Position numbers and translations under genes: made by a program
Shown: positions 1-64,000 of the stretch, piece by piece
How positions within the stretch are numbered: position 1 is the stretch's first letter
How the letters are laid out: each line of letters opens with the position of its first letter
The notes under the pieces: model-generated
What the model saw: the letters and a program-made list of their open reading frames with translations, nothing else
Databases searched by the model: none
What the model was told of the DNA's origin: nothing
Source: Aurantibacillus circumpalustris
Lineage (GTDB): Bacteria > Bacteroidota > Bacteroidia > B-17B0 > Aurantibacillaceae
Direction: 5' to 3'
NCBI RefSeq assembly: GCF_029625215.1
Contig: NZ_CP121197.1
Coordinates: 1,488,001 to 1,552,000, forward strand
DNA length: 64,000 nucleotides

Positions 1-1422
1 GGCAAAATCTACCACCGTAAAACTCGCAGGCTTACCGTTTGCATTGTAAAATTCAATCATCCGGGTAATGGGACTAATTCTCTCTCCCATTTTTATGTCC
101 TCAGCTTTGTTGCGGTTATAAAAATCAGACGACTCAAAATACGCTTCGCCCTGAAAGTTATTTGGAAGAAAATTAAACGCTAACAGGGGCTCGTCTATGT
201 TCCAGGTAATTTGTTCAAAATACATGTCGTATTTATGAAATGTGTTGAGAAAAGGTGTTTTTTGAAGACCGTCATCACCACGTAAAATTGTAACCAGTCG
301 TTTTTCCATCTGATAGGTGAAACTCAAGCCAGGGTGGTAGATGGTATCTTTTCCAAGAAAAAATTTAATAACAGCAGGATTCGCCGCAATTTTTTCTTTA
401 CTCATACCAAAGGCACGAGCACTTACTTCCAAAAATTTTACGTTTTCATTCTTAAAAATAATTTTAGCCATATTGGAACCATTTCCTGATCCAATAAATT
501 TTCCGCCCCGCATACCAAATCCACCTTCGTAATCCACGTCCGGGTAAATGTCTTTAACTGTTAAACGTTTACTGTAAGAATCAAAACGAGGGTATGTAGG
601 CTCGCCATTTTCGGTAATAATGCGGTCTGTAATTTTTCCTAATTGAGGTTGATCGAAATATTGCTTGCCATTAAAAGTCGCACTGTCGCTGATATAATTT
701 CCAACTTTGCAATCAATCGTAAAACGTTTTAATGCGGCGTACACATCGCTTTCAAGACCTGCTTTTGCCCAACTTACCTTGCCGCCTCTGCCAACAAATT
801 TGCCGTTGGTAGGGTAATACGTACCACCCGTTTCTTCTATGGCGATACTATCTCCGCGTGGGTTAGCGCCAATCATAGTAATTTCGTCAAAAATTATAAC
901 GGGTATTGAATCGTAAACGAATTTATAATTTGGTTCAATACTGTAATACCTGTATGAAGGTGTCTTGTAAAAAGTATTGTCTTTGAAAATATTTTCGCTC
1001 ACTTCAAAAAAATCTTGCGCACCTCTTAATGATTTACCCTTAAGGATTTTGTCTACACAAACCTGCCAGTTTTCAAAATGCTCCACACCTTGATTTGCTT
1101 GAATGGCGTTTACAACCGTATTAAGATAACTCTGAAAATAGGGGTATGGTTTCATGCGTTTGTTAAGCATCGCATTCGACGTTTCCATGATTATTTCCTT
1201 ATAATATCCGGCAACCACATTTTCTTTCCAAAGTTTTTCGAAGTTGCGCATGTAATCAGCTGCCAGTTCTTTATTGGCTGAATTATCCTGAAAATACTGA
1301 TTTAGATCTTTGGTGAATCTAGCCGTATCGGTTGAAAATTGCGTAATTTTTTGGGCTTTTCCGAATGAAAAAACACCTATACAGAAAATAACAAAAATGA
1401 TTTTTAAGGAGGAAAACGACAT
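1..1422 (-). CDS. Large secreted protein of unknown function, N-terminal part (runs off window)
   Basis: An uninterrupted minus-strand frame runs from an ATG at 1422 to the window edge, giving about 474 residues with no stop. The N-terminus (MSFSSLKIIFVIFCIGVFSF, then GKAQ) is a signal peptide. A helical stretch follows to about residue 160. After that come glycine-rich beta segments with a recurring pattern: one near residue 210 ends GKFVGRGGK and another near residue 325 reads GFGMRGGKFIGSGNG. I do not recognise the family. The pattern suggests a long beta-repeat surface protein, but that is inference. Plus-strand ORFs in this stretch are shadows of this frame. The 201 bp to purL is divergent and holds the purL promoter. 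Confidence 0.75.
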   Translation of the reverse strand, partial: MSFSSLKIIFVIFCIGVFSFGKAQKITQFSTDTARFTKDLNQYFQDNSANKELAADYMRNFEKLWKENVVAGYYKEIIMETSNAMLNKRMKPYPYFQSYLNTVVNAIQANQGVEHFENWQVCVDKILKGKSLRGAQDFFEVSENIFKDNTFYKTPSYRYYSIEPNYKFVYDSIPVIIFDEITMIGANPRGDSIAIEETGGTYYPTNGKFVGRGGKVSWAKAGLESDVYAALKRFTIDCKVGNYISDSATFNGKQYFDQPQLGKITDRIITENGEPTYPRFDSYSKRLTVKDIYPDVDYEGGFGMRGGKFIGSGNGSNMAKIIFKNENVKFLEVSARAFGMSKEKIAANPAVIKFFLGKDTIYHPGLSFTYQMEKRLVTILRGDDGLQKTPFLNTFHKYDMYFEQITWNIDEPLLAFNFLPNNFQGEAYFESSDFYNRNKAEDIKMGERISPITRMIEFYNANGKPASFTVVDFA

Positions 1423-1598
1423 AGCTGCTGATTATCTTACCAACCAAATATAAAAAATGAATATAAGTTTTTAAGCCTTAAATCGGGATTATTTACAATT
1501 TCCTTTAATATTTCGACCAATAAATGCCATAATTTGTTTTTTGTCAAAAAATCAGCCAAAACTTTGATAAAAACGCCTAAGAAAGCTCTTAAAAACAA

Positions 1599-1606
1599 TA
1601 TCTTTG
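1599..1606 (+). promoter_or_regulatory. Bacteroidota -7 promoter box (TATCTTTG) for purL
   Basis: TATCTTTG matches the Bacteroidota sigma-factor -7 consensus TAnnTTTG and lies 17 bp before the purL ATG. No convincing -33 TTTG is seen at the usual spacing, so the call rests on the -7 box and its position. Confidence 0.5.
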
Positions 1607-1623
1607 CGCATTAATTTTTAGTT

Positions 1624-3855
1624 ATGTCAACATTAAACTATTCAGAGCAGTTAGCCGACCTGGAAGCAGCGAAAAACCTGGGACTTTTACCAGAAGAATT
1701 TGAACGTATTAAAACAATTTTAGGTCGTACACCTAATTTTACAGAGGTTTCTATTTTTTCGGTAATGTGGAGCGAGCATTGTTCTTACAAAAACTCTATT
1801 ACCTGGTTAAAAACATTGCCTAAAAAAGGTCCACACATGTTGGCAGAGGCAGGTGAAGAAAATGCTGGATTAGTAGACATTGGTGATGGTTTAGCTTGTT
1901 GTTTTAAAATAGAATCGCACAATCACCCAAGTGCACTAGAGCCCTATCAAGGTGCTGCAACGGGTGTTGGTGGCATAAACCGTGATATTTTTACGATGGG
2001 CGCTCGTCCTATTGCTCAATTAAACTCTTTACGTTTTGGTGATATTAATTCTCCAAAAACACAATGGTTAATTAAAGGTGTTGTAAAAGGGATTGGTGAT
2101 TATGGTAATGCTTTTGGTATTCCTACTGTTGGTGGCGAAGTTTTTTTTGATGAGTGTTACAATGTGAATCCATTGGTAAACGCAATGAGTGTTGGTATTG
2201 TAAAAACAGGAGAAACAGTAAGCGCTACATCTTATGGTGTTGGAAATCCCGTGTTTATCGTTGGTTCTTCTACCGGAAAAGATGGCATAGCAGGAGCTGC
2301 CTTTGCAAGTAAGGATCTTACAGAAGACTCAGCTAATGATTTACCTTCTGTGCAAGTTGGTGATCCATTTCAGGAAAAATTATTATTAGAAGCAACTTTA
2401 GAAGTAATTAAAACTGGTGCTGTAATTGGCATGCAAGATATGGGAGCAGCAGGAATTACCTGTTCTACTTCCGAAATGAGTGCTAAAGGCGAACACGGTA
2501 TGAATATTTGGTTACACAAAGTTCCTACCCGTCAGGCTGGCATGCATCCTTTCGAAATTCTTTTATCAGAATCACAGGAACGTATGTTAGTGGTTGTAGA
2601 AAAAGGAAAAGAAGATCTTGTGAAAAAAGTATTTGATAAATGGGATTTAAATTGTGAGCAAATTGGTGAAGTAACTGAAGGCGACCGTTTAAAATATTAC
2701 ATGCACGATGAACTTGTTGCGGATGTTCCCGCAGACGTTCTTGTGTTAGGAGGGGGCGCACCTATTTACAAGCGTGATTACAAAGAACCTGCTTATTTTG
2801 CTGAGTCAAAAAAATTCAAAATTGATTCTGTTGCAGAACCAAAAGATTTAAAACCTGTAATGGAGCATTTGGCGAAACATCCAAACCTTGCAAGTAAGCG
2901 TTGGGTGTATAATCAATACGATAGCATGGTAGGTACTGTTAACATGAGTACTAACGCTCCGAGCGATGCCGCTATTGTAAATTTAAAAGGAAGTAAAAAA
3001 GCTTTAGCCATGACGGTGGATTGTAATTCACGTTATGTGAATGCTGATCCTGAAACAGGTTGCGCTATTGCGGTGAGCGAAGCAGCGCGTAACATTGTGT
3101 GTAGCGGTGGTATTCCAAGCGCAGTAACCAATTGTTTAAATTTTGGAAATCCTTACAATCCAGAAGTGTATTGGCAATTTGTTGGTTCTATTAAAGGAAT
3201 GAGCAAAGCTTGTTTAAAATTTGAAACGCCGGTAACAGGTGGTAATGTGAGTTTTTACAATCAGTCAAGTTATGAAGGACCTGTGTTTCCAACACCTACC
3301 ATTGGTATGATAGGTATTGTAGAAGACAAAACGCATAGAATGACTTTAGATTTTAAAAACGAAGGTGATGCAATTTATTTGATTGGGGAAAGTAAAAATG
3401 ATATTTCTTCTTCAGAATATTTATACAGTTTTCATAAAGTAAAAAACACGCCGGCTCCTTATTTTGATTTGGAAACGGAATATAAAGTTCAACACACGAT
3501 CACTTCTTTAATTCGTTCTAAATCCATTAATTCTGCACACGATTTGAGTGATGGTGGATTATTTATGACGCTTTTAGAAAGCAGCATGGTAAATAATTTA
3601 GGCTTCGAAATTTCTTCTGATTCTTCTGTAAGAAAAGATGCATTTTTATTTGGCGAAGCACAAAGTCGTGTGGTAGTAAGTGTTTCTGGAAATAAAACAG
3701 AAGCTGTGGAAGCCGAATTAAAAAAACAAAACGTAGTATTTAAAAAACTGGGAAGTGTAAAAGGAAGTTCTGTTATAGTAGATGGAACGAATTATGGTTC
3801 AATAAACGATTATAAAAAATCTTTCGACACAAGCATTGAAGGGTATTTGAGCTAA
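1624..3855 (+). CDS. purL: Phosphoribosylformylglycinamidine synthase subunit PurL
   Basis: This is the ATP-dependent synthetase subunit of de novo purine synthesis, converting FGAR to FGAM with ammonia from a PurQ glutaminase. At 743 residues it is the small PurL type used with separate PurQ and PurS, not the ~1300-residue fused enzyme. Visible hallmarks are [13 protein letters not shown] near residue 45, the metal/nucleotide motif [20 protein letters not shown] near residue 95, [16 protein letters not shown] in the first half and [10 protein letters not shown] near residue 635. PurQ and PurS are not in this window, so the gene stands alone. It has a promoter box upstream and a strong terminator downstream, which suggests a monocistronic unit. 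Confidence 0.97.
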
Positions 3856-3880
3856 ACAAAATTTCTTATTTTTTATTCTA

Positions 3881-3925
3881 AACCTTCAGGTCTCTTCAGT
3901 GAAGAAAGATTCTGAAGGTTTTTTA
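3881..3925 (+). terminator. Rho-independent terminator after purL
   Basis: AACCTTCAG (3881-3889) pairs with CTGAAGGTT (3912-3920), with a smaller inner CTTC/GAAG stem and a following T-rich tract. It begins 26 bp after the purL stop. Confidence 0.8.
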
Positions 3926-4059
3926 TTTGCCATTGAAAAAATCAAAGGCATAATCTGCCATTTTTTTTCTTATAGATACCTTTTTTGTTATATTTACTGT
4001 AATAAGTCCTTGAGAATATTTTTTTCTAAACACACAACACCGCTTTTAATTACCAACTT

Positions 4060-5661
4060 ATGAAAAAACAATTTATCAACCTTTCCATCTTTTTTGTATT
4101 AGCAATTGGAGTATTGGGCTACTTCTGGCATTGGGGACTTTGGTTATATGCTGGGGCTATACCAATAATTCTTTTGGGAATTCTGGATATGAATCAGAAA
4201 AAACAAACTTTAAAACGTAATTTTCCTGTGGTAGGTCGCATGCGTTGGTGGGCAGAGTGGATGCGCCCTAAGGTGTATCAGTATTTTATTGAGTCAGATG
4301 TAAGTGGTGCGCCGTATAACCGCTTGAGTAGAAATGTTATTTATCAAAGAGCAAAAAAAGTTACGGATAGTACACCATTTGGAACACAATTAAACGTATA
4401 TGAAACTGGCTACGAATGGCTAAATCACTCAATTAATCCATTACCTCTCGATCATGGTGAACACGATCCACGAGTGATGGTGGGTGGTCCAGACTGCAAG
4501 CAACCATATTCTGCCAGTATTTTTAATATTTCAGCAATGAGTTTTGGTTCTTTGAGTCAAAACGCTATCATGGCTTTAAATGGCGGTGCTAAACTGGGAG
4601 GCTTTGCGCATAACACCGGCGAAGGTGGCTTAAGTCCTTATCATTTAAAACCAGGTGGCGATATCATCTGGCAAATTGGAACCGGATATTTTGGTTGTCG
4701 TCACACGGACGGCACATTTAATTACGATGCCTTTGCAGAACGCGCTGCATTGCCGAATGTAAAGATGATTGAGATAAAGTTATCGCAAGGAGCAAAACCT
4801 GGGCATGGTGGTATTTTACCAGCTGCAAAGGTTACGGAAGAAATTGCAAAAATACGTTTGGTTGAAAAAGGTAAAGATGTGTTATCTCCTTCTTATCATA
4901 AAGCATTTGGAACGCCTCTTGAAATGATAGCCTTCATAAAAAAATTACGTGAATTAAGTGGCGGTAAACCCATTGGTTTTAAATTGTGTATTGGACAGAA
5001 GGGTCAATTTGTAGCCATTTGCAAAGCCATGATAAAAACTGGTGTTATGCCAGATTTTATTACGGTTGATGGTGGTGAAGGTGGAACAGGTGCAGCGCCG
5101 ATTGAATTTAGTAATTCTGTAGGAATGCCACTGCGTGAAGGGCTTGCTTTTGTGTATGACACCTTGCATGGTTTCGGAATAAAGAAACACATTCGCATTA
5201 TTGCTTCGGGGAAAGTGCATACAGGTTTTGATTTGGTGAAAAATTTTGCGTTAGGTGCTGATATGTGTAATGGTGCACGTGCCATGCTAATGGCAGTGGG
5301 TTGCATACAAGCGTTAGAGTGCAATACGAATACATGTCCTACCGGAGTTGCAACGCAGAATCCAGATTTGTGGAAGGGATTGGATGTGAATGACAAAAAA
5401 GTACGCGTTTGTAATTACCATCATGAAACCGTAAAAGCTGCAGTAGAATTAATGTCCGCAGCCGGAATTAAACACTCTGATCAACTTCACCGTTCACACA
5501 TATACAGAAGGGTAAGTGCCAATCAAATTCAAACCTATGCTGAAATGTATCCCTATTTATTAAAAGGTTCTTTGCTTGAAGCGCCGTATCCTAAAGGCTG
5601 GGAACTTGAAGTGATGCATAGCACAGAAGAATCGTTTGATAGTATGGTAAAGCCGGTTTAG
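4060..5661 (+). CDS. FMN-binding glutamate synthase family protein
   Basis: The 533-residue protein resembles the FMN/Fe-S synthase domain of glutamate synthase but lacks the glutaminase and GXGXG domains, as in the membrane-linked stand-alone family. Two hydrophobic N-terminal stretches (about residues 6-40) are followed by the flavin barrel. Flavin-barrel motifs include ISAMSFGSLSQNA near residue 155, KPGHGGILPAAKVT near 245 and DGGEGGTGAAP near 340. The cysteine cluster CNTNTCPTGVATQ near residue 420 matches the 3Fe-4S ligands of GOGAT. The substrate of these stand-alone proteins is not firmly known, so glutamate synthesis should not be assumed. The 204 bp before it holds only the purL terminator and AT-rich DNA. 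Confidence 0.9.
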   Translation: MKKQFINLSIFFVLAIGVLGYFWHWGLWLYAGAIPIILLGILDMNQKKQTLKRNFPVVGRMRWWAEWMRPKVYQYFIESDVSGAPYNRLSRNVIYQRAKKVTDSTPFGTQLNVYETGYEWLNHSINPLPLDHGEHDPRVMVGGPDCKQPYSASIFNISAMSFGSLSQNAIMALNGGAKLGGFAHNTGEGGLSPYHLKPGGDIIWQIGTGYFGCRHTDGTFNYDAFAERAALPNVKMIEIKLSQGAKPGHGGILPAAKVTEEIAKIRLVEKGKDVLSPSYHKAFGTPLEMIAFIKKLRELSGGKPIGFKLCIGQKGQFVAICKAMIKTGVMPDFITVDGGEGGTGAAPIEFSNSVGMPLREGLAFVYDTLHGFGIKKHIRIIASGKVHTGFDLVKNFALGADMCNGARAMLMAVGCIQALECNTNTCPTGVATQNPDLWKGLDVNDKKVRVCNYHHETVKAAVELMSAAGIKHSDQLHRSHIYRRVSANQIQTYAEMYPYLLKGSLLEAPYPKGWELEVMHSTEESFDSMVKPV

Positions 5662-5700
5662 TTGATCTTGCGTTTATTTGTTTATGAAAACTTGATGTAA

Positions 5701-7788
5701 CTAAAAACGAATAAGCGCTACAGCAACATCATCTACCTGATCTAAATCTTTTTTCCAACTGTGAAAATTATCTTTAAGGAGTTGAATTTGTTCTTCAACT
5801 TGATTTTGCGACCTAGTTACCAGAAATTCTTTAATTGATTTATTTTTATATTTTTTTCCTTTAGGTCCGCCAAACTGATCACCATAACCATCTGTAAATA
5901 GACAAACAAAAGAGCCCGAATCAACAACTAATTCATTTGTCTTAAATTCTTTTGCATTTTCATAAAAGGCAACTGGTTGCTTGTCTGCTTTTATTTCTAA
6001 CATTTCTTTGGTATTAAAGATCCAAATATGGTTGTTAGCACCGGCCCAGTATGTTTTCTTTGTTCTATCATTTACCACAATTAAAGAACAATCCATTCCA
6101 TCTTTAATGTTTTGTTGCGTGGCGTTTAAACTCGCAATTACGATCTCTCTTGTTTTTGTTAAGATTAAACCAGGGTCTGTTAGCTCAAATTCCTTAATTG
6201 ATTTTTGAAGTGCGTGATGACACACCACGGACATAAGTGCACCGGGAATTCCATGCCCCGTGCAATCGCACACGGCAAAAAAAGTGTGTTCGTTGTGTTT
6301 TTCAAAAAAATAAAAATCACCGCCTATAATATCTTTAGGTAGGTATAAAATATCAAGGTTCAAGTGTTTTTTTATGTCTGAAAGTTGCGGCAATATAGCG
6401 GCTTGCAAGCGTTTCGCATAATTAATGGAATCTAAAATTTCTTGATTTTTTAATTCAACAATTTGTTTTTGGTTTTCAATAATCTTCTTTTGTCTATTGG
6501 TAACTACAAAGCGGTTAGAAATAAAAATTGAAAAAATAATTATTGCAGTTAGAATGGCAAACAACATAATACGAAAATACTTTTCCTTATTCAATTTGGC
6601 TGCGGCAACTTCAAGTTCAATGTCCTTAAGTCTTTCTTTGTGTTCAAAGCGAAGACTATCGGCTATTTGTTTCCTTTCATAATCAAATTCGAGTTGTTGT
6701 TGTTGAATCTGTTGAACCTTTACATATTTATCGTTTGAGTCTTTGTAATTCAAATGCCGATGAATGAGCTCTGAAAACTTTTTGTGATTATTTTGTTCTT
6801 CGTAAATGCCTGCCATTTTAAGACTCAGATAAGAAAGATTATTGTACGTTTTTGTTTCTTCACTTAATTTCTGGGCCATATTATAATATTCAAGTGCTTT
6901 TGTTGAGTTATTGAGTTTGTTGTATTCATCGCCAATATTTATGAATAAGGTGATTTTGTCTATAGCAACGGTTACATAGGATTGAGTATTAATAAATGCG
7001 TTCAGGGCTTTTTGGTGTTCGCCAATGTGCATGAACAGTAAGCCTTCATTGAGATAGTAATTAAATTTTATATTTGAATTGATTTCATTAGAAATGTATT
7101 TTTTACCAACCTTCAAAAAATACTGCGCCGAATCGATGCTATTTAGGTTTCTATAACCAGTACTTAAACCACAATTAGTGAGTATTATCATATTTGTGTC
7201 TCTTTTAAGTTCAGAAAAATATTTTGCTTTATGCTGAAACGCAATACATTTACGCACCTCACCAATACGCTGATACAAGATTGCGCAATTAAAATACATA
7301 CTTCCGGCATTAGCGAGGTTGTTCGTTTCTTCGGCAATAGCAAGGCTTTTTAAAAAGTAAGGCAGCGCTTTAGTTAGCAACTCACTATTTAAATAGGCAA
7401 CCCCAATATTATTCAGGGCGAGCTGCATTCCTTTTTTATAGTTTATCTTTTCTGAAAGGCGAAGGCTCTCTTCCTCGTGTTCGATTGAATTTTTAATCTT
7501 ACCCATGTTTATGTAGGTAATTCCTATACGGCGATGCACAACGCTTAACCGCTTAATATCCTCAAGTTTTGTAGATAATTCTATAGCTTTTTCCGCATAA
7601 TAAATGGACGAGTCAGGGTTTTCGAGACTGTAAATCGGCCAGGTTAATTCATTATAGGCATCAATTAGGGTGGTATCGGCAAGATTGCCTTTTATTAAGT
7701 CTAGTAATTGTTTTTTAGAATACCCTTCCTGAGATTTCAGAAAGAAATTGACGAAAAATAAAATAAGAAGAAACACATACCGATACAT
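5701..7788 (-). CDS. TPR sensor with SpoIIE-type PP2C phosphatase domain
   Basis: This is a 695-residue membrane signalling protein. A signal peptide (residues 1-20, ending near KSQEGYS) leads into tetratricopeptide repeats over about residues 40-340. A coiled coil precedes one membrane helix near residues 410-430 (IMLFAILTAIIIFSIFISN), and a second coiled coil follows. The C-terminal SpoIIE/PPM phosphatase carries metal ligands in IIGGDFYFF, CDCTGHGIPGALMS, FTDGYGDQFGG and the final DDVAVALIRF. The architecture (periplasmic TPR, TM, cytoplasmic Ser/Thr phosphatase) is common in Bacteroidota. The usual partners would be anti-sigma antagonists, but none is adjacent. It converges on the glutamate-synthase-like gene with about 40 bp between stops. 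Confidence 0.92.
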   Translation of the reverse strand: MYRYVFLLILFFVNFFLKSQEGYSKKQLLDLIKGNLADTTLIDAYNELTWPIYSLENPDSSIYYAEKAIELSTKLEDIKRLSVVHRRIGITYINMGKIKNSIEHEEESLRLSEKINYKKGMQLALNNIGVAYLNSELLTKALPYFLKSLAIAEETNNLANAGSMYFNCAILYQRIGEVRKCIAFQHKAKYFSELKRDTNMIILTNCGLSTGYRNLNSIDSAQYFLKVGKKYISNEINSNIKFNYYLNEGLLFMHIGEHQKALNAFINTQSYVTVAIDKITLFINIGDEYNKLNNSTKALEYYNMAQKLSEETKTYNNLSYLSLKMAGIYEEQNNHKKFSELIHRHLNYKDSNDKYVKVQQIQQQQLEFDYERKQIADSLRFEHKERLKDIELEVAAAKLNKEKYFRIMLFAILTAIIIFSIFISNRFVVTNRQKKIIENQKQIVELKNQEILDSINYAKRLQAAILPQLSDIKKHLNLDILYLPKDIIGGDFYFFEKHNEHTFFAVCDCTGHGIPGALMSVVCHHALQKSIKEFELTDPGLILTKTREIVIASLNATQQNIKDGMDCSLIVVNDRTKKTYWAGANNHIWIFNTKEMLEIKADKQPVAFYENAKEFKTNELVVDSGSFVCLFTDGYGDQFGGPKGKKYKNKSIKEFLVTRSQNQVEEQIQLLKDNFHSWKKDLDQVDDVAVALIRF

Positions 7789-7901
7789 CTATATAAATGT
7801 AAAGGAAAATTACTACTTAAAAAATAATCTTAGCAGATAAAATTAACACCAATGCGATCAAAGGCTTGGTATTTAATGTCCATAGCCAACCACTATATAA
7901 A

Positions 7902-10238
7902 CTAGTCCTTCACAATTCTATGCACAGACTGATTATTGTTGTTAAGTACTTTGATAAAATACACACCATTGTTCAAGCCCGAAAGGTCTATCGATTCTTT
8001 AAGCTCTGATTTGTTTGTGTAGCTATATTCTTGAATAATTTTTCCAAGTACATCAATAACTTTTACCTGAGTTGCGTTTTTTGCGTTGAGATTTGCAACT
8101 GTAAAATTTAATTTATTTGTAAAAGGATTAGGCCATACATTTAAACCCATTGAATTAACTTGTGAAACTTGTTTAATGCCAACAGTATTTACCGGTGTGC
8201 CATTAGAGATAGTAAAATTATTATTGCTGATATCATAAAAAATATTGGCGGCAGCCTCCACTTTTATGCGACAAGTGTTGATTGTTGCAGATAAAGTTGG
8301 CACTGTTAAGTTTAAAATACCATTGTTAAGCGTTGAGTACTGAAGAGTTGAATAGGTATTTCCACCATCATAAGAAATTAGAACTCTAACAGAATCACAA
8401 CTTACCGGCGCCTGATCCGTTGAATTTACATCCCAGACAACCATTTCTTGTGAGCCCATTGCCCAGATAATCCCCGCTATACTCGGGTAAGTAACTGTAA
8501 AAGGCCCTGCATCATCTATGGTGAGATTCATTATGTCGCTGCAAACACCACCACCGCCTGTTTTGTTATCGCGCGCAGTTAGACGAAACTTTAAAATTTG
8601 CGCCGTTTGCGGTAAATATTCCCCGATGGTTCCGGTGTAATTTCCACTCAGAACAACTGATTTTTTTGGGAAATAACGCGAATATGAAGTAGCCGATATG
8701 GCAATACTATCGGGAACATAAGAACGAAAATAAGGCTTTAAACCGGAGTTCCAGTTTCCACCAGCCCCTGTTCCATTATCCATTTCTTCCCAAGAGTAAT
8801 AAAGTTTATCTCCATCAATATCTGTGGCGCTACCTGTTAATACAAATGGTGTTCCCTTTGGTATCGTATAATTTCCGGCTACTGTTACAACAGGTGGATT
8901 ATTTCCAGTAGCAGCAATAACTGGGCAACTGTTGCCAGATCCTGAATTGGTGAAGTTTACGATTTCGTCGTAGCTCACTGCATGAAAATTTGCAATACTG
9001 TGTGTAGCCAAATTATTAGCAGAACAAATTCCAGCGTATCCCATAATGGTAACACCACTTCCCGGTTCCATAGACGTGGAAGCGTTCCTATTTCCGCTAC
9101 AGCTTCCTGTAATGGCATTAAATGTATGACTTCCATCAAATTGGTGCCCAATTTCATGTGCCACATAATCGATATCATAAGGGTCTCCTACGGGACTACC
9201 GCTTCCTGTAATACCACGGGCTTTATTAGAATTAATGCATACAACACCAGGATACGCTAAACCGCCACCACCAGTGCTGAATGTGTGACCAATATCAAAA
9301 TTTGCTGAGCCTATTGTGTTTGTGATAATGGTTTGACTTTCTCCAATAAGTGTATTAGAATTATTGTTACCATTGAAAGGGTCGGTTGCAGGATCAGTAA
9401 AAACTACCATAGTTTCAGTTGCCACAAGAACCAAGCGCACCGATACTTCTTTTTCATAAACGAGATTTACACGATTAACACTTGTTATAATTTTTGCAAG
9501 AGTTTGGGCAACTGTTGGAGCTTGCAAACCAGTAGCAGCCTTTGCGTATTCCCCTGTGCATGCTATTACGAGGCGATATGTTCTTAACTGTGCTCCGACA
9601 CATGCAGCAGCAGCCGTTTTAGAAGATGGATTAAAAGGAACACCCAATTTTTTTTGTCCGTTTAATAAATCGAGACTTCCTCCATCATCCTGTGGCATAA
9701 CTTCCGATATTTTTTGTGAAGGATCTTTTTCGAAATCGAAGGTATAGTAACTTATATAATCATTGATGTTTCCGATACAGTATGGATCGATGTAAAAATC
9801 ACCATTCACACTCAAGATACGCGCGTGAAATCCAAATTCATTCCAATCAATTTTTCCGGTAGCATGAACGTCATCCATACCTTTCACGCTAAATGTTTTC
9901 ATATTAGGAAAAGCCGCCGCAAGTTCTTCAGCCATAACCGGACTTTCAGACACTCTGAATCTTTGTACAGAGCCATTTGGCAGAGGTAGAAATATAATAC
10001 ACTCACTGTTTTCTGCACGTACATGTTTTTCCTGAGGTGCGGAAAAAAGTTTATCCTTTAATTCCATACCATTCAAAAAATTGGTGGTATATTTTTGCGG
10101 CACTATTTGTCGAGCGCCTGTTAACCGAATAGATGATTCGATTACCGGTAACCAAAAAGTGCTATTATTATTTTGGGAGAATAAGCTTATGGTATTGAGC
10201 AATACAAAAGCGACTAAAACGGCCTGAAATTTTTTCAT
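7902..10238 (-). CDS. Reprolysin-type (M12B) secreted metalloprotease with T9SS sorting domain
   Basis: The 778-residue secreted protease has a signal peptide MKKFQAVLVAFVLLNTISLF. A propeptide-like region extends to about residue 210, and the catalytic domain carries HEIGHQFDGSH (HExxHxxxxxH zinc motif) near residue 360 with a Met-turn VTIMGYAGIC downstream. A PKD/fibronectin-like region follows (GNYTIPKGTPFVLTGSATD). The last ~80 residues form a type A T9SS sorting domain (NVWPNPFTNKLNF, then NNGVYFIKV). Family knowledge says such clients are exported by T9SS and either released or anchored. It is probably an extracellular endopeptidase for nutrition; the substrate is unknown. Confidence 0.93.
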   Translation of the reverse strand: MKKFQAVLVAFVLLNTISLFSQNNNSTFWLPVIESSIRLTGARQIVPQKYTTNFLNGMELKDKLFSAPQEKHVRAENSECIIFLPLPNGSVQRFRVSESPVMAEELAAAFPNMKTFSVKGMDDVHATGKIDWNEFGFHARILSVNGDFYIDPYCIGNINDYISYYTFDFEKDPSQKISEVMPQDDGGSLDLLNGQKKLGVPFNPSSKTAAAACVGAQLRTYRLVIACTGEYAKAATGLQAPTVAQTLAKIITSVNRVNLVYEKEVSVRLVLVATETMVVFTDPATDPFNGNNNSNTLIGESQTIITNTIGSANFDIGHTFSTGGGGLAYPGVVCINSNKARGITGSGSPVGDPYDIDYVAHEIGHQFDGSHTFNAITGSCSGNRNASTSMEPGSGVTIMGYAGICSANNLATHSIANFHAVSYDEIVNFTNSGSGNSCPVIAATGNNPPVVTVAGNYTIPKGTPFVLTGSATDIDGDKLYYSWEEMDNGTGAGGNWNSGLKPYFRSYVPDSIAISATSYSRYFPKKSVVLSGNYTGTIGEYLPQTAQILKFRLTARDNKTGGGGVCSDIMNLTIDDAGPFTVTYPSIAGIIWAMGSQEMVVWDVNSTDQAPVSCDSVRVLISYDGGNTYSTLQYSTLNNGILNLTVPTLSATINTCRIKVEAAANIFYDISNNNFTISNGTPVNTVGIKQVSQVNSMGLNVWPNPFTNKLNFTVANLNAKNATQVKVIDVLGKIIQEYSYTNKSELKESIDLSGLNNGVYFIKVLNNNNQSVHRIVKD

Positions 10239-10332
10239 TTTTGATCTTATCTATAACCAAAAATAGTGAAATAATCACAAGATTTTGCCAGAAATGTTCA
10301 AATGGTGTAATATATTTAGTGGGTGGGTTTAT

Positions 10333-11211
10333 TTATTGTCTTCGATCTATTCCCCACATCATTTTATTACGTAAGGTTGTGAAGAAATTTTGACCTTCAA
10401 GATTAATGAGGTTTAATCTAAAATCGGCTTTTTTTATTCGAATTTCAGAGCCTGTAGGTATTTGTGCACCGCGTGAATCAAGAGATACATTAAAATCGTG
10501 GTAACGTCCGGTAACACTAAAACGGATTTCTCTATTGTTAGGAATCACAATAGGCCTAACCGTCAAATTGTGCGGTGCAATAGGTGTAATAATAAAATTA
10601 TCTGAATCTGGCATCATAATGGGGCCGCCACAACTAAGCGAATAGGCAGTAGAGCCGGTTGGCGTAGAAACAATTAATCCATCTGCGAAATAGGTATTTA
10701 AAAAAATACCATCCACATACGTATCAATGTTAATCATCGAACTACTATCCTTTTTATGAATTGTAAATTCATTTAATGCATAGTTTTCATCGTTGAAACA
10801 ATTGTTACAACCACCTATTTCAATTAATTCTCTTTTGTCTAAAGTGAATTTTTCGCGCAATAAAAGTTGCAGTGCTTTTTGAAGATCGTCTTTATTTACT
10901 TGTGATAAAAAACCTAAACGACCAGTGTTCACTCCTAAAATCGGAATGCCCGATTTTCTAACAAACGTAACGGTTTCCAACATCGTTCCATCACCACCCA
11001 AACAAATAAGATAATAAGCTTTGGCAATGAGTTCTTCTGAATTGTAGAAGGTATCGAGTTCTAAATCAAATTCTGAAGTATTTTTAAGGTAGGCATAATA
11101 GGGCTCGTAAACAATCATATCAACCCCTTCAGCCTTGAGGTAGTTATGCATTTGTTCAATATAGGCAGCGTGATTGTCCTTAGTCGAACGAGCGTATATG
11201 GCGATTGTCAT
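10333..11211 (-). CDS. nadK: NAD kinase
   Basis: The 292-residue ATP-NAD kinase phosphorylates NAD to NADP. The diagnostic GGDGTML motif lies near residue 73 and NTGRLGFLSQ near residue 100. The second conserved block includes FADGLIVSTPTGSTAYSLSCGGPI near residues 175-198, followed by the PIAPHNLTVRP segment. Length and motif order match bacterial NadK. It is preceded on its own strand by a selD-tail remnant (11231-11337), so its promoter must sit in or near that remnant. Confidence 0.96.
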   Translation of the reverse strand: MTIAIYARSTKDNHAAYIEQMHNYLKAEGVDMIVYEPYYAYLKNTSEFDLELDTFYNSEELIAKAYYLICLGGDGTMLETVTFVRKSGIPILGVNTGRLGFLSQVNKDDLQKALQLLLREKFTLDKRELIEIGGCNNCFNDENYALNEFTIHKKDSSSMINIDTYVDGIFLNTYFADGLIVSTPTGSTAYSLSCGGPIMMPDSDNFIITPIAPHNLTVRPIVIPNNREIRFSVTGRYHDFNVSLDSRGAQIPTGSEIRIKKADFRLNLINLEGQNFFTTLRNKMMWGIDRRQ

Positions 11212-11230
11212 AAAACAAAGATAAAATTAT

Positions 11231-11337
11231 TTAATTCTCAACGAGAATTACTTTTTCGGCTTTTTTTGAGCAATTGACCAGTGGGTTCCACGAAATTTGA
11301 AAGGCTATTTTCGGTGAATAACAACAATGCTTTAATA
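11231..11337 (-). pseudogene. Duplicated fragment of the selD 3' end
   Basis: On the minus strand this stretch ends EKVILVEN-stop, exactly like SelD at 13177, and the preceding codons align with the SelD tail (IKAL...ENGL...GQ...KK). A run of seven A (minus strand) shifts the frame relative to selD, and several substitutions are present, so it is a decayed copy. It lies on the far side of the T9SS gene from intact selD, in the same orientation, forming a direct repeat around that gene. Confidence 0.75.
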
Positions 11338-11355
11338 CATCTATTTAAACCATAT

Positions 11356-12894
11356 TTATTCTTTAATTATTTTTCGGGTTGTTATGTGTTTTCCATCATT
11401 AAAAACCTCGAGAAAATAAATTCCATTTTCAAAAGTTTCCAAATCAAGTTTAAAGGTTGATTCTTTAAAGTCTGATGTTGTAATTGTTTTATTTATTAGT
11501 TCTGCTCCAGCGATATTTAAAATGCGAATACTTATTTTTTTAATGGAGGAGAAATCAATTGGAAAATTCAGATTTAGCAGGCCGTTTGTTGGATTAGGAT
11601 AAACAGTAATACTTTCATTCTCTTTATTAATTTTGTTTAATCCTGTTAGGTTTAAACAATAAGCTGTTGTTGTATCACAACCTGTACTATCATATTTTAC
11701 ATAAAACATTGGGTTGTTGCCTGGGTCAGTTTTGCGAAGGGAAGTAATCCAACCACCATCACTGGTGGGGTTTACGCAGGTTATTAAAATATTATTATTA
11801 ATGGAATCATTCGCTGCGTAATCGTAATATTTTTTCCAGATTACTTTACCTGTTGTATGGTTAATTCTTACAAACCTGGATAAGTTATTATGCCGGTTGT
11901 CTATTTCAAGCAAAGAGTCAGTAGATCCCGCCAAAAGCAAATCTCCATTTGAAAATTCCATAACAGAACTAAACCAATTGAGTTGTGAAACTTTATCAAA
12001 GCCATAAATAGTCCATAGTGGTGTATTAGGTTGATTCACATCAAACTTTCGGGCGTAGGAAGTGTAATAGTTGTTAAAACCGTCACTACTGCGGGTAGCG
12101 CCTGTAACCACAAATTTTTTGTCCCGCGTTTGAATCAAGTCCATTAATCCTCCCGTTGCATTAAAATTTATATGCGATAAAGTAGTTCCAAGGCTATCGA
12201 GAATAATTAAACTATTATAGGTAGCAGCGCTGTTTTGATTGCCAATGTATTGATTACCCGCGATAATTATCTTTTTACTGGCACTATCTTGAAGAATAGC
12301 TCTGCCATCGCTTACATTGGGTAACGCTTTATTTATAATTTTTCGCCAAAGTTCATTGCCATTGGCATCTGTTTTTATTAGCAATGTTGGCGTTGTGGTT
12401 TGACTTTGAAAAAAACCGGTGAGTAAAAATCCACTATCAGTGCTACCCGTTAATATGTTTGGAACTACATCCATACCTGAATCACGATAAAATCTCTGCC
12501 AAACAATGTTGCCTATCGTATCAAGTTTCAGCAAGGTTCCAATAATCTGCTGATTACTATCTATCATAGCCCCGGCATAAAAAAAATAATTATCCCTTTT
12601 GTAAAAGGTTCTGTAATTAAAAGGATGGTTACCGTATTGTAGATTTGTGGTCCCGTATTTTTTTGTCCATTGAATTTGTCCCGATCCATTTAGACCCATT
12701 AATGTTAAGGCGTAAACACCATTTCCGTCGATCGAAATACCTCCAGCGAAATATTTATCGGGTGAGATTTCAAAAACATCTTTTGTTACATGTGTTATTG
12801 CGCCTTGAGAAAAACAGCGTGCTCTAAAACCACCTTGAGCAAAGGACTCAGGTTCAAGAAAGAAAATAATTACTATTGATAATAATATACGCAT
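11356..12894 (-). CDS. Secreted T9SS-sorted protein with beta-propeller-like repeats
   Basis: The 512-residue exported protein has a signal peptide MRILLSIVIIFFLEPESFAQ. Repeated blocks follow, of the kind IQWTKKYG, IVWQRFYRD, NELWRKIINK, PLWTIYGF and VIWKKYYD. These tryptophan-centred repeats with intervening TGSTDSGFLLTG-type segments are typical of propeller-like T9SS cargo. The C-terminus is a type A sorting domain (ITVYPNPTNGLLNLNFP, then FENGIYFLEVFN). No catalytic motif is visible and the ligand is unknown. It is flanked by a selD-tail copy downstream and a sorting-domain remnant upstream, so it looks like an inserted accessory gene. Confidence 0.88.
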   Translation of the reverse strand: MRILLSIVIIFFLEPESFAQGGFRARCFSQGAITHVTKDVFEISPDKYFAGGISIDGNGVYALTLMGLNGSGQIQWTKKYGTTNLQYGNHPFNYRTFYKRDNYFFYAGAMIDSNQQIIGTLLKLDTIGNIVWQRFYRDSGMDVVPNILTGSTDSGFLLTGFFQSQTTTPTLLIKTDANGNELWRKIINKALPNVSDGRAILQDSASKKIIIAGNQYIGNQNSAATYNSLIILDSLGTTLSHINFNATGGLMDLIQTRDKKFVVTGATRSSDGFNNYYTSYARKFDVNQPNTPLWTIYGFDKVSQLNWFSSVMEFSNGDLLLAGSTDSLLEIDNRHNNLSRFVRINHTTGKVIWKKYYDYAANDSINNNILITCVNPTSDGGWITSLRKTDPGNNPMFYVKYDSTGCDTTTAYCLNLTGLNKINKENESITVYPNPTNGLLNLNFPIDFSSIKKISIRILNIAGAELINKTITTSDFKESTFKLDLETFENGIYFLEVFNDGKHITTRKIIKE

Positions 12895-12901
12895 AGTTTA
12901 A

Positions 12902-12946
12902 AAAAGCAGTCTCAAATTCCAGCTAAATTAATTTTGAGACTGCTTT
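12902..12946 (-). terminator. Rho-independent terminator, minus strand
   Basis: A 14-bp perfect stem (12903-12916 with 12933-12946) has a 16-nt loop and is followed on the minus strand by a T-run (12905-12901). It sits just downstream of the T9SS tail remnant and just upstream of the next T9SS gene. Confidence 0.7.
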
Positions 12947-12957
12947 ATGCATTTAGG

Positions 12958-13125
12958 TTAATTCTGCTTTATTAGTTTCGTTCTATAAATAATTTCGTTA
13001 TTGGATTTTGTAAGACTTAATAAATATATACCATTGTTTAATTCAGTTAAGGGTACGTATAATTTATCGTTCTTATTAATAAAGTTAGTGTAAATTCTCT
13101 TTCCCAACAAGTCTTTCAATTCAAA
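12958..13125 (-). pseudogene. Remnant of a T9SS C-terminal sorting domain
   Basis: The minus strand encodes an open tail that starts after an in-frame TAA at 13126-13128, reads FELKDLLGKRIYTN, then PLTELNNGIYLLSL, and ends LIKQN-stop at 12958. That is the last two-thirds of a type A sorting domain, without the PNP segment or any upstream protein. With its own terminator it looks like the leftover 3' end of a lost T9SS cargo gene. Confidence 0.7.
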
Positions 13126-13176
13126 TTACCCTCACGATCTCAAATGGAAAATAGGAGATTGAAAACGGTGAATCGT

Positions 13177-14241
13177 TTAATTCTCAACCAGAATTACTTT
13201 TTCGACTTTTTTGACCATTTGGCCAATGGGTTTAGTAAAATCATCAAGACCATTTTCAGCAAACAATGCCTTTATTTCAGCTAAAGCATTTTTGTTTACT
13301 GTAAATAGCAAACCACCATTTGTCTGAGGATCGGGTAAAACAGAAAATGCTTCTGCTACATTTACATTTTCTCCAAAATGTACTTTTTTCTGATAGGCAT
13401 TCCAATTTCTAAAAGTTGCATCGGGAATGGTTCCTTGACTTAAGTAACTTGCCAGAGATTTTATTTTTGGAATCAAATTATAATTTATTTGCGCTGTTAA
13501 CTTACTTCCTTCGGCCATCTCGATTAAATGTCCTAATAAACCAAAACCTGTTACATCCGTCATTGCTGTTACACCAGAGATCTTCCCAAGCTTTTCGCCG
13601 ATAGAGTTTAATGACGTTAATTGATTTACCAAAGTAATTTTATCTTCTTCCAGTAACACATTTCTTTTTTGCGCAGTCGACAATATACCGGCACCAATTG
13701 CTTTAGTAAGAAAAAGAAAATCGCCTTCCTGTGCCGTATTATTTTTTTTGAGGTCTTTGATATTAATTAAACCGTTAACCGAAAGACCAAACATGGGCTC
13801 AAGTGTATCAATACTATGTCCCCCAGCTAAAGGAATTCCAGCTTCGTTACATACTGTTCTTGCACCATCGAGAACTTTTTTAGCAAGATCGGGTGATAAT
13901 TTATTTACTGGCCAACCCAGTATCGCAAGTGCCAATGTTGGTGTGCCTCCCATCGCGTAGACATCACTTATGGCATTTGCTGAGGCGACTCTTCCAAAAT
14001 CAAAAGGATCATCAACAATTGGCATAAAAAAATCGGTAGTAGAAATAAGTGCCGTTCCATTTCCAAGATCATACACTGCAGCATCGTCATTGCTCCCGTT
14101 TCCAACAAGAAGATTTTTATTTTCGTTTTGCTTAACGCTACCATTCAAAATCTCTTGCAATACCTGTGGTGCTATTTTACAACCGCATCCAGCACCGTGA
14201 GCGTATTGGGTAAGAGCAATTTTATTTTCTGATTCAGACAT
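13177..14241 (-). CDS. selD: Selenide, water dikinase (selenophosphate synthetase)
   Basis: The enzyme makes selenophosphate from selenide and ATP. At 354 residues it is of standard length. The active site GAGCGCKI has Cys19 (the position that is selenocysteine in some species) and Lys22, so this is the Cys form with no internal UGA. Further hallmarks are DDAAVYDLG near residue 53, TDFFMPIVDDPFDFGRVASA near residue 90, GGHSIDTLEPMFGLSVNG near 140 and TDVTGFGLLGHL near 228. Its start overlaps the end of mnmH by 8 bp, so the two are cotranscribed. No selA or selB is in view, so the supported role is tRNA selenouridine. Confidence 0.96.
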   Translation of the reverse strand: MSESENKIALTQYAHGAGCGCKIAPQVLQEILNGSVKQNENKNLLVGNGSNDDAAVYDLGNGTALISTTDFFMPIVDDPFDFGRVASANAISDVYAMGGTPTLALAILGWPVNKLSPDLAKKVLDGARTVCNEAGIPLAGGHSIDTLEPMFGLSVNGLINIKDLKKNNTAQEGDFLFLTKAIGAGILSTAQKRNVLLEEDKITLVNQLTSLNSIGEKLGKISGVTAMTDVTGFGLLGHLIEMAEGSKLTAQINYNLIPKIKSLASYLSQGTIPDATFRNWNAYQKKVHFGENVNVAEAFSVLPDPQTNGGLLFTVNKNALAEIKALFAENGLDDFTKPIGQMVKKVEKVILVEN

Positions 14242-15283
14242 GCTGTATAATTTTTTCTATGTTTGATTTTATTTCAATCGTGTTGCTTTGGATGTAAATG
14301 ATTTTTCTTTCATCAGCCGTCCCTTTACTCGAACTTTTATGGTATAGTTTATCATAATACTTCAGTAGCACTGTGAAGCAAGTTTTAAGATCGTCCTCTA
14401 ATAAAGCGTTAACGGCTATTTTAGTTTCCAGTCCACCTAATTTCTTTTTAATTCGAATAATGGCATTGATGAGTTTTTCTTTTTCGTATTTTCCATAGTG
14501 CTCTGTAATAAACGCTAAGCGTTCTTCAAAAGGAACATCTAAAAATAGTTGCGTTTGCAAGCGCATGTTCTTGTAAAAAATGAGTGGAATGTTAACATGA
14601 CCGATCCTTTGACTTTCTCCTTCTAACCAAATAGCCTCTGCGGGAAATTTTTTAGATACGTTATCCAGTTCTGTGGCGAGTAGGTTTTCAAAATACTCCT
14701 GACTCGGTTGCATTTTCATTTCCAGGTTTCCAAACGCGGATCCTTTGTGAGACGCTAGTCCTTCAAGATCAATTACAGGATGCTTGTTTTTTTTAAGTTC
14801 ACAAAGAATGCCTGTTTTATCACTTCCTGTATATCCACTTAAAATGCGTAAAGGGTATTTTTTTTCAAATTGATTTAATACCCAATGCCTGTATGATTTA
14901 TAACCACCGCCAAGAAGGTACACCTCAAATCCATAAAGATCGAGCAGCCATGCAATTGCTGCGCTTCTCATACCTCCACGCCAACAATGCACTCCAACAA
15001 TTCGTTCAGGATTTCCTACTGTTTTAACTCTTTTTTCCGCCTCTTCCACCATCCGAACCATGTTCTTTCCAAAAGAGTTGAGCCCTATTTTTATGGCCGT
15101 TTCGCGGCTTTCTTGCTTATAAGCCGTACCAATTATTTTTCTTTCTTCGTCTGTGAATATTGGAAAAGAAATAGCTTTAGGAATGTGTGCATGAGAATAC
15201 TCACTCGGACTCCTAACATCGAAAATTGGCGCGCTTTCACCCAATTCTAAAAACTCTTCTATATTTAATTTGCTGATTGGCAC
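14234..15283 (-). CDS. mnmH: tRNA 2-selenouridine synthase MnmH (SelU/YbbB)
   Basis: The enzyme converts 2-thiouridine at the tRNA wobble position to 2-selenouridine through a geranylated intermediate, using selenophosphate from SelD. An N-terminal rhodanese domain (residues 5-125) has catalytic Cys100 in VHCWRGGMRSAAIAWLL. A P-loop domain follows. Its Walker A reads GYTGSDKT (residues 150-157), with Asp155 where the GxxGxGK[ST] pattern has Gly. The 349-residue length is typical. It is the first gene of the selU-selD pair. Whether Asp155 affects nucleotide binding is unknown; the rest of the protein looks intact. Confidence 0.94.
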   Translation of the reverse strand: MPISKLNIEEFLELGESAPIFDVRSPSEYSHAHIPKAISFPIFTDEERKIIGTAYKQESRETAIKIGLNSFGKNMVRMVEEAEKRVKTVGNPERIVGVHCWRGGMRSAAIAWLLDLYGFEVYLLGGGYKSYRHWVLNQFEKKYPLRILSGYTGSDKTGILCELKKNKHPVIDLEGLASHKGSAFGNLEMKMQPSQEYFENLLATELDNVSKKFPAEAIWLEGESQRIGHVNIPLIFYKNMRLQTQLFLDVPFEERLAFITEHYGKYEKEKLINAIIRIKKKLGGLETKIAVNALLEDDLKTCFTVLLKYYDKLYHKSSSKGTADERKIIYIQSNTIEIKSNIEKIIQHV

Positions 15284-15729
15284 AAAACAAAGATGCGTAA
15301 AAAATTAGCATTTACAGTAATTTTCGTTTTGCTGAATTAAGCTGCGTATATAGTCTTATAATTGATTTGAAAGTTTTCACTCAAAACTAAACGCAAAGAT
15401 CATTTTTAATAATAACAATTTATTTCTAAGTAGTATCTGGTATAATTTGAGCCTTGGTATAATACCGATTCCAAAAACAATATGGTCCGATTTTCAGCAG
15501 GCTTAGTTAACCATTTGTTTTTAGGATCGGCATCTACCAAATGCTACACACTATCTACCCACCCAAATATAATTTAACTTTTGGGTTAAATTATATTTGG
15601 ATTTGGTATAAGATCAGTGCTCTAATATTTTTACATTCTCATTGGAATCAAATCTGCGGCAGTTTCTAAGCGATACTTTACTTTAAACAAATAAGACTTT
15701 CTTTTGTTTAAGAGTTAGAACTTGTGAAA
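15284..15729. other. Intergenic region between mnmH and the DUF2452 gene
   Basis: These 446 bp separate divergent genes. No ORF or RNA gene is apparent. The region contains a perfect long hairpin (listed separately), a short palindrome GGTATAATACC near 15454 and AT-rich DNA that presumably carries both promoters. Confidence 0.6.
15563..15600. repeat. Perfect 16-bp inverted repeat with 6-nt loop
   Basis: Positions 15563-15578 (CCAAATATAATTTAAC) are the exact reverse complement of 15585-15600. The arms are AT-rich with CC/GG ends. There is no T-run, and the hairpin lies 130 bp upstream of the DUF2452 gene, so it is more likely an operator or REP-like element than a terminator. Confidence 0.7.
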
Positions 15730-16152
15730 ATGATAAATCCAATTGACAAAGATAAAACGACTGAAACTCCGGGAACATTAGCTTATCCTCACACCATAGG
15801 AAGTGTAGTGGTAAAACCTGAAGACGTAGGGAAATTAAAATCTCGGGCGCTTTCTGCCATGCATGAACAAACTAATCGTCAATTACTGCAACTCCAAAAA
15901 CAAGCAGAATTATTAGCCCATCAAGCCAATGAACTAAATCAACGCGTTAAGTTGAGTGAATTAATTTATACTGCCGAAATCTCATTTGAAGCCCTTATTG
16001 GTCATGTGTATTATCTATACAAAAAGGAACAGGCTCATCGCTTAATGATGATTGCTCCCGACGAATGGGGTAGAAAAAAACCTGAAACTTTAGAATTTGT
16101 AAGTTCCGTTAAATTACTCAGCGATCATACCTGGGAGATAATCAAAGACTAG
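15730..16152 (+). CDS. DUF2452 family protein
   Basis: A small soluble protein of about 140 residues resembles the Bacteroidota DUF2452 family: an N-terminal NPIDKDK..ETPGTLAYPHTIGS segment, a helical coiled-coil middle (SAMHEQTNRQLLQLQKQAEL) and a C-terminal IGHVYYLYKKEQ...MIAPDEWGR block. I chose the ATG at 15730, although the in-frame GTG at 15724 is possible. Function is unknown. It converges on the methyltransferase gene with 2 bp between stop codons. Confidence 0.8.
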   Translation: MINPIDKDKTTETPGTLAYPHTIGSVVVKPEDVGKLKSRALSAMHEQTNRQLLQLQKQAELLAHQANELNQRVKLSELIYTAEISFEALIGHVYYLYKKEQAHRLMMIAPDEWGRKKPETLEFVSSVKLLSDHTWEIIKD

Positions 16153-16154
16153 TA

Positions 16155-16811
16155 TTAATTTTTACTTGCCACGATTATTATATTTTCTAGTTCAACTATT
16201 TCGCCTTGCAGATCATATGGAGGCTCAATATTTTCGAAAACCTGAGAAATTTTAAATTGACTTTTTTCAAGCAAAGTCAACACATCATCTTTCGAAAATA
16301 AATTAAAATTATATTTTGTAAATGGGTAGTTAACTAAATAGTGTTTTGGACGTAAACTTATTATAAGTTGCCCGTTAGGCTTCAGCACGCGCTTTAACTC
16401 ATTTAAGGCGGTCATTTCATCGTCCCAAAAATAAATGGTGTTTATAGTTATTATTTTATCGAAGGCTTCTTTAGCAAAAGGAAGTGCTCTTATGTTTCCC
16501 TTTACAAAATCTGCTTGTTTAGTTTTAATATATTTTTCGTTTATTTTTAAAGCTTCTTCAACCATTTCGTCTGAGATCTCGCAACCAGTATATTTTACTT
16601 TAGAATTTTTCTCTAATATTTCAGATACAAAATAACCATTTCCCATACCAATCTCAAGAATACGATCTTCATTTCCTGCTTTTAAAATTTGCAAGGCATC
16701 GTAATTAATTCGACCGTTTCCTTGATTCATAAATTCGCCAACTTGAATACCCAATTCACCTTTTGGTTTGCGAAATTGAGCAGCCATCAGCTTTAAGTCT
16801 CGTTCTTCCAT
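16155..16811 (-). CDS. Class I SAM-dependent methyltransferase
   Basis: The 218-residue protein has a Rossmann-type methyltransferase fold. Motif I is ILEIGMGNGYFVSEIL near residue 51, the acidic post-I residue sits in YTGCEISDEMVEEA, motif II is FDKIITINTIYFWDD, and LKPNGQLIISLRP is motif III. The N-terminal QFRKPKGELG segment occurs in ubiquinone/menaquinone-methyltransferase-like proteins. The substrate cannot be told from sequence. It starts 158 bp from the ATP-grasp gene and is probably a separate unit. Confidence 0.85.
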   Translation of the reverse strand: MEERDLKLMAAQFRKPKGELGIQVGEFMNQGNGRINYDALQILKAGNEDRILEIGMGNGYFVSEILEKNSKVKYTGCEISDEMVEEALKINEKYIKTKQADFVKGNIRALPFAKEAFDKIITINTIYFWDDEMTALNELKRVLKPNGQLIISLRPKHYLVNYPFTKYNFNLFSKDDVLTLLEKSQFKISQVFENIEPPYDLQGEIVELENIIIVASKN

Positions 16812-16969
16812 CTATTTTTTTAAATTAAATACCTAGACAAAGGTACTTTTTTGAATATTAAATTAACCGTTAAAAAAGTTTAACAGTCAGAACATCAATG
16901 ATAACATCGTATTCAGACTTTTATACAACGTGATTTAAAGGTGCCGAATGGCATGTAAAACTGATTCTA

Positions 16970-17992
16970 TTACTTTAGAAGAACAAATTTCAGATATGAT
17001 TTTGCTATTAGCTTAAAAGAAACAGCTTGTTCACCTTTTTTAATATTCATTGCAGAAATATCCGCCAAACGTTTCCAATGAGCTAACAGATCTTTATACG
17101 CATTGATAAGCGTGTAGTCAGAATCGTAGATATGCCCGGGTTCAGAGCTTGCCCCATTAAGTTCCATTATTTTAATAGAAATTCCTTTTTGTAAATCTTC
17201 AACGCTTTTTGCTTTTAAATCGAATCGTCCGTAATAAAATCCATTTATCGGCAAACTTATTTCATCAAATACTTCATGGAGATTTTGATTTATTATATGA
17301 TTAAAATTTATAAATCGCGTGCCACGGCAATGGTTTCCAATTGGCTCAAGAAGAACCTTCTCGTTTAATAAAGGAATCTTATGTATCGCATCTCCCATTT
17401 CCTTTTTAAACCGATTAATTTGAAACCTCGCGCGGGTGCTTTTCTTCATTAGTTCCAGAATACTCGATTTACCATCGCCAACAACTGACAAAAATTCTTT
17501 TAATGTAACAGAACTAACCACTCCTTTTGTGGAGTCCGGCATACGACTGTATAGAACACCAAATTCGAAATCATAGTCAATGTATTCTTGAATGATGTAA
17601 AAAAAATTAGAATTATTGTGGTAAGTAATTAATTCATTTTCGTTGTTTATTTTACAAACATCGTTACCTCTTTCGCCAACGTCAGGTTTTGCAATAATCG
17701 GATATTCTATTTCTTCTAGTTGCAGTTTTGATTTAATTTCTTCAAAACGAATTCCTTTTGCAGCTGAAATACTTTTTGGTAGATGGCGCTTATTAATTAA
17801 AGATAAAATTTCCGATTTGCTTTCCCCATAAAATCCGCCAAGCTCAATACCTGGATTAGCCACGCTAAAGTAGGCGAAAGATTTATTTCTAAGAGATAAA
17901 TAGACCCAATAAGGTAAAACAGGCAGATAAAATAATCCCCACGGCCAGTATTCGTAGCGAAATATCTTTACTAAAAAAAGCGGGGTTTTCAT
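16970..17992 (-). CDS. ATP-grasp domain protein (D-Ala-D-Ala ligase-like)
   Basis: The 340-residue protein begins with a hydrophobic, aromatic segment (YWPWGLFYLPVLPYWVYLSL, residues 15-34), unusual for a soluble ligase, followed by an ATP-grasp fold. Candidate ATP-binding residues are IIAKPDVGERGNDV near residue 100 and IIQEYIDYDFEFGVLY near residue 132. The C-terminal metal site could be FYYGRFDLKAK and IKIMELNGASSEPGH, where Asp, Glu and Asn match ATP-grasp Mg ligands. It is the last gene of the cluster led by the outer-membrane protein at 19779-20516, with 2 bp to the NRDE gene. ATP-dependent ligation of an amino acid or peptide is inferred; the substrate is unknown. Confidence 0.75.
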   Translation of the reverse strand: MKTPLFLVKIFRYEYWPWGLFYLPVLPYWVYLSLRNKSFAYFSVANPGIELGGFYGESKSEILSLINKRHLPKSISAAKGIRFEEIKSKLQLEEIEYPIIAKPDVGERGNDVCKINNENELITYHNNSNFFYIIQEYIDYDFEFGVLYSRMPDSTKGVVSSVTLKEFLSVVGDGKSSILELMKKSTRARFQINRFKKEMGDAIHKIPLLNEKVLLEPIGNHCRGTRFINFNHIINQNLHEVFDEISLPINGFYYGRFDLKAKSVEDLQKGISIKIMELNGASSEPGHIYDSDYTLINAYKDLLAHWKRLADISAMNIKKGEQAVSFKLIAKSYLKFVLLK

Positions 17993-17994
17993 TT

Positions 17995-18717
17995 TTAAGA
18001 ATTTATGACTTTAGTGTTATAAATTTTTTTGTTTATCACATCTTCATAAATCATTTCAGTTTCAAATTCATTTATTTTATTCACGCAACAAATACTTACC
18101 GTTCTTTTTTGTGATCTGTTCATGACAATGTCGTTTTTTTGATCGCCCGTTCCGCCAAAATGATGAAACATAAGAATGGTATCCTTGGTGAAAATTTCGT
18201 TTTCCTTTACCCAATCGTAAAACCATGTTTCACGTTCTTTCACAACCTCTTCAGAATACAAAGTTACAGAGGACCAAATATGAGGCAATGAAGCATCGTG
18301 ATTTAGATGATGCGTTTTAATCCCATCCCACTTCAATTCGCAAAGGCCTCGTTTATTATCTTGATGCCTTACAAAAATGAGAGAAAAAGGTTCAATGTCT
18401 TTAAAATCATAATTTGCTATAAAATCATACTGTGTCTCGTACTTAAAAAAATCAAGCAGCACAAAACCTCTGCTTTTTCTATAATTTCCTTCCGATTTAT
18501 GTGGTACAAAAGCTCCATTCAAAAGACACACTGTGAAATCATTTCCCTTTGCTATCCATGTTCCGCCAGCCTTAGGATCTTTCGGAAAATATATTTCTTT
18601 ATTGTGGATAGTATAAGAATTTATTGGCAAAGCAGACGGTCGTGACAAATCCTCATCCCTATTTGAAGTAAGAATAAAACTAGTGTCTCCTTTCGGAAGA
18701 TAGGTAACGGTGCACAT
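17995..18717 (-). CDS. NRDE family protein (TANGO2-like)
   Basis: The 240-residue protein starts MCTVTYLP with Cys at position 2 and has the family signature TSNRDEDLSRPSA at residues 17-29. Then come FPKDPKAGGTWIAKG near residue 50 and CLLNGAF. The family has an N-terminal-nucleophile-hydrolase-like fold; eukaryotic TANGO2 has been linked to heme handling, while bacterial roles are not established. The conserved Cys2 would become the N-terminal residue after Met removal. It sits in the tight cluster between the DinB-like and ATP-grasp genes (6 and 2 bp spacing). Confidence 0.88.
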   Translation of the reverse strand: MCTVTYLPKGDTSFILTSNRDEDLSRPSALPINSYTIHNKEIYFPKDPKAGGTWIAKGNDFTVCLLNGAFVPHKSEGNYRKSRGFVLLDFFKYETQYDFIANYDFKDIEPFSLIFVRHQDNKRGLCELKWDGIKTHHLNHDASLPHIWSSVTLYSEEVVKERETWFYDWVKENEIFTKDTILMFHHFGGTGDQKNDIVMNRSQKRTVSICCVNKINEFETEMIYEDVINKKIYNTKVINS

Positions 18718-18723
18718 TTTAAA

Positions 18724-19227
18724 TTAACTAATTGTTTTTTGAGACTTTAAATATTGAAGTGTTGAATGGGAGTACCCAAAACTGCTATTTAATTTTACAT
18801 AGTTTAATTCTGTTGTAAAAGCAATACGCATGATCGCCAAATGATGTACGGTATGTTCTATGTTGTAAGTGATTTCCCGAAATAGAGATGATTCGACAAT
18901 TGTTTCTGTAGCGTTATACACAACTTTAAGAAGTATTCTTTTATTCACATCCACTCGTTCAATTTTATCAAAAACCTCTATAATAAATTCAGAAGCGAAG
19001 CGTAGATTTTCTTCCAGCAACAGATTTCGTTTTCTATCATCATAGCAAATGGTGTTATTTTCGTTCTCAACAAAAAGGCAGTCATAGAATTCAAGAATAT
19101 GTCTGACGTGTTTGCCCACAGTTCCATTATTAAAAACAATCATTGGTTTAGCGTAATCCGATTCGTGCAATTGATCGAGCATGGCTTTCAACTCGAGCAC
19201 TTGATTTTTGGCGACTTCTCTTAGCAT
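18724..19227 (-). CDS. DinB-like four-helix metal protein
   Basis: The 167-residue helical protein has histidines spaced as in the DinB/YfiT fold: GKHVRHILEFYD near residue 38, EHTVHHLAIMRI near residue 127 and FGYSHSTLQYL near the end. DinB-superfamily proteins bind one divalent metal with three histidines, and some transfer low-molecular-weight thiols. The activity here is unknown. It follows the YceI gene after 1 bp and precedes the NRDE gene by 6 bp, so it is clearly cotranscribed with them. Confidence 0.78.
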   Translation of the reverse strand: MLREVAKNQVLELKAMLDQLHESDYAKPMIVFNNGTVGKHVRHILEFYDCLFVENENNTICYDDRKRNLLLEENLRFASEFIIEVFDKIERVDVNKRILLKVVYNATETIVESSLFREITYNIEHTVHHLAIMRIAFTTELNYVKLNSSFGYSHSTLQYLKSQKTIS

Positions 19228-19228
19228 A

Positions 19229-19771
19229 TTATTTTTTTATGACATAAACAGTTAGACTAATGGTTACATTATCAGACATAATTATACTCGAACCACCAAC
19301 TCCATAATCTAATCTGTTTAGTGTAAAGCTACCTTTAAAAACGCCTTTACCTTCTTTTTCTGAAAAAGTGAATGGTATCATGATATCCTTAACAACGTTT
19401 TTAAGATTTAACTTAAAATACCCGTTAAAACTCCCTTCGTTTTGTTTTAAAAATTTTTGCGAACTCAATTTAATTAAAGGAAATTTCTGAACATCAAAAT
19501 ATTCTTCCTTTTTTAAGTGCCCGTCTCGTGTTGAATTGTCTGTATCAATAGTGGAAGCGTCTAGGCTTGCTTCAATTAAATTACCAGACGTGGTTGTGGC
19601 GTCAAATATTATTTTGCTCTTTAAGCCCGTAAATTTTCCATTTGTATTAAAGCCTGCGTTTTTTATTTTGAATGAAATAACAGAAGAAGTTGCTAGCCAT
19701 TCTGAGTTTTGCGATTTTCCTGCAAAACACAAAATGGAAAAGATAATTAGGTATGCTGATTTAAATTTCAT
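19229..19771 (-). CDS. YceI family periplasmic lipid-binding protein
   Basis: A lipocalin-like YceI protein of 180 residues with signal peptide MKFKSAYLIIFSILCFAGKS. The domain starts SEWLATSSVISFKIKNAG and contains the typical STRDGHLKKEEYFDVQKFP block and a final VTISLTVYVIKK strand. An in-frame ATG 36 bp upstream exists (19807), but it overlaps the preceding gene and would put 12 charged residues before the signal peptide, so 19771 is preferred. YceI proteins bind isoprenoid or other amphiphilic molecules in the periplasm. The ligand here is unknown. Confidence 0.87.
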   Translation of the reverse strand: MKFKSAYLIIFSILCFAGKSQNSEWLATSSVISFKIKNAGFNTNGKFTGLKSKIIFDATTTSGNLIEASLDASTIDTDNSTRDGHLKKEEYFDVQKFPLIKLSSQKFLKQNEGSFNGYFKLNLKNVVKDIMIPFTFSEKEGKGVFKGSFTLNRLDYGVGGSSIIMSDNVTISLTVYVIKK

Positions 19772-19778
19772 TTCAAGT

Positions 19779-20516
19779 TTATCTAAAAGGTGAATACGTA
19801 ATTCCAATCATGCCCAATAAGGCTTTATTTCTCCAGCGATCATTTTCTAGTCTCAATTTATTATCTGTTGTATATTCTGTAAATACAAATGAAACGCCGG
19901 CTTTAATTGCCCATTTTTCTTTAATCCAATAACGTGCGTATAACTCTGAATTTAACATACCAATATCGTTGTCGCTTATTAACAGCGCGTTAAAAGAAGT
20001 TGGCTTAGACGTTTGTACTGAGCCGTTATCAGACGATTGATGGGCGATATAAGTACCTGATGTTTTTCCGCCAAATGTAAAACCAACAGCATCGATGTTA
20101 AACCCAATATCTAATTTTTCTTTTATGGTGTATTGTAAGTTGATGCTAATGTTTAAAGAATTGTTCTGTGACTTTGCTACATAAAATGTATCAATGTTTT
20201 CATGAAATATTTCTGAAAATAAAACTCCGGGATCGGTTCGCTTCGAAGTTAGCATTGCTGGGGCTGTTTCATAATATAAATTTTTTCCACTTTGTACATT
20301 GAAACGAATACCATAACCAATTTTAAACCTCTTCTTTTTTGTAATCGCATGAAAGTGGGTCCAAGACAAAGCGCCCAAAAACTGATTTGAAGAAGCAGAC
20401 AAGGCTAAATCGAAATTATTATTAAACTTATAGCCTTTCTTTTCAGATTCCTCATTTTGAGAAAGAACTGAAAGAGAAAGAAAACATAAAATACTAAAGA
20501 GAAAAACGCGTTGCAT
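19779..20516 (-). CDS. Probable outer-membrane beta-barrel protein
   Basis: The 245-residue protein has a signal peptide (MQRVFLFSILCFLSLSVLSQ) and alternating amphipathic strands such as LALSASSNQFLGALSWTHFH, SLNISINLQYTIKEKLDIGF and WAIKAGVSFVFTEYT. It ends in ITYSPFR, consistent with a small barrel. I do not recognise a named family. It is the first gene of the five-gene minus-strand cluster and is 7 bp from the YceI start, so it may form the outer-membrane arm of that cluster. Confidence 0.7.
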   Translation of the reverse strand: MQRVFLFSILCFLSLSVLSQNEESEKKGYKFNNNFDLALSASSNQFLGALSWTHFHAITKKKRFKIGYGIRFNVQSGKNLYYETAPAMLTSKRTDPGVLFSEIFHENIDTFYVAKSQNNSLNISINLQYTIKEKLDIGFNIDAVGFTFGGKTSGTYIAHQSSDNGSVQTSKPTSFNALLISDNDIGMLNSELYARYWIKEKWAIKAGVSFVFTEYTTDNKLRLENDRWRNKALLGMIGITYSPFR

Positions 20517-20591
20517 ACTAATTTATATTTTGAACAAAGTTAAATAGACTTGATAGTAATAATTGTCAGTTTAACGACATAAGTTCATTAT

Positions 20592-21284
20592 TTAATTATA
20601 AATGGGAAAAAGTTTCATTGTTTTAACAATAGTCTCCGGATTCATGTACCTTTCTCTTCCGCCTTTTGTTAATTGTTTTGCACCTCTCCATTGTAGTAAA
20701 TTTAATTTAAGCCGAACCTCCTCACTCCAGGATAAAAGCTGGTAACCTAAGCCATGCGCAATACAGCGTTTATCAGTAGCATACTCAAATTTATCAATTG
20801 CTTTTTTGCTAAAGTGCATACACACTAATTTAATAAAATAAATACCAAGCCGAGAGTTATAATCACTTATATGACTTAACTCATGTCCTATGACACCTAT
20901 TTGTGAGTTCGTACTTAAATTTTTTAAGAGAATTGGTGAAAGTTTCGAATCGATCCGATTACAAATTATAACAATATATTTTCGTTTTGCAGCTCTTCTA
21001 AAAACGCTGAATACAGAAGGTCTAGCAGCCAAAGGTGCTGACTGTTTCTTAACGCGAAAAATTATTTTCGAACTCTTTAATTCAGGATAATAATTTAAAG
21101 CCACCTTAATTGCGGAACTAAATTCTTCGGGAATTTTCTTGTGAGGATAAACGGCAGAGTCGATAATAGACTGTAATGAATCCTTAAAGAACTGCTTTTT
21201 AATTACTTGTCCATTACATTCGATTTTGTATATGTTAAGGAACACTAGACAAATAAAAAGCCTAAAATGCTTCTGCAAAAACAA
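20592..21284 (-). CDS. Small secreted HExxH metalloprotease-like protein
   Basis: A protein of about 230 residues contains GVIGHELSHISDYN (HExxH zinc motif) in its middle, followed by a hydrophobic stretch and YATDKRCIAHGLGYQ, where Asp/Glu could be the third ligand. This resembles gluzincin-type proteins, but I cannot name a family. The N-terminal KHFRLFICLVFLNIYKI is a signal or anchor segment. I place the start at a TTG (21284) just inside the end of the barrel gene; an ATG at 21317 or 21323 would overlap that gene by 56-62 bp. Upstream overlap suggests translational coupling. Confidence 0.65.
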   Translation of the reverse strand: MFLQKHFRLFICLVFLNIYKIECNGQVIKKQFFKDSLQSIIDSAVYPHKKIPEEFSSAIKVALNYYPELKSSKIIFRVKKQSAPLAARPSVFSVFRRAAKRKYIVIICNRIDSKLSPILLKNLSTNSQIGVIGHELSHISDYNSRLGIYFIKLVCMHFSKKAIDKFEYATDKRCIAHGLGYQLLSWSEEVRLKLNLLQWRGAKQLTKGGRERYMNPETIVKTMKLFPIYN

Positions 21285-22338
21285 TGTAGAGTCCGTGCGA
21301 ATCTCTTGTAATTCCATAGTCAATACGCAGGTTTGCGTGTTCTTTTTTGTTTATTTCTATTCTCAGTCCTATGCCGTAATCGTAGTGAATTTGATTGCTA
21401 AAAAGTTCATTCGCAATATGAGACACAGAACCAATTCCACCAAAAGCTGCTAATCCTAAACGTTTATAAATAGGCATTCGAAATTCTTGTTGCAACAGCA
21501 TCATATTTTTATCTCGAAATCGGCCATTATAATATCCTCTTAAGAAGCGAGGTCCGCCTAAAGTAGCTAGCATTCTATAAGGAACCGCCCCTTCGGCCAA
21601 AGCTAAATAGACGTTTGCGTTCCAAACAAGTCTGTGAAAAAGGGGTTCGTATTTTCTCGCATCAAAAACAAATGAGGAAAATTTATTTTCACTTCCAAAA
21701 TACTTGTCAAAATATAAATAGGAAGTTTCAATGTAAGCACCCTTGGAGGGATTTAACGGATTGTTTCGTTTGTCAAAAATAAGTATAGGGCCTAATCCGC
21801 TTGAAATATATCCCATGCCTCCTGGGATAATTTCACTCATCATCTTATTTTTTAGAGTTATATCCTGATTGTATAGTTTTTCGTATTGATAATAAATACC
21901 CCCATAGAAATTTTCACTTATTCGTTTCAAGTTTTTTGTTTGAATCTTTATTAGGTCAAATGAAATCATGAACCTGTCTTTTTCGTGTGTGCGATTTCCA
22001 ATTCCATAAAAAAACTCTGGAAATCGAGAAATACCAAATGTCCCGGTAAAATAAAGATCATTCGCTTTCATCCAAAGCTGATAATCGTTTTCAAAAAAGA
22101 ATTGTTTATTCCAAGTATACGAAAGGTAACTTTGCGTGTTTGATTTTTTATTTTGTGGCTTAGTTTTAAAAAAAGTAAATGCCAATGCTCCAACTCCCAA
22201 ACGTGTTTCTGGAGTATAAAAAGCAGTCGGTAATGCCCCGGGTTTAAACTTGGTGGAGTCATCAACGGCAGAGTAAAGCGCAGATTGACTCGCAACTAGA
22301 ATAAAGAAAACACCTATTCTTTTCAAATTAATCGGCAT
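21262..22338 (-). CDS. BamA/TamA family outer-membrane barrel protein
   Basis: The 359-residue protein matches the C-terminal 'surface antigen' barrel of BamA/TamA without POTRA domains: signal peptide MPINLKRIGVFFILVASQSA, strands starting ETRLGVGALAFTFFK, LGGPRFLRGYYNGRFRDKN (the conserved RGY/F segment near residue 270), and YDYGIGLRIEI. It ends in a terminal Phe (FAEAF), the usual barrel-assembly signal. An upstream ATG at 22374 adds 12 residues and is less likely. The lack of POTRA domains argues against a BamA role. It could be a transport or lipase-anchor barrel. Confidence 0.83.
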   Translation of the reverse strand: MPINLKRIGVFFILVASQSALYSAVDDSTKFKPGALPTAFYTPETRLGVGALAFTFFKTKPQNKKSNTQSYLSYTWNKQFFFENDYQLWMKANDLYFTGTFGISRFPEFFYGIGNRTHEKDRFMISFDLIKIQTKNLKRISENFYGGIYYQYEKLYNQDITLKNKMMSEIIPGGMGYISSGLGPILIFDKRNNPLNPSKGAYIETSYLYFDKYFGSENKFSSFVFDARKYEPLFHRLVWNANVYLALAEGAVPYRMLATLGGPRFLRGYYNGRFRDKNMMLLQQEFRMPIYKRLGLAAFGGIGSVSHIANELFSNQIHYDYGIGLRIEINKKEHANLRIDYGITRDSHGLYIVFAEAF

Positions 22339-22450
22339 CCTATTTTGTATTGTGCAAAACAAATTTAATCCCAATTAAAACGAATAATCGTCGTATAAAC
22401 GACAATTCGATCCTTTTAAAAGTTTTAACTTCACTCATTATACTCTTTCC

Positions 22451-23464
22451 ATGAAAAAATCAATCTTATACTTATTCGCATTCACTGTCTTTATTGATCT
22501 TGTTGGGGCACAAGTTCCAAAAAAAGTCATTGTTGAACATTTTACAAATACAAAATGTAGTATCTGTGCTTCCCGAAATCCAGGCTTTTACAGCAATTTG
22601 AATAACCAAAATGGTGTTATTCATCTCGCAATCCATCCCAGCTCGCCATATCCGGCTTGCGTGCTAAGTCAGCATAATGTTTCAGAAAATGATGCACGGA
22701 CCAATTATTATGGTGTTTATGGGGGTACGCCTCGTTTAGTGATTCAGGGTGTGGTGATTGCATCAACAGCTGATTACGGATCAGCCTCCATCTTCACACC
22801 TTACCTTTCTCAAAATACTCCTGCTAGTATTCGAATTACACAAACTAAATTTGCAAATGATTCTATACATTCGAGAATTGTTGTAAAAACGGAAGCGTTA
22901 CATAATCTTGGTGCTTTGAAATTATTTGTTTGTTTAACGGAAGACACTGTGTTTTATACAGGCTCTAATGGAGAATCAAAACACTATGGTGTGTTTCGTA
23001 AATCCTATACCGGAACATCTGGCATGAGTGTTACACTTCCGGCGATAGTTGGAGATTCGGCTGTCTACACTATGAGTTCCCCTTCAAATAGTGCATGGAA
23101 TCTTGCAAGAATAAATACATTAGCAATTCTACAAAATGAAACAACAAAAGAAGTAATTCAATCAGAGACTACCATTCCACCATCAAGCGGTGTGCCAGCA
23201 GGAATTGAAGATCAGTCAGAAAACAGTTCTTCAGTATCTGTATTTTATTCAAATCAAAACACATCCATTTTTATCCAACAAAATTTGAAAGAAACACATT
23301 TAAACTTCGACTTATACAATTTAATGGGAAGAAAAATTTTATCTGAAAATATAGAATCAAGTTTCGAAAAAGTTAACGCTAACAAATTGTCTTCAGGAAT
23401 TTATTTGTACAAGATAGAATCGACTAATGGTAATTTAAAAACCGGAAAATTATTCGTTCAATAG
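22451..23464 (+). CDS. Omp28-related protein with T9SS sorting domain
   Basis: The 337-residue secreted protein has signal peptide MKKSILYLFAFTVFIDLVGAQ and an Omp28 domain beginning KKVIVEHFTNTKCSICASRNP. That segment carries a thioredoxin-like CSIC pair, followed by GVYGGTPRLVIQG, where a cis-Pro-like TPR is present. The last ~80 residues form a T9SS sorting domain (NLMGRKIL, LSSGIYLYKIE, TGKLFVQ). The CxxC suggests a redox role, but this is inference. It is divergently transcribed from the BamA/TamA-like gene across a 112-bp region. Confidence 0.88.
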   Translation: MKKSILYLFAFTVFIDLVGAQVPKKVIVEHFTNTKCSICASRNPGFYSNLNNQNGVIHLAIHPSSPYPACVLSQHNVSENDARTNYYGVYGGTPRLVIQGVVIASTADYGSASIFTPYLSQNTPASIRITQTKFANDSIHSRIVVKTEALHNLGALKLFVCLTEDTVFYTGSNGESKHYGVFRKSYTGTSGMSVTLPAIVGDSAVYTMSSPSNSAWNLARINTLAILQNETTKEVIQSETTIPPSSGVPAGIEDQSENSSSVSVFYSNQNTSIFIQQNLKETHLNFDLYNLMGRKILSENIESSFEKVNANKLSSGIYLYKIESTNGNLKTGKLFVQ

Positions 23465-23742
23465 CTTTTTTATCCCTCTGGAATTTCTAAAATTACTTCT
23501 CCATAACAATCTGAAAAATGTTTGTGTGCGTCTATCTATATGATTAGACAATCTTGATTTACGAATCCTTCGCAAAAGGAGAAATATTTTGTGAAAGAAT
23601 CCCAGTATTGAGTATTTATTTCTTAATTTCTCATGTCGGTTTTCCGACATGTTATGTCGGGAATCCGCCACCATTTCTCTGTTTTTTAACAAGGAATAAC
23701 AAATTTTTCTAGATAGATTTGATTAGACAAAATTTAAACCCC
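23465..23742. other. Intergenic region with a perfect hairpin
   Basis: No supported gene is seen. CATGTCGG (23632-23639) and CCGACATG (23644-23651) form a perfect 8-bp stem with a TTTT loop, followed by another ATGTCGG. The minus-strand ORF here has no recognisable features and is rejected. Confidence 0.5.
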
Positions 23743-24349
23743 ATGAAAAAATCAATTTTAGTTTTAGTGTATTTTTTTCTGCTAATATAGCGAGGTAGAA
23801 AGTTTGATAGCGGAGATCACACCTAATACAGCAATCGAATATAATTACTGGAACTTTTATCAGATTTATGCTATATACAGGACTAATGGAGAATTGACTA
23901 ATGAAGAATCAGCTAGTCTTTTAGCTCTTGCACATAAGTGTCCGTTTACAGATGGTCCAGTTATTTATAATGCGCGTGCGCTATACAACCTAGTTAACGG
24001 AAGCATAGAATTATATAATGATGAAGGTTGTGAGAATACTTACGAAGGCAGAAAGGCTTATTTCGAATCGTCGGATAAAAACATAAATCCAAGTATTATT
24101 ATTTCTGAAAAGTATAAGCTTTTTCCAAATCCTGCAACGGAGGAGTTGAATATTTTAGGGATCTCTGAAACGGAAGAGATTATCATCGTTATAAAAGATG
24201 TGAGCAACAGAACTATTTCATTTCAAAAAGTTAACATTCAAACTTACCAAGCCAAATTAAAATTAAACTTGCTGAATGGTGTTTATTTTGTAACTTTAAT
24301 TAATAAGGATCATGAAGAGATTACAAAAAAACTTATTATTGCTAAATAA
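23743..24349 (+). pseudogene. Broken T9SS cargo gene (signal-peptide start plus C-terminal part)
   Basis: An ATG at 23743 opens MKKSILVLVYFFLLI and then hits TAG. From 23804 (TTG) a second open frame supplies 181 residues, consisting of an EESASLLALAHKCPFTDGPV/YNARALYNL segment and a type A sorting domain (FPNPATEELNILG, LLNGVYFVTL). Such 'CP..GG..VY.AR' segments normally precede the sorting domain of much larger cargo proteins. The large middle is missing, so this is best read as a deletion remnant. Its last part is duplicated at 25693-25884. Confidence 0.65.
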
Positions 24350-25601
24350 TGTTTTTTCTTCCATATCAAAGAGAAGAATATTACTGTGCTTGATTTTTTT
24401 AGATTCATTTTTGGGTCTGAGTCAAATAGCAAATTTTGTAACTAATGGCGGTTTTGAAAAAAAAATAAATTGTAACTATCCGAATAATTTAAATAAGGCA
24501 ATTGGTTGGAATTGTCTCGGTGTCGATACCACAAATTTTGGTAGCTTTTTATGCGCGATAAATTGTTATTCGAACGCTCCAAATAACGGAGCTGGTTTTC
24601 AATATCCTAGGTCGGGAGACACGTATTACAGGATGCAAGTATTGTGTCAAAACTGTCCTTTGAGCGCAAGAATATATCCTAAAAATAGACTTAAAGACAA
24701 ACTTAAAGCGGGCGCAACATATTGCACTAAAATGTATGTGTCACGCCAAGATGCTAGCCCATATGGTATAAGTGATTTAGATTTCTTTTTTGGAGACAAT
24801 TCTCTTGATACTATAAATTACTGCTATACACCTTTGACATACCTTAACCCGCAGGTAAAAAACCCAAGTACAAATATTATCTCAGACACTTTAAACTGGG
24901 TGCTTATTACTGGAACCTTTGTTGCCACCGGTAATGAAAAATATTTAGTGCTTGGTAATTTTGAAACAGATAACGGCACAACCAGTAGCTTGGTAGATAC
25001 TTCTTTTGGAACAAGTGTTTGGGCTGTTTATTTTGTAGACGACGTCAGTTGTATAGACATAGACCTCCAAGCATTTGGAGGTAATGATGGGGCGGTGATT
25101 CCAGGAGATAGTGTTTATTTGGGTAGAGAGTCAGATGTTGGTATTGATGAAGCTTGTATGTGGTATAAACTTCCAACAGTTATTACACCCACAACACCAG
25201 CTATTGCTACCATTGCTGGATTTTGGATAAAACCTGTAACAAGTTGTACTTATGTTGTAAGACAAGAAATTTGCGGTCATGTAAAATGGGATACGGTTAT
25301 AATTGCGATGAATCCTGTGGGTTTGGTCCAACTGAGCGTAGTCGAAGGCGCACTGGAAGTATTTCCAAATCCCGCACAAGATTTTATTGAATTAAAAATC
25401 TCGAACATAAATTTACTCAAGGAGTTTAATTCAATTTCTATTTACAATAACCTTGGGCAATTGATGAGAGAAGAAGAAGTTGTGTTTGAAAACAAAACAC
25501 TTATTCTTAACACTAATGATCTTGAAAATGGGGTTTATTTCTTAAATCTTAAAAGCAACAAACTGGGTACCGTTAGTAAACGATTTGTTATAGCAAGATA
25601 A
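24312..25601 (+). CDS. T9SS-sorted secreted protein, paralogue 1
   Basis: The exported protein (up to 429 residues) has signal sequence LLCLIFLDSFLGLSQ, then a jelly-roll-like domain starting NFVTNGGFEKKINCNYPN, a QYPRSGDTYYRM segment and many cysteines. A second short domain (GNDGAVIPGDSVYLGRESDVG) precedes a type A sorting domain (LEVFPNPAQDFIEL, LENGVYFLNLKSN). The 'NGGFE' start resembles Bacteroidota carbohydrate-binding-like modules. The start is unclear: the ATG at 24312 overlaps the broken gene by 38 bp, and the codon aligned with the paralogue's ATG is ATA. Confidence 0.82.
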   Translation: MKRLQKNLLLLNNVFSSISKRRILLCLIFLDSFLGLSQIANFVTNGGFEKKINCNYPNNLNKAIGWNCLGVDTTNFGSFLCAINCYSNAPNNGAGFQYPRSGDTYYRMQVLCQNCPLSARIYPKNRLKDKLKAGATYCTKMYVSRQDASPYGISDLDFFFGDNSLDTINYCYTPLTYLNPQVKNPSTNIISDTLNWVLITGTFVATGNEKYLVLGNFETDNGTTSSLVDTSFGTSVWAVYFVDDVSCIDIDLQAFGGNDGAVIPGDSVYLGRESDVGIDEACMWYKLPTVITPTTPAIATIAGFWIKPVTSCTYVVRQEICGHVKWDTVIIAMNPVGLVQLSVVEGALEVFPNPAQDFIELKISNINLLKEFNSISIYNNLGQLMREEEVVFENKTLILNTNDLENGVYFLNLKSNKLGTVSKRFVIAR

Positions 25602-25641
25602 AACAATTCTCTTATCATCAACTTCACGTATTCTTCTTCAT

Positions 25642-25684
25642 AAGGCCAGAGGCCTTGTATAAAAAGACGTAGCGGGACGCTACG
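25642..25684. repeat. Double REP-like hairpin
   Basis: Two adjacent perfect palindromes, AAGGCC-AGA-GGCCTT (25642-25656) and CGTAGCG-GGA-CGCTACG (25668-25684), are GC-rich against an AT-rich background. They lie exactly at the junction between the two copies of a tandem duplication. They look like a repetitive extragenic palindrome, not a terminator, as no T-run follows. Confidence 0.6.
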
Positions 25685-25692
25685 CCTAACGG

Positions 25693-25884
25693 GGGATCTC
25701 TGAAACGGAAGAGATTATCATCGTTATAAAAGATGTGAGCAACAGAAATATTTCATTTCAAAAAGTTAACATTCAAACTTACCAAGCCAAATTAAAATTA
25801 AACTTGCTGAATGGTGTTTATTTTGTAACTTTAGTAAACGAGCGGCATGTACAAATTACTAAAAAGTTGGTTATTTCTAAATAG
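25693..25884 (+). pseudogene. Duplicated T9SS sorting-domain tail
   Basis: Positions 25693-25833 repeat 24158-24298 with one mismatch that I can see. The copy then diverges and ends KKLVISK-stop at 25882-25884. It has no start and encodes only the end of a sorting domain (SETEEIIIVIKDV...LLNGVYFVTLV). It is the leading edge of the second unit of the ~1.54-kb tandem duplication. Confidence 0.75.
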
Positions 25885-25903
25885 TTTTTTCTTGCGTAAA
25901 AGG

Positions 25904-27142
25904 ATGTTAAAGACTTTTGTCTTTGTTGTGATTGTTTTTCCATTAATTGGCTTAAGTCAAATAGCGAACTATGTCACCAATGGTGGTTTCGAAAAGAAAT
26001 ATAATTGCAATTACCCACCAGAACTCAATAAGGCTGTGGGTTGGAATTCAGTGGGGCCGGATACTTCAAAATTTGGGGGATTTTTATATGCAATTAATTG
26101 TTACTCAAATGCCCCACTAGGTGCAGGCGGCTTTCAATATCCACGATCTGGAGATACATACTTTAGAATGACCACATTTTGTACCCTTCCTTGTACATAT
26201 ACTAATTCAAGATACTATCCAAAAAATAGACTTAAAGCAATGCTTTCTTTCGGTAAAACGTATTGCGTAAAAATGTACGTATCTCGTCAAAACAACAGCC
26301 CACATGCAATAAGCAATTTAGATTTTTTATTTTCCGATAATTCTTTGGATACAATCAAATACTGCAACCAACCTTTAAGTTATCTAAATCCACAAGTAAA
26401 AAATCCAACCTCCAATATAGTTACAGATACTTTAAACTGGGTACTTATTACAGGTACTTTTGTTGAAACAGGTACTGAAAAATACCTTGCACTTGGTAAT
26501 TTTGAAAGTAACTCTGCAACGACTTATAGTTTAGTAGATACTACTTTTGGTACTAGTGTATGGGCAGAATATTTTGTGGATGATGTTAGCTGCATTGATG
26601 TTGATCTTCCAGCCTTTGCCGGTAATGATGTGGCGGTAATACCTGGAGATAGCGTTTACCTGGGGAGGGAATCAGATGTGGGCATTGATGAGTCTTGTAT
26701 GTGGTATAAACTTCCAACAGTTATTACACCCACAACACCAGCTATTGATACCATTGCAGGCTTTTGGGTAAAACCAGTCATTAGTTGCACTTATGTGGTA
26801 AGACAAGAAATTTGTGGTCATGTAAAATGGGATACTGTGAGAATTGCGATGAACCCGGTGGGTTTGGTCCAACTGAGCGTAGTCGAAGGCGCACTGGAAG
26901 TATTTCCAAATCCCGCACAAGATTTTATTGAATTAAAAATCTCGAACATAAATTTACTCAAGGAGTTTAATTCAATTTCTATTTACAATAACCTTGGGCA
27001 ATTGATGAGAGAAGAAGAAGTTGTGTTTGAAAACAAAACACTTATTCTTAACACTAATGATCTTGAAAATGGGGTTTATTTTTTAAATCTTAAAAGCAAC
27101 AATCTAGGTACCGTTAGTAAGCGGTTTGTGATTTCACGTTAG
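25904..27142 (+). CDS. T9SS-sorted secreted protein, paralogue 2
   Basis: The 412-residue paralogue of the preceding gene has signal peptide MLKTFVFVVIVFPLIGLSQ and the same order of domains: NYVTNGGFEKKYNCNYP, QYPRSGDTYFRM, GRESDVGIDESCMWYKL and a type A sorting domain. I chose ATG 25904 over 25847 because the upstream residues overlap the duplicated tail and spoil the signal peptide. The N-terminal halves of the two paralogues differ clearly, but 224 bp of the 3' region (26858-27081) is identical to 25317-25540, indicating recent gene conversion or selection on that tail. Confidence 0.85.
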   Translation: MLKTFVFVVIVFPLIGLSQIANYVTNGGFEKKYNCNYPPELNKAVGWNSVGPDTSKFGGFLYAINCYSNAPLGAGGFQYPRSGDTYFRMTTFCTLPCTYTNSRYYPKNRLKAMLSFGKTYCVKMYVSRQNNSPHAISNLDFLFSDNSLDTIKYCNQPLSYLNPQVKNPTSNIVTDTLNWVLITGTFVETGTEKYLALGNFESNSATTYSLVDTTFGTSVWAEYFVDDVSCIDVDLPAFAGNDVAVIPGDSVYLGRESDVGIDESCMWYKLPTVITPTTPAIDTIAGFWVKPVISCTYVVRQEICGHVKWDTVRIAMNPVGLVQLSVVEGALEVFPNPAQDFIELKISNINLLKEFNSISIYNNLGQLMREEEVVFENKTLILNTNDLENGVYFLNLKSNNLGTVSKRFVISR

Positions 27143-27149
27143 ACTACAA

Positions 27150-27340
27150 AGTCGCGTCGAGTAGGCATGGTAAGAGTTTGCAGTAGCCGTATCGAGACGT
27201 GGTGAGCAGCATATTTCTTCTCGATACAATTTTTGCTCGCTGGAAAGTACTCCAAGCAAAAATCTACTCGAAGTAACGGACAACAATTTTATTCGTGTTA
27301 ATTCGTGTAATTCGTGGCAAAATTCGAAGGAGAGCTTCGA
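27150..27340. repeat. Repeat-rich spacer with nested hairpins
   Basis: This stretch between convergent genes holds a hairpin with arms ATTTTTGCT (27228-27236) and AGCAAAAAT plus inner TGGA/TCCA, a second hairpin CGAAG-gagag-CTTCG near 27326, short repeats of the CGAGTA / CTCGAAGTAACGG type and the string TTCGTGTTAATTCGTGTAAT. The last is a dispersed type of intergenic repeat and has a relative at 38899-38958. The 84-residue minus-strand ORF here is not supported. Confidence 0.5.
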
Positions 27341-27344
27341 AAAG

Positions 27345-28745
27345 TTAATACAAGTTAATCGTTGCTGGTGTGCCGGATTTAACCTCAAAATTTTTCTCGA
27401 CGGTTTTGAGGGTTTCTTTTGCGAATTCTAATCTGTAAACAGCTTTATATTTCCCTGGTTGCAGGTAGATGATTTCGTTTGTGAGTGCGGGATTAAAGTT
27501 ACATACCCAGTTAACGGTTTTACCATCGTCAACATAAATACTACCAAAACCGGTCTGAATTTTATTAAAAAGCACGCTGCCGCTGGTTGGAATTTTGATG
27601 GAGTTGGTGCTACTTTGTTTGATCTCCACATCTTTAATATAAATCCTGGGAAGAGTAAGCACTTCGAGATCGTATTTACCAACAATGTATTTTTCGGTTT
27701 TACCAAAGTCCTGCACATTCAGGGTTTTCATTTCGGCTCCTTTGCGAACAATGGTAGTAGGAAAATATTTATTTATCGCGCCGTCGAGTTCTAACCTTAA
27801 AAAACCTTGTGGCGCATCAATGGGTATAACGTTGTGTTTACCTTTTACAATCGTAATGTTTTTCTTTTCCTGAGGCGGTATGGTATGAACCGTTATATCG
27901 TATAAGATATCCGGATCAAGCACTAAAGTATCCGGATTGCCTCTGTTGTTAATTGTATGCAGATAATTGTATTTTACAGAATTGGTGCCGGCTTCATAAA
28001 AAGTCATGTCCACATCTGTTTCAGTTGGTTTTTTGAGAATGTCTAAAAGATCAACTTCTACAGTTGTTTGCGAAAGCGCTTCAGTAATGACGAGCTTTAA
28101 AACATCTTTAAAATTGGCTTCGTTACTTACATCGTAAAACTTTCCCATGCAGCCAAATACGTCGGCAAACTTCACATCCAAACCAACACCGATTACAAAC
28201 GGGCGAATAAAAATTCCCTTTTTTTGCAGATCAATACTTACCTGACAAGGATTGCCACCACATTCTTCAATGCCATCTGTAATTAAAATAACAATGTTTC
28301 TGCAATTACTACAAGGTGTAAAATCGTTCACACATTCACCCAAAGAGTAGGCGATGGGCGTTGTGCCAAGAGGTTCAAGACGTTGAATACGTTGTTTGAT
28401 TTTGGGTGAATTGGTTTTTGCCGGAGCAAAGGCAACTTCAAGTTTACTGTCTTTGCAATTACGCTCGGGTTTAAAAAAAGTAGTGTGCCCGTAACAGCGA
28501 AGCGCGAGTTCAAGATTCGGTTCGTTTTTCAGACTATCTAAAAAATCGGCCAATACTTTTTTCGCGACTTCAATTTTAATGTTGCTATTCCACGGAGCAT
28601 ACATGCTGTAGGAATCATCAAAAATAAAAAGAATGCGATTAGTTACTTGTGAATGTAAAATGGAAGAGGTAAAATGGAAAATGGAGAATAGAAGTATAAT
28701 TTTGAGTTTCGATTTTTCTTTTTTTAAATAGTTTGAAAACATCAA
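27345..28745 (-). CDS. VWA-domain secreted protein
   Basis: The 466-residue protein is exported (hydrophobic IILLFSIFHFTSSILHSQ near residue 16). Its von Willebrand A domain has the MIDAS motif as FIFDDSYSMYAPW (DxSxS at residues 42-46), TPIAYSLGEC for the conserved Thr and ILITDGIEECGGNPC for the later Asp. The C-terminal half has beta-sandwich-like repeats ending in KYKAVYRLEFAKETLK. Function is unknown; VWA proteins mediate metal-dependent adhesion or complex assembly. The signal-peptide codons coincide with a low-complexity repeat also found at 28846 and 31024. Convergent with paralogue 2. Confidence 0.83.
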   Translation of the reverse strand: MMFSNYLKKEKSKLKIILLFSIFHFTSSILHSQVTNRILFIFDDSYSMYAPWNSNIKIEVAKKVLADFLDSLKNEPNLELALRCYGHTTFFKPERNCKDSKLEVAFAPAKTNSPKIKQRIQRLEPLGTTPIAYSLGECVNDFTPCSNCRNIVILITDGIEECGGNPCQVSIDLQKKGIFIRPFVIGVGLDVKFADVFGCMGKFYDVSNEANFKDVLKLVITEALSQTTVEVDLLDILKKPTETDVDMTFYEAGTNSVKYNYLHTINNRGNPDTLVLDPDILYDITVHTIPPQEKKNITIVKGKHNVIPIDAPQGFLRLELDGAINKYFPTTIVRKGAEMKTLNVQDFGKTEKYIVGKYDLEVLTLPRIYIKDVEIKQSSTNSIKIPTSGSVLFNKIQTGFGSIYVDDGKTVNWVCNFNPALTNEIIYLQPGKYKAVYRLEFAKETLKTVEKNFEVKSGTPATINLY

Positions 28746-28845
28746 GAGATAGATAAAATTAAGATTAATAAAGTAAGCGTAACTGTATATTATTAAATAT
28801 AACTCTTTAAATCAAATAGGATACAGACATTTCACGCAACCTAAA

Positions 28846-28893
28846 TCTTCCCTCTTACATTTTACATTTTCCCTTTAGTCTTACATTTTCCTT
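28846..28893. repeat. Low-complexity CTTACATTTT repeat
   Basis: Repeats of TTACATTTTnC (for example CTCTTACATTTTACATTTTC and GTCTTACATTTTCCTT) lie between the VWA and transketolase genes. They have the same wording as the palindrome at 31024-31099 and the 5' end of the VWA gene. Confidence 0.5.
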
Positions 28894-28895
28894 AT

Positions 28896-29744
28896 TTAGT
28901 AGTCACCTAAGGTTACAGGAAGCTGATCCAATGCTTTTTGAAGTTGCTCATCATTTGGTGCTGAACCGTGCCATTTGTGAGTTCCCATCATATAATCAAC
29001 ACCCATTCCCATTTCTGTTTTCATCAAAATCATAATAGGTTTTCCTTTTCCTAATAAGGTTTTACCGTGGTTCAAAGAATCAATAACAGCTTGTAAATCG
29101 TTGCCTTCATTATTTTCAAGTACCATCCAACCAAAAGCTTCAAATTTTGCTTTCAAACTTCCAAGTGGTAAAACTTTGTCAACGTCACCATCAATTTGGC
29201 GACCGTTATAATCTACTGTCGCAATGTAATTATCCACTTTATGCGCTGATGCATACATCGCAGCTTCCCATATTTGGCCTTCCTGCAATTCACCATCACC
29301 ATGTAAGCTGTATATAATGGAATTATCTTTATTTAATTTCTTGGCTAAAGCAGCACCAATCGCAACGCTCATTCCCTGACCCAAAGAGCCGCTTGCAACA
29401 CGTACTCCTGGTAATCCTTCGTGGGTGGTTGGGTGACCTTGCAAACGCGAATTTAATTTACGGAATGTTTTCAATTCTTCAACCGGAAAATAACCGGAAT
29501 GCGCTAAAACACTATAAAAAACAGGACTTATGTGTCCATTACTTAAAAAGAAAAGATCTTCATTTGCACCATCCATGGTAAATTTGGAAGGATTGTGTTT
29601 CATTACACTGCCATATAGCGCTACAAAATACTCCACACAACCAAGCGATCCGCCGGGATGGCCAGAGCTTACGGCATGCACCATTCTTACGATATCCCTG
29701 CGTACCTGTCCGCACATTTTTTTTAGTTCTTCTGTATTGCTCAT
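28896..29744 (-). CDS. Transketolase, N-terminal (thiamine-binding) subunit
   Basis: The 282-residue protein is the first half of a split transketolase: GHPGGSLGCVEYFVALYGSV near residue 29, the DLFFLSNGHISPVFYSVLA block, GSLGQGMSVAIGAAL, and the thiamine-diphosphate motif GDGELQEGQIWEA...NYNGRQ-like (VDYNGRQIDG). Its HKWHGSAPNDEQL end is the usual terminus of the N-terminal subunit. The enzyme transfers two-carbon units in the pentose phosphate pathway. The C-terminal pyrimidine-binding half, often the next gene, is not adjacent or anywhere in the window. Confidence 0.92.
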   Translation of the reverse strand: MSNTEELKKMCGQVRRDIVRMVHAVSSGHPGGSLGCVEYFVALYGSVMKHNPSKFTMDGANEDLFFLSNGHISPVFYSVLAHSGYFPVEELKTFRKLNSRLQGHPTTHEGLPGVRVASGSLGQGMSVAIGAALAKKLNKDNSIIYSLHGDGELQEGQIWEAAMYASAHKVDNYIATVDYNGRQIDGDVDKVLPLGSLKAKFEAFGWMVLENNEGNDLQAVIDSLNHGKTLLGKGKPIMILMKTEMGMGVDYMMGTHKWHGSAPNDEQLQKALDQLPVTLGDY

Positions 29745-29874
29745 TGCTTTGGTATTTGCGGCAAAAATAGCATTTGATGGCGGCTTCTGATGGTGAATGT
29801 TAATAATAATTAGAGGATGTTAAAAACTATGATTTTTTACAAATAAATCCTATTTAAATGCCTTGTTTGATTAG

Positions 29875-29882
29875 TATATTTG
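29875..29882 (+). promoter_or_regulatory. Bacteroidota -7 promoter box (TATATTTG) for ychF
   Basis: TATATTTG matches TAnnTTTG and lies 35 bp before the ychF ATG in the divergent 173-bp region shared with the transketolase gene. The -33 element is not clear. Confidence 0.5.
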
Positions 29883-29917
29883 CGTTTTTATTAAAAACAG
29901 GTAATATATAGTAATTT

Positions 29918-31018
29918 ATGGCTTTGAAATGTGGAATTGTTGGTCTACCAAATGTTGGAAAATCGACTTTGTTTAATTGTTTAAGTAATGCTCAGGCTCA
30001 GGCCGCAAATTTTCCTTTTTGTACTATTGAACCAAATGTTGGTACTACAACTGTACCGGATGAACGTTTAAATAAACTGTCAGAGTTGGTTAAACCTCAA
30101 AATATAGTTCCAACAACTGTCGAGATTGTAGATATAGCCGGTCTAGTAAAGGGAGCAAGTAAAGGTGAGGGTTTAGGAAATAAATTTTTAGGAAACATCC
30201 GTGAATGTAATGCGATTTTACATGTGTTGCGCTGTTTCGATGATGATAATGTAGTGCATGTGGATGGTAAAGTAAATCCAGTAAGCGACAAAGAAATTAT
30301 TGACGCTGAATTGCAATTGAAAGATTTAGAAAGTGTTGATGGGAAGATGAAGAAGTATGAGAAACTTGCTAAGGTTGGTGCAGACAAGGATGCGGTAAGA
30401 ACATTTGCTGCGCTTACAAAAGTGAAAACAGCCTTGGAAAGTGGTAACTCTGCAAGAACAGCGGCATTGGAAGAAAATGAATTGCCCTATATTGCCGATT
30501 TACACTTACTCACTATTAAGCCGGTAATGTATGTGTGTAATGTGGACGAGGCTTCTGCAAAAACAGGTAACAAACATGTGGACGCAGTGAAAGAAGCAAT
30601 TAAGAATGAAGACGCGGAAATCTTAATTATTACCGCGCAAATGGAAAGTGAAATTGCTGCTCTCGAAACTTATGAAGAGAAACAAATGTTTCTTGGTGAA
30701 ATGGGATTGGATGAGCCAGGCGTAAATAAACTAATTAAGTCTGCTTACAAATTGTTAAAGTTAGATACTTACTTCACAGCTGGAGTAAAAGAAGTAAGGG
30801 CATGGACAATTACAAAAGGAATGAAAGCGCCGCAAGCTGCAGGTGTTATTCATACCGATTTTGAAAAAGGATTTATTAAAGCAGAAGTAATTGCATACAA
30901 CGATTTCGTAACACTTGGTTCTGAAGCCGCTTGTCGCGAAGTTGGTAAGTTGCGTATCGAAGGGAAAGAGTATGTTGTGAATGATGGGGATGTGATGCAT
31001 TTCCGATTTAATGTCTAA
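29918..31018 (+). CDS. ychF: Redox-regulated ATPase YchF
   Basis: The 366-residue Obg-family P-loop protein has Walker A GLPNVGKSTLFNCLS at residues 8-22, switch motifs and DIAGLVKGASKGEGLGNKFL near residue 72, and NVDEASAKTG in place of the usual NKxD guanine motif. That explains its ATP preference in this family. A helical insertion and a C-terminal TGS domain (RAWTITKGMKAPQAAGVIHTDFE...) complete it. YchF binds ribosomes and responds to oxidative stress in other bacteria. It is monocistronic by appearance, with a promoter box upstream and a palindromic repeat immediately downstream. Confidence 0.96.
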   Translation: MALKCGIVGLPNVGKSTLFNCLSNAQAQAANFPFCTIEPNVGTTTVPDERLNKLSELVKPQNIVPTTVEIVDIAGLVKGASKGEGLGNKFLGNIRECNAILHVLRCFDDDNVVHVDGKVNPVSDKEIIDAELQLKDLESVDGKMKKYEKLAKVGADKDAVRTFAALTKVKTALESGNSARTAALEENELPYIADLHLLTIKPVMYVCNVDEASAKTGNKHVDAVKEAIKNEDAEILIITAQMESEIAALETYEEKQMFLGEMGLDEPGVNKLIKSAYKLLKLDTYFTAGVKEVRAWTITKGMKAPQAAGVIHTDFEKGFIKAEVIAYNDFVTLGSEAACREVGKLRIEGKEYVVNDGDVMHFRFNV

Positions 31019-31023
31019 ATCAA

Positions 31024-31099
31024 ATGGAAAATGTAAGATGGCAGATGGAAAATGGATAAGCCGACATACATTTTCCCTTTTACATCTTACATTTTCCAT
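31024..31099. repeat. Long palindromic repeat after ychF
   Basis: ATGGAAAATGTAAGATG (31024-31040) is the exact reverse complement of 31083-31099. The 42-nt interior again contains ATGGAAAATG facing CATTTTCCC, so the structure is a nested palindrome. It starts 5 bp after the ychF stop. It lacks the GC core and T-run of a standard terminator but could still end transcription. Confidence 0.65.
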
Positions 31100-31155
31100 A
31101 AACGGTGATTATCGATTAAGGTAGAACTTTTAATTTTAGAGTAAAAAATAGAATT

Positions 31156-31938
31156 ATGAATAACCACGAAATTGATTACAAATTAGAAGGTGAAGAAATG
31201 CAATGTGTCGAGATTGAACTCGATCCGCAAGAAGCGGTGATTGCAGAACCTGGAAGTTTTATGATGATGACCGATGGCATTTCCATGCAAACATTATTTG
31301 GTGATGGAAACGAATCTGGTTTTATGAGTAAATTATTTTCTGCCGGAAAACGTTTGTTGACTGGCGAGAATTTATTCATGACTGTTTACACAAATAACTC
31401 AAATCAAAAACGTCAGGTTTCTTTTGCTGCTCCTTACGCAGGAAAAATCATTCCTATGGATTTATCAGGTTTGGGTGGAAAAATTATTTGTCAGAAAGAT
31501 AGTTTCTTATGTGCAGCCAAAGGTGTTTCTGTTGGAATAGAATTTTCTAAAAAATTGGGAACGGGTTTATTTGGTGGTGAAGGTTTTATCATGCAAAAAT
31601 TGGAAGGGGATGGAATGGCTTTTGTTCACAGTGGCGGTCACGTTGTTGAAAAAAATCTTCATGCTGGAGAAATATTAAAAGTGGATACAGGTTGTATTGT
31701 TGCTTTTACAAGCAATGTACATTACGATATTCAATTTATTGGTGGAGTAAAAAACACGTTGTTTGGTGGAGAAGGCATGTTTTATGCCACACTTCAAGGT
31801 CCGGGTATAGTTTGGATTCAGACACTTCCAATTAGCAGACTTGCAGGAAGAATTTTAGCGTACGGCACAGGTAGAAGAAAAGAAGAAGGAAGTATTCTCG
31901 GAGGATTAGGGAATATTTTAGATGGAGACGGTTTGTAA
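31156..31938 (+). CDS. TIGR00266/AIM24 family protein
   Basis: The 260-residue protein has the AIM24-like family pattern: MQCVEIELDPQEAVIAEPGSF at the start, glycine-rich beta strands, LFGGEGFIMQKLEGDG near residue 140 and a final GGEGMFYATLQGPGIVWIQTLP. The family forms a double beta-sandwich. Its bacterial function is unknown (the mitochondrial relative affects inner-membrane architecture). Its TAA stop (31936-31938) lies within the left inverted repeat of the next element, so the repeat abuts the gene end without damaging it. Confidence 0.9.
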   Translation: MNNHEIDYKLEGEEMQCVEIELDPQEAVIAEPGSFMMMTDGISMQTLFGDGNESGFMSKLFSAGKRLLTGENLFMTVYTNNSNQKRQVSFAAPYAGKIIPMDLSGLGGKIICQKDSFLCAAKGVSVGIEFSKKLGTGLFGGEGFIMQKLEGDGMAFVHSGGHVVEKNLHAGEILKVDTGCIVAFTSNVHYDIQFIGGVKNTLFGGEGMFYATLQGPGIVWIQTLPISRLAGRILAYGTGRRKEEGSILGGLGNILDGDGL

Positions 31939-31969
31939 TTACGGGTTGTGAGTTATTTATTTCGAGTTG
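31937..31969 (+). repeat. Left inverted repeat of the IVP element
   Basis: Reverse complement of 32477-32509 with four mismatches in 33 positions. It includes the last two bases of the upstream gene's stop codon. Confidence 0.8.
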
Positions 31970-32050
31970 GTTAAGGGAAAAAATTGTAGACTTTAATTGT
32001 TCTATAAAGATTATTAATTTTAAACTTGAAATAACAAACTCAAAATAAAT

Positions 32051-32455
32051 ATGGCAACAATTACAAAATTTGAAGATATTGAAATTTGGCAGTTGGCGAG
32101 AAAATTGAATAAGGAAATGTATCCTTTTTTGCAGTCCTTGATTGATACCAGGAATTACGAACTAAATAAACAAATGGAACGCGCTTCAGGCTCAATAATG
32201 GATAATGTTGCAGAAGGTTTTGAAAGGGATGGAACACGGGAATTTATTCAATTTCTAGCAATATCAAAAGGTTCGGCAGGAGAAATAAGATCTCAACTTT
32301 ATCGAGCTCTGGATAGAAATTTAATAACCGAGGATCAGTTTAATAAATTTCAAATCGATTGTAAATTAATCGGAGATAAAATTGGAAAATTTATGAATTA
32401 CCTAAATAATTCTAACATAAAGGGTAAAAAATTTACAACAACGACGCAAAAATAA
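32051..32455 (+). CDS. Four-helix-bundle protein (23S rRNA intervening-sequence type)
   Basis: The 134-residue helical protein belongs to the S23/IVP four-helix-bundle family: FEDIEIWQLARKLNKEMY at the N-terminus, the signature QMERASGSIMDNVAEGFERDG near residue 41, EFIQFLAISKGSAGEIRSQL in helix 3 and a long C-terminal helix. The family was first found encoded inside 23S rRNA intervening sequences; relatives include the accessory Avd protein of diversity-generating retroelements. Here it is neither in rRNA nor near a reverse transcriptase. It lies alone between inverted repeats in the junction upstream of parE. Nucleic-acid binding is plausible for this basic bundle but unproven. Confidence 0.9.
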   Translation: MATITKFEDIEIWQLARKLNKEMYPFLQSLIDTRNYELNKQMERASGSIMDNVAEGFERDGTREFIQFLAISKGSAGEIRSQLYRALDRNLITEDQFNKFQIDCKLIGDKIGKFMNYLNNSNIKGKKFTTTTQK

Positions 32456-32476
32456 AATAACTACAAGCGGGTTTAG

Positions 32477-32509
32477 CAACTCGAAATAAATAACTCGTAA
32501 CACGAAATT
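32477..32509 (-). repeat. Right inverted repeat of the IVP element
   Basis: Inverted copy of 31937-31969. It ends three bases before the parE start codon, so it occupies the parE 5' leader and could affect parE translation or transcription. Confidence 0.8.
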
Positions 32510-32512
32510 TAT

Positions 32513-34372
32513 ATGGCAAAATCGAATTATACAGAAGATAATATACGCTCCTTAGACTGGAAGGAACATATCCGCACGCGTCCTGGTATGTATATTGGTA
32601 AGTTAGGTGATGGAAGTGCGTTCGACGATGGTATCTATGTTCTCTTAAAAGAGGTAATGGATAATTCCATTGACGAATTTATGATGGGCGAAGGAAATAG
32701 AATTGACATTGTTGTAAAAGAGGGTGTTGTTTCTATTCGTGACTTTGGTCGTGGTATTCCGTTGGGAAAAGTGGTTGAGGTTGTATCTAAAATGAACACA
32801 GGTGGTAAATACGATAGTGAAGCATTTAAAAAATCGATCGGTTTAAATGGTGTTGGAACAAAAGCCGTGAATGCACTTTCAATAAATTTTAAAGTAACTG
32901 CTTACCGCGATGGTCAAGCCAAAACCGCGGAGTTCAGCAAAGGCGAATTAGTTAAGGAACATAAATTGACAGCAGCGCCAGGTGAGAAGAATGGAACATA
33001 CGTAGAGTTTCGTCCGGATGATAGCATTTTTAAGAAATACCATTTTGTTCATGAATACATTGATAGAATGGTTTGGAATTATGCATTTCTAAATACTGGT
33101 TTAACGCTAACACTAAACGGACAAGCGTATAAATCAGATAATGGTTTAAAAGATTTATTAGAGAAAAATATTACTGGTGAAACCTTATATCCAATCATTC
33201 ATTTAAAAGGTGAAGATATTGAGTTGGCAATGACTCACAGTAATGAGCATTTCAGTGAAGAGTATTACAGTTATGTAAACGGTCAGTATACAACACAAGG
33301 TGGAACACATCTTGCCGCTTTCAGGGAAGCAGTTGTAAAAACGGTTCGCGAATTTTATAAAAAAGAATTTGAACATTCTGATGTACGCAAATCTATAGTA
33401 GCGGCTATTGCAATAAAAGTTCAGGAACCCGTTTTTGAATCGCAAACCAAAACAAAATTAGGATCGAGTGAAATCGCACCGGGTGGTCAAAGTATTCGCG
33501 GCTTTATAGGAGATTTTATAAAAGAACAATTAGATAATTATTTACACAAAAATCCTGAAATCGCTAAAGCGATTGAAGCTAAAATATTAGCGAATGAACG
33601 TGAACGTAAAGAATTATCGGGCATTCAAAAATTAGCACGTGAACGCGCGAAAAAATCTTCACTGCACAATAAAAAATTACGTGACTGTAGAACACACTTA
33701 GATGATATAAAAGACGTTCGCCGTTTAGAAACAACTTTGTTTATTTGTGAGGGTGATTCTGCCAGTGGTTCTATTACTAAAACCCGTGATGTAAACACAC
33801 AAGCCGTATTTAGTTTAAAAGGTAAACCGCTGAATTGTTTTGGTCTTGGTAAAAAAGTAGTGTATGAAAACGAAGAATTTAATTTATTACAATCTGCTTT
33901 AAACATTGAAGATGGATTAGATGACCTTCGTTACAACAATGTAGTTATTGCTACAGATGCCGATGTGGATGGCATGCATATTCGTTTATTGTTGCTTACT
34001 TTTTTTCTTCAGTTTTTTCCTGATCTTGTAAAAAGCAATCATGTAAAAATTTTGCAAACACCTTTATTTCGTGTGCGTAACAAAAAAGAAACGGCGTATT
34101 GTTATAGTGACGAAGAGAGAAAGGCTGCCATTGCTAAACTTGGCCCGAAGCCTGAAATCACACGATTTAAGGGACTCGGAGAAATTTCACCAGACGAGTT
34201 TAAACATTTTATTGGAAAAGACATTCGTTTGGAACCTGTTCTGCTTGATCAAAAGGCAAGTATCAATGAATTACTAAATTATTACATGGGTAAAAATACA
34301 CCAAGTAGGCAAGACTTTATTATTGATAATTTACGCGTAGAAAAGGATACTGAAAAAGATTTGGTGAGTTAA
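32513..34372 (+). CDS. parE: DNA topoisomerase IV subunit B
   Basis: The 619-residue GHKL ATPase subunit of a type IIA topoisomerase has an early [20 protein letters not shown] segment, VMDNSIDEF (ATP/Mg Asn), [13 protein letters not shown] and the [14 protein letters not shown] lid. The TOPRIM domain carries [11 protein letters not shown] and [12 protein letters not shown] with the metal acidic residues. With ParC (39149) it makes topoisomerase IV for chromosome decatenation. The [16 protein letters not shown] segment and the pairing with a nearby A subunit favour ParE over GyrB. Its upstream leader is replaced by the right repeat of the IVP element. Confidence 0.94.
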
Positions 34373-34460
34373 TCTGTTAATGCGCTTTAACAATTAAAAT
34401 CGATTTAGTAATTAAGAGTTTAGCTATTTTGTTAAGGCAAGTTAATTTGATAAAAAATAA

Positions 34461-34468
34461 TACCTTTG
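34461..34468 (+). promoter_or_regulatory. Bacteroidota -7 promoter box (TACCTTTG) for the lipoprotein operon
   Basis: TACCTTTG fits TAnnTTTG and lies 43 bp upstream of the first lipoprotein ATG. The -33 spacing is not ideal. Confidence 0.5.
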
Positions 34469-34511
34469 GCACAATAGATGGATTAAGTAAACAAATTAAA
34501 TTTATAATACT

Positions 34512-35090
34512 ATGAAAGCAACAAATTTATTATTTATACCTGCATTAGCAGTTTTAACTCTATCGGGTTGTAAATCAAAGAAAGCAACCCCTGTTCAAAA
34601 AGAAACAGGTGCAGTTGAAATTACCGTGCCATTTAGCAGTAAAGAGTATCGCAGTGATGAAAACGCATTTAGAGCAAAACAAACTGGTAAGTCTCCAGAT
34701 CTGGCAACTGCGAAAAAAATTGCTTTTCAAAATGCTAGGGCTGAAATGGCTTCAAATATTAATGCAACCGTTAAACGAGTAACCGACCAATATACCAATC
34801 AACGTACAGTTGGTAATACTCAGGAGTTCGAAAATAAGTTCGAAGAACTAGCACGCGAAGTTGTAAATATGGAAATGTCAAACGTAAAAGAAATTGGTGA
34901 AAAAATATTTAAAGAACCAGACGGTTCATTTAGCTATTGGATTGCTATTGAAGCAGACAAGAAAACCGTGTTTGACAAAATAGATTCTAAAATTTCAAGT
35001 GATGCAAAACTGAAACTAGATTACGACAAACAAAAGTTTCAACAAGTGTTTGATGCAGAAATGAAAAAATTAGCCGAGGAAGGCAGATAA
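34512..35090 (+). CDS. LPP20-family lipoprotein
   Basis: The 192-residue lipoprotein has signal MKATNLLFIPALAVLTLSGC with lipobox LSGC at residues 17-20. The body carries a short beta strand followed by DLATAKKIAFQNARAEMASNI, the helix that typifies LPP20/FlgT-like modules, and a C-terminal helical tail. It is the first of three consecutive lipoproteins (34512-37977). A strong terminator follows, so part of the transcript probably ends before the next gene. The function of the family in Bacteroidota is unknown. Confidence 0.85.
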   Translation: MKATNLLFIPALAVLTLSGCKSKKATPVQKETGAVEITVPFSSKEYRSDENAFRAKQTGKSPDLATAKKIAFQNARAEMASNINATVKRVTDQYTNQRTVGNTQEFENKFEELAREVVNMEMSNVKEIGEKIFKEPDGSFSYWIAIEADKKTVFDKIDSKISSDAKLKLDYDKQKFQQVFDAEMKKLAEEGR

Positions 35091-35100
35091 TTTTCTCTTA

Positions 35101-35136
35101 AAAGAGCATCTAGCATCTAGATGCTCTTTTTTTTTT
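35101..35136 (+). terminator. Rho-independent terminator
   Basis: A perfect 13-bp stem (35101-35113 with 35117-35129, GAGCATCTAG core) with a 3-nt loop is followed by an uninterrupted T-run. It starts 10 bp after the first lipoprotein gene. Confidence 0.9.
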
Positions 35137-35209
35137 AACCCATTCTAAAATTATATTGAACTGCAAAGTTTTTTATGATGGTACTCAAATTAATTAGAAT
35201 CCAACAAGT

Positions 35210-36562
35210 ATTAAATTTAAATCTCACATATTTATTTTAAGCTTTTTAGTTTTAGTTGCTTGCACTGGTTCGCGAAAATACTTTAAAGCAGCTCAAAAAC
35301 TTGAAAAACAGGGACTCGTAAACGAGGCTGCGGGTTATTATTTAGAGTCCTTGCAGCGTAAACCATCGAACATAAAAGCAAAATTGAAATTAAAAGAGGT
35401 AGGGCAGAAGCACCTTTCAAATTTGGCTTCTGAGTTTTTTAGAAATTATAATACGCAGCAATTAGAAGCTTCATTAGAATCCTTCGAAAAATTAAAAGAA
35501 TTTAATACGAAATCGGCAAAACTTGGAATTGAATTAGATTATCCTAAAACCTATGATGAGGATTACCAGAAATCAGTCGAAACGTATTGTTTAAAAAACT
35601 ATAATCAAGTAGTCCTTCTGGTAAATCAGAAAAAATATCCTGAAGCGATGTCATATATTGCTAAGGTTCAGAAATACAATACGAGTTATAAAAACGTTAA
35701 ACAATTAGAAATAGTTGCTTATTGTGAGCCGCTTTATCAAAGTGCCATAAATAATTTAGAAAGTAAAAATTATTCGGGAGCGTTGGGAATTTTATCGAGC
35801 ATTGATCGTAAAACGGAAAACTACAAAGATTCTAGAGATCTCTTAGAATTGGCAAGCGCGCAGCAAACCAAATCGTTTATTTTGTTTGAACCTAAAAACT
35901 CAAACGATAAAACAGAAAATGAAATCCAACGCTATTTATTTGATAATTTTAGTGAAACTGCAGTGCAAAAATTAAGCACAATAAAAATAATTAATAACAC
36001 ACCTTTTCAAAATGCACCAAGCACTGTCGATTTGAACAATAATACAAACGTAGATCTGATACAAGCTATTCGTAAAGCAACTGCCGCTGATTATTTTTAT
36101 GTATTCGATGTTTTAAATAAGTATGAGTACAATTCAGGCCTTAAGAAAACAAACTCAAAGGGTTTTGAAGAAATTCAAAGGAGAATTAATGACAGTACCG
36201 TGGTAACTGAATACAATGCATTTTACTATTATTTGGTAAAAGCGCAGCGCTCTTTTTCTTACGACTTTAAATACAAACTTATTAATGCTTACACAAATCA
36301 AATCGTTTCTTCAAAAACCCAGAACATGAAAAGTGCCGACGACATAGAGTACCAGGAATTTACAAAAAAATTTACTGGCAATATAAATAAGCTGTATCCA
36401 TACAATCCACAACAAACAGTGGGCACTTTGCAATATAGCCCGCGGACATGGAGAAATCTTTTTAGCGCACGAACGACCTTAAAATCAGCCGAAGAATTAA
36501 AAAATGATGTCTATAATCAAAACATTAATTTATTTTTGAATACGGCCAACACAATGAAATAG
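35210..36562 (+). CDS. Lipoprotein with tetratricopeptide-like region, probable ATT start
   Basis: The frame that contains a TTG at 35351 is open back to a TAG at 35195. It encodes KFKSHIFILSFLVLVACTGS directly after an ATT codon at 35210, a perfect lipoprotein signal with lipobox LVAC. No ATG, GTG or TTG occurs before that signal, so initiation at ATT (or a point change from ATG) is the simplest reading. It gives 450 residues. The body has TPR-like helices (LEKQGLVNEAAGYYLESLQR, ALGILSSIDRKTENYKDSRDL), then a region with NTNVDLIQAIRKATAADYFY. The product is a periplasm-facing lipoprotein of unknown function. The next gene starts 2 bp after its stop. Confidence 0.72.
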   Translation: MKFKSHIFILSFLVLVACTGSRKYFKAAQKLEKQGLVNEAAGYYLESLQRKPSNIKAKLKLKEVGQKHLSNLASEFFRNYNTQQLEASLESFEKLKEFNTKSAKLGIELDYPKTYDEDYQKSVETYCLKNYNQVVLLVNQKKYPEAMSYIAKVQKYNTSYKNVKQLEIVAYCEPLYQSAINNLESKNYSGALGILSSIDRKTENYKDSRDLLELASAQQTKSFILFEPKNSNDKTENEIQRYLFDNFSETAVQKLSTIKIINNTPFQNAPSTVDLNNNTNVDLIQAIRKATAADYFYVFDVLNKYEYNSGLKKTNSKGFEEIQRRINDSTVVTEYNAFYYYLVKAQRSFSYDFKYKLINAYTNQIVSSKTQNMKSADDIEYQEFTKKFTGNINKLYPYNPQQTVGTLQYSPRTWRNLFSARTTLKSAEELKNDVYNQNINLFLNTANTMK

Positions 36563-36564
36563 AC

Positions 36565-37977
36565 GTGAGAAATATTTTTTACATAGTTATTGCAGTTATT
36601 TTTCTCGCTTCGTGTAAAGCGAAACAAGTTGTACTTCCTGATCCGGTGGCTGAGCAAGTGAAGGCGCCTAATTGGGTAAGTAGCCGCCCAAATAATGGAT
36701 TTAAATATATCGGAGTTGGTTTTTCTGAAAAAAGTAAAGGTGAGAATTATCAAATAGAAGCCAAGAAAAACGCACTCTATGATTTGGCTTCAGAAATCAA
36801 AGTAGATATTTCGAGTAATTCCGTTTTATACACCGTTCAAAACAATAATAAGTTTAACGAAAATTTTAACTCATTGATAAAACTGTCTAACAGCGATAAC
36901 ATTGAAGGATATTCGCTTGTAGATTCTTATGAAAATGATAAACAATATTGGGTGTATTACCAATTGGATAAAAAAGAGTATGCCGATCTTAAAGCGAGAA
37001 AAAAACAACTTGTAATTGATAAAGCATCTAATTTAATTGCTGCCAGTTTTTACGATGAAAAAAATAAAGACTTTTCTTCCTCGTTAAAAAAACGTATTCA
37101 GTCGTTTGGAGTTTTAACTCCTTATTTGAGCGAAGAAATTAATTTTGATCCCCAACAAACAAATGGCATTAAAAATGTTTTTGATTTAACCAATCTTATC
37201 CAAACACAGTTGCAATCTATTAATGTTGTACCGCAGATAAAATCCCCGGTTTTAAAACCTTATCAAGCAACATATAGTCCATTACTGTATAATTTGGAAT
37301 TGAAATCAAAAACTCCTTTACAGAATTTTCCTTTGATGGTTGCAAGCGATGAAGGGGAAATAATGGTGAATGAAAGAACTTCCACAAATGGTAATGGTGA
37401 AGTGCAAATTAAAGTGAATTCGGTTGAACCCTTAAATCAAAACGTGGCTTTTTCTTTAAGCCCTGATATTAATACCTTAATGGCTAGTGACTCTGTAAGC
37501 AACGCTGGGATTAAATTGCTTAAACAATTCATTCAAACGCCTGCACTTAAAGTATCTGCCAACGTAACCAATATTACAATTCATGTTAATTCAATTGAAA
37601 ATAACTTTGGAAAACAAACAGGTTTACATTCCGTTGAAACATATATTAAGCAGAAATTTAACGGACAAGAAATACGTTTGGTGGATATACCAGAAGAAGC
37701 TGATTACATCATAGAATCCATTGCTGAAACAAAAGAAGATATTAGTAGTGCTATTCTTAGTGCAAATTATAACATTAAACTAGCCGCATTAATTATTGAT
37801 TTACAATTAAAAAATAGGATAACCAATGAGGTTCTTTTTAAAACTCAGGTAAACGATGTTTATGGTTACGCTAATAGCCTTGATAATGCAGGTCTAAACG
37901 CCTATTCCAATCCTAAAATCAATGCTAAGTTAGCAGAGTCGCTTTTCTTTTTGAAAAGGAAAATTTTGGTTTATTAG
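36565..37977 (+). CDS. LPP20-like lipoprotein, GTG start
   Basis: The 470-residue lipoprotein has a GTG start 2 bp after the preceding stop, so translation is probably coupled. Signal (M)RNIFYIVIAVIFLASC has lipobox LASC. An LPP20-like module follows: APNWVSSRPNNGFKYIGVGF, then KKNALYDLASEIKVDISSNS. The C-terminal half has beta-rich repeats and ends SLFFLKRKILVY. The last 106 bp are duplicated at 38732-38836 beyond the ORF6N gene. The three lipoproteins may act together at the envelope, but nothing identifies a role. Confidence 0.82.
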   Translation: MRNIFYIVIAVIFLASCKAKQVVLPDPVAEQVKAPNWVSSRPNNGFKYIGVGFSEKSKGENYQIEAKKNALYDLASEIKVDISSNSVLYTVQNNNKFNENFNSLIKLSNSDNIEGYSLVDSYENDKQYWVYYQLDKKEYADLKARKKQLVIDKASNLIAASFYDEKNKDFSSSLKKRIQSFGVLTPYLSEEINFDPQQTNGIKNVFDLTNLIQTQLQSINVVPQIKSPVLKPYQATYSPLLYNLELKSKTPLQNFPLMVASDEGEIMVNERTSTNGNGEVQIKVNSVEPLNQNVAFSLSPDINTLMASDSVSNAGIKLLKQFIQTPALKVSANVTNITIHVNSIENNFGKQTGLHSVETYIKQKFNGQEIRLVDIPEEADYIIESIAETKEDISSAILSANYNIKLAALIIDLQLKNRITNEVLFKTQVNDVYGYANSLDNAGLNAYSNPKINAKLAESLFFLKRKILVY

Positions 37978-37991
37978 TTAGAACGCTTCTT

Positions 37992-38518
37992 TTAAGATTT
38001 ATAACCAATTAATTCTCTTGTCGCGGCATTTTCTTTTTTATCAATTAACTCATCAAGATATTGGAACACAACTTCTATATTTTTTGTATTATTTTCTGTT
38101 TTATGACGGATTTCTTCAATAGCCAGGCGGAGTTCTGTATTGTCAGTTAGTGTCTGCCTGATTCTTGTAAAAATTCGCATAATTTGTATGTTTACAGCTA
38201 TTGCTCTATCGCTATTTAACATTCCGGAAAGCATTGCCACGCCTTGTTCTGTGAACACTATGGGAAGTTTTCTTTTACCTCCCCAACTTGAAGTCACAAT
38301 TTGTGACTTCAAGTTTGAAAATTCTATGGCTGTTAATTGAAACATAAAATCTTTAGGGAATCTTTTGGAATTTCGCTTCACTTGTTGGTTCAATTTTCTT
38401 GTATCAACTTGATATAATTCTGCTAGATTGTTATCAAGCATTACTTTTGCCCTCTGATATAATAAATCTTGTTCATAACCAATTCATCAGGAACACTTAT
38501 TTCTTTTTGGGATTTCAT
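37992..38518 (-). pseudogene. ORF6N-domain gene with N-terminal frameshift
   Basis: The ORF6N domain, a DNA-binding-type module known from phages and mobile regions, is clear: MLDNNLAELYQVDTRKLNQQ, RFPKDFMFQLT, TEQGVAMLSGML, then a helical tail. The true start is the ATG at 38518, giving MKSQKEISVPDELVMNKIYY and IRGQK. One base is then missing before VMLD (around 38444), so TAA follows IRGQK. The remaining 149-residue ORF from 38441 lacks its first strand. Either it is inactivated, reinitiates at the internal ATG, or has a sequencing error. Confidence 0.75.
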
Positions 38519-38731
38519 ACTACTAAAATTAGAGCAAAATAGTTTATCCCATTGCCACAAAATGTAGCATTGTATCTTCTTCGGGTTTGATAGAGTAACG
38601 TTATTTCAGAGTTCGAATGGCATAAATTGTGGGACTAAACTTTTGTAAGGCACAAGCCTAATTGGGAGGATTACAGTTGCTGGGGAATTAAAGATTTTAT
38701 TTTTTAGAATAGTAGTTCTTTGGAGTATCCC

Positions 38732-38836
38732 AACAGCCTTTATAATGCAGGCTTAAACGCCTATTCCAATCCTAAAATCAATGCTAAGTTAGCAGAGTCG
38801 CTCTTTTTTTTGAAAAGAAAGATTTTGGTTTATTGA
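38732..38836 (+). repeat. Duplicate of the 3' end of the LPP20-like gene
   Basis: This stretch copies 37872-37977 with about nine in ten bases conserved, including the codons for NAYSNPKINAKLAES and the terminal LVY-stop (TGA here, TAG in the original). It lies beyond the ORF6N gene in direct orientation, so that gene is bracketed by direct repeats of its neighbour's tail. Confidence 0.8.
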
Positions 38837-38898
38837 TCTAGATTTTATTAACCTCTCTGCCCCCGAAATCAATATGTACCTCTTGCGTTAATCTTTTA

Positions 38899-38958
38899 GC
38901 CACTAATTACGCTAATTTACACAAAACAAAAATTAGTGCTTTTCGTGTAATTGATGGC
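38899..38958. repeat. Palindromic intergenic repeat
   Basis: GCCACTAATTAC (38899-38910) faces GTAATTGATGGC (38947-38958) with 10 of 12 positions pairing, and CACTAATT/AATTAGTG pair inside. The wording resembles TTCGTGTAATTCGTGGC at 27290-27315. The rest of the 38837-39148 interval holds only AT-rich DNA and the parC promoter box. Confidence 0.5.
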
Positions 38959-39117
38959 ATCTATTTGTCTAATAACCCGCAGTTAATTTGCGGTGTAATT
39001 TATTTCCTTTACAAAATCATGCAACTTTAACCCTTTTTAAGACCGTTTTGTGGATATTTCCCTTCAATTTTCGACTTAATACTCCGTTTACACCCTTAAT
39101 TTTTGTTTTTCGAATCT

Positions 39118-39125
39118 TATATTTG
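39118..39125 (+). promoter_or_regulatory. Bacteroidota -7 promoter box (TATATTTG) for parC
   Basis: TATATTTG matches TAnnTTTG and ends 23 bp before the parC ATG. Confidence 0.5.
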
Positions 39126-39148
39126 CATTTTAAATTTTTAAACGGACT

Positions 39149-41794
39149 ATGAGCGATATTTTTGAAGGAGCAGATCAGGAGAATCATAACGAGGTGGATA
39201 ACATTACCCATGTAAGTGGCATGTTTAAAAACTGGTTCATTGATTATGCCTCTTATGTGATCCTTGAACGCGCTGTACCGGCTATGGAAGACGGACTAAA
39301 ACCCGTTCAGCGCCGTATTTTACATAGTATGTGGGAACTAGAAGATGGTCGCTATAATAAAGTGGCTAATCTTATTGGGAACACCATGAAGTACCACCCG
39401 CACGGTGACGCCAGTATTGGCGATGCGCTTGTTGCTATTGGACAAAAAGATTTGTTAATTGATTGTCAGGGAAACTGGGGAAATATTTTAACAGGAGATA
39501 GTGCTGCGGCACCACGTTATATTGAGGCGCGTTTATCCAAATTTGGTCAGGAAGTCATCTTCAATCCTAAAACAACGAATTGGGGAATGAGTTACGATGG
39601 TAGGAATAAGGAACCTATCACGCTTCCTGTAAAATTCCCATTGGTGCTTGCTCAAGGCGTAGAAGGTATTGCTGTTGGTTTAGCAACAAAAATTTTACCA
39701 CATAATTTTAATGAATTAATTGACGCGTCCATTCAAATATTACGCGGTAAAAAAGCAACCATTTATCCTGATTTTATTACAGGTGGAATTGCCGACTTTA
39801 GTGATTACAAAGATGGATTGCGTGGCGGGAAAATAAAAATTCGCGCACGTATAAAAGAGTTAAATTCTAAAACTTTAATTATTTCTGAAATTCCTTTTGG
39901 TACTACTACTGGATCACTTATTGATTCGATACTGGCCGCAAATGACAAAGGAAAAATAAAAATTAAAAAAGTTGAGGACAATACATCTGAAAACGTAGAA
40001 ATACTTATTCATTTGCAACCTGGTATCTCAACTGATAAAACGATTGATGCTTTATACGCTTTCACCAACTGTGAAATGGGTATTTCTCCAAATGCTTGTA
40101 TTATTGAAAGTGAGAAACCACGTTTTGTTGGCGTAAGCGAGATTCTAAAAATCTCTACACATCAAACCTTAGAATTATTAAAACGTGAGTTAGAGATTGA
40201 GCAAAAAGAGCTGGAAGAAAAATGGCACTTTGCTTCGTTGGAAAAAATATTTATTAAAGAAGAAATGTACATCGACTTTAAAAAATATTCTAACAAAGAA
40301 ACATTATACGAGTATTTATACGATCGATTTAAGTCACATAAAAAGAAATTAATACGTGATATTGTTGATGAAGATCTTCAACGTTTAACGCAAATTCCAA
40401 TGATTCGTATTACCCGTTTTGATAGTATTAAAGCGGAAGAACAGATGAAGGAGTTGGATGCAAAAATTGAAACGGTTAAGAATCATCTCGCAAACCTTAC
40501 AGATTATGCAGTAGAGTATTTCAAAAATCTTAAAAAGAAATACGGAACGGGAAGAGAACGTAAAACAGAAACCAAACAATTGGAGACAATTATTGCTACT
40601 GAAGTAATAATGGCCAATGAAAAGCTTTACATGAACCGCGCAGAAGGTTTTATTGGAACAAGTTTGAAAAAGGATGAGTTTATTACGGACTGTTCTAACA
40701 TTGACGATATCATTGCTTTTACCAAGGAAGGTAAAATGAAAGTGTTTAAAGTTGCAGACAAAGTTTTTGTTGGAAAAGATATTGTTCACGTCGCTATTTT
40801 TAAAAAAGGCGATGAGCGTACTACCTACAATATGATTTATCGCGACGGTCCTAAAGGAATTACCTTTATGAAGCGTTTTAATGTAACGGGTGTTACGAGA
40901 GATAAGGAATACGATTTAACCAAAGGAACTCCTGGATCGAATGTGTATTGGTTTACAATAAATCCGAATGGAGAAAGTGAAAAGGTAGTTGTTCATTTAA
41001 GAGCTGTTGCAGGGTTACGTAAGCTGGAAATTCCGGTTGATTTTGGTGAAATGGAAATTAAAGCCCGTGGTTCTGTTGGAAATATTGTAACCAAATACAC
41101 CGTAAATAAGGTTAGCTTAAAAGAAAAAGGTGCTTCTACTTTAGAAGGAGAAGATTATTGGTTTGACGAAGGTACGCACCGTTTAAATAAAGATGAACGT
41201 GGAAGTTACGTTGGAAAATTTACGGGTGAAGAAAAAATACTCACAGTAACAAGCAAAGGATTTTATCGTTTGTACACTTATGATGTGTTGAATCATTTTG
41301 ATGATGACATTATTATGATTGAGAAGTTTTACCCACATCAAATGCTAACCTGTGTCTATTACGATGGACAAAGCAAATCGTATTTCACGAAACGTTTTGA
41401 ACCTGAATCTACAACAAACAAAACACTGATTATTACAGAGAACGAACAATCGAGAATTGAATTGATCACGGGACAAATAAATCCAGTGATCGAAGTTAAA
41501 TTTGTGAAAGAAAAAGGGGCAGATATTCCAGATGAAACCATAAATATGGTTGAGTTTAGTCCGACTGTAAACATGAAGGCTAAAGGAAAAAAATTAAGTT
41601 CTTACAAAGTGAAGGAAATTAATTTGCGCGAACCTGAAGAAATTAAGTTAGCGCGTAAGTTCTTAGCAAAGCCTGATGATGAAAAAACGGGTTTGTCGCC
41701 AATGGAATTACATCGCCGGGCTATGGAGAAGCTCAATAAAGATAACGCCAAAGACTTTTTAGATGGTGACGGCCAGATAACATTCGAATTTTAA
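39149..41794 (+). CDS. parC: DNA topoisomerase IV subunit A
   Basis: The 881-residue breakage-reunion subunit has the conserved YVILERAVPAMEDGLKPVQR start, KYHPHGDASIGDAL at residue 81 and catalytic Tyr124 in AAPRYIEARLS. A coiled-coil gate region (LLKRELEIEQKELEEK...) follows. The C-terminal wrapping domain has divergent beta-pinwheel blades (TKEGKMKVFKVADKVF, ARGSVGNIVTKYTVNKVSLKEKG). A basic/acidic tail ends DGDGQITFEF. Proximity to parE and the divergent CTD support ParC over GyrA. The parE-parC pair, usually adjacent in this phylum, is separated here by about 4.8 kb of lipoproteins and repeats. Confidence 0.93.
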   Translation: MSDIFEGADQENHNEVDNITHVSGMFKNWFIDYASYVILERAVPAMEDGLKPVQRRILHSMWELEDGRYNKVANLIGNTMKYHPHGDASIGDALVAIGQKDLLIDCQGNWGNILTGDSAAAPRYIEARLSKFGQEVIFNPKTTNWGMSYDGRNKEPITLPVKFPLVLAQGVEGIAVGLATKILPHNFNELIDASIQILRGKKATIYPDFITGGIADFSDYKDGLRGGKIKIRARIKELNSKTLIISEIPFGTTTGSLIDSILAANDKGKIKIKKVEDNTSENVEILIHLQPGISTDKTIDALYAFTNCEMGISPNACIIESEKPRFVGVSEILKISTHQTLELLKRELEIEQKELEEKWHFASLEKIFIKEEMYIDFKKYSNKETLYEYLYDRFKSHKKKLIRDIVDEDLQRLTQIPMIRITRFDSIKAEEQMKELDAKIETVKNHLANLTDYAVEYFKNLKKKYGTGRERKTETKQLETIIATEVIMANEKLYMNRAEGFIGTSLKKDEFITDCSNIDDIIAFTKEGKMKVFKVADKVFVGKDIVHVAIFKKGDERTTYNMIYRDGPKGITFMKRFNVTGVTRDKEYDLTKGTPGSNVYWFTINPNGESEKVVVHLRAVAGLRKLEIPVDFGEMEIKARGSVGNIVTKYTVNKVSLKEKGASTLEGEDYWFDEGTHRLNKDERGSYVGKFTGEEKILTVTSKGFYRLYTYDVLNHFDDDIIMIEKFYPHQMLTCVYYDGQSKSYFTKRFEPESTTNKTLIITENEQSRIELITGQINPVIEVKFVKEKGADIPDETINMVEFSPTVNMKAKGKKLSSYKVKEINLREPEEIKLARKFLAKPDDEKTGLSPMELHRRAMEKLNKDNAKDFLDGDGQITFEF

Positions 41795-41803
41795 AAAACA
41801 TAT

Positions 41804-41831
41804 AAAAACGCCTCTAGATAGAGGCGTTTTT
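41804..41831 (+). terminator. Rho-independent terminator after parC
   Basis: AAAAACGCCTCT (41804-41815) and AGAGGCGTTTTT (41820-41831) form a perfect 12-bp stem with a 4-nt loop and a T-tract. Confidence 0.92.
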
Positions 41832-41916
41832 CATTTTTATGTATTGCGTGGATTCTAAATGTCCATTTGTTTTTGAATTAAAAAATTATACTTTTACATA
41901 AATTAAACCCCTCCCC

Positions 41917-42318
41917 ATGAAATTTCATTTAGTTATTTTAAGCATTGTTTGCTTGACAATTGGTTCATGCAAAAAAAAAGAAGACAGAACGTGCACCTGT
42001 GCTATTAATACAAGTGGTAACAGAACTACCCACAGTCAAAGTGCTGGTGTTTCTTTTACATTAAATTTAGGAATTCCAATCCCAATACCACCAGTTGAAA
42101 TTACCCCTGCAAAGGATACTACTGTTGTAACTCCATTTACGTATTCGGATACTCAAAAAACAATCTATCAGCAGTTAACTGAAAGTGAGATTGAAAAGGT
42201 GTGTCCAACTTCTCAAGAAGAGACATATAGTAATGGTTATACAACAGTTGTTCCAGGGAGTTCAACTGTTACTGTTTCTGAATCTGGAACAAAAAAATCC
42301 ACTTGTCAAATAGAGTAA
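41917..42318 (+). CDS. Small lipoprotein of unknown function
   Basis: The 133-residue predicted lipoprotein has signal MKFHLVILSIVCLTIGSC with lipobox IGSC. The mature part is Lys-rich at first (KKKEDRTCTC), then Ser/Thr/Pro-rich (GIPIPIPPVEITPAKDTT), with several cysteines that could pair (CTCAI near residue 27, CP near 98, a last CQIE). No family is recognised. It stands alone after the parC terminator, 60 bp from the convergent S41 protease. Confidence 0.7.
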   Translation: MKFHLVILSIVCLTIGSCKKKEDRTCTCAINTSGNRTTHSQSAGVSFTLNLGIPIPIPPVEITPAKDTTVVTPFTYSDTQKTIYQQLTESEIEKVCPTSQEETYSNGYTTVVPGSSTVTVSESGTKKSTCQIE

Positions 42319-42377
42319 TCGTTTTATAAAAAGGAAGTTGCAGTTAAGTAAAGCAGACTCGCTAAATATTAATAGCT

Positions 42378-44087
42378 CTAAAACTTCTTCTTTATGTTAA
42401 AAGGTTTAGTTGGAGGAATTATTGCCGTGAGTATGTTTTTTACTTTAAAAGGGTCGTTAATTAGCTTTAACGCTTCATTAAGATTTTCGTCTTTTTTAAG
42501 TGAAAATTCTACACGTCCTTTTTGGAAATAATAGCGGGATACGATTTCTTCTTCTAAATATTTTTTTATGGTTGCTTTATGTTGAACTAGATCGTCTTTT
42601 TTATTTGTAGCTATTTTATTCATCAAAGCATCAAACTCAGTTTTAATACCAGATAATTTTTGTTCCTCTTCAGTATTCTTTTTTATTTCTTCCAACTCAA
42701 GTTCACTTTTGGTTTTATAAGAATAATCCTTGCCTTTTAAATAAGTTAAGAACTCTTGATATTCAGCTTCTGTCAGCTCAAAATCTTTAACTGACGCAAT
42801 TTCCTTATGATTTAGCGAATAAACAGTTGCGTAATTAAAAATGTGAAATTTGGAAACTAAAGCCATTAAAATATTTTCGAACTTTTCTTCTTTACCTTTA
42901 ACATCTGGCATTACACCTGCTCCGTCGTATACAACACGTCCGCCTTTAGTTTTAAAAGCGGTAATTAAGCTGTCGGGTACTTTTTCAACACGCCCGTCTT
43001 CATCTTTATGACTGTAATCTAAAGCCTGCACACAGCGCCCGCTCGGAATATAATATTTAGCAACCGTAAATTTTATTTTCGCATTATACACTAAATCTTT
43101 TGTTTGTTGCACCAGCCCTTTTCCATAAGTACGTTGTCCGACAATAACTGCTCTATCTAAATCCTGCAAGGCGCCACTAACAATTTCGGAAGCCGAGGCT
43201 GAACTTTCATCCACCAAGACAACGAGCGGTATTTGTAAATCAAGAGGAGGGTTAACCGACTGATAACTTTTGTCCCATTCTGTAATTTTTCCTTTTGTAA
43301 ATACGACTTCAAAACCTTTTTCGGTAAAGAAGTTTACAATGTTCACAGCCTCAATTAAGAGCCCACCTAAGTTACCCCGAAGGTCAAGGATCAGATTCTT
43401 ACAACCCTTTGTCTTCAGTGCAGTAAGAGCCTCTTTAACTTCACCACTGCAATTTTCTGTAAATGAAACCAACTTTATATAGCCTGTTTCGTTATTAGGC
43501 AACATTCCTGAATAAGGCACTGCTTTAGTTTTTATTTCTTCGCGATTGAGACTTACTTCTGTTGCAGAGCTTTGTCCCGCTTTGATAACTTTTAATTTCA
43601 AAGGTGTTCCAGCTTGCCCTTTTAAAAGACTGCCTATATCATCACTTTTTTTACCTTCAACATTTATATTGTTTATGCCCACAATTTGATCACCAGCTCT
43701 TAATCCTGCTTTATAAGCAGCAAATCCTTCATAAGGATCAGCTATAATAATTTTCCCATCAATATCATTCACTGTTGCTCCAATGCCTCCGTATTCGCCG
43801 GTAGTCATAAATCGATAATCTTCAATGTCATTTTCAGTGTAATAAACGGTATAGGGATCAAGTGAATTCAGCATTGCATCTATGCCAGTTTTCATTAGTT
43901 GTCCGGGTTTTGTACCATCCACGTAACCCACATTCAGTTCTTTATACACTGAATAAAAAATATCGAGGTTTTTACTTATTTCAAAGTAGTCGGGGGTATA
44001 AGCTGCACCGAAAAAAATGGCAATTAGGAGGCAAAAGGCTACCAAAGCCTTTTTAAGTTTACTTGTAAAAATCATCTTTTTAATCAA
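42378..44087 (-). CDS. C-terminal processing peptidase (S41 family)
   Basis: The 569-residue envelope protease has an N-terminal hydrophobic segment KALVAFCLLIAIFFGAAY. A PDZ domain follows (GGIGATVNDIDGKIIIADPY...AGLRAGDQIVGINN, about residues 90-170). The S41 catalytic core has VLVDESSASASEIVSGALQD (nucleophile Ser) and VGQRTYGKGLVQQ (Lys). A C-terminal helical extension of some 180 residues (DFELTEAEYQEFLTYLKGKD...) is typical of Bacteroidota CTP proteins. It degrades or trims periplasmic proteins. It is divergent from queA with 256 bp between. Confidence 0.93.
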   Translation of the reverse strand: MIKKMIFTSKLKKALVAFCLLIAIFFGAAYTPDYFEISKNLDIFYSVYKELNVGYVDGTKPGQLMKTGIDAMLNSLDPYTVYYTENDIEDYRFMTTGEYGGIGATVNDIDGKIIIADPYEGFAAYKAGLRAGDQIVGINNINVEGKKSDDIGSLLKGQAGTPLKLKVIKAGQSSATEVSLNREEIKTKAVPYSGMLPNNETGYIKLVSFTENCSGEVKEALTALKTKGCKNLILDLRGNLGGLLIEAVNIVNFFTEKGFEVVFTKGKITEWDKSYQSVNPPLDLQIPLVVLVDESSASASEIVSGALQDLDRAVIVGQRTYGKGLVQQTKDLVYNAKIKFTVAKYYIPSGRCVQALDYSHKDEDGRVEKVPDSLITAFKTKGGRVVYDGAGVMPDVKGKEEKFENILMALVSKFHIFNYATVYSLNHKEIASVKDFELTEAEYQEFLTYLKGKDYSYKTKSELELEEIKKNTEEEQKLSGIKTEFDALMNKIATNKKDDLVQHKATIKKYLEEEIVSRYYFQKGRVEFSLKKDENLNEALKLINDPFKVKNILTAIIPPTKPFNIKKKF

Positions 44088-44196
44088 TTTTGGTCGCTAA
44101 AACGTTAAAATTAAGCATAATAAGGGCAGTTTTGACTAAAAAGGAAGATTTACACATTTTTATGGAAATTTTTATGGAAAAGTTAATGAAAATTAT

Positions 44197-44204
44197 TAGC
44201 TTTG
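44197..44204 (+). promoter_or_regulatory. Possible -7 box (TAGCTTTG) upstream of queA
   Basis: TAGCTTTG fits TAnnTTTG but lies 139 bp before the queA ATG, implying a long leader. That leader has no recognisable preQ1 riboswitch pattern. Confidence 0.3.
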
Positions 44205-44343
44205 CCCCCCGAATTAATCCCGTAAGATTATGACATTTATTTTTTAGTCAGTATTTAGAGTCGTATACTGATATTCCAATCAAAAGACTCAAATCTGATT
44301 AAAGATCAATTTTCATTTTCTTGAAAAAAATTATAAAGAAGGT

Positions 44344-45393
44344 ATGAAGTTATCGATGTTTAAATTTAATCTGCCAAAAGAACTCTTGGCAGAGCATCCC
44401 GCAAAGAACCGTGAAGATGCACGTATGATGGTTGTTGAGCGTGCGACTGGGAAGATAAGCCATAAGAAATTTAAGGACGTTATCAATTATTTTGATGATG
44501 GGGATGTGTTAATGTTGAACGATACAAAGGTGTTTCCGGCACGTATGTATGGTAACAAAGAAAAAACAGGAGCCAAAATTGAAGTGTTTTTATTGCGAGA
44601 GTTGAACGCAGAGAGCCGCTTGTGGGACGTATTAGTAGATCCTGCCCGTAAAATCCGTATTGGGAATAAGTTATATTTTGGACCAGACGATAGTTTGGTT
44701 GCGGAGGTAATTGACAATACAACTTCACGTGGACGTACATTGAGATTTTTGTATGATGGAAGTTACGAAGAGTTCAGAAAGATTCTCTATGATCTTGGCG
44801 AAACACCATTGCCTAAATACATTAAGCGTGCCGCAGAACCTGAAGATACAGAACGTTACCAAACAGTTTTTGCTAAAAACGAAGGTGCAGTTGCTGCTCC
44901 AACAGCAGGACTACACTTTAGCCGTGAACTTTTAAAGCGCTTAGAAATTAAGGGCGTTCAGTTTGCTCCTTTAACATTACATATTGGTTTGGGAACATTC
45001 AGAACAGTTGAGGTAGAAGATCTTACTAAACATAAAACAGAAAGTGAAGAAGTTTTAATTTCCAGCGATACTTGTAAAATTGTAAATGCAGCAAAGGATA
45101 AAAAGAAACGTGTTTGTGCAGTTGGTACAACTGTAATGCGTGCCATTGAAACCTCTGTTTCTACTACAGGCCATTTAAATCCTTATGTGGGTTGGACAAA
45201 TAAATTTATTTTTCCTCCATACGACTTTAGCATTGCTAATTGCATGATTACCAATTTTCACATGCCGGAAAGTACCTTGTTAATGATGGTAAGTGCATTT
45301 GGCGGATACGATTTAATTACAAAAGCTTACAAAGAAGCTATTAAAGAAAAATACCGTTTCTATTCTTATGGAGATGTGATGCTGATTATTTAA
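44344..45393 (+). CDS. queA: S-adenosylmethionine:tRNA ribosyltransferase-isomerase
   Basis: The 349-residue enzyme adds the ribosyl moiety of AdoMet to preQ1 in tRNA to give epoxyqueuosine, the penultimate queuosine step. Motifs are [20 protein letters not shown] near the N-terminus, [16 protein letters not shown] near residue 58, [11 protein letters not shown] near 152, [14 protein letters not shown] near 182 and [15 protein letters not shown] near 216. The C-terminal [19 protein letters not shown] is diagnostic. No other queuosine gene is nearby. A terminator follows at 45416. Confidence 0.97.
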
Positions 45394-45415
45394 TTAGTTA
45401 TAAATTCATTAAAAG

Positions 45416-45447
45416 ATCCTTTCTCACTATTGAGAAGGGATTTTTTT
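45416..45447 (+). terminator. Rho-independent terminator after queA
   Basis: ATCCTTTCTCA (45416-45426) pairs with TGAGAAGGGAT (45431-45441), one G-T wobble, followed by a T-run. Confidence 0.88.
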
Positions 45448-45457
45448 ATGTCTGAGA

Positions 45458-46219
45458 TTAATGCTCAACAAATAATTTACGGTACACCATTTTGTTTTTG
45501 TAAACAATGGCAACAAAATAAAAACCATTAACATAATCACGCATATCAACGAGAGAATGATCTGTTCCTTCCTCAGAATAGATTAGCGCACCTTGCGTAT
45601 CAAATAGCTTTAATTCAAAACTCCCTTTTGCCCAGACGTTTAAATAGCCTGAATTTAAAGGGTTTGGAGAGATGGAAACAAAAAACTCTTGTGCGTTTCC
45701 ATTTGTGGGAATGCCTGTTGATTCTTTTAACCAGTTAGTTTCTGCGGTTTTACAAAGTGTTGGTGCCCATGTATTAATATGCCCCTTAGGCGGCGAATTA
45801 TAAAAAGAGGGTGGTTCACCACTGCTTTGCCCTGTCTCGCAATCAGAAATAACCCAACTGGTTTTAAAATAGAAATAATTGTAGTTAAAATTACCGCTAC
45901 TTTTAATTTTTAGTTCGTTCACATACCAATGCCCATGATTAAGAACTTTCGCTCCGCATAAAACAGTCATTAAATAATCACCGCATAAAGTACCACCATC
46001 TTCTATGATTAAAACAGTGGGCGCTTTCAGCGTTAGGTTCTCACTAAAAGTAATGTAATGCCTTATTACTATGGTATCAGGGTTTTCTGGAACTGCGTTA
46101 TTATTCCACGACAAAGCATTTCGCCAATCATCATCGCTTATGGAAATAACTTTTGAAGCAAAGAGATTACTTGTAATAGCAAAGACAATTAAAAACGAAA
46201 GAATTTTTTTCAGTTTCAT
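45458..46219 (-). CDS. Small T9SS-sorted secreted protein
   Basis: The 253-residue protein has signal peptide MKLKKILSFLIVFAITSNLFA. Next comes a G8-like/right-handed beta segment (DDWRNALSWNNNAVPENPDT, IEDGGTLCGDYLMTVLCGAKV, NHGHWYVNELKIKSSGNF) and a type A sorting domain (ISPNPLNSGYLNVWAKGS, VNGFYFVAIVYKN). No catalytic site is seen. Similar short 'WNNNAVP' proteins in Bacteroidota are surface or adhesion cargo. Convergent with queA; monocistronic. Confidence 0.82.
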   Translation of the reverse strand: MKLKKILSFLIVFAITSNLFASKVISISDDDWRNALSWNNNAVPENPDTIVIRHYITFSENLTLKAPTVLIIEDGGTLCGDYLMTVLCGAKVLNHGHWYVNELKIKSSGNFNYNYFYFKTSWVISDCETGQSSGEPPSFYNSPPKGHINTWAPTLCKTAETNWLKESTGIPTNGNAQEFFVSISPNPLNSGYLNVWAKGSFELKLFDTQGALIYSEEGTDHSLVDMRDYVNGFYFVAIVYKNKMVYRKLFVEH

Positions 46220-46374
46220 GTTAAGAAATTATAGTTTAATAATCCAACAAAAAATAACCGAGTTTTTTTGGGAACAAAAGAAAAGGTAACAGGGTTATTT
46301 AATATCCAAGTTACAAATAATAAAGTAAGATAAAAGGCGGTAAACGACTTTTTAACAAATCTAATGAACCAATA

Positions 46375-46701
46375 TTAAGGTTTGGGTATTTCGTCTAGGG
46401 AATAATATACTGGGAGTCCTTTTGAGAGAATGAGATCGCGTTCTTTATTGGCGCCAGGACTTTCAGCAATTAAAAATAAAGCGTCGCAAGCATTTATTAC
46501 AGCTAACGAAATGTCCATAATGCCAGAGTAATTAACGGGTAAGTCTGATTTGGCAATTACAGGAAGTGTCGCATTTACCCCAATAAGCGGAACGTGCCCA
46601 GCCTTAAGTAATAATGCCGCAGTTTTGTTAAGAGCATCAAGATTTTTTTGTCTTTGTTCTGCTGTCGGAGCAGAGTAAGGACCAGCGATTCCAATAATCA
46701 T
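46375..46701 (-). CDS. DUF4406 / nucleoside 2-deoxyribosyltransferase-like protein
   Basis: The 108-residue protein begins MIIGIAGPYSAPTAEQRQKN and has a Rossmann-like pattern with INACDALFLIAESPGANKERDLILSKG. This resembles DUF4406 and nucleoside deoxyribosyltransferase-like proteins (the GPY motif and a SPGA...E element replacing the usual catalytic Glu region). Substrate unknown. Its ATG overlaps the stop of the GNAT gene by 4 bp, so the two are cotranscribed. Confidence 0.75.
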   Translation of the reverse strand: MIIGIAGPYSAPTAEQRQKNLDALNKTAALLLKAGHVPLIGVNATLPVIAKSDLPVNYSGIMDISLAVINACDALFLIAESPGANKERDLILSKGLPVYYSLDEIPKP

Positions 46702-47219
46702 GTTATTTTATGAAAGTTTGAAAAAAATAAAAGCTCTTCTTCATCATCAGGCATTTTTATAATGCCTTCAGATTTGAAGTCAAGTTTTTGAAGTAGGTTT
46801 ATGGAAGCTATATTATCTTGATTGGTAATTGCGACCAACTTTTTAATTCCGAGTTTATTTTTTGCATAACTAATAACAGCTTTACTTGCCTCTAAGGCAT
46901 AAGCTTTTCCAATATATTCTGGTAAAAATGCGAACCCCAAATCAACATCGTCGAAATGATCGCGTTTAATTAAACTGCTCATTCCAATGGGAGTATTTGT
47001 TTCTTTGAGTTCTACTAAATAGGGACCAAAACCAAATTTCTTAAAATGGAGTATAAATGAGTTCATAATATAAAGTCTGGCATCTTCTAAGGTTTTAATA
47101 TTTCTGTCCCCAATATATTTGAGCCAACCTTCGGTGTTAAGTAACTTAAAAATAAATCCTGCATCTTCCTCTGTAAATTGGCGAAGCCGTATACGTTCAG
47201 TTTCGAGTATCGTGTTCAT
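46698..47219 (-). CDS. GNAT family N-acetyltransferase (RimJ/RimL type)
   Basis: The 173-residue acetyltransferase has ETERIRLRQFTEEDAGFIFKL at the N-terminus, GMSSLIKRDHFDDVDLGFAF and GKAYALEASKAVISYAKNKLG with the acetyl-CoA loop. It ends with KLVAITNQDNIASINLLQKL and F-S-EG, typical of the RimL-like subfamily that acetylates N-terminal amino groups. The target is unknown. Divergent from the SWIM-domain gene, with the start codons about 55 bp apart. Confidence 0.88.
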   Translation of the reverse strand: MNTILETERIRLRQFTEEDAGFIFKLLNTEGWLKYIGDRNIKTLEDARLYIMNSFILHFKKFGFGPYLVELKETNTPIGMSSLIKRDHFDDVDLGFAFLPEYIGKAYALEASKAVISYAKNKLGIKKLVAITNQDNIASINLLQKLDFKSEGIIKMPDDEEELLFFSNFHKIT

Positions 47220-47259
47220 GTTTACATACTATTTGTACACCAAATATACAAGAGTTTCT

Positions 47260-47267
47260 TAACTTTG
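47260..47267 (+). promoter_or_regulatory. Bacteroidota -7 promoter box (TAACTTTG) for the SWIM-domain gene
   Basis: TAACTTTG fits TAnnTTTG and ends 6 bp before the GTG at 47274. This makes the upstream ATG at 47178 unlikely as the start and predicts a very short or absent leader. Confidence 0.5.
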
Positions 47268-47273
47268 AGACAA

Positions 47274-48986
47274 GTGCTAACATTTGATATAAAACAATTT
47301 GAGCAGTTTTTTAAAGAAAGAACTTTAAAGAAAGGCTTGCGTCTTTTCGAAAAAGGAGATTTAGAATTTATTGAAAGGTTACCTGTTTTTGAATTTCATT
47401 TTATAGTAAAGTCTGAAAATCTTTATATAAAAAAGAAAGGGGATAAGGTTTTAAGTTACAATTGCTCTTGTTCTGAAGCCAAGTACTGTGAGCATTTGGC
47501 AGCTGCACTATTTTATTTTCAACAGGAAACATTGGGAATTAAAGTCAGAAATAAAACTGAAAAAAGTAAAACGAAGGAAAGCAATCAGAAACAATTAATT
47601 AACTATAACTATATAAGAAAGGTTGAATCGGAGAAACTCGAGGCTTTTATTCGGGAAAATAAAAATCAACTTTCAGTGACACAAATAGCAACTTTTTTAA
47701 CTGACAAGAAAACAATTGGATTTTCAGATGTTTATTCTTTTAGGTTCACAAAACAACTGCGACCTTATTTTTCCAAAAAAAAAATAGATCAAAAAACAAG
47801 CGACAAGTTGCATGCTGAAATAGTTAAACTACAAAATCAATTTGAAAAGGAAATAAAAAAGAAAGAAAGCTTCTTCTATTTGTATCTTGCGCAAATAAAG
47901 GCTCTTATGCCCCTTTTTAATTTAAGATTTTTAGGAGACGAAAAGTTTCTTTTTGAATTATATTCTGACACGCTTAATAAGTTGGATATAATTTATAAAA
48001 AAGGGTTAACATCTGAACAAAAAAAAGATTGGTTTAAAACTACTTTAGCTTCAGTTGAATCAAATAAGGAACTTGAAAGCGAAGCTTTTCTGTTTTTGAT
48101 TCCTCGTTATGTTACAATGACTAAAAGTGAGTCGAATTTGCATTTACTGAATAGTCAATTGAAAAAACGTGTTTTTAAAACCCCTTACTCTCATTCTTTT
48201 GATAAACTTCTAATCGCACGTTTTGAGGTAGCATTGGTAGAATGGAAGTTGTTTAAGATCGCATTTCCATTGCACTATGAGGGAGGCATGGTTGAATTAC
48301 TTATCGCAAAAGCGGAACTTTTATTTTGTAAAAACAATCCAATTAAGGCACTCGCACTCTTGGAGTCCGACTATGAAAATGTAAGAACCATAAACAAAGG
48401 TTATTACAACGACTATTTGAACTACATGCTTGAAAATGCTCAGAAATATGATCTTAAGGGCATAGAAGTAAAGTATTTGCGTGAAGCTTTTATACACCGT
48501 TTGTTTATTTTAGAAAAGGAGCTTGATCGATATTTGGAATTAATTCCCAAGAATGAACGAGCGGAAAAACTGGAAAAGTTAATTGAAGAAATAAAAAGTA
48601 GGTCTAAAGGCTATCATTTCGATAAGGTTTCTATTTTATTATTCCGAGCAAATAAATTAGATGAACTTGTGCGAGAACTATCAAAACAAAACAATAAGTT
48701 TAATCTTATCCATGAAATAGCACTCAAAAAGGAATCGAATCATAGCGCAAGTTTTTTGACTATTTATATGAAGCACCTTGCAGAGACCCTTAGACAAGAT
48801 TCTATTTACGCATACCAGGTAAAAGTATTTAACGAAGCAAAAAAGTTTCTTGATACGCTTCCGAAAGATCAAGTAATTGAATTGATAAAAAAATTATTGG
48901 ATCAAGTCGGAAAAACGGGGCATCTCTATCGCTACATAAATGAAATGTATGAGTACCCATTTCTTAAAGAACATGAAAACTTTTAA
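47274..48986 (+). CDS. SWIM zinc-finger protein
   Basis: The protein of about 570 residues has an N-terminal SWIM motif, YNCSCSEAKYCEHLAAALFYF (CxC-x5-CxH), and a long helical remainder with no recognised enzyme domain. SWIM fingers bind DNA or proteins, often next to SWI2/SNF2 ATPases. No helicase is encoded nearby. The longest frame opens at ATG 47178 but overlaps the GNAT gene and passes through a promoter box; GTG 47274 is preferred (V33 of that frame). The stop codon is inside a strong hairpin. Confidence 0.8.
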   Translation: MLTFDIKQFEQFFKERTLKKGLRLFEKGDLEFIERLPVFEFHFIVKSENLYIKKKGDKVLSYNCSCSEAKYCEHLAAALFYFQQETLGIKVRNKTEKSKTKESNQKQLINYNYIRKVESEKLEAFIRENKNQLSVTQIATFLTDKKTIGFSDVYSFRFTKQLRPYFSKKKIDQKTSDKLHAEIVKLQNQFEKEIKKKESFFYLYLAQIKALMPLFNLRFLGDEKFLFELYSDTLNKLDIIYKKGLTSEQKKDWFKTTLASVESNKELESEAFLFLIPRYVTMTKSESNLHLLNSQLKKRVFKTPYSHSFDKLLIARFEVALVEWKLFKIAFPLHYEGGMVELLIAKAELLFCKNNPIKALALLESDYENVRTINKGYYNDYLNYMLENAQKYDLKGIEVKYLREAFIHRLFILEKELDRYLELIPKNERAEKLEKLIEEIKSRSKGYHFDKVSILLFRANKLDELVRELSKQNNKFNLIHEIALKKESNHSASFLTIYMKHLAETLRQDSIYAYQVKVFNEAKKFLDTLPKDQVIELIKKLLDQVGKTGHLYRYINEMYEYPFLKEHENF

Positions 48987-49040
48987 CCGCGCTTAGACAG
49001 CAGAGGTTGTTTTTTGCGATGCTGTCTAAGTGCGGTTAAT
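48984..49040. repeat. Long hairpin containing the SWIM gene stop codon
   Basis: A 20-nt arm (48984-49003) pairs with 49021-49040 at 19 of 20 positions. The loop is 17 nt. It may act as a terminator or barrier between convergent genes. Confidence 0.75.
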
Positions 49041-49060
49041 CCCGATTTAGTGTTTACATG

Positions 49061-49093
49061 GATTTCGTTCAAAAAAGGAATAAACGAAATCCA
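49061..49093. repeat. Second hairpin of the triple array
   Basis: GGATTTCGTT (49061-49070) is the exact reverse complement of 49084-49093. AGTGTTT and AAACACT beyond the arms extend the stem with a small bulge. Confidence 0.7.
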
Positions 49094-49110
49094 ACAAACA
49101 CTTATATCGT

Positions 49111-49137
49111 AGACAATTGATTTTCCCAATTGTCTAT
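49111..49137. repeat. Third hairpin of the triple array
   Basis: TAGACAATTG (49111-49120) is the exact reverse complement of 49128-49137 with a 7-nt loop. It ends 6 bp before the TPR gene stop on the minus strand. Confidence 0.7.
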
Positions 49138-49143
49138 TCAGGA

Positions 49144-49467
49144 TTAATCCTCAAGCATAAAAATTGCTTCGCCAAATTCATTGATTGCTTTGTTGTTTTT
49201 TTGTTCTTTGGCTTTTTCAAGACCAATAGTGTAAAATCCCAAAGCTTCTTCAATTCTTTTAAGGGAGCCAAGAAGTTGTCCCAGTTGATAATAAGCGGCA
49301 ATGTAATTTTTATCTAAATGAAGAACTTGCTTAAACTGTTTTTCAGCATCACTCATTTTAGCAGGATCATTCAGGTATTCTAAGCCTAAGGCATAATTAA
49401 GAAAAAGATCATCCGGTTCTTTTTCTAGCATACTAATTAAACTGTCAATGCGTCCGGAATTTTTCAC
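49144..49467 (-). CDS. Small TPR protein
   Basis: The 107-residue helical protein contains about two and a half tetratricopeptide repeats (FLNYALGLEYLNDPAKMSDA, YIAAYYQLGQLLGSLKRIEE, FYTIGLEKAKEQ). It has no signal peptide or other domain. It begins 6 bp after pheS on the same strand and is probably translated from the pheS mRNA. A protein-interaction role is expected; the partner is unknown. Confidence 0.85.
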   Translation of the reverse strand: MKNSGRIDSLISMLEKEPDDLFLNYALGLEYLNDPAKMSDAEKQFKQVLHLDKNYIAAYYQLGQLLGSLKRIEEALGFYTIGLEKAKEQKNNKAINEFGEAIFMLED

Positions 49468-49473
49468 AAAAAT

Positions 49474-50502
49474 TTAGGCTGATGTAAATTGTTTTAGAAA
49501 GCGTACATCGTTTTCAAAAAACAAACGCAGATCTTTAATCTCGTATTTCAACATAGCGATGCGTTCAATTCCCATCCCAAATGCAAAACCTTTAAATTTA
49601 TTTTCATCGATTTTGCAATTAATAAGCACTTGTGGATCTACCATACCGCAACCTAATATTTCTACCCAGCCAGTGTATTTACACACATTACAACCTTTGC
49701 CTTTGCAGATGGTACAACTAATATCCATTTCAGCACTGGGTTCTGTGAATGGGAAATAACTCGGACGTAATCTAATTTTAGTATCATTACCAAACATCTC
49801 TTTGGCGAAATATAAAAGTGTTTGCTTTAAATCGGCGAAAGAGACTTTTTCATCAATGTATAAACCTTCAACTTGGTGAAATTGACAATGGGCACGCGCG
49901 CTAATTGCTTCGTTGCGGTAAACGCGTCCTGGTGAAATGGTGCGAATAGGAGGCTTTTGATATTCCATAATATGCACTTGCACACTAGAAGTTTGCGTGC
50001 GCAAAACCATTTCTGGATTTACGTTTACATAAAAAGTATCCTGCATGTCACGTGCTGGATGATTTTCAGGCGTATTTAACGCGGAGAAATTATGCCAATC
50101 GTCTTCAATTTCTTTTCCATCACTTACGGTAAAACCAATGCGTGAAAAAATATCTATGATTTGTTTTTTAACCAAAGTAAGCGGATGACGACTTCCGTTT
50201 TGTAACGTAGGAAAGCCTGGTAAACTCAAATCCGCTGCGTTTGCAGTTGCACCTTCTGCGGATTCAAATTTTTCTTTGAGGTGATTAATTTTATCCTGCG
50301 CTTTTATTTTTAGTTCATTGAGTTTTTGACCCAATTCTTTTTTTATATCTGAAGGAGCACTTTTAAAATCTTCGAATAAAGCACTCACCTCACCTTTTTT
50401 ACTCAACCATTTAATACGGTATTCTTCTACTTGTTCTTTTGTTTGAACAGCAAGTGTTTCCACCTCTTGCATTAAATTGTTTATTTTCTCGTTCATTCCC
50501 AT
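49474..50502 (-). CDS. pheS: Phenylalanine-tRNA ligase alpha subunit
   Basis: The 342-residue class II synthetase alpha subunit starts with a coiled-coil tRNA-binding arm (residues 1-90), then HPLTLVKKQIIDIFSRIGF. Motif 2 is VLRTQTSSVQVHIMEYQ and GRVYRNEAISARAHCQFHQVEG, and motif 3 is GFAFGMGIERIAMLKYEI. CTICKGKGCNVCKYTGW is a cysteine-rich insert also seen in many Bacteroidota PheS. The beta subunit pheT is not adjacent, as is common in this phylum. Confidence 0.97.
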   Translation of the reverse strand: MGMNEKINNLMQEVETLAVQTKEQVEEYRIKWLSKKGEVSALFEDFKSAPSDIKKELGQKLNELKIKAQDKINHLKEKFESAEGATANAADLSLPGFPTLQNGSRHPLTLVKKQIIDIFSRIGFTVSDGKEIEDDWHNFSALNTPENHPARDMQDTFYVNVNPEMVLRTQTSSVQVHIMEYQKPPIRTISPGRVYRNEAISARAHCQFHQVEGLYIDEKVSFADLKQTLLYFAKEMFGNDTKIRLRPSYFPFTEPSAEMDISCTICKGKGCNVCKYTGWVEILGCGMVDPQVLINCKIDENKFKGFAFGMGIERIAMLKYEIKDLRLFFENDVRFLKQFTSA

Positions 50503-50619
50503 AATAAGGAGTCAAAAATACGAAATTTGAGTGATTTTTTTAAGTAAATAACGGTGAGGTTGTATCCCCAGTATAACCTTTAATGGAACGAAAATGAGTG
50601 AAAATAATAAGAAAAAGAT

Positions 50620-52026
50620 CTAAATTCGCTCCAACAAAACCACATTTTCAACATGTGCGGTTTGCGGAAACATATCTACAGCCTGACTTTTAATAATTTT
50701 ATAGTGCTCCTGCATCAATGCTAAATCTCTGGCTTGCGTGCTAGGATTGCAACTTACATAAACTACTTTTTTTGGTAAGGCTTTTAGAATAACATTTACC
50801 ACGTCCACATCCATGCCTGCTCTTGGTGGATCAGAAATAATGACATCGGGTTTTCCATGTGTTTGAACGAAATCTTCATTCAATACATCTTTCATATTTC
50901 CTGCAAAAAACAAGGTATTATGGATGTTATTGGATTTAGAATTTTCAACCGCATCTTTAATGGCATCTTCCACATATTCTATCCCAATAACTTTTTTTGC
51001 ATTTCTAGCTACAAAATTTGCAATAGTGCCTGTACCAGTGTAAAGATCATATACAAGCTCAGAGCCTGTTAATTCTGCAAAGTCGCGCGTGATTTTATAA
51101 AGATTATAAGCTTGTTCTGAATTGGTTTGATAAAATGATTTAGCACTGATTTTAAATTTCAAACCTTCCATTTCTTCGAGAATATGATCTCGACCGTAAT
51201 AGGTTTTAATATCCAGTCCAAAGAAGGTATCGTTTCCTTTGTCGTTGTGGGTGTATTGTAAACAGGTAATTTGTGGAAACTCCGTCTTCATAAAATCGAG
51301 TAGAGCAAAGAGTTCTTTTTCCAACCATTCAAATACCGATACAACTACCATGATTTCGCCCGTACTGGTTGTACGAATCATAAGGGTTCTAAGCAACCCT
51401 GATTTATTGCGAATGTCGAAAAAAGTGAGTTTATGTTTGTGAGCGTAATCTCTAACTTTATTTCGAATACTGTTGCTAGGTTCTTCTTGAAGGTAACACT
51501 TATCAATGGCTAATATTTTGTCAAACATTCCTGGAATATGAAATCCAAGAGCATTTTTGTTTTCGATGATTTCTTCAGAATCCATCTGCTCTTTTGTTAA
51601 CCATTTTTTGTTTGAAAAGGAAAACTCAAGTTTGTTGCGGTAAAAATATTCCTTTTCATTTCCTAAAATTGGTAAAAGGGCTGGAAAATCAAGTTTACCT
51701 ATGCGGGTAAACGCGTCAAACACATATTTTTGTTTAAACTGCAATTGAGTGGCGTAAGAAAGATTTTGCCATTTGCATCCACCACAGGTACCAAAATGCT
51801 CACAAATAGGCTTAACGCGGTGTTCCGAAAGTTTAATCATTTGGTGAACCTTGCCCTCAGCAAAGCTGTTTTTTTTGCGATGCACCATCACATCTACAAC
51901 ATCTCCGGGTACTGCCCCTTCAATAAAAACAACCAACCCATCGTTTTTGGCAATGGCTTTTCCTTCAGTGCTGATGTCCACCACTTCAAGGTTCTCTATA
52001 ACAAAATTCTTTTTAATTTTCGACAT
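50620..52026 (-). CDS. rlmD: 23S rRNA (uracil-5-)-methyltransferase RlmD-type
   Basis: The 468-residue enzyme has an N-terminal TRAM domain (residues 5-60) and Fe-S ligands CEHFGTCGGCKW near residue 80 plus Cys in AIDKCYLQ. The methyltransferase domain contains FYQTNSEQAYNLY, VYDLYTGTGTIANFVA (SAM), IISDPPRAGMD and the catalytic VSCNPSTQARDL. This set matches RlmD/RumA-like enzymes that methylate uridine in 23S rRNA. The exact target (1939 or another) cannot be read from sequence. Divergent from truA with about 200 bp between. Confidence 0.9.
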   Translation of the reverse strand: MSKIKKNFVIENLEVVDISTEGKAIAKNDGLVVFIEGAVPGDVVDVMVHRKKNSFAEGKVHQMIKLSEHRVKPICEHFGTCGGCKWQNLSYATQLQFKQKYVFDAFTRIGKLDFPALLPILGNEKEYFYRNKLEFSFSNKKWLTKEQMDSEEIIENKNALGFHIPGMFDKILAIDKCYLQEEPSNSIRNKVRDYAHKHKLTFFDIRNKSGLLRTLMIRTTSTGEIMVVVSVFEWLEKELFALLDFMKTEFPQITCLQYTHNDKGNDTFFGLDIKTYYGRDHILEEMEGLKFKISAKSFYQTNSEQAYNLYKITRDFAELTGSELVYDLYTGTGTIANFVARNAKKVIGIEYVEDAIKDAVENSKSNNIHNTLFFAGNMKDVLNEDFVQTHGKPDVIISDPPRAGMDVDVVNVILKALPKKVVYVSCNPSTQARDLALMQEHYKIIKSQAVDMFPQTAHVENVVLLERI

Positions 52027-52151
52027 AAATTAGCCCGTAAAAGTAGTGAAAAATTAACGGCAAATCCCCCTTCAAGCCTCTTAAATTGTAAATAACTCTA
52101 ATTATTATTAGTTAGTCCAAAAGACTCACCAATTCAACTAAAACGGTTATG

Positions 52152-52206
52152 CCGATATAATAAAATAGTTGCACCGTTAATTAGACTTCCTATTTTATAT
52201 AATCGG
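52152..52206. repeat. Imperfect inverted repeat upstream of truA
   Basis: CCGATATAATAAAATAG (52152-52168) faces CTATTTTATATAATCGG (52190-52206) with three mismatches. ACCGTT/AACGGT pair additionally. It ends just before the truA promoter box and is a candidate operator or attenuator. Confidence 0.45.
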
Positions 52207-52215
52207 TATAATACC

Positions 52216-52223
52216 TAACTTTG
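52216..52223 (+). promoter_or_regulatory. Bacteroidota -7 promoter box (TAACTTTG) for truA
   Basis: TAACTTTG matches TAnnTTTG and ends only 4 bp before the truA ATG at 52228, so the transcript may start at or next to the start codon (leaderless). Confidence 0.55.
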
Positions 52224-52227
52224 CGCA

Positions 52228-52992
52228 ATGGCCAGATTTTTTTTAACGCTTTCTTATAATGGTTCTGAGTTTAATGGCTGGCAAATCCAGGAAAACGCGG
52301 CAAGTACCGTGGAGCAAGCTTTGGAGGAGAAATTATCGATGCTTTTAAGGGAAAAAATTGATTTGGTTGGCTGCGGCAGAACAGATGCTGGAGTTCATGC
52401 AAAGAACTATGTAGCACATTTCGATAGTCATTGCCCCGATTTAATAGAAAATAAAAACCATTGGATCTATAAGTTTAATACTATTCTTCCGCCTACTATT
52501 GCCATTCAAAACATTCAAAAAGTAAAAGACACGTCTCATGCCAGATTTGAAGCGACCCAACGCGTATATTATTACTATTTGAATCAACATAAAAATCCGT
52601 TTAGAGATAATTTTAGTTGGTATGTTTATGGCGACTTGGATTTTGATTTAATGAACAAAGCAGCGGCAACGCTTTTAGACTATGAAGATTTTACGAGTTT
52701 TAGTAAAGTGAACACACAAAACAAAACAAATAATTGTAAAATTACTAAAGCTGTTTGGCAAAAAAATGGTGAACACGAATGGCGATTTACAATAAGTGCC
52801 GACCGCTTTTTACGGGGCATGGTGCGCGCTATTGTAGGCACCTTAGTAATGGTAGGAAAAAACAAAATTAGCATCAGCGATTTTAAAAAAATAATTGAAG
52901 CAAAAAACAGACAAGTGGCAGGAAACAATGCTCCAGCTAATGCTTTGTTTTTAGTAGGAATCAACTATCCGAAAGAAATTTTTAGTGAGTAA
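52228..52992 (+). CDS. truA: tRNA pseudouridine synthase A
   Basis: The 254-residue enzyme isomerises U38-U40 of tRNA anticodon stems. The catalytic Asp53 lies in GCGRTDAGVHAKNYVAHF. Motifs LSYNGSEFNGWQIQ at the start and FLRGMVRAIVGTLVMVG near residue 191 are typical. Its end overlaps the ABC transporter start by 8 bp, so the two are cotranscribed. trmB follows in the same direction, making a small tRNA-modification and export operon. Confidence 0.97.
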   Translation: MARFFLTLSYNGSEFNGWQIQENAASTVEQALEEKLSMLLREKIDLVGCGRTDAGVHAKNYVAHFDSHCPDLIENKNHWIYKFNTILPPTIAIQNIQKVKDTSHARFEATQRVYYYYLNQHKNPFRDNFSWYVYGDLDFDLMNKAAATLLDYEDFTSFSKVNTQNKTNNCKITKAVWQKNGEHEWRFTISADRFLRGMVRAIVGTLVMVGKNKISISDFKKIIEAKNRQVAGNNAPANALFLVGINYPKEIFSE

Positions 52993-54754
52993 AGAAGATA
53001 AAAATAAAAAATTGAATCTTGGCTTGATAAAAAGAATTATCGGTTACACAGCAAAGTATAAAACTTTATTTTTTGCTGCAATCGGTATGACTTTATTACT
53101 CTCATCTTTGGCAATTGTAAGACCCTTATTGATAAGCACCGCACTCGATGATTTTGTTATTAAAGAAAAAAGTATTGAAAAACTAAATTATATCTGCCTT
53201 TTAATTCTAGGATTTTTAATTCTGGAGTCTCTCCTTCAAGTAATAAATATTCGTATCACCAATTTACTGGGTCAAAATGTAGTACGTGATTTGCGTAATC
53301 AAGTTTATTCACATATTCTTCGTTTAAAGAATACATATTTTGATAACACACCGGTGGGAACACTTGTTACAAGAGCTGTTTCTGATATTGAAAGCATGAA
53401 CGACGTATTCTCTCAAGGCTTTATTGTTATTGCCGGTGATATCGTTATGCTAACAATTTTTATTTCGGCCATGTTTATTAAGAACTGGATTCTCGCTTTT
53501 TTAGCACTTAGCACCATTCCACTTTTATTCATTGCAACTGCTTTGTTTAAACGCGGTGTTAAAAAATCATTTACACAAGTTAGAAATGCAGTGTCTGCTT
53601 TAAATACATTTACACAAGAGCATATTACTGGGATGCGCTTAGTTCAATTGTTTAATCGTGAAGAAAAAGAGCTTTTAAAATTTAAAGTCATAAATCAGCA
53701 ACACCGAACGGCAAACATTAAATCTATTTTTTATTATTCTATTTTTTTTCCAGCAGTCGAAATTCTTTCTTCATTTTCAATCGCACTTATTATTTGGTTT
53801 GTGGGCGTAAAGGGTGGAATGTATGCTGTAAATCTTGGTGACATTACGTTTTTTGTGATGATGGTAAATATGTTGTTTCGTCCAATACGCATGTTGGCAG
53901 ATCGTTTGAATACTTTACAAATGGGAATTGTATCTGCAGAACGCGTTTTTAAAGTGTTGGATACCGATGAAAAAATTGATAATTCGGGCAGTATAGGTTT
54001 TAAAAATGTACAAAATTGTATCGAATTTAAAAATATTTGGTTTGCGTATAAAAACGATCATTTTGTTTTAAAAGATGTGTCATTTAAAATTGATGCGGGA
54101 CAAACGATTGCTTTAGTAGGATCAACCGGTGCCGGTAAATCAACAATCATTAATTTACTGAGTAGATTTTACGAATATTCAAAAGGTCAAATTTTAATTG
54201 ATGGTGTTGAAATAAGAGATCTAGATTTAGAATCCTTGCGTAAAAACACTGGCGTTGTGTTACAGGATGTTTATTTGTTTAACGATTCTATTCTAAATAA
54301 CATAACCTTAAATAATCCGGATATAAAATTTGAGGATGTTGTTCACGCAACAAAGGAGATAGGTTTGTACGATTACATTCTTTCACTTCCTCAAGGATTT
54401 AATTATCAGGTTCAGGAACGTGGTCAGAGTCTATCAGCTGGACAAAGACAACTCATTGCGTTTATTCGTGCATATGTTTATCAACCTGCAATTTTTATTT
54501 TAGATGAAGCCACTGCCACTATCGATACACAAACAGAAATTCTAATTCAACGAGCGGTAGAAAAAATATCGGCTGGAAGAACGTCAATTATTATCGCGCA
54601 CCGTCTATCTACAATAAAACATGTAAATAAAGTGCTCGTGTTTGATAAAGGAGAAATAATTGAAAACGGGTCGATACCTGAATTATTAAAAACTGAAAGT
54701 CGGTTTAAGAAATTGTACGAATTACAAAACAAAGAAGAAATTATAAGCTCCTAA
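52985..54754 (+). CDS. ABC exporter, fused membrane and ATPase domains
   Basis: The 589-residue half-transporter starts at GTG inside truA's last codons. Six membrane helices lie in residues 20-300. The nucleotide-binding domain has Walker A GSTGAGKST, Q-loop LQDVYLFNDS, signature LSAGQRQL, Walker B IFILDEATATID and H-loop IIAHRLSTIKH. It resembles lipid or multidrug exporters of the MsbA/SmdA type; the substrate is unknown. It probably works as a homodimer because no second half-transporter is adjacent. Confidence 0.92.
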   Translation: MSKEDKNKKLNLGLIKRIIGYTAKYKTLFFAAIGMTLLLSSLAIVRPLLISTALDDFVIKEKSIEKLNYICLLILGFLILESLLQVINIRITNLLGQNVVRDLRNQVYSHILRLKNTYFDNTPVGTLVTRAVSDIESMNDVFSQGFIVIAGDIVMLTIFISAMFIKNWILAFLALSTIPLLFIATALFKRGVKKSFTQVRNAVSALNTFTQEHITGMRLVQLFNREEKELLKFKVINQQHRTANIKSIFYYSIFFPAVEILSSFSIALIIWFVGVKGGMYAVNLGDITFFVMMVNMLFRPIRMLADRLNTLQMGIVSAERVFKVLDTDEKIDNSGSIGFKNVQNCIEFKNIWFAYKNDHFVLKDVSFKIDAGQTIALVGSTGAGKSTIINLLSRFYEYSKGQILIDGVEIRDLDLESLRKNTGVVLQDVYLFNDSILNNITLNNPDIKFEDVVHATKEIGLYDYILSLPQGFNYQVQERGQSLSAGQRQLIAFIRAYVYQPAIFILDEATATIDTQTEILIQRAVEKISAGRTSIIIAHRLSTIKHVNKVLVFDKGEIIENGSIPELLKTESRFKKLYELQNKEEIISS

Positions 54755-54778
54755 AGGAGGTTTATGAGATAAAAGAAT

Positions 54779-55447
54779 ATGCCAACTAAACTGGAAAAAT
54801 TTGCAGAGTTTGAAACCTTTAAAAATTGTTTCACGCTTTTTTTTGAAAACCTTTCGCAAGGCTTTAATTTAAAAGGAAAATGGAGAACAGACTATTTTAA
54901 AAATGATCATCCAATTATTTTAGAATTAGGTTGTGGAAAAGGAGAGTACACCATTGGATTGGCACAAAATAATCTGAATAAAAATTATATCGGAGTTGAT
55001 ATTAAGGGTAACAGAATTTGGACCGGAGCCAAACAAGCCATTGAAAACAAGTTGAATAATGTTGGGTTTATGAGAACACGCATTGATTTTATTGATTATT
55101 GTTTTGACGAAAATGAGGTGGACGAAATTTGGATAACCTTTCCTGATCCACAACCTCAAAGCACGCGCAAGCGCGCGCGGCTTACGCACCCTTTGTTTTT
55201 AAACCGTTACAAAAAATTATTGAAGAAGGATGGCACCGTGCATTTAAAAACCGATAGTACCAGTTTTTATGAGTATACATTAGAGGTCATCGAAGAGAAT
55301 AAGCTTCCATTAATTTGGCATACGAACAATCTCTATAAGAATTGTCCAGCTGACCGTCAAGAACTCATTGCAATTAAAACCTACTACGAAAAAATGTTTA
55401 CCGAAAAAGGTGAGGATATAAAGTACGTTTGTTTTAAATTGAATTAG
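54779..55447 (+). CDS. trmB: tRNA (guanine-N7-)-methyltransferase
   Basis: The 222-residue SAM methyltransferase forms m7G46 in tRNA. Motif I is LELGCGKGEYTIGLAQ near residue 50, then YIGVDIKGNRIWTGAKQA, and the family signature FPDPQPQSTRKRARLTHPLF near residue 121. The LKTDSTSFYEYTLEVIEEN and final CPADRQELIAIKTYYEKMF blocks complete it. It is 24 bp after the ABC exporter. A strong AAAGGAGG lies just upstream but precedes a two-codon ATGAGATAA, not the trmB ATG. Confidence 0.95.
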   Translation: MPTKLEKFAEFETFKNCFTLFFENLSQGFNLKGKWRTDYFKNDHPIILELGCGKGEYTIGLAQNNLNKNYIGVDIKGNRIWTGAKQAIENKLNNVGFMRTRIDFIDYCFDENEVDEIWITFPDPQPQSTRKRARLTHPLFLNRYKKLLKKDGTVHLKTDSTSFYEYTLEVIEENKLPLIWHTNNLYKNCPADRQELIAIKTYYEKMFTEKGEDIKYVCFKLN

Positions 55448-55743
55448 GCTTTGAAAAAGTAGAATTTTATTTTACTTTCAAGGCTAATCTTTAAACCCAG
55501 CAATATGAAGTTTTGGCTTTTGGACTTTGTATTAATTTGAGCCACGTCCAGCGAAATGCCTAAAGATTGGCTATGTACCTGTGATCTTGTAGTTGTAGCA
55601 TACGGCCACATCCGTTCAACCAAATCGATTTGAATACAAAACAGAGTCAGGCAGGAAGGGAATGCAATGCTTATGGCAAAGAAATTGCTGACAATGGCAT
55701 GCTTATTCGGGAAATCAATTGTAGTATAGATATCGAGTAGCAA
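55444..55743 (-). CDS. Doubtful small ORF in the trmB/ABC gap
   Basis: This 99-residue minus-strand ORF fills most of the 402-bp gap. Its last part (SQSLGISLDVAQIN, FILLGLKISLESKIKFYF) has an alternating strand pattern like the end of an outer-membrane barrel, but its start has no signal peptide and no family is recognised. It may be a decayed gene tail or chance. The plus strand of this interval shows no gene; the ABC gene promoter must lie within 55744-55849. Confidence 0.25.
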   Translation of the reverse strand: MLLDIYTTIDFPNKHAIVSNFFAISIAFPSCLTLFCIQIDLVERMWPYATTTRSQVHSQSLGISLDVAQINTKSKSQNFILLGLKISLESKIKFYFFKA

Positions 55744-55849
55744 TTTTTTATTCTCTCATGTACACGTGTGGTTGTTAGTTTGTTAATATGTGAACACTAT
55801 TATTCTAAAAAAATAATTCTTACTTTAAACGCATAGTAATTTCTATGTT

Positions 55850-57658
55850 ATGCAGAAGCAACCTTTGCTCGAGGTAAAAAATCTGGTCACACAATTTAAA
55901 ACGGAAACAGAGTTTGTAAAAGCTGTGAATGATGTTTCATTTACCTTATTTAAAGGTGAAACTATTGGTATTGTTGGCGAAAGTGGTTCTGGAAAATCGG
56001 TTACTTCTTTATCAATTATGCAATTGATTCCAAATCCTCCTGGAAAAATAACCGGTGGGAAAATAATTTATCATTGTAACGATGGTCAGAAAATAAATTT
56101 GGTGGAAACAAAAAAGGATGAGATGCGAAAATATCGGGGTAACGAAATTGCCATGATTTTTCAGGAACCAATGACGTCACTAAATCCTGTTATGAAATGT
56201 GGCGAACAAATTATGGAGGCCATTCTTTTGCATCAATCCCTTTCAAAAGAAGCGGCACGTGAAAAAACAATCGCTCTATTTAATGAAGTTCAATTGCCCA
56301 CTCCGGAGTTAATGTTTGAACGTTATCCGCATCAACTGTCTGGTGGACAAAAACAAAGAGTGATGATAGCAATGGCAATTAGTTGTGAACCAAAAATTTT
56401 AATCGCTGATGAACCCACTACTGCACTGGATGTAACTGTTCAAAAAACTATTCTGGAATTGCTGCAAAAGCTTCAGCACCAATATCAAATGGGTATTCTC
56501 TTTATTACCCATGATCTTGGTGTAATTGCTGAACTAGCAGATCATGTGGTTGTAATGTATAAAGGTAAAATTGTTGAACAAGGTCCCGTACTCGAATTAT
56601 TTTCAAATCCTCAACATCCTTACACTAAAAGTTTACTAGCATGCCGCCCACCTCTAGATTTTAGAGTAAAACGTTTACCTGTGGTGAGTGATTTTATGAA
56701 ACGCGGAGAAAATGGTGAGATTATCGCCATTGATAACAATGTGAGTGAAGCGTTAAAAAGTGCTACAATCACTAAAGACGAAAGAAAGGCAGATTTGAAA
56801 AAATTATATAGTGGAAAAAAACTTTTGGAACTCAAAAATGTAAAAACATGGTTTCCTTCTAAAAAAACCATTTTTGGAAAAGTATTAGATTATAGTAAAG
56901 CAGTGGATGATGTAACTTTTGATCTCTATCAGGGTGAAACATTAGGATTGGTAGGCGAAAGCGGATGCGGTAAAACAACTCTTGGTAGAACAATTTTAAA
57001 ATTGGCGGAAGCAGTAAGCGGTAGCATTTTATACAAAGGGAAAGAGGTGCTTAAAATGCCGGAAGTAGACTTTCGTCAATACCGCCGTAACATGCAAATT
57101 ATATTTCAGGATCCTTACTCATCTTTAAATCCAAGAATAACTATCGGTCAGGCTATTGAAGAGCCTATGAAAGTTCATCGAATTTTTAAAACCGCACGTG
57201 AAAGAAAAGAGAGAGTATTAGAATTGCTTAAAAAAGTAGGACTAGAGGAAAAACATTACAATCGTTATCCACACGAATTTAGCGGGGGGCAACGTCAACG
57301 TATATGCATTGCACGTGCCTTAGGACTTGATCCTGAATTTATTATTTGTGATGAAAGTGTTAGTGCTCTTGATGTGAGTGTGCAGGCTCAAGTATTGAAT
57401 TTATTGAATGAATTAAAACAAGAATTTAAGTTTACCTATATTTTCATTAGCCATGATTTAAGTGTAGTGAAATTTATGAGTGATCGTATGATCGTGATGC
57501 AAAAGGGAAAAATAGAAGAAATGGGCGATCCAGATGAAATTTATCTAAATCCTAAAAGCGATTACACGCGTAAGCTAATTGATTCTATTCCAAAAGGAAA
57601 TATTGAAAATATCATGGAAGCACTAAAGAGTAGAAAAAATCTAAACAATCTTATTTAA
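55850..57658 (+). CDS. ABC transporter ATPase with two fused NBDs (dipeptide/oligopeptide type)
   Basis: The 602-residue protein contains two nucleotide-binding domains in one chain, the DppD and DppF types. NBD1 has GESGSGKS, LSGGQKQR and LIADEPTTALD, with the peptide-transporter extension HPYTKSLLACRP. NBD2 has GESGCGKT, FSGGQRQR and IICDESVSALD. Walker motifs look intact in both. Permease and binding protein genes are absent from the neighbourhood, so the partner subunits must be encoded elsewhere. The DedA gene follows after 1 bp. Confidence 0.93.
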   Translation: MQKQPLLEVKNLVTQFKTETEFVKAVNDVSFTLFKGETIGIVGESGSGKSVTSLSIMQLIPNPPGKITGGKIIYHCNDGQKINLVETKKDEMRKYRGNEIAMIFQEPMTSLNPVMKCGEQIMEAILLHQSLSKEAAREKTIALFNEVQLPTPELMFERYPHQLSGGQKQRVMIAMAISCEPKILIADEPTTALDVTVQKTILELLQKLQHQYQMGILFITHDLGVIAELADHVVVMYKGKIVEQGPVLELFSNPQHPYTKSLLACRPPLDFRVKRLPVVSDFMKRGENGEIIAIDNNVSEALKSATITKDERKADLKKLYSGKKLLELKNVKTWFPSKKTIFGKVLDYSKAVDDVTFDLYQGETLGLVGESGCGKTTLGRTILKLAEAVSGSILYKGKEVLKMPEVDFRQYRRNMQIIFQDPYSSLNPRITIGQAIEEPMKVHRIFKTARERKERVLELLKKVGLEEKHYNRYPHEFSGGQRQRICIARALGLDPEFIICDESVSALDVSVQAQVLNLLNELKQEFKFTYIFISHDLSVVKFMSDRMIVMQKGKIEEMGDPDEIYLNPKSDYTRKLIDSIPKGNIENIMEALKSRKNLNNLI

Positions 57659-57659
57659 C

Positions 57660-58277
57660 ATGTGGGAATTTTTAAAGCAATTAACAGATCCTAATAGCAT
57701 CATCGAATACGGTGGACTATGGCTTTTGTTATTTGTGATTTTTGCTGAAACAGGTTTATTAGTTGGGTTTTTTCTTCCAGGGGATAATCTAATTTTACTA
57801 GCAGGAATTTTGTGCAAAGCTAAGCCCGATTCATTACATGTAGGTTACACCGAATTGGTTACTTTAATGACGAGTGCCGCCGTTCTTGGAAACGCAACAG
57901 GTTATTGGTTCGGCAGCAAAGTAGGAGAGAAACTGTATGCCAGGAAAGATGGAGTAATTTTTAAACAAAAACAAATTGAAATTACAAAAACGTATTACGA
58001 TAAGTATGGAGGAAACCTAACTTTGGTGATGGCTCGTTTTTTACCTATTGTGAGGACATTTGCCCCAATTATTGCCGGAGTAATTAAAATAGATTTTTTC
58101 AAATTTATGTTTTTTAATATTGTTGGCGCAATCGCTTGGATATTGAGTCTTACAGGAATAGGGTATTTTTTAGTGCAAATGTTCCCGCAAATTACTGATT
58201 ACATGGGGTACATTTTTATTGCACTTATCCTTCTCACTGCACTACCAATTTTGAGAATTGTCTTAAAAAAGAATTAA
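57660..58277 (+). CDS. DedA family membrane protein
   Basis: The 205-residue polytopic protein has the DedA signature: FAETGLLVGFFLPGDNLILLAG near residue 30, ATGYWFGSKVGEKLY near 80 and RFLPIVRTFAPIIAGVIKI near 120. Hydrophobic helices follow to the C-terminus. DedA proteins are envelope flippase-like transporters, some moving polyprenyl-phosphate or phospholipid. It starts 1 bp after the ABC ATPase stop and its stop overlaps the convergent TolC stop by 4 bp. Confidence 0.92.
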   Translation: MWEFLKQLTDPNSIIEYGGLWLLLFVIFAETGLLVGFFLPGDNLILLAGILCKAKPDSLHVGYTELVTLMTSAAVLGNATGYWFGSKVGEKLYARKDGVIFKQKQIEITKTYYDKYGGNLTLVMARFLPIVRTFAPIIAGVIKIDFFKFMFFNIVGAIAWILSLTGIGYFLVQMFPQITDYMGYIFIALILLTALPILRIVLKKN

Positions 58278-59686
58278 AATTCCAAAGGTTTTCCCTGATA
58301 ATAATCTAAGACTTTCAATTTAAAAACGTAATCGTATTTAGCCTGAAGTAGATTGCTTTCAGCAGCAAATAATCTGTTTTTAGAGGTGCTAAAATCTAAG
58401 GCGCTTATTACGCCTGCATTAAATTTTTGCTCGGCATATTTAAATGATTCTTCAGCAGCCTCAACACTGTATTTACTTGCGTTATATTTATCTAAGGCCG
58501 CTTTTGCGTTTGCATGCGCCTGAGCAATGCTCTTAAATAAATTTTGTTCGGTTAAATCTTTTGCAAATCGTGCGTTAAGTGCGTTTATTTTTGCATTCTT
58601 AATTGAAGTATGTGTTTGTAAACCATTGTACAAGGGAATATTTAAAGTAAATCCCAAACTTTTATTAACGTTATCATTAAATTGATTGGAAAAACTTTTT
58701 GGCTTGGTAATATAATCAAATTCGGGGGCGTAAACTCCTTCTCCTGAATTTGTATATCCAATGAGAGAACTCTTTCCTGTGGCTTGCACGCCGAGAATAT
58801 CTTTCGCTAAACCTGATGTACCAGTTCCCATGCTGGCATTAAAACTTAATGTGGGGCTAATTCTACCTTTAGTAGCCTTCAAATAACTTTCTGCGCTTAA
58901 AATACTGTATTCGTTACTTTTAATACTTGGTTGTGTTTTTAAACTTGTTTCGTAAATATTTTGCAGATTGTTTTCTAAAAGTTGCCCGTCCTCTAAACTA
59001 ATCTGTGGCCTTTCAATATTAAAATTTGTAACGCTATCAAGGTTCATCAATTGTTTGAGTGTAAGAAGTGAAATTTGATAGTTATTTTTAGCACTGGTTA
59101 CATTCACAAGTTCGTTAGCTAATTGTGCTTTAATGTCGTATTCAACACTTTTAGCAAGTGCCCCTGCGGTTACTAATTTGCTAGTACGTTCAAATTGTTC
59201 AACAGTAACTGAATATTGATTCTGAGAAATCTTCACAATCTCTTCAGAGAAAATAACGCCAATGTAGGCATTGGCAATACTCAAGGAAAGATCGTTTTGT
59301 TGTTGCTTTAATAGTTCAACACCACTCAGGTAGTTGTATTCATTTGATTTTATGTTGTTATACTGACTGAGCCCGCTCCATAGAACGACATTACTGCTTA
59401 TGTAAAAATTTTGTGAAAGTACCTGAGTGTTTGCAAAGGTGTTTGTGAATCTATCTATCGTTTGACCAAAATTATAAACGTGAGATGCACCGGCGTTCAA
59501 TGAAGGGAGGGCAGACCCTTTGCTTTGCTCGGTCGTGTTTTTGTTAACTTCGTTATTTAAAGCTCTTTGTTTTAATCCAATATTATGGTTAAGCGCATAT
59601 TTTATGCAGGTTTGTAAGTCCCATGCAGACTGCGATTTTCCTGATAAAATAGAAATTAGAAAAATGGTAAGAATTAAATTTTTCAT
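58274..59686 (-). CDS. TolC family outer-membrane efflux protein
   Basis: The 470-residue protein has signal peptide MKNLILTIFLISILSGKSQS and then WDLQTCIKYALNHNIGLKQR, the usual start of TolC-like proteins. Two homologous halves, each with long coiled-coil helices and barrel strands, follow. LNIPLYNGLQTHTSIKNAK lies near residue 350, and a second QKFNAGVISALDFSTSKNRL near residue 415. It would form the trimeric outer-membrane exit duct of a tripartite exporter. The inner-membrane pump and adaptor are not adjacent. It is the last gene of the minus-strand group that includes gmd, fcl and the lipid-carrier transferase. Confidence 0.93.
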   Translation of the reverse strand: MKNLILTIFLISILSGKSQSAWDLQTCIKYALNHNIGLKQRALNNEVNKNTTEQSKGSALPSLNAGASHVYNFGQTIDRFTNTFANTQVLSQNFYISSNVVLWSGLSQYNNIKSNEYNYLSGVELLKQQQNDLSLSIANAYIGVIFSEEIVKISQNQYSVTVEQFERTSKLVTAGALAKSVEYDIKAQLANELVNVTSAKNNYQISLLTLKQLMNLDSVTNFNIERPQISLEDGQLLENNLQNIYETSLKTQPSIKSNEYSILSAESYLKATKGRISPTLSFNASMGTGTSGLAKDILGVQATGKSSLIGYTNSGEGVYAPEFDYITKPKSFSNQFNDNVNKSLGFTLNIPLYNGLQTHTSIKNAKINALNARFAKDLTEQNLFKSIAQAHANAKAALDKYNASKYSVEAAEESFKYAEQKFNAGVISALDFSTSKNRLFAAESNLLQAKYDYVFKLKVLDYYQGKPLEF

Positions 59687-59788
59687 GAGTAAAATATGGC
59701 AATAAAAATAAATAAATTATTTATGCTATGAGCCTCAAAGCACAAATCTTACAGGAGCGGTAAATTTAAGGGGTATTCAGGTTATATT

Positions 59789-60901
59789 TTAGCTTTGCAA
59801 GGTTTCAGAAGTAAGCGTTTTCTTTTTTAATTTCTTTTTATTGATGTTTATTACGATCAAAAGAAAAACGGCACCCGTACCAACTACCGTTAACAGGCTA
59901 AGAGTAGGGGTATAGAAATAATAAGTAAGTAACGATGTACCAACCGTAATAACAGAAAACGAGTAGATGATTATGACTGTTTTTATATGGCTATAGTCGC
60001 AATCGATAAGCTTATGATGGAGGTGATTACGATCAGCATTAAAAGGCGACTGTCCTTTAACAGCCCGAATGATAAATACTCGCAAGGTATCTAATAAAGG
60101 ATATGCTAGTGCTGAAATAGCAAAAACTGGTTTGCTGATATGCACCCAAAAGCTATCTAACTCGCTAATTGGAAATTCAATCATTTTTATGGCCAACACA
60201 CAAATAAACATACCGATAACCAAAGAGCCTGAGTCGCCCATAAAGATTTTAGCGGGTGAAAAATTAAAAATTAAAAACCCTCCGAGTGCACCAGCGAGTG
60301 CAAAAGACAAAGTTGCATAACCAAATTCATTGGCAAATATAAACCAGGTGCCAAAGGCGCAACTGCTTAGAAAGCCAATTCCCGCTGCTAATCCGTCAAC
60401 GCCATCTATAAGATTAAAAGCATTGACAACAACAACATAAGTAAAAATGGATATGAAAACGCTTCCCCAATACGGCAAATCAGAAACACCAAAGATTCCA
60501 TGAAGCCCCGTAATTCTTATGTTACCCATAAGCACAAGAATTAATGCTACAATGATGTGAGCAAATAATTTTTTTACCGGCGCGGTTCCAATAATATCAT
60601 CTTTTACCCCAACAAAAAAGAGAATTAAGCTGGTAGCAATAATAAGTTTGAATTCGTTGATGGATGTAGAAATAACATCGTAGTAGGCTCCATCCTGAAT
60701 GTTGTACCATAAGGCGTAAGCAAACAGAGTTCCTGCGTAAATTATAATACCACCAATGGTTGGAACAGAACGTTTATGAATTTTACGCTCCTCACTAGGC
60801 GTATCAATCAAACGCTTTAAAACGGCCACTTTAATGAGTGCCGGGGTAGAGTAGAGGACTACAATAAAAGAGGTTAGAAAAACGAGTATTAATGCTGCCA
60901 T
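59789..60901 (-). CDS. Undecaprenyl-phosphate sugar-phosphate transferase (WecA/MraY family)
   Basis: The 370-residue integral membrane enzyme has about ten membrane helices. Family motifs are PTIGGIIIYAG near residue 49, NAFNLIDGVDGLAAGI near residue 160, FMGDSGSLVIGM near 220 and NADRNHLHHKLID near 285. These are Mg/UDP-binding motifs of WecA-type enzymes that load a sugar phosphate on the lipid carrier. The HxHH form favours WecA over MraY. The start codon directly follows the RemB/Wzi-like stop with no gap, so the two are translationally linked. Confidence 0.93.
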   Translation of the reverse strand: MAALILVFLTSFIVVLYSTPALIKVAVLKRLIDTPSEERKIHKRSVPTIGGIIIYAGTLFAYALWYNIQDGAYYDVISTSINEFKLIIATSLILFFVGVKDDIIGTAPVKKLFAHIIVALILVLMGNIRITGLHGIFGVSDLPYWGSVFISIFTYVVVVNAFNLIDGVDGLAAGIGFLSSCAFGTWFIFANEFGYATLSFALAGALGGFLIFNFSPAKIFMGDSGSLVIGMFICVLAIKMIEFPISELDSFWVHISKPVFAISALAYPLLDTLRVFIIRAVKGQSPFNADRNHLHHKLIDCDYSHIKTVIIIYSFSVITVGTSLLTYYFYTPTLSLLTVVGTGAVFLLIVININKKKLKKKTLTSETLQS

Positions 60902-62467
60902 TTAGAAATCGTAATACAAGTTATATAAGCTGGTTTTAAAACCTAAATAGATATAATTTACCTGATTGTTCAACGGGTTAAAGATAGGATTTTTTTGAGT
61001 GCGATAGAGTATTCCTAAACAGATGTTTAAATTGTAGGAAGGATTAATCAAATAGCCCACTTTAGCATTAATCATACTCACATAATTTGTATTGGTGCCA
61101 GAAATAGTATTTTGTGGAATATCCTGATAGTTGTAGCGAAGGTTAACAAAAAAACGCCGCACTTTATAATCTGCAATTAAAACAAATTCTTCGCCGTAAC
61201 CTGGCGTATAAGCTAAGTTCTGATTGTAGTGAGAATAAGACTGGTCGCTCGTGTTCACACTACTTGAATAACTACCTCGTTTTACATTATTGTATTCAAA
61301 TTGCAGAAACAAGTTTTTAAGTCCAAATGCGTCAAAGTAATTAAGCCCTGCTTGCCAGCCCCACGCTGCTGACGTGGAATCCGATTTCGTTTTATCGAGC
61401 ATTAATTGACTATACACATTTACCTTATTGCCGATTTTTAGTTTTGCATCCAAACCTGTAATAATATTATTCTTGTTGTCTAATCCGTATGACATAAGAT
61501 TAGTATAAATTATCGGGTTAAAATACTGCCAATCTATGTGCTGCTTATTTCGCGAGTCACCAGCTTGCCAAACCATTCCTTGAAAAAAGCCTATGTTGAA
61601 AGAACGACTAAAATTAATACTCAGGTATTGAAAGGAGGCTGCTTTCTTTTGAAACAAACGTTCGGTGTTAGGGTTCACAATCGTTGAAGCCGAAACTAAA
61701 TTCATTAAAACTGCATAAATATTAGTGTACTGCACTTTTCCTTTGAACCACTGTTGTGTGAAGCGTGTATAAGGATAGTTTAAAGTATTATCGCTAAGTA
61801 ATAAAGAACGGTATCCATTACCTATTTTTTGTTTGCCATGACCTACTTGTATGTTCAAATTTTTGAGAGCTTGAACAGAAACAAATCCCGACGAAAAGGC
61901 ATAATCATAACCCGTAGTTTTAAATTGTTTCCAACGACCTTGGCCAGGAATTACCGAACTGGTATTCGCATAATCAGAAAGGTAACTTGGTAAGAACGAT
62001 TGATTTTCAACTACCATGGTTTCAAAATATACATTGTCACCAACATAGCCGCTTCCAATCAATCCTCTCGTATTGCAATAAAGTCTCCCAGAAGGATTGT
62101 TCGAAAAATCTTTCCCTACTTCTAAATTTAATACCGGATCGAGGCGTAATTTAAATTTTTCTGTTTTTGGTTCTACTCTTATGAAATGTTTATAAAAAAC
62201 CAAATCAATTGCTGGATCATCTTTAATGAATTTAAATAAACGATGTGTGTCTACAACCTGAACATACTTAGAAGAAAAAAAGTGCACATAGGGTTTTATT
62301 CCACCATGAATAGCACTGTCTTTGGCTGCAAGTTGTTTTTCTGTAAGAACTGAAAAGGAATTGTCGCTTGGAAAATTGTAAAACTGAGCAGATATTTCAA
62401 ATGAAAAAACACAGGAGAAGAAAATACATAATCCAAAAGTATAATTATGTATTTTTTTACAATGCAT
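60902..62467 (-). CDS. RemB/Wzi-like outer-membrane beta-barrel protein
   Basis: The 521-residue exported barrel has a signal peptide (FGLCIFFSCVFSFEISAQ). Strands are dense in aromatic residues (SFNIGFFQGMVWQAGDS, WQYFNPIIYTNLMSYGLDNK, NVYSQLMLDKTKSDS), ending in a terminal Phe (YLGFKTSLYNLYYDF). This resembles the capsule-assembly Wzi barrel and the gliding-related RemB proteins of Bacteroidota. A role in retaining surface polysaccharide is inferred from family and from its place between fcl and the lipid-carrier transferase. Confidence 0.78.
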   Translation of the reverse strand: MHCKKIHNYTFGLCIFFSCVFSFEISAQFYNFPSDNSFSVLTEKQLAAKDSAIHGGIKPYVHFFSSKYVQVVDTHRLFKFIKDDPAIDLVFYKHFIRVEPKTEKFKLRLDPVLNLEVGKDFSNNPSGRLYCNTRGLIGSGYVGDNVYFETMVVENQSFLPSYLSDYANTSSVIPGQGRWKQFKTTGYDYAFSSGFVSVQALKNLNIQVGHGKQKIGNGYRSLLLSDNTLNYPYTRFTQQWFKGKVQYTNIYAVLMNLVSASTIVNPNTERLFQKKAASFQYLSINFSRSFNIGFFQGMVWQAGDSRNKQHIDWQYFNPIIYTNLMSYGLDNKNNIITGLDAKLKIGNKVNVYSQLMLDKTKSDSTSAAWGWQAGLNYFDAFGLKNLFLQFEYNNVKRGSYSSSVNTSDQSYSHYNQNLAYTPGYGEEFVLIADYKVRRFFVNLRYNYQDIPQNTISGTNTNYVSMINAKVGYLINPSYNLNICLGILYRTQKNPIFNPLNNQVNYIYLGFKTSLYNLYYDF

Positions 62468-62496
62468 TTGTTTTGAATCTCAATGGTAGGATATTC

Positions 62497-63438
62497 TTAC
62501 CAGACTTTCACATTCTCTTTTTTCTTGAAGTCTTCATAAACAGATTTTATCCCTGCCTCTAACTCAATGGAATGTTTCCACCCAAGCTTATGTAAAAAGC
62601 TAACATCCATTAGTTTTCTTGGTGTGCCGTCTGGTTTGCTCAAATCATGTTTAATTTCGCCTTTATAACCAACTATTTTTTGAATGAGTAGAGCAAGATC
62701 CTTAATAGTAAGATCAACACCAGTTCCAATATTTACATGCTGACTACCTTCGTAATTTTGCATGAGATAAACACAAGCATCTGCCATATCATCAGCGTGC
62801 AAAAATTCACGCATTGGTGAACCAGTTCCCCACATTTCAACGAAGGGAAGGTTATTTTCTTTTGCTTCGTGAAATTTACGAATCAAAGCCGGTAATACAT
62901 GAGAATTATTTAGATTGTAATTATCATTTTGACCATACAAATTCGTTGGCATCACCGAAATAAAATTGGCGCCGTACTGCCTTCTATAACTCTCACACAA
63001 TTTGATCCCCGCAATTTTTGCAATCGCATAAGGTTCATTCGTATCTTCCAAATAACCACTTAATAAATATTCTTCTTTTAAAGGTTGTGGTGCAAGTTTC
63101 GGGTAAATGCAAGAAGAACCCAAAAACATAAGTTTTGTTACTTTGTTTTCAAAAGCAGAATGAAGAACATTGTTTTGGATCATCAAATTTTCGTATAAAA
63201 AATCTGCTCTATAAACATTATTAGCATTGATGCCACCAACTTTTGCAGCCGCTAAAAAAACATAATCAGGTTTTTCTGTTCTAAAAAAATCAGATACTTG
63301 TTGTTGATTCCTTAAATCTAATTCTTTGGAAGTTTTTAATACAAAATTTGAAAATCCTTTGTTTTGTAAATTTCTTAAAATGGCCGAACCTACCATTCCA
63401 CGGTGCCCGGCGATGTATATTTTGGATTCTGCGTTCAT
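62497..63438 (-). CDS. fcl: GDP-L-fucose synthase
   Basis: The 313-residue short-chain dehydrogenase/epimerase converts GDP-4-keto-6-deoxymannose to GDP-L-fucose. NADP motif [15 protein letters not shown] lies at residue 10, [14 protein letters not shown] near 61, catalytic Ser in [15 protein letters not shown], and [13 protein letters not shown] with Tyr/Lys near residue 136. The [20 protein letters not shown] segment and the C-terminal [10 protein letters not shown] are family-typical. It follows gmd, its substrate supplier, after 59 bp. Confidence 0.96.
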
Positions 63439-63497
63439 TCTTGTTTACACAATTTATAACTTAGCTTAAAGAATTTGTTTGGGATAAAATAAATTAC

Positions 63498-64000
63498 TTA
63501 TTCTTTGTAATTTAAAACCTTGTGTCCGCCCTCTATTAAATATTTGTCGCGTTTAAATAATTCAAGATCGGCTTGAACCATTTCTTTACAGAGTTCAGAA
63601 ACAGTGTAGGTTGGAGTCCAGCCCATTTTATTTTTAGCTTTTGTAGCGTCACCTACCAAAAGATCTACCTCAGCAGGACGATAATATTTTGGATCTATCT
63701 CAACTAATGTTTTACCACTTTTAATGTCGATTCCTTTTTCATTTTCATTTTTTCCTTCCCATTTCAACGCAATGCCTACTTCGGCAAAAGCCATATTAAT
63801 AAACTCTCTAACGGTTATCTTAATACCGGTGGCAAGCACAAAATCATCTGGTTCATCTTGCTGTAACATACGCCACATACCTTCCACATAATCTTTAGCA
63901 TGTCCCCAGTCGCGTTCAGAATCAATGTTCCCCATAAAAAGTTTGTCCTGCATTCCCAAACTAATTTTTGCGACTGCTCTGGTTATTTTACGGGTAACAA
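63498..64000 (-). CDS. gmd: GDP-mannose 4,6-dehydratase, C-terminal part (cut by window)
   Basis: This is the C-terminal ~167 residues of the enzyme that makes GDP-4-keto-6-deoxy-D-mannose. The frame continues past 64000 through VTRKITRAVAKISLGMQDKL. Typical segments follow: NIDSERDWGHAKDYVEGMW, FVLATGIKITVREFI, IDPKYYRPAEVDLLVGDATKAKNKMGW. A short ATG-initiated call at 63959 would miss the rest. It is the upstream partner of fcl in the GDP-fucose pathway. Confidence 0.94.
   Translation of the reverse strand, partial: VTRKITRAVAKISLGMQDKLFMGNIDSERDWGHAKDYVEGMWRMLQQDEPDDFVLATGIKITVREFINMAFAEVGIALKWEGKNENEKGIDIKSGKTLVEIDPKYYRPAEVDLLVGDATKAKNKMGWTPTYTVSELCKEMVQADLELFKRDKYLIEGGHKVLNYKE

Follow-up and report, generated by a model that had tools for sequence, protein, structure and literature searches.

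The described systems closest to the locus presented here are the 23S rRNA IVSs. According to the available part of PMC4990558, the Coxiella IVS, which RNase III cuts in vitro, has a 28-bp terminal stem and tandem heptamers before its S23p open reading frame (ORF); in Xanthomonas, S23p forms a homopentamer ring. The CPR rRNA insertions also carry IVP ORFs (accessible sections of PMC11270868). The corresponding protein family, PF05635, is called functionally uncharacterised in the parts available of PMC10053308, PMC4990558 and PMC11270868, the first of which suggests homology between IVP and Avd of the diversity-generating retroelements. Heptameric repeats are also described by themselves: the tandem TAACTGA repeats of Beggiatoaceae, Cyanobacteria and Bacteroidetes consist of 7-nt units, many of them shortly before start codons, and are mostly direct repeats of one word (PMC4679880, in the portion at hand). 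The terms S23, four helix and intervening do not occur in the text of PMC4679880, and no description of IVP cassettes with heptad arms between operon genes was found in the open-licence literature searched.

The window, i.e. the whole 64-kb stretch of Aurantibacillus circumpalustris DNA analysed, contains an IVP gene between two inverted arms at the junction of a TIGR00266 gene and a gene of the GyrB/ParE type. The features of the locus are as follows.

31015..31110, forward strand: IVP-less heptad hairpin with GGAAAAT words, at the ychF/TIGR00266 junction
31156..31938, forward strand: upstream host gene TIGR00266 / AIM24 (ORF list and family scans)
31937..31974, forward strand: left arm, of the 7-nt-word type, beginning within the TIGR00266 stop codon
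32032..32051, forward strand: third copy of the arm word, immediately 5' of the IVP start and 90% complementary to the left arm
32051..32455, forward strand: IVP / four helix bundle gene, 134 aa (PF05635 / TIGR02436)
32472..32509, forward strand: right arm, ending 3 nt ahead of the parE ATG and closing the predicted RNA fold
32513..34372, forward strand: downstream host gene, a GyrB/ParE-type topoisomerase subunit, with all NCBIfam matches below their cut-offs; parE is the name used in the preliminary description

The gene upstream of TIGR00266 is one that we take to be ychF. Rfam matches in the region (plant and animal RNAs, most of them on the hairpin 31015-31110) were far below the gathering scores and were taken as chance.

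The structural claims of the preliminary description hold. The 33-bp arms, 31937-31969 and 32477-32509, pair in inverted orientation at 29 of 33 positions, and their ungapped extension gives the 38-nt arms listed above, which are 84% complementary. The alignment score of 46 is reached by none of 5000 shuffles (maximum 30). When a pair of 250-nt flanks, spaced by 402 nt as they are here, was slid along the 64-kb window over 1262 places, this score was found only at two overlapping places, both at this locus, and the next best was 31. The stop codon and the parE start lie with respect to the arms as had been stated, and a further copy of the arm word does precede the IVP ATG; it could pair with the left arm as an alternative hairpin. 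The arms enclose one gene only: on either strand, the sole ORF of at least 60 aa between them is the IVP gene, the product of which matches PF05635 with an E-value of 1.2e-30 and has its best match among solved structures in 2gsc (XCC0516), with five chains. Treated as RNA, the 586-nt stretch has a predicted fold closed by the two arms (z -3.0), and one of 100 shuffles folds as well.

This layout resembles the Coxiella IVS, where one IVP ORF lies inside a terminal inverted repeat of similar length, with tandem heptamers by the ORF and a similar total size, 428 nt (PMC4990558, available part). Complementary ends enclosing an IVP ORF are thus common to both. However, the window element lies between TIGR00266 and a GyrB/ParE-type gene and not in 23S rRNA; elements of its type are found between protein genes, mostly in operons, and carry hypervariable words that follow the type of the IVP. 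It also differs from insertion sequences, as the ORFs of at least 60 aa between the arms include no transposase, recombinase or reverse transcriptase. REP/RAYT and REPIN systems consist, as here, of intergenic hairpins, some of them solo and some beside one protein gene. Unlike in REP/RAYT, the window protein is by family an all-helix IVP that matches PF05635 only, not a Y1 tyrosine transposase, and the words differ between elements. Avd belongs to a related fold family: of four related plasmid IVP proteins scanned, those of loci L331, L344 and L346 match Pfam bAvd below its cut-off (E 4e-8 to 2e-5), whereas that of L323 and the window protein do not match it. The TAACTGA repeats share the 7-nt unit; in contrast to their direct repetition, the words of the present elements form inverted pairs around an IVP gene.

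The surroundings of IVP genes were compared between genomes. PF05635 'four helix bundle' genes are present in 82 of the 100 genomes searched, the own genome included. The first set comprises 97 distinct IVP ORFs (reduced from 128 HMM rows), mostly the best matches to the window protein among those listed, and therefore leans to relatives of this protein. Facing inverted arms, defined by a score of at least 26 between the 250-nt flanks on the two sides of the IVP gene, are found at 60 of the 97 loci, against 3.8% of mismatched pairs, and 57 loci outscore all 100 of their own shuffles. Such arms were also found at 16 of 269 control genes, a rate that is raised by the presence among the controls of two missed weak IVP genes of the own genome (L009 and L011). 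An independent set of named genomes gave the same result: arms at 61 of 77 loci, against 18.9% of mismatched pairs, a background that is high because related loci share words. From this second set, L172 and L173 were left out as copies of G008 and G005, and one of the remaining 78 loci was dropped for its short flanks. The own genome has seven PF05635 genes, of which five are at or above the threshold (46, 40, 35, 30 and 29) and two below it (20 and 17). The locus in the window is one copy of a widespread element. The preliminary description had named multiple copies of the arms around other IVP genes as support for an element; the other IVP genes of this genome instead carry different words.

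The arms are arrays of 7-nt words. In the first set, the identity at lags 7, 14 and 21 is 0.56, 0.55 and 0.51, against 0.34 in shuffles; in the second it is 0.65, 0.65 and 0.60, the comparison with shuffles being for the first set. The base composition is strongly skewed, with four times as much G as C in the left arm and over three times as much C as G in the right arm. The alternative of a local palindrome of no consequence next to an ordinary gene could account for the loci that have no clear arm pair at the threshold (37 of 97 in the first set and 16 of 77 in the second), loci that also weigh against the element, but it is already contradicted by the association of arms with IVP genes, by the 7-nt period and by the replication in the second set, and we regard it as hardly credible. 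In the explanation that we favour, and hold as a whole to be probable, the elements are about 0.4-0.6 kb long and consist of a single IVP gene flanked by two arms that face each other and are made of hypervariable 7-nt words. G.U pairs in the arms do not significantly exceed A.C mismatches (113 versus 95, p 0.24); selection on a sense RNA stem is thus not supported, which counts against an RNA role.

The position of the arms was determined for the 94 of 175 elements that have clear arms, co-directional neighbours and gaps of at most 200 nt. The median distance between the upstream stop codon and the left arm that follows it is 2 nt, and that between the right arm and the start codon behind it is 8 nt; the arms have a median length of 28.5 nt. 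The insertion exactly at a gene boundary, as it had been described for the window, is therefore common among the elements with clear arms. Part of this tidiness is explained by the arm itself, which can supply the stop codon: at two plasmid sites (F and G) the upstream gene ends at a stop codon inside the element, with no evident duplication.

According to the ORF calls, 87 of the 97 IVP genes of the first set lie between two co-directional genes (33 of 43 when counted by distinct site), against 94 of 182 control triplets. The proportion is 65 of 69 in the second set, for loci with both neighbours known. The 175 elements occupy 89 sites, and the 166 with both neighbours known occupy 80 distinct sites. 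Several of these recur: sufB/sufC (22 elements), sufC/sufD (11), TIGR00266/parE and sdhA/sdhB (nine each), iscA/sufB, sufE/SUF-associated gene and fadB/J-like/thiolase (eight each), and a few more besides. One representative of each suf-, sdh- and fad-type neighbour was checked by NCBIfam, several of them being below the equivalog cut-off or partial sequences. Since many sites are common to relatives, much of the spread in Bacteroidota may be vertical. In the Riemerella iron-response table of PMC5609570 (Table 3), RAYM_06457 (HesB/IscA family), RAYM_06462 (four helix bundle) and RAYM_06467 (SufB) stand together; taken as neighbours from their tag numbers, they fit co-transcription.

Three single records may be mentioned here. 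In a Flavobacterium copy (L232), an early stop seems to truncate the IVP ORF. One Riemerella record that is labelled 'plasmid' (L332, about 102 kb) and carries lepA, an iron-sulfur cluster assembly accessory protein and an IVP may be misassembled chromosome. In both Flavobacterium columnare genomes of Table 5 of PMC5524665 (available in part), a four helix bundle gene between guanylate kinase and nicotinate-nucleotide adenylyltransferase is given under phage elements and may be an IVP cassette.

The recurrence of the same junctions across families (sufB/sufC, sufC/sufD, sdhA/sdhB) is what would be expected if the IVP gene were passed on vertically as part of its operon, together with a regulatory hairpin, and tuned the neighbouring subunits (suf, sdh, fad), and if its apparent gain were mostly loss. 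The number of distinct sites speaks against this, as does the IVP protein tree, on which 12 recurrent sites require 20 site changes where the least possible is 11, few columns supporting this tree. In the same tree, the copies of the TIGR00266/parE and ychF/TIGR00266 junctions fall, along with three others, in one clade of 16 rows, so that neighbouring junctions seem to exchange elements.

The junction of the window can be followed in relatives. TIGR00266 and parE stand side by side in 36 loci; a tblastn search with the window protein finds an IVP between them in nine and none in 27, so that empty sites, which the preliminary description had named as support for an element, do exist. The nearest relative by the TIGR00266 and parE proteins (G030) lacks the element, and no footprint of it could be aligned at the empty G030 junction. 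Four relatives have an IVP at the ychF/TIGR00266 junction, which holds only a hairpin in the window. Where the two host junctions are empty of IVP, the 7-nt period is still present (lag 7 identity 0.416 in 24 loci and 0.438 in 19), as the vertical explanation would have it, and the next junction is without it (0.295, 30 loci). The empty sites also bear on the ATGGCAA with which both the IVP gene and parE of the window begin, and which had been read as part of a portable pre-start segment. In 20 of the 26 empty-site loci inspected, parE begins with ATGGCAA, and 10 of 32 aligned IVP proteins begin with MATI; the shared start therefore hardly seems to be carried along as a segment. A direct repeat between the pre-IVP and downstream segments is a minority feature, with a score of at least 24 in 9 of 97 loci and in 2.8% of mismatched pairs.

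The order of genes at these junctions also varies in another way. In G001 and G037, ychF adjoins parE and TIGR00266 is absent (loci among L110, L318 and L319). In G056 an IVP lies between ychF and parE and TIGR00266 is missing, as expected from recombination between two flanking IVPs.

A search of the own genome for the window word (20 nt, at most three mismatches) found elsewhere only one IVP-less hairpin, which lies near genome position 1,706,073 with convergent genes on its two sides, and a control pattern matched equally often. The word is also present in an IVP-less hairpin of G010 (L315). Together with the hairpin at 31015-31110, these may be remnants or non-autonomous copies of the element. 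Seeding of heptads throughout the genome by the IVP was considered and rejected: in a sample of up to 40 kb from each of 28 genomes plus the window, the intergenic regions of IVP-having genomes are without a 7-nt period (224 co-directional regions, lag 7 identity 0.299) and do not differ from those of IVP-free genomes (p 0.57; same genus, 0.71). A cruder run count in 29 genomes likewise gave no correlation with IVP (same genus, p 0.37).

Clear traces of movement were found on cyanobacterial plasmids, where the scanned proteins are PF05635. Two sites, A and B, lie in one operon of Nostoc-type plasmids. Site A holds the element in pC052_D, pNsp_a and pNPM1; in pNsp_c and likewise in four other plasmids it is empty, with a 3-nt junction in pNsp_c, and p057_A has a different insert there. 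At site B, pNsp_c holds another element, and the other eight plasmids have at most 4 nt from stop to start, or an overlap. The elements of pC052_D and pNsp_a share 99.05% identity (four differences in 420), but their flanking genes only 92.5%, 91.7% and 90.6%. Three records have an element at site E, six others of about 98% identity are empty there, and a seventh plasmid has a decayed copy. The copies retrieved for site E have GTAAT at both borders, a clear 5-bp duplication that includes the stop codon, within flanks that are 98-99% identical; TTCTA at site A is a likely second one. The IVP proteins of L343, L344 and L345 are 81%, 79% and 78% identical to that of L331; together with L331 these loci occupy three unrelated sites, and they have the same word directly ahead of the IVP ATG. 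Sequence comparison thus supports well the mobility of the element class. A vertically inherited operon gene would hardly leave such a duplication, or clean empty sites at which the host genes overlap or are 2-4 nt apart, and we consider this alternative improbable. A search for target duplications as shared 4-6-mers in 133 Bacteroidota loci gave no signal, which counts against simple transposition in Bacteroidota.

Of the ten plasmid loci tested, seven have arms at or above the threshold. The exceptions are L327, L328 and L331, the last of which has heptads that extend into the 3' part of the IVP gene. The rule of orientation is weaker on plasmids: among the 17 loci with both neighbours annotated, 12 are co-directional, some of them at the same site, and three are opposite to both neighbours. 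One PF05635 gene (L342, 1106-1471, E 7.6e-22) is flanked by heptad arms and oriented antisense to its operon; in two relatives the corresponding junction measures 2 nt. IVP cassettes are also found in CRISPR operons of cyanobacterial plasmids (L324, L346 and L347), twice between cas6 and cas4 and once between cas10 and cmr3, the latter junction being empty in Picosynechococcus PCC 7002.

The word carried by the arms follows the type of the IVP protein. Within one site, left and right arms fit with a score of at least 26 in 51% of 63 same-genome pairs, against 17% of 462 different-genome pairs; the better fit within genomes indicates that both sides change together. Between different sites (110 of the 175 elements), word similarity tracks the similarity of the IVP proteins, with rho 0.50 and none of 500 permutations as high. 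The correlation holds in each collection alone when both site and family differ (rho 0.30, 0 of 500; rho 0.21, 2 of 500) and also inside single genomes (rho 0.50, 26 pairs, 8 of 2000). For unlike IVPs, word sharing is no higher within one genome (15 pairs) than between genomes (0.37 versus 0.41), and the host genome thus does not set the word. The protein would read the word, or arms and gene would move together as one unit, or both would apply; that the IVP recognises the arms is what we infer from this pattern. The preliminary description had proposed a non-autonomous mobile unit or, alternatively, a structured-RNA/protein pair. Both gain support, the former from the empty sites and plasmid insertion polymorphisms and the latter from the co-variation of word and IVP type. 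A recent movement of the window copy is not supported.

The same data bear on the possibility that MITE-like repeats are moved by an unrelated transposase, with the IVP gene as their passenger and the heptad arms as the ends used by that transposase. A 182-nt IVP-less hairpin repeat with the same heptad words interrupts the IVP gene of pNPM1 (L335, within 768-1370). Matches to this repeat lie at 98 places in 43 plasmid records, 28 of which hold at least 80% of it. Solo hairpins sharing the arms of IVP elements are found elsewhere on the same or related plasmids, and 5-bp duplications, as at site E, are common among transposase-driven elements. A passenger gene, however, would not explain why the arms follow the IVP type, and the arm words vary widely, to our knowledge unlike the ends of known transposases. 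A further point against it is the similar layout in an rRNA IVS (PMC4990558, in the part available). We regard this explanation as unlikely.

Overall, we believe with reasonable confidence that the locus represents a small mobile two-armed IVP element, a relative of the 23S rRNA IVS with similar workings, but living between operon genes, in mRNA junctions. Such an element would land at or near the junction of two co-directional genes, its left arm supplying or abutting the stop codon of the upstream gene, as the comparison of plasmids shows, and would be read through with the host operon. By analogy with the IVS, the arms could close into a stem in the transcript that RNase III can cut, which would release the IVP RNA and leave both host cistrons translatable. 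The heptad arms, as RNA or single-stranded DNA, would be recognised by the IVP ring protein encoded between them, which might protect or move the element; it is the co-variation of protein type and word that points to these roles. The arms would change in 7-nt steps, and IVP-less arms would persist or spread as solo hairpins.

A broader reading can be put forward, tentatively and with some doubt: IVP-heptad cassettes may constitute a class of autonomous transposable elements of Bacteroidota and Cyanobacteria, the sole protein of which is a non-catalytic helical-bundle ring that reads arms phased by 7 nt, each subunit perhaps contacting one heptad. The ring would use a host polymerase or nuclease to drive insertion beside stop codons, the solo heptad hairpins would be trans-mobilised MITEs, and the rRNA IVSs would be copies that landed in rRNA.

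Membership of the IVP genes in a mobile hairpin element, if correct, explains why they occur between suf, sdh, fad and CRISPR genes. The puzzle of the rRNA IVS and that of the bacterial heptamer repeats would then be joined in one system, and the recognition of arms by the IVP would be directly testable with natural matched and mismatched pairs. The finding suggests a larger unit of which this bacterial protein family, very common but uncharacterised, is a part.
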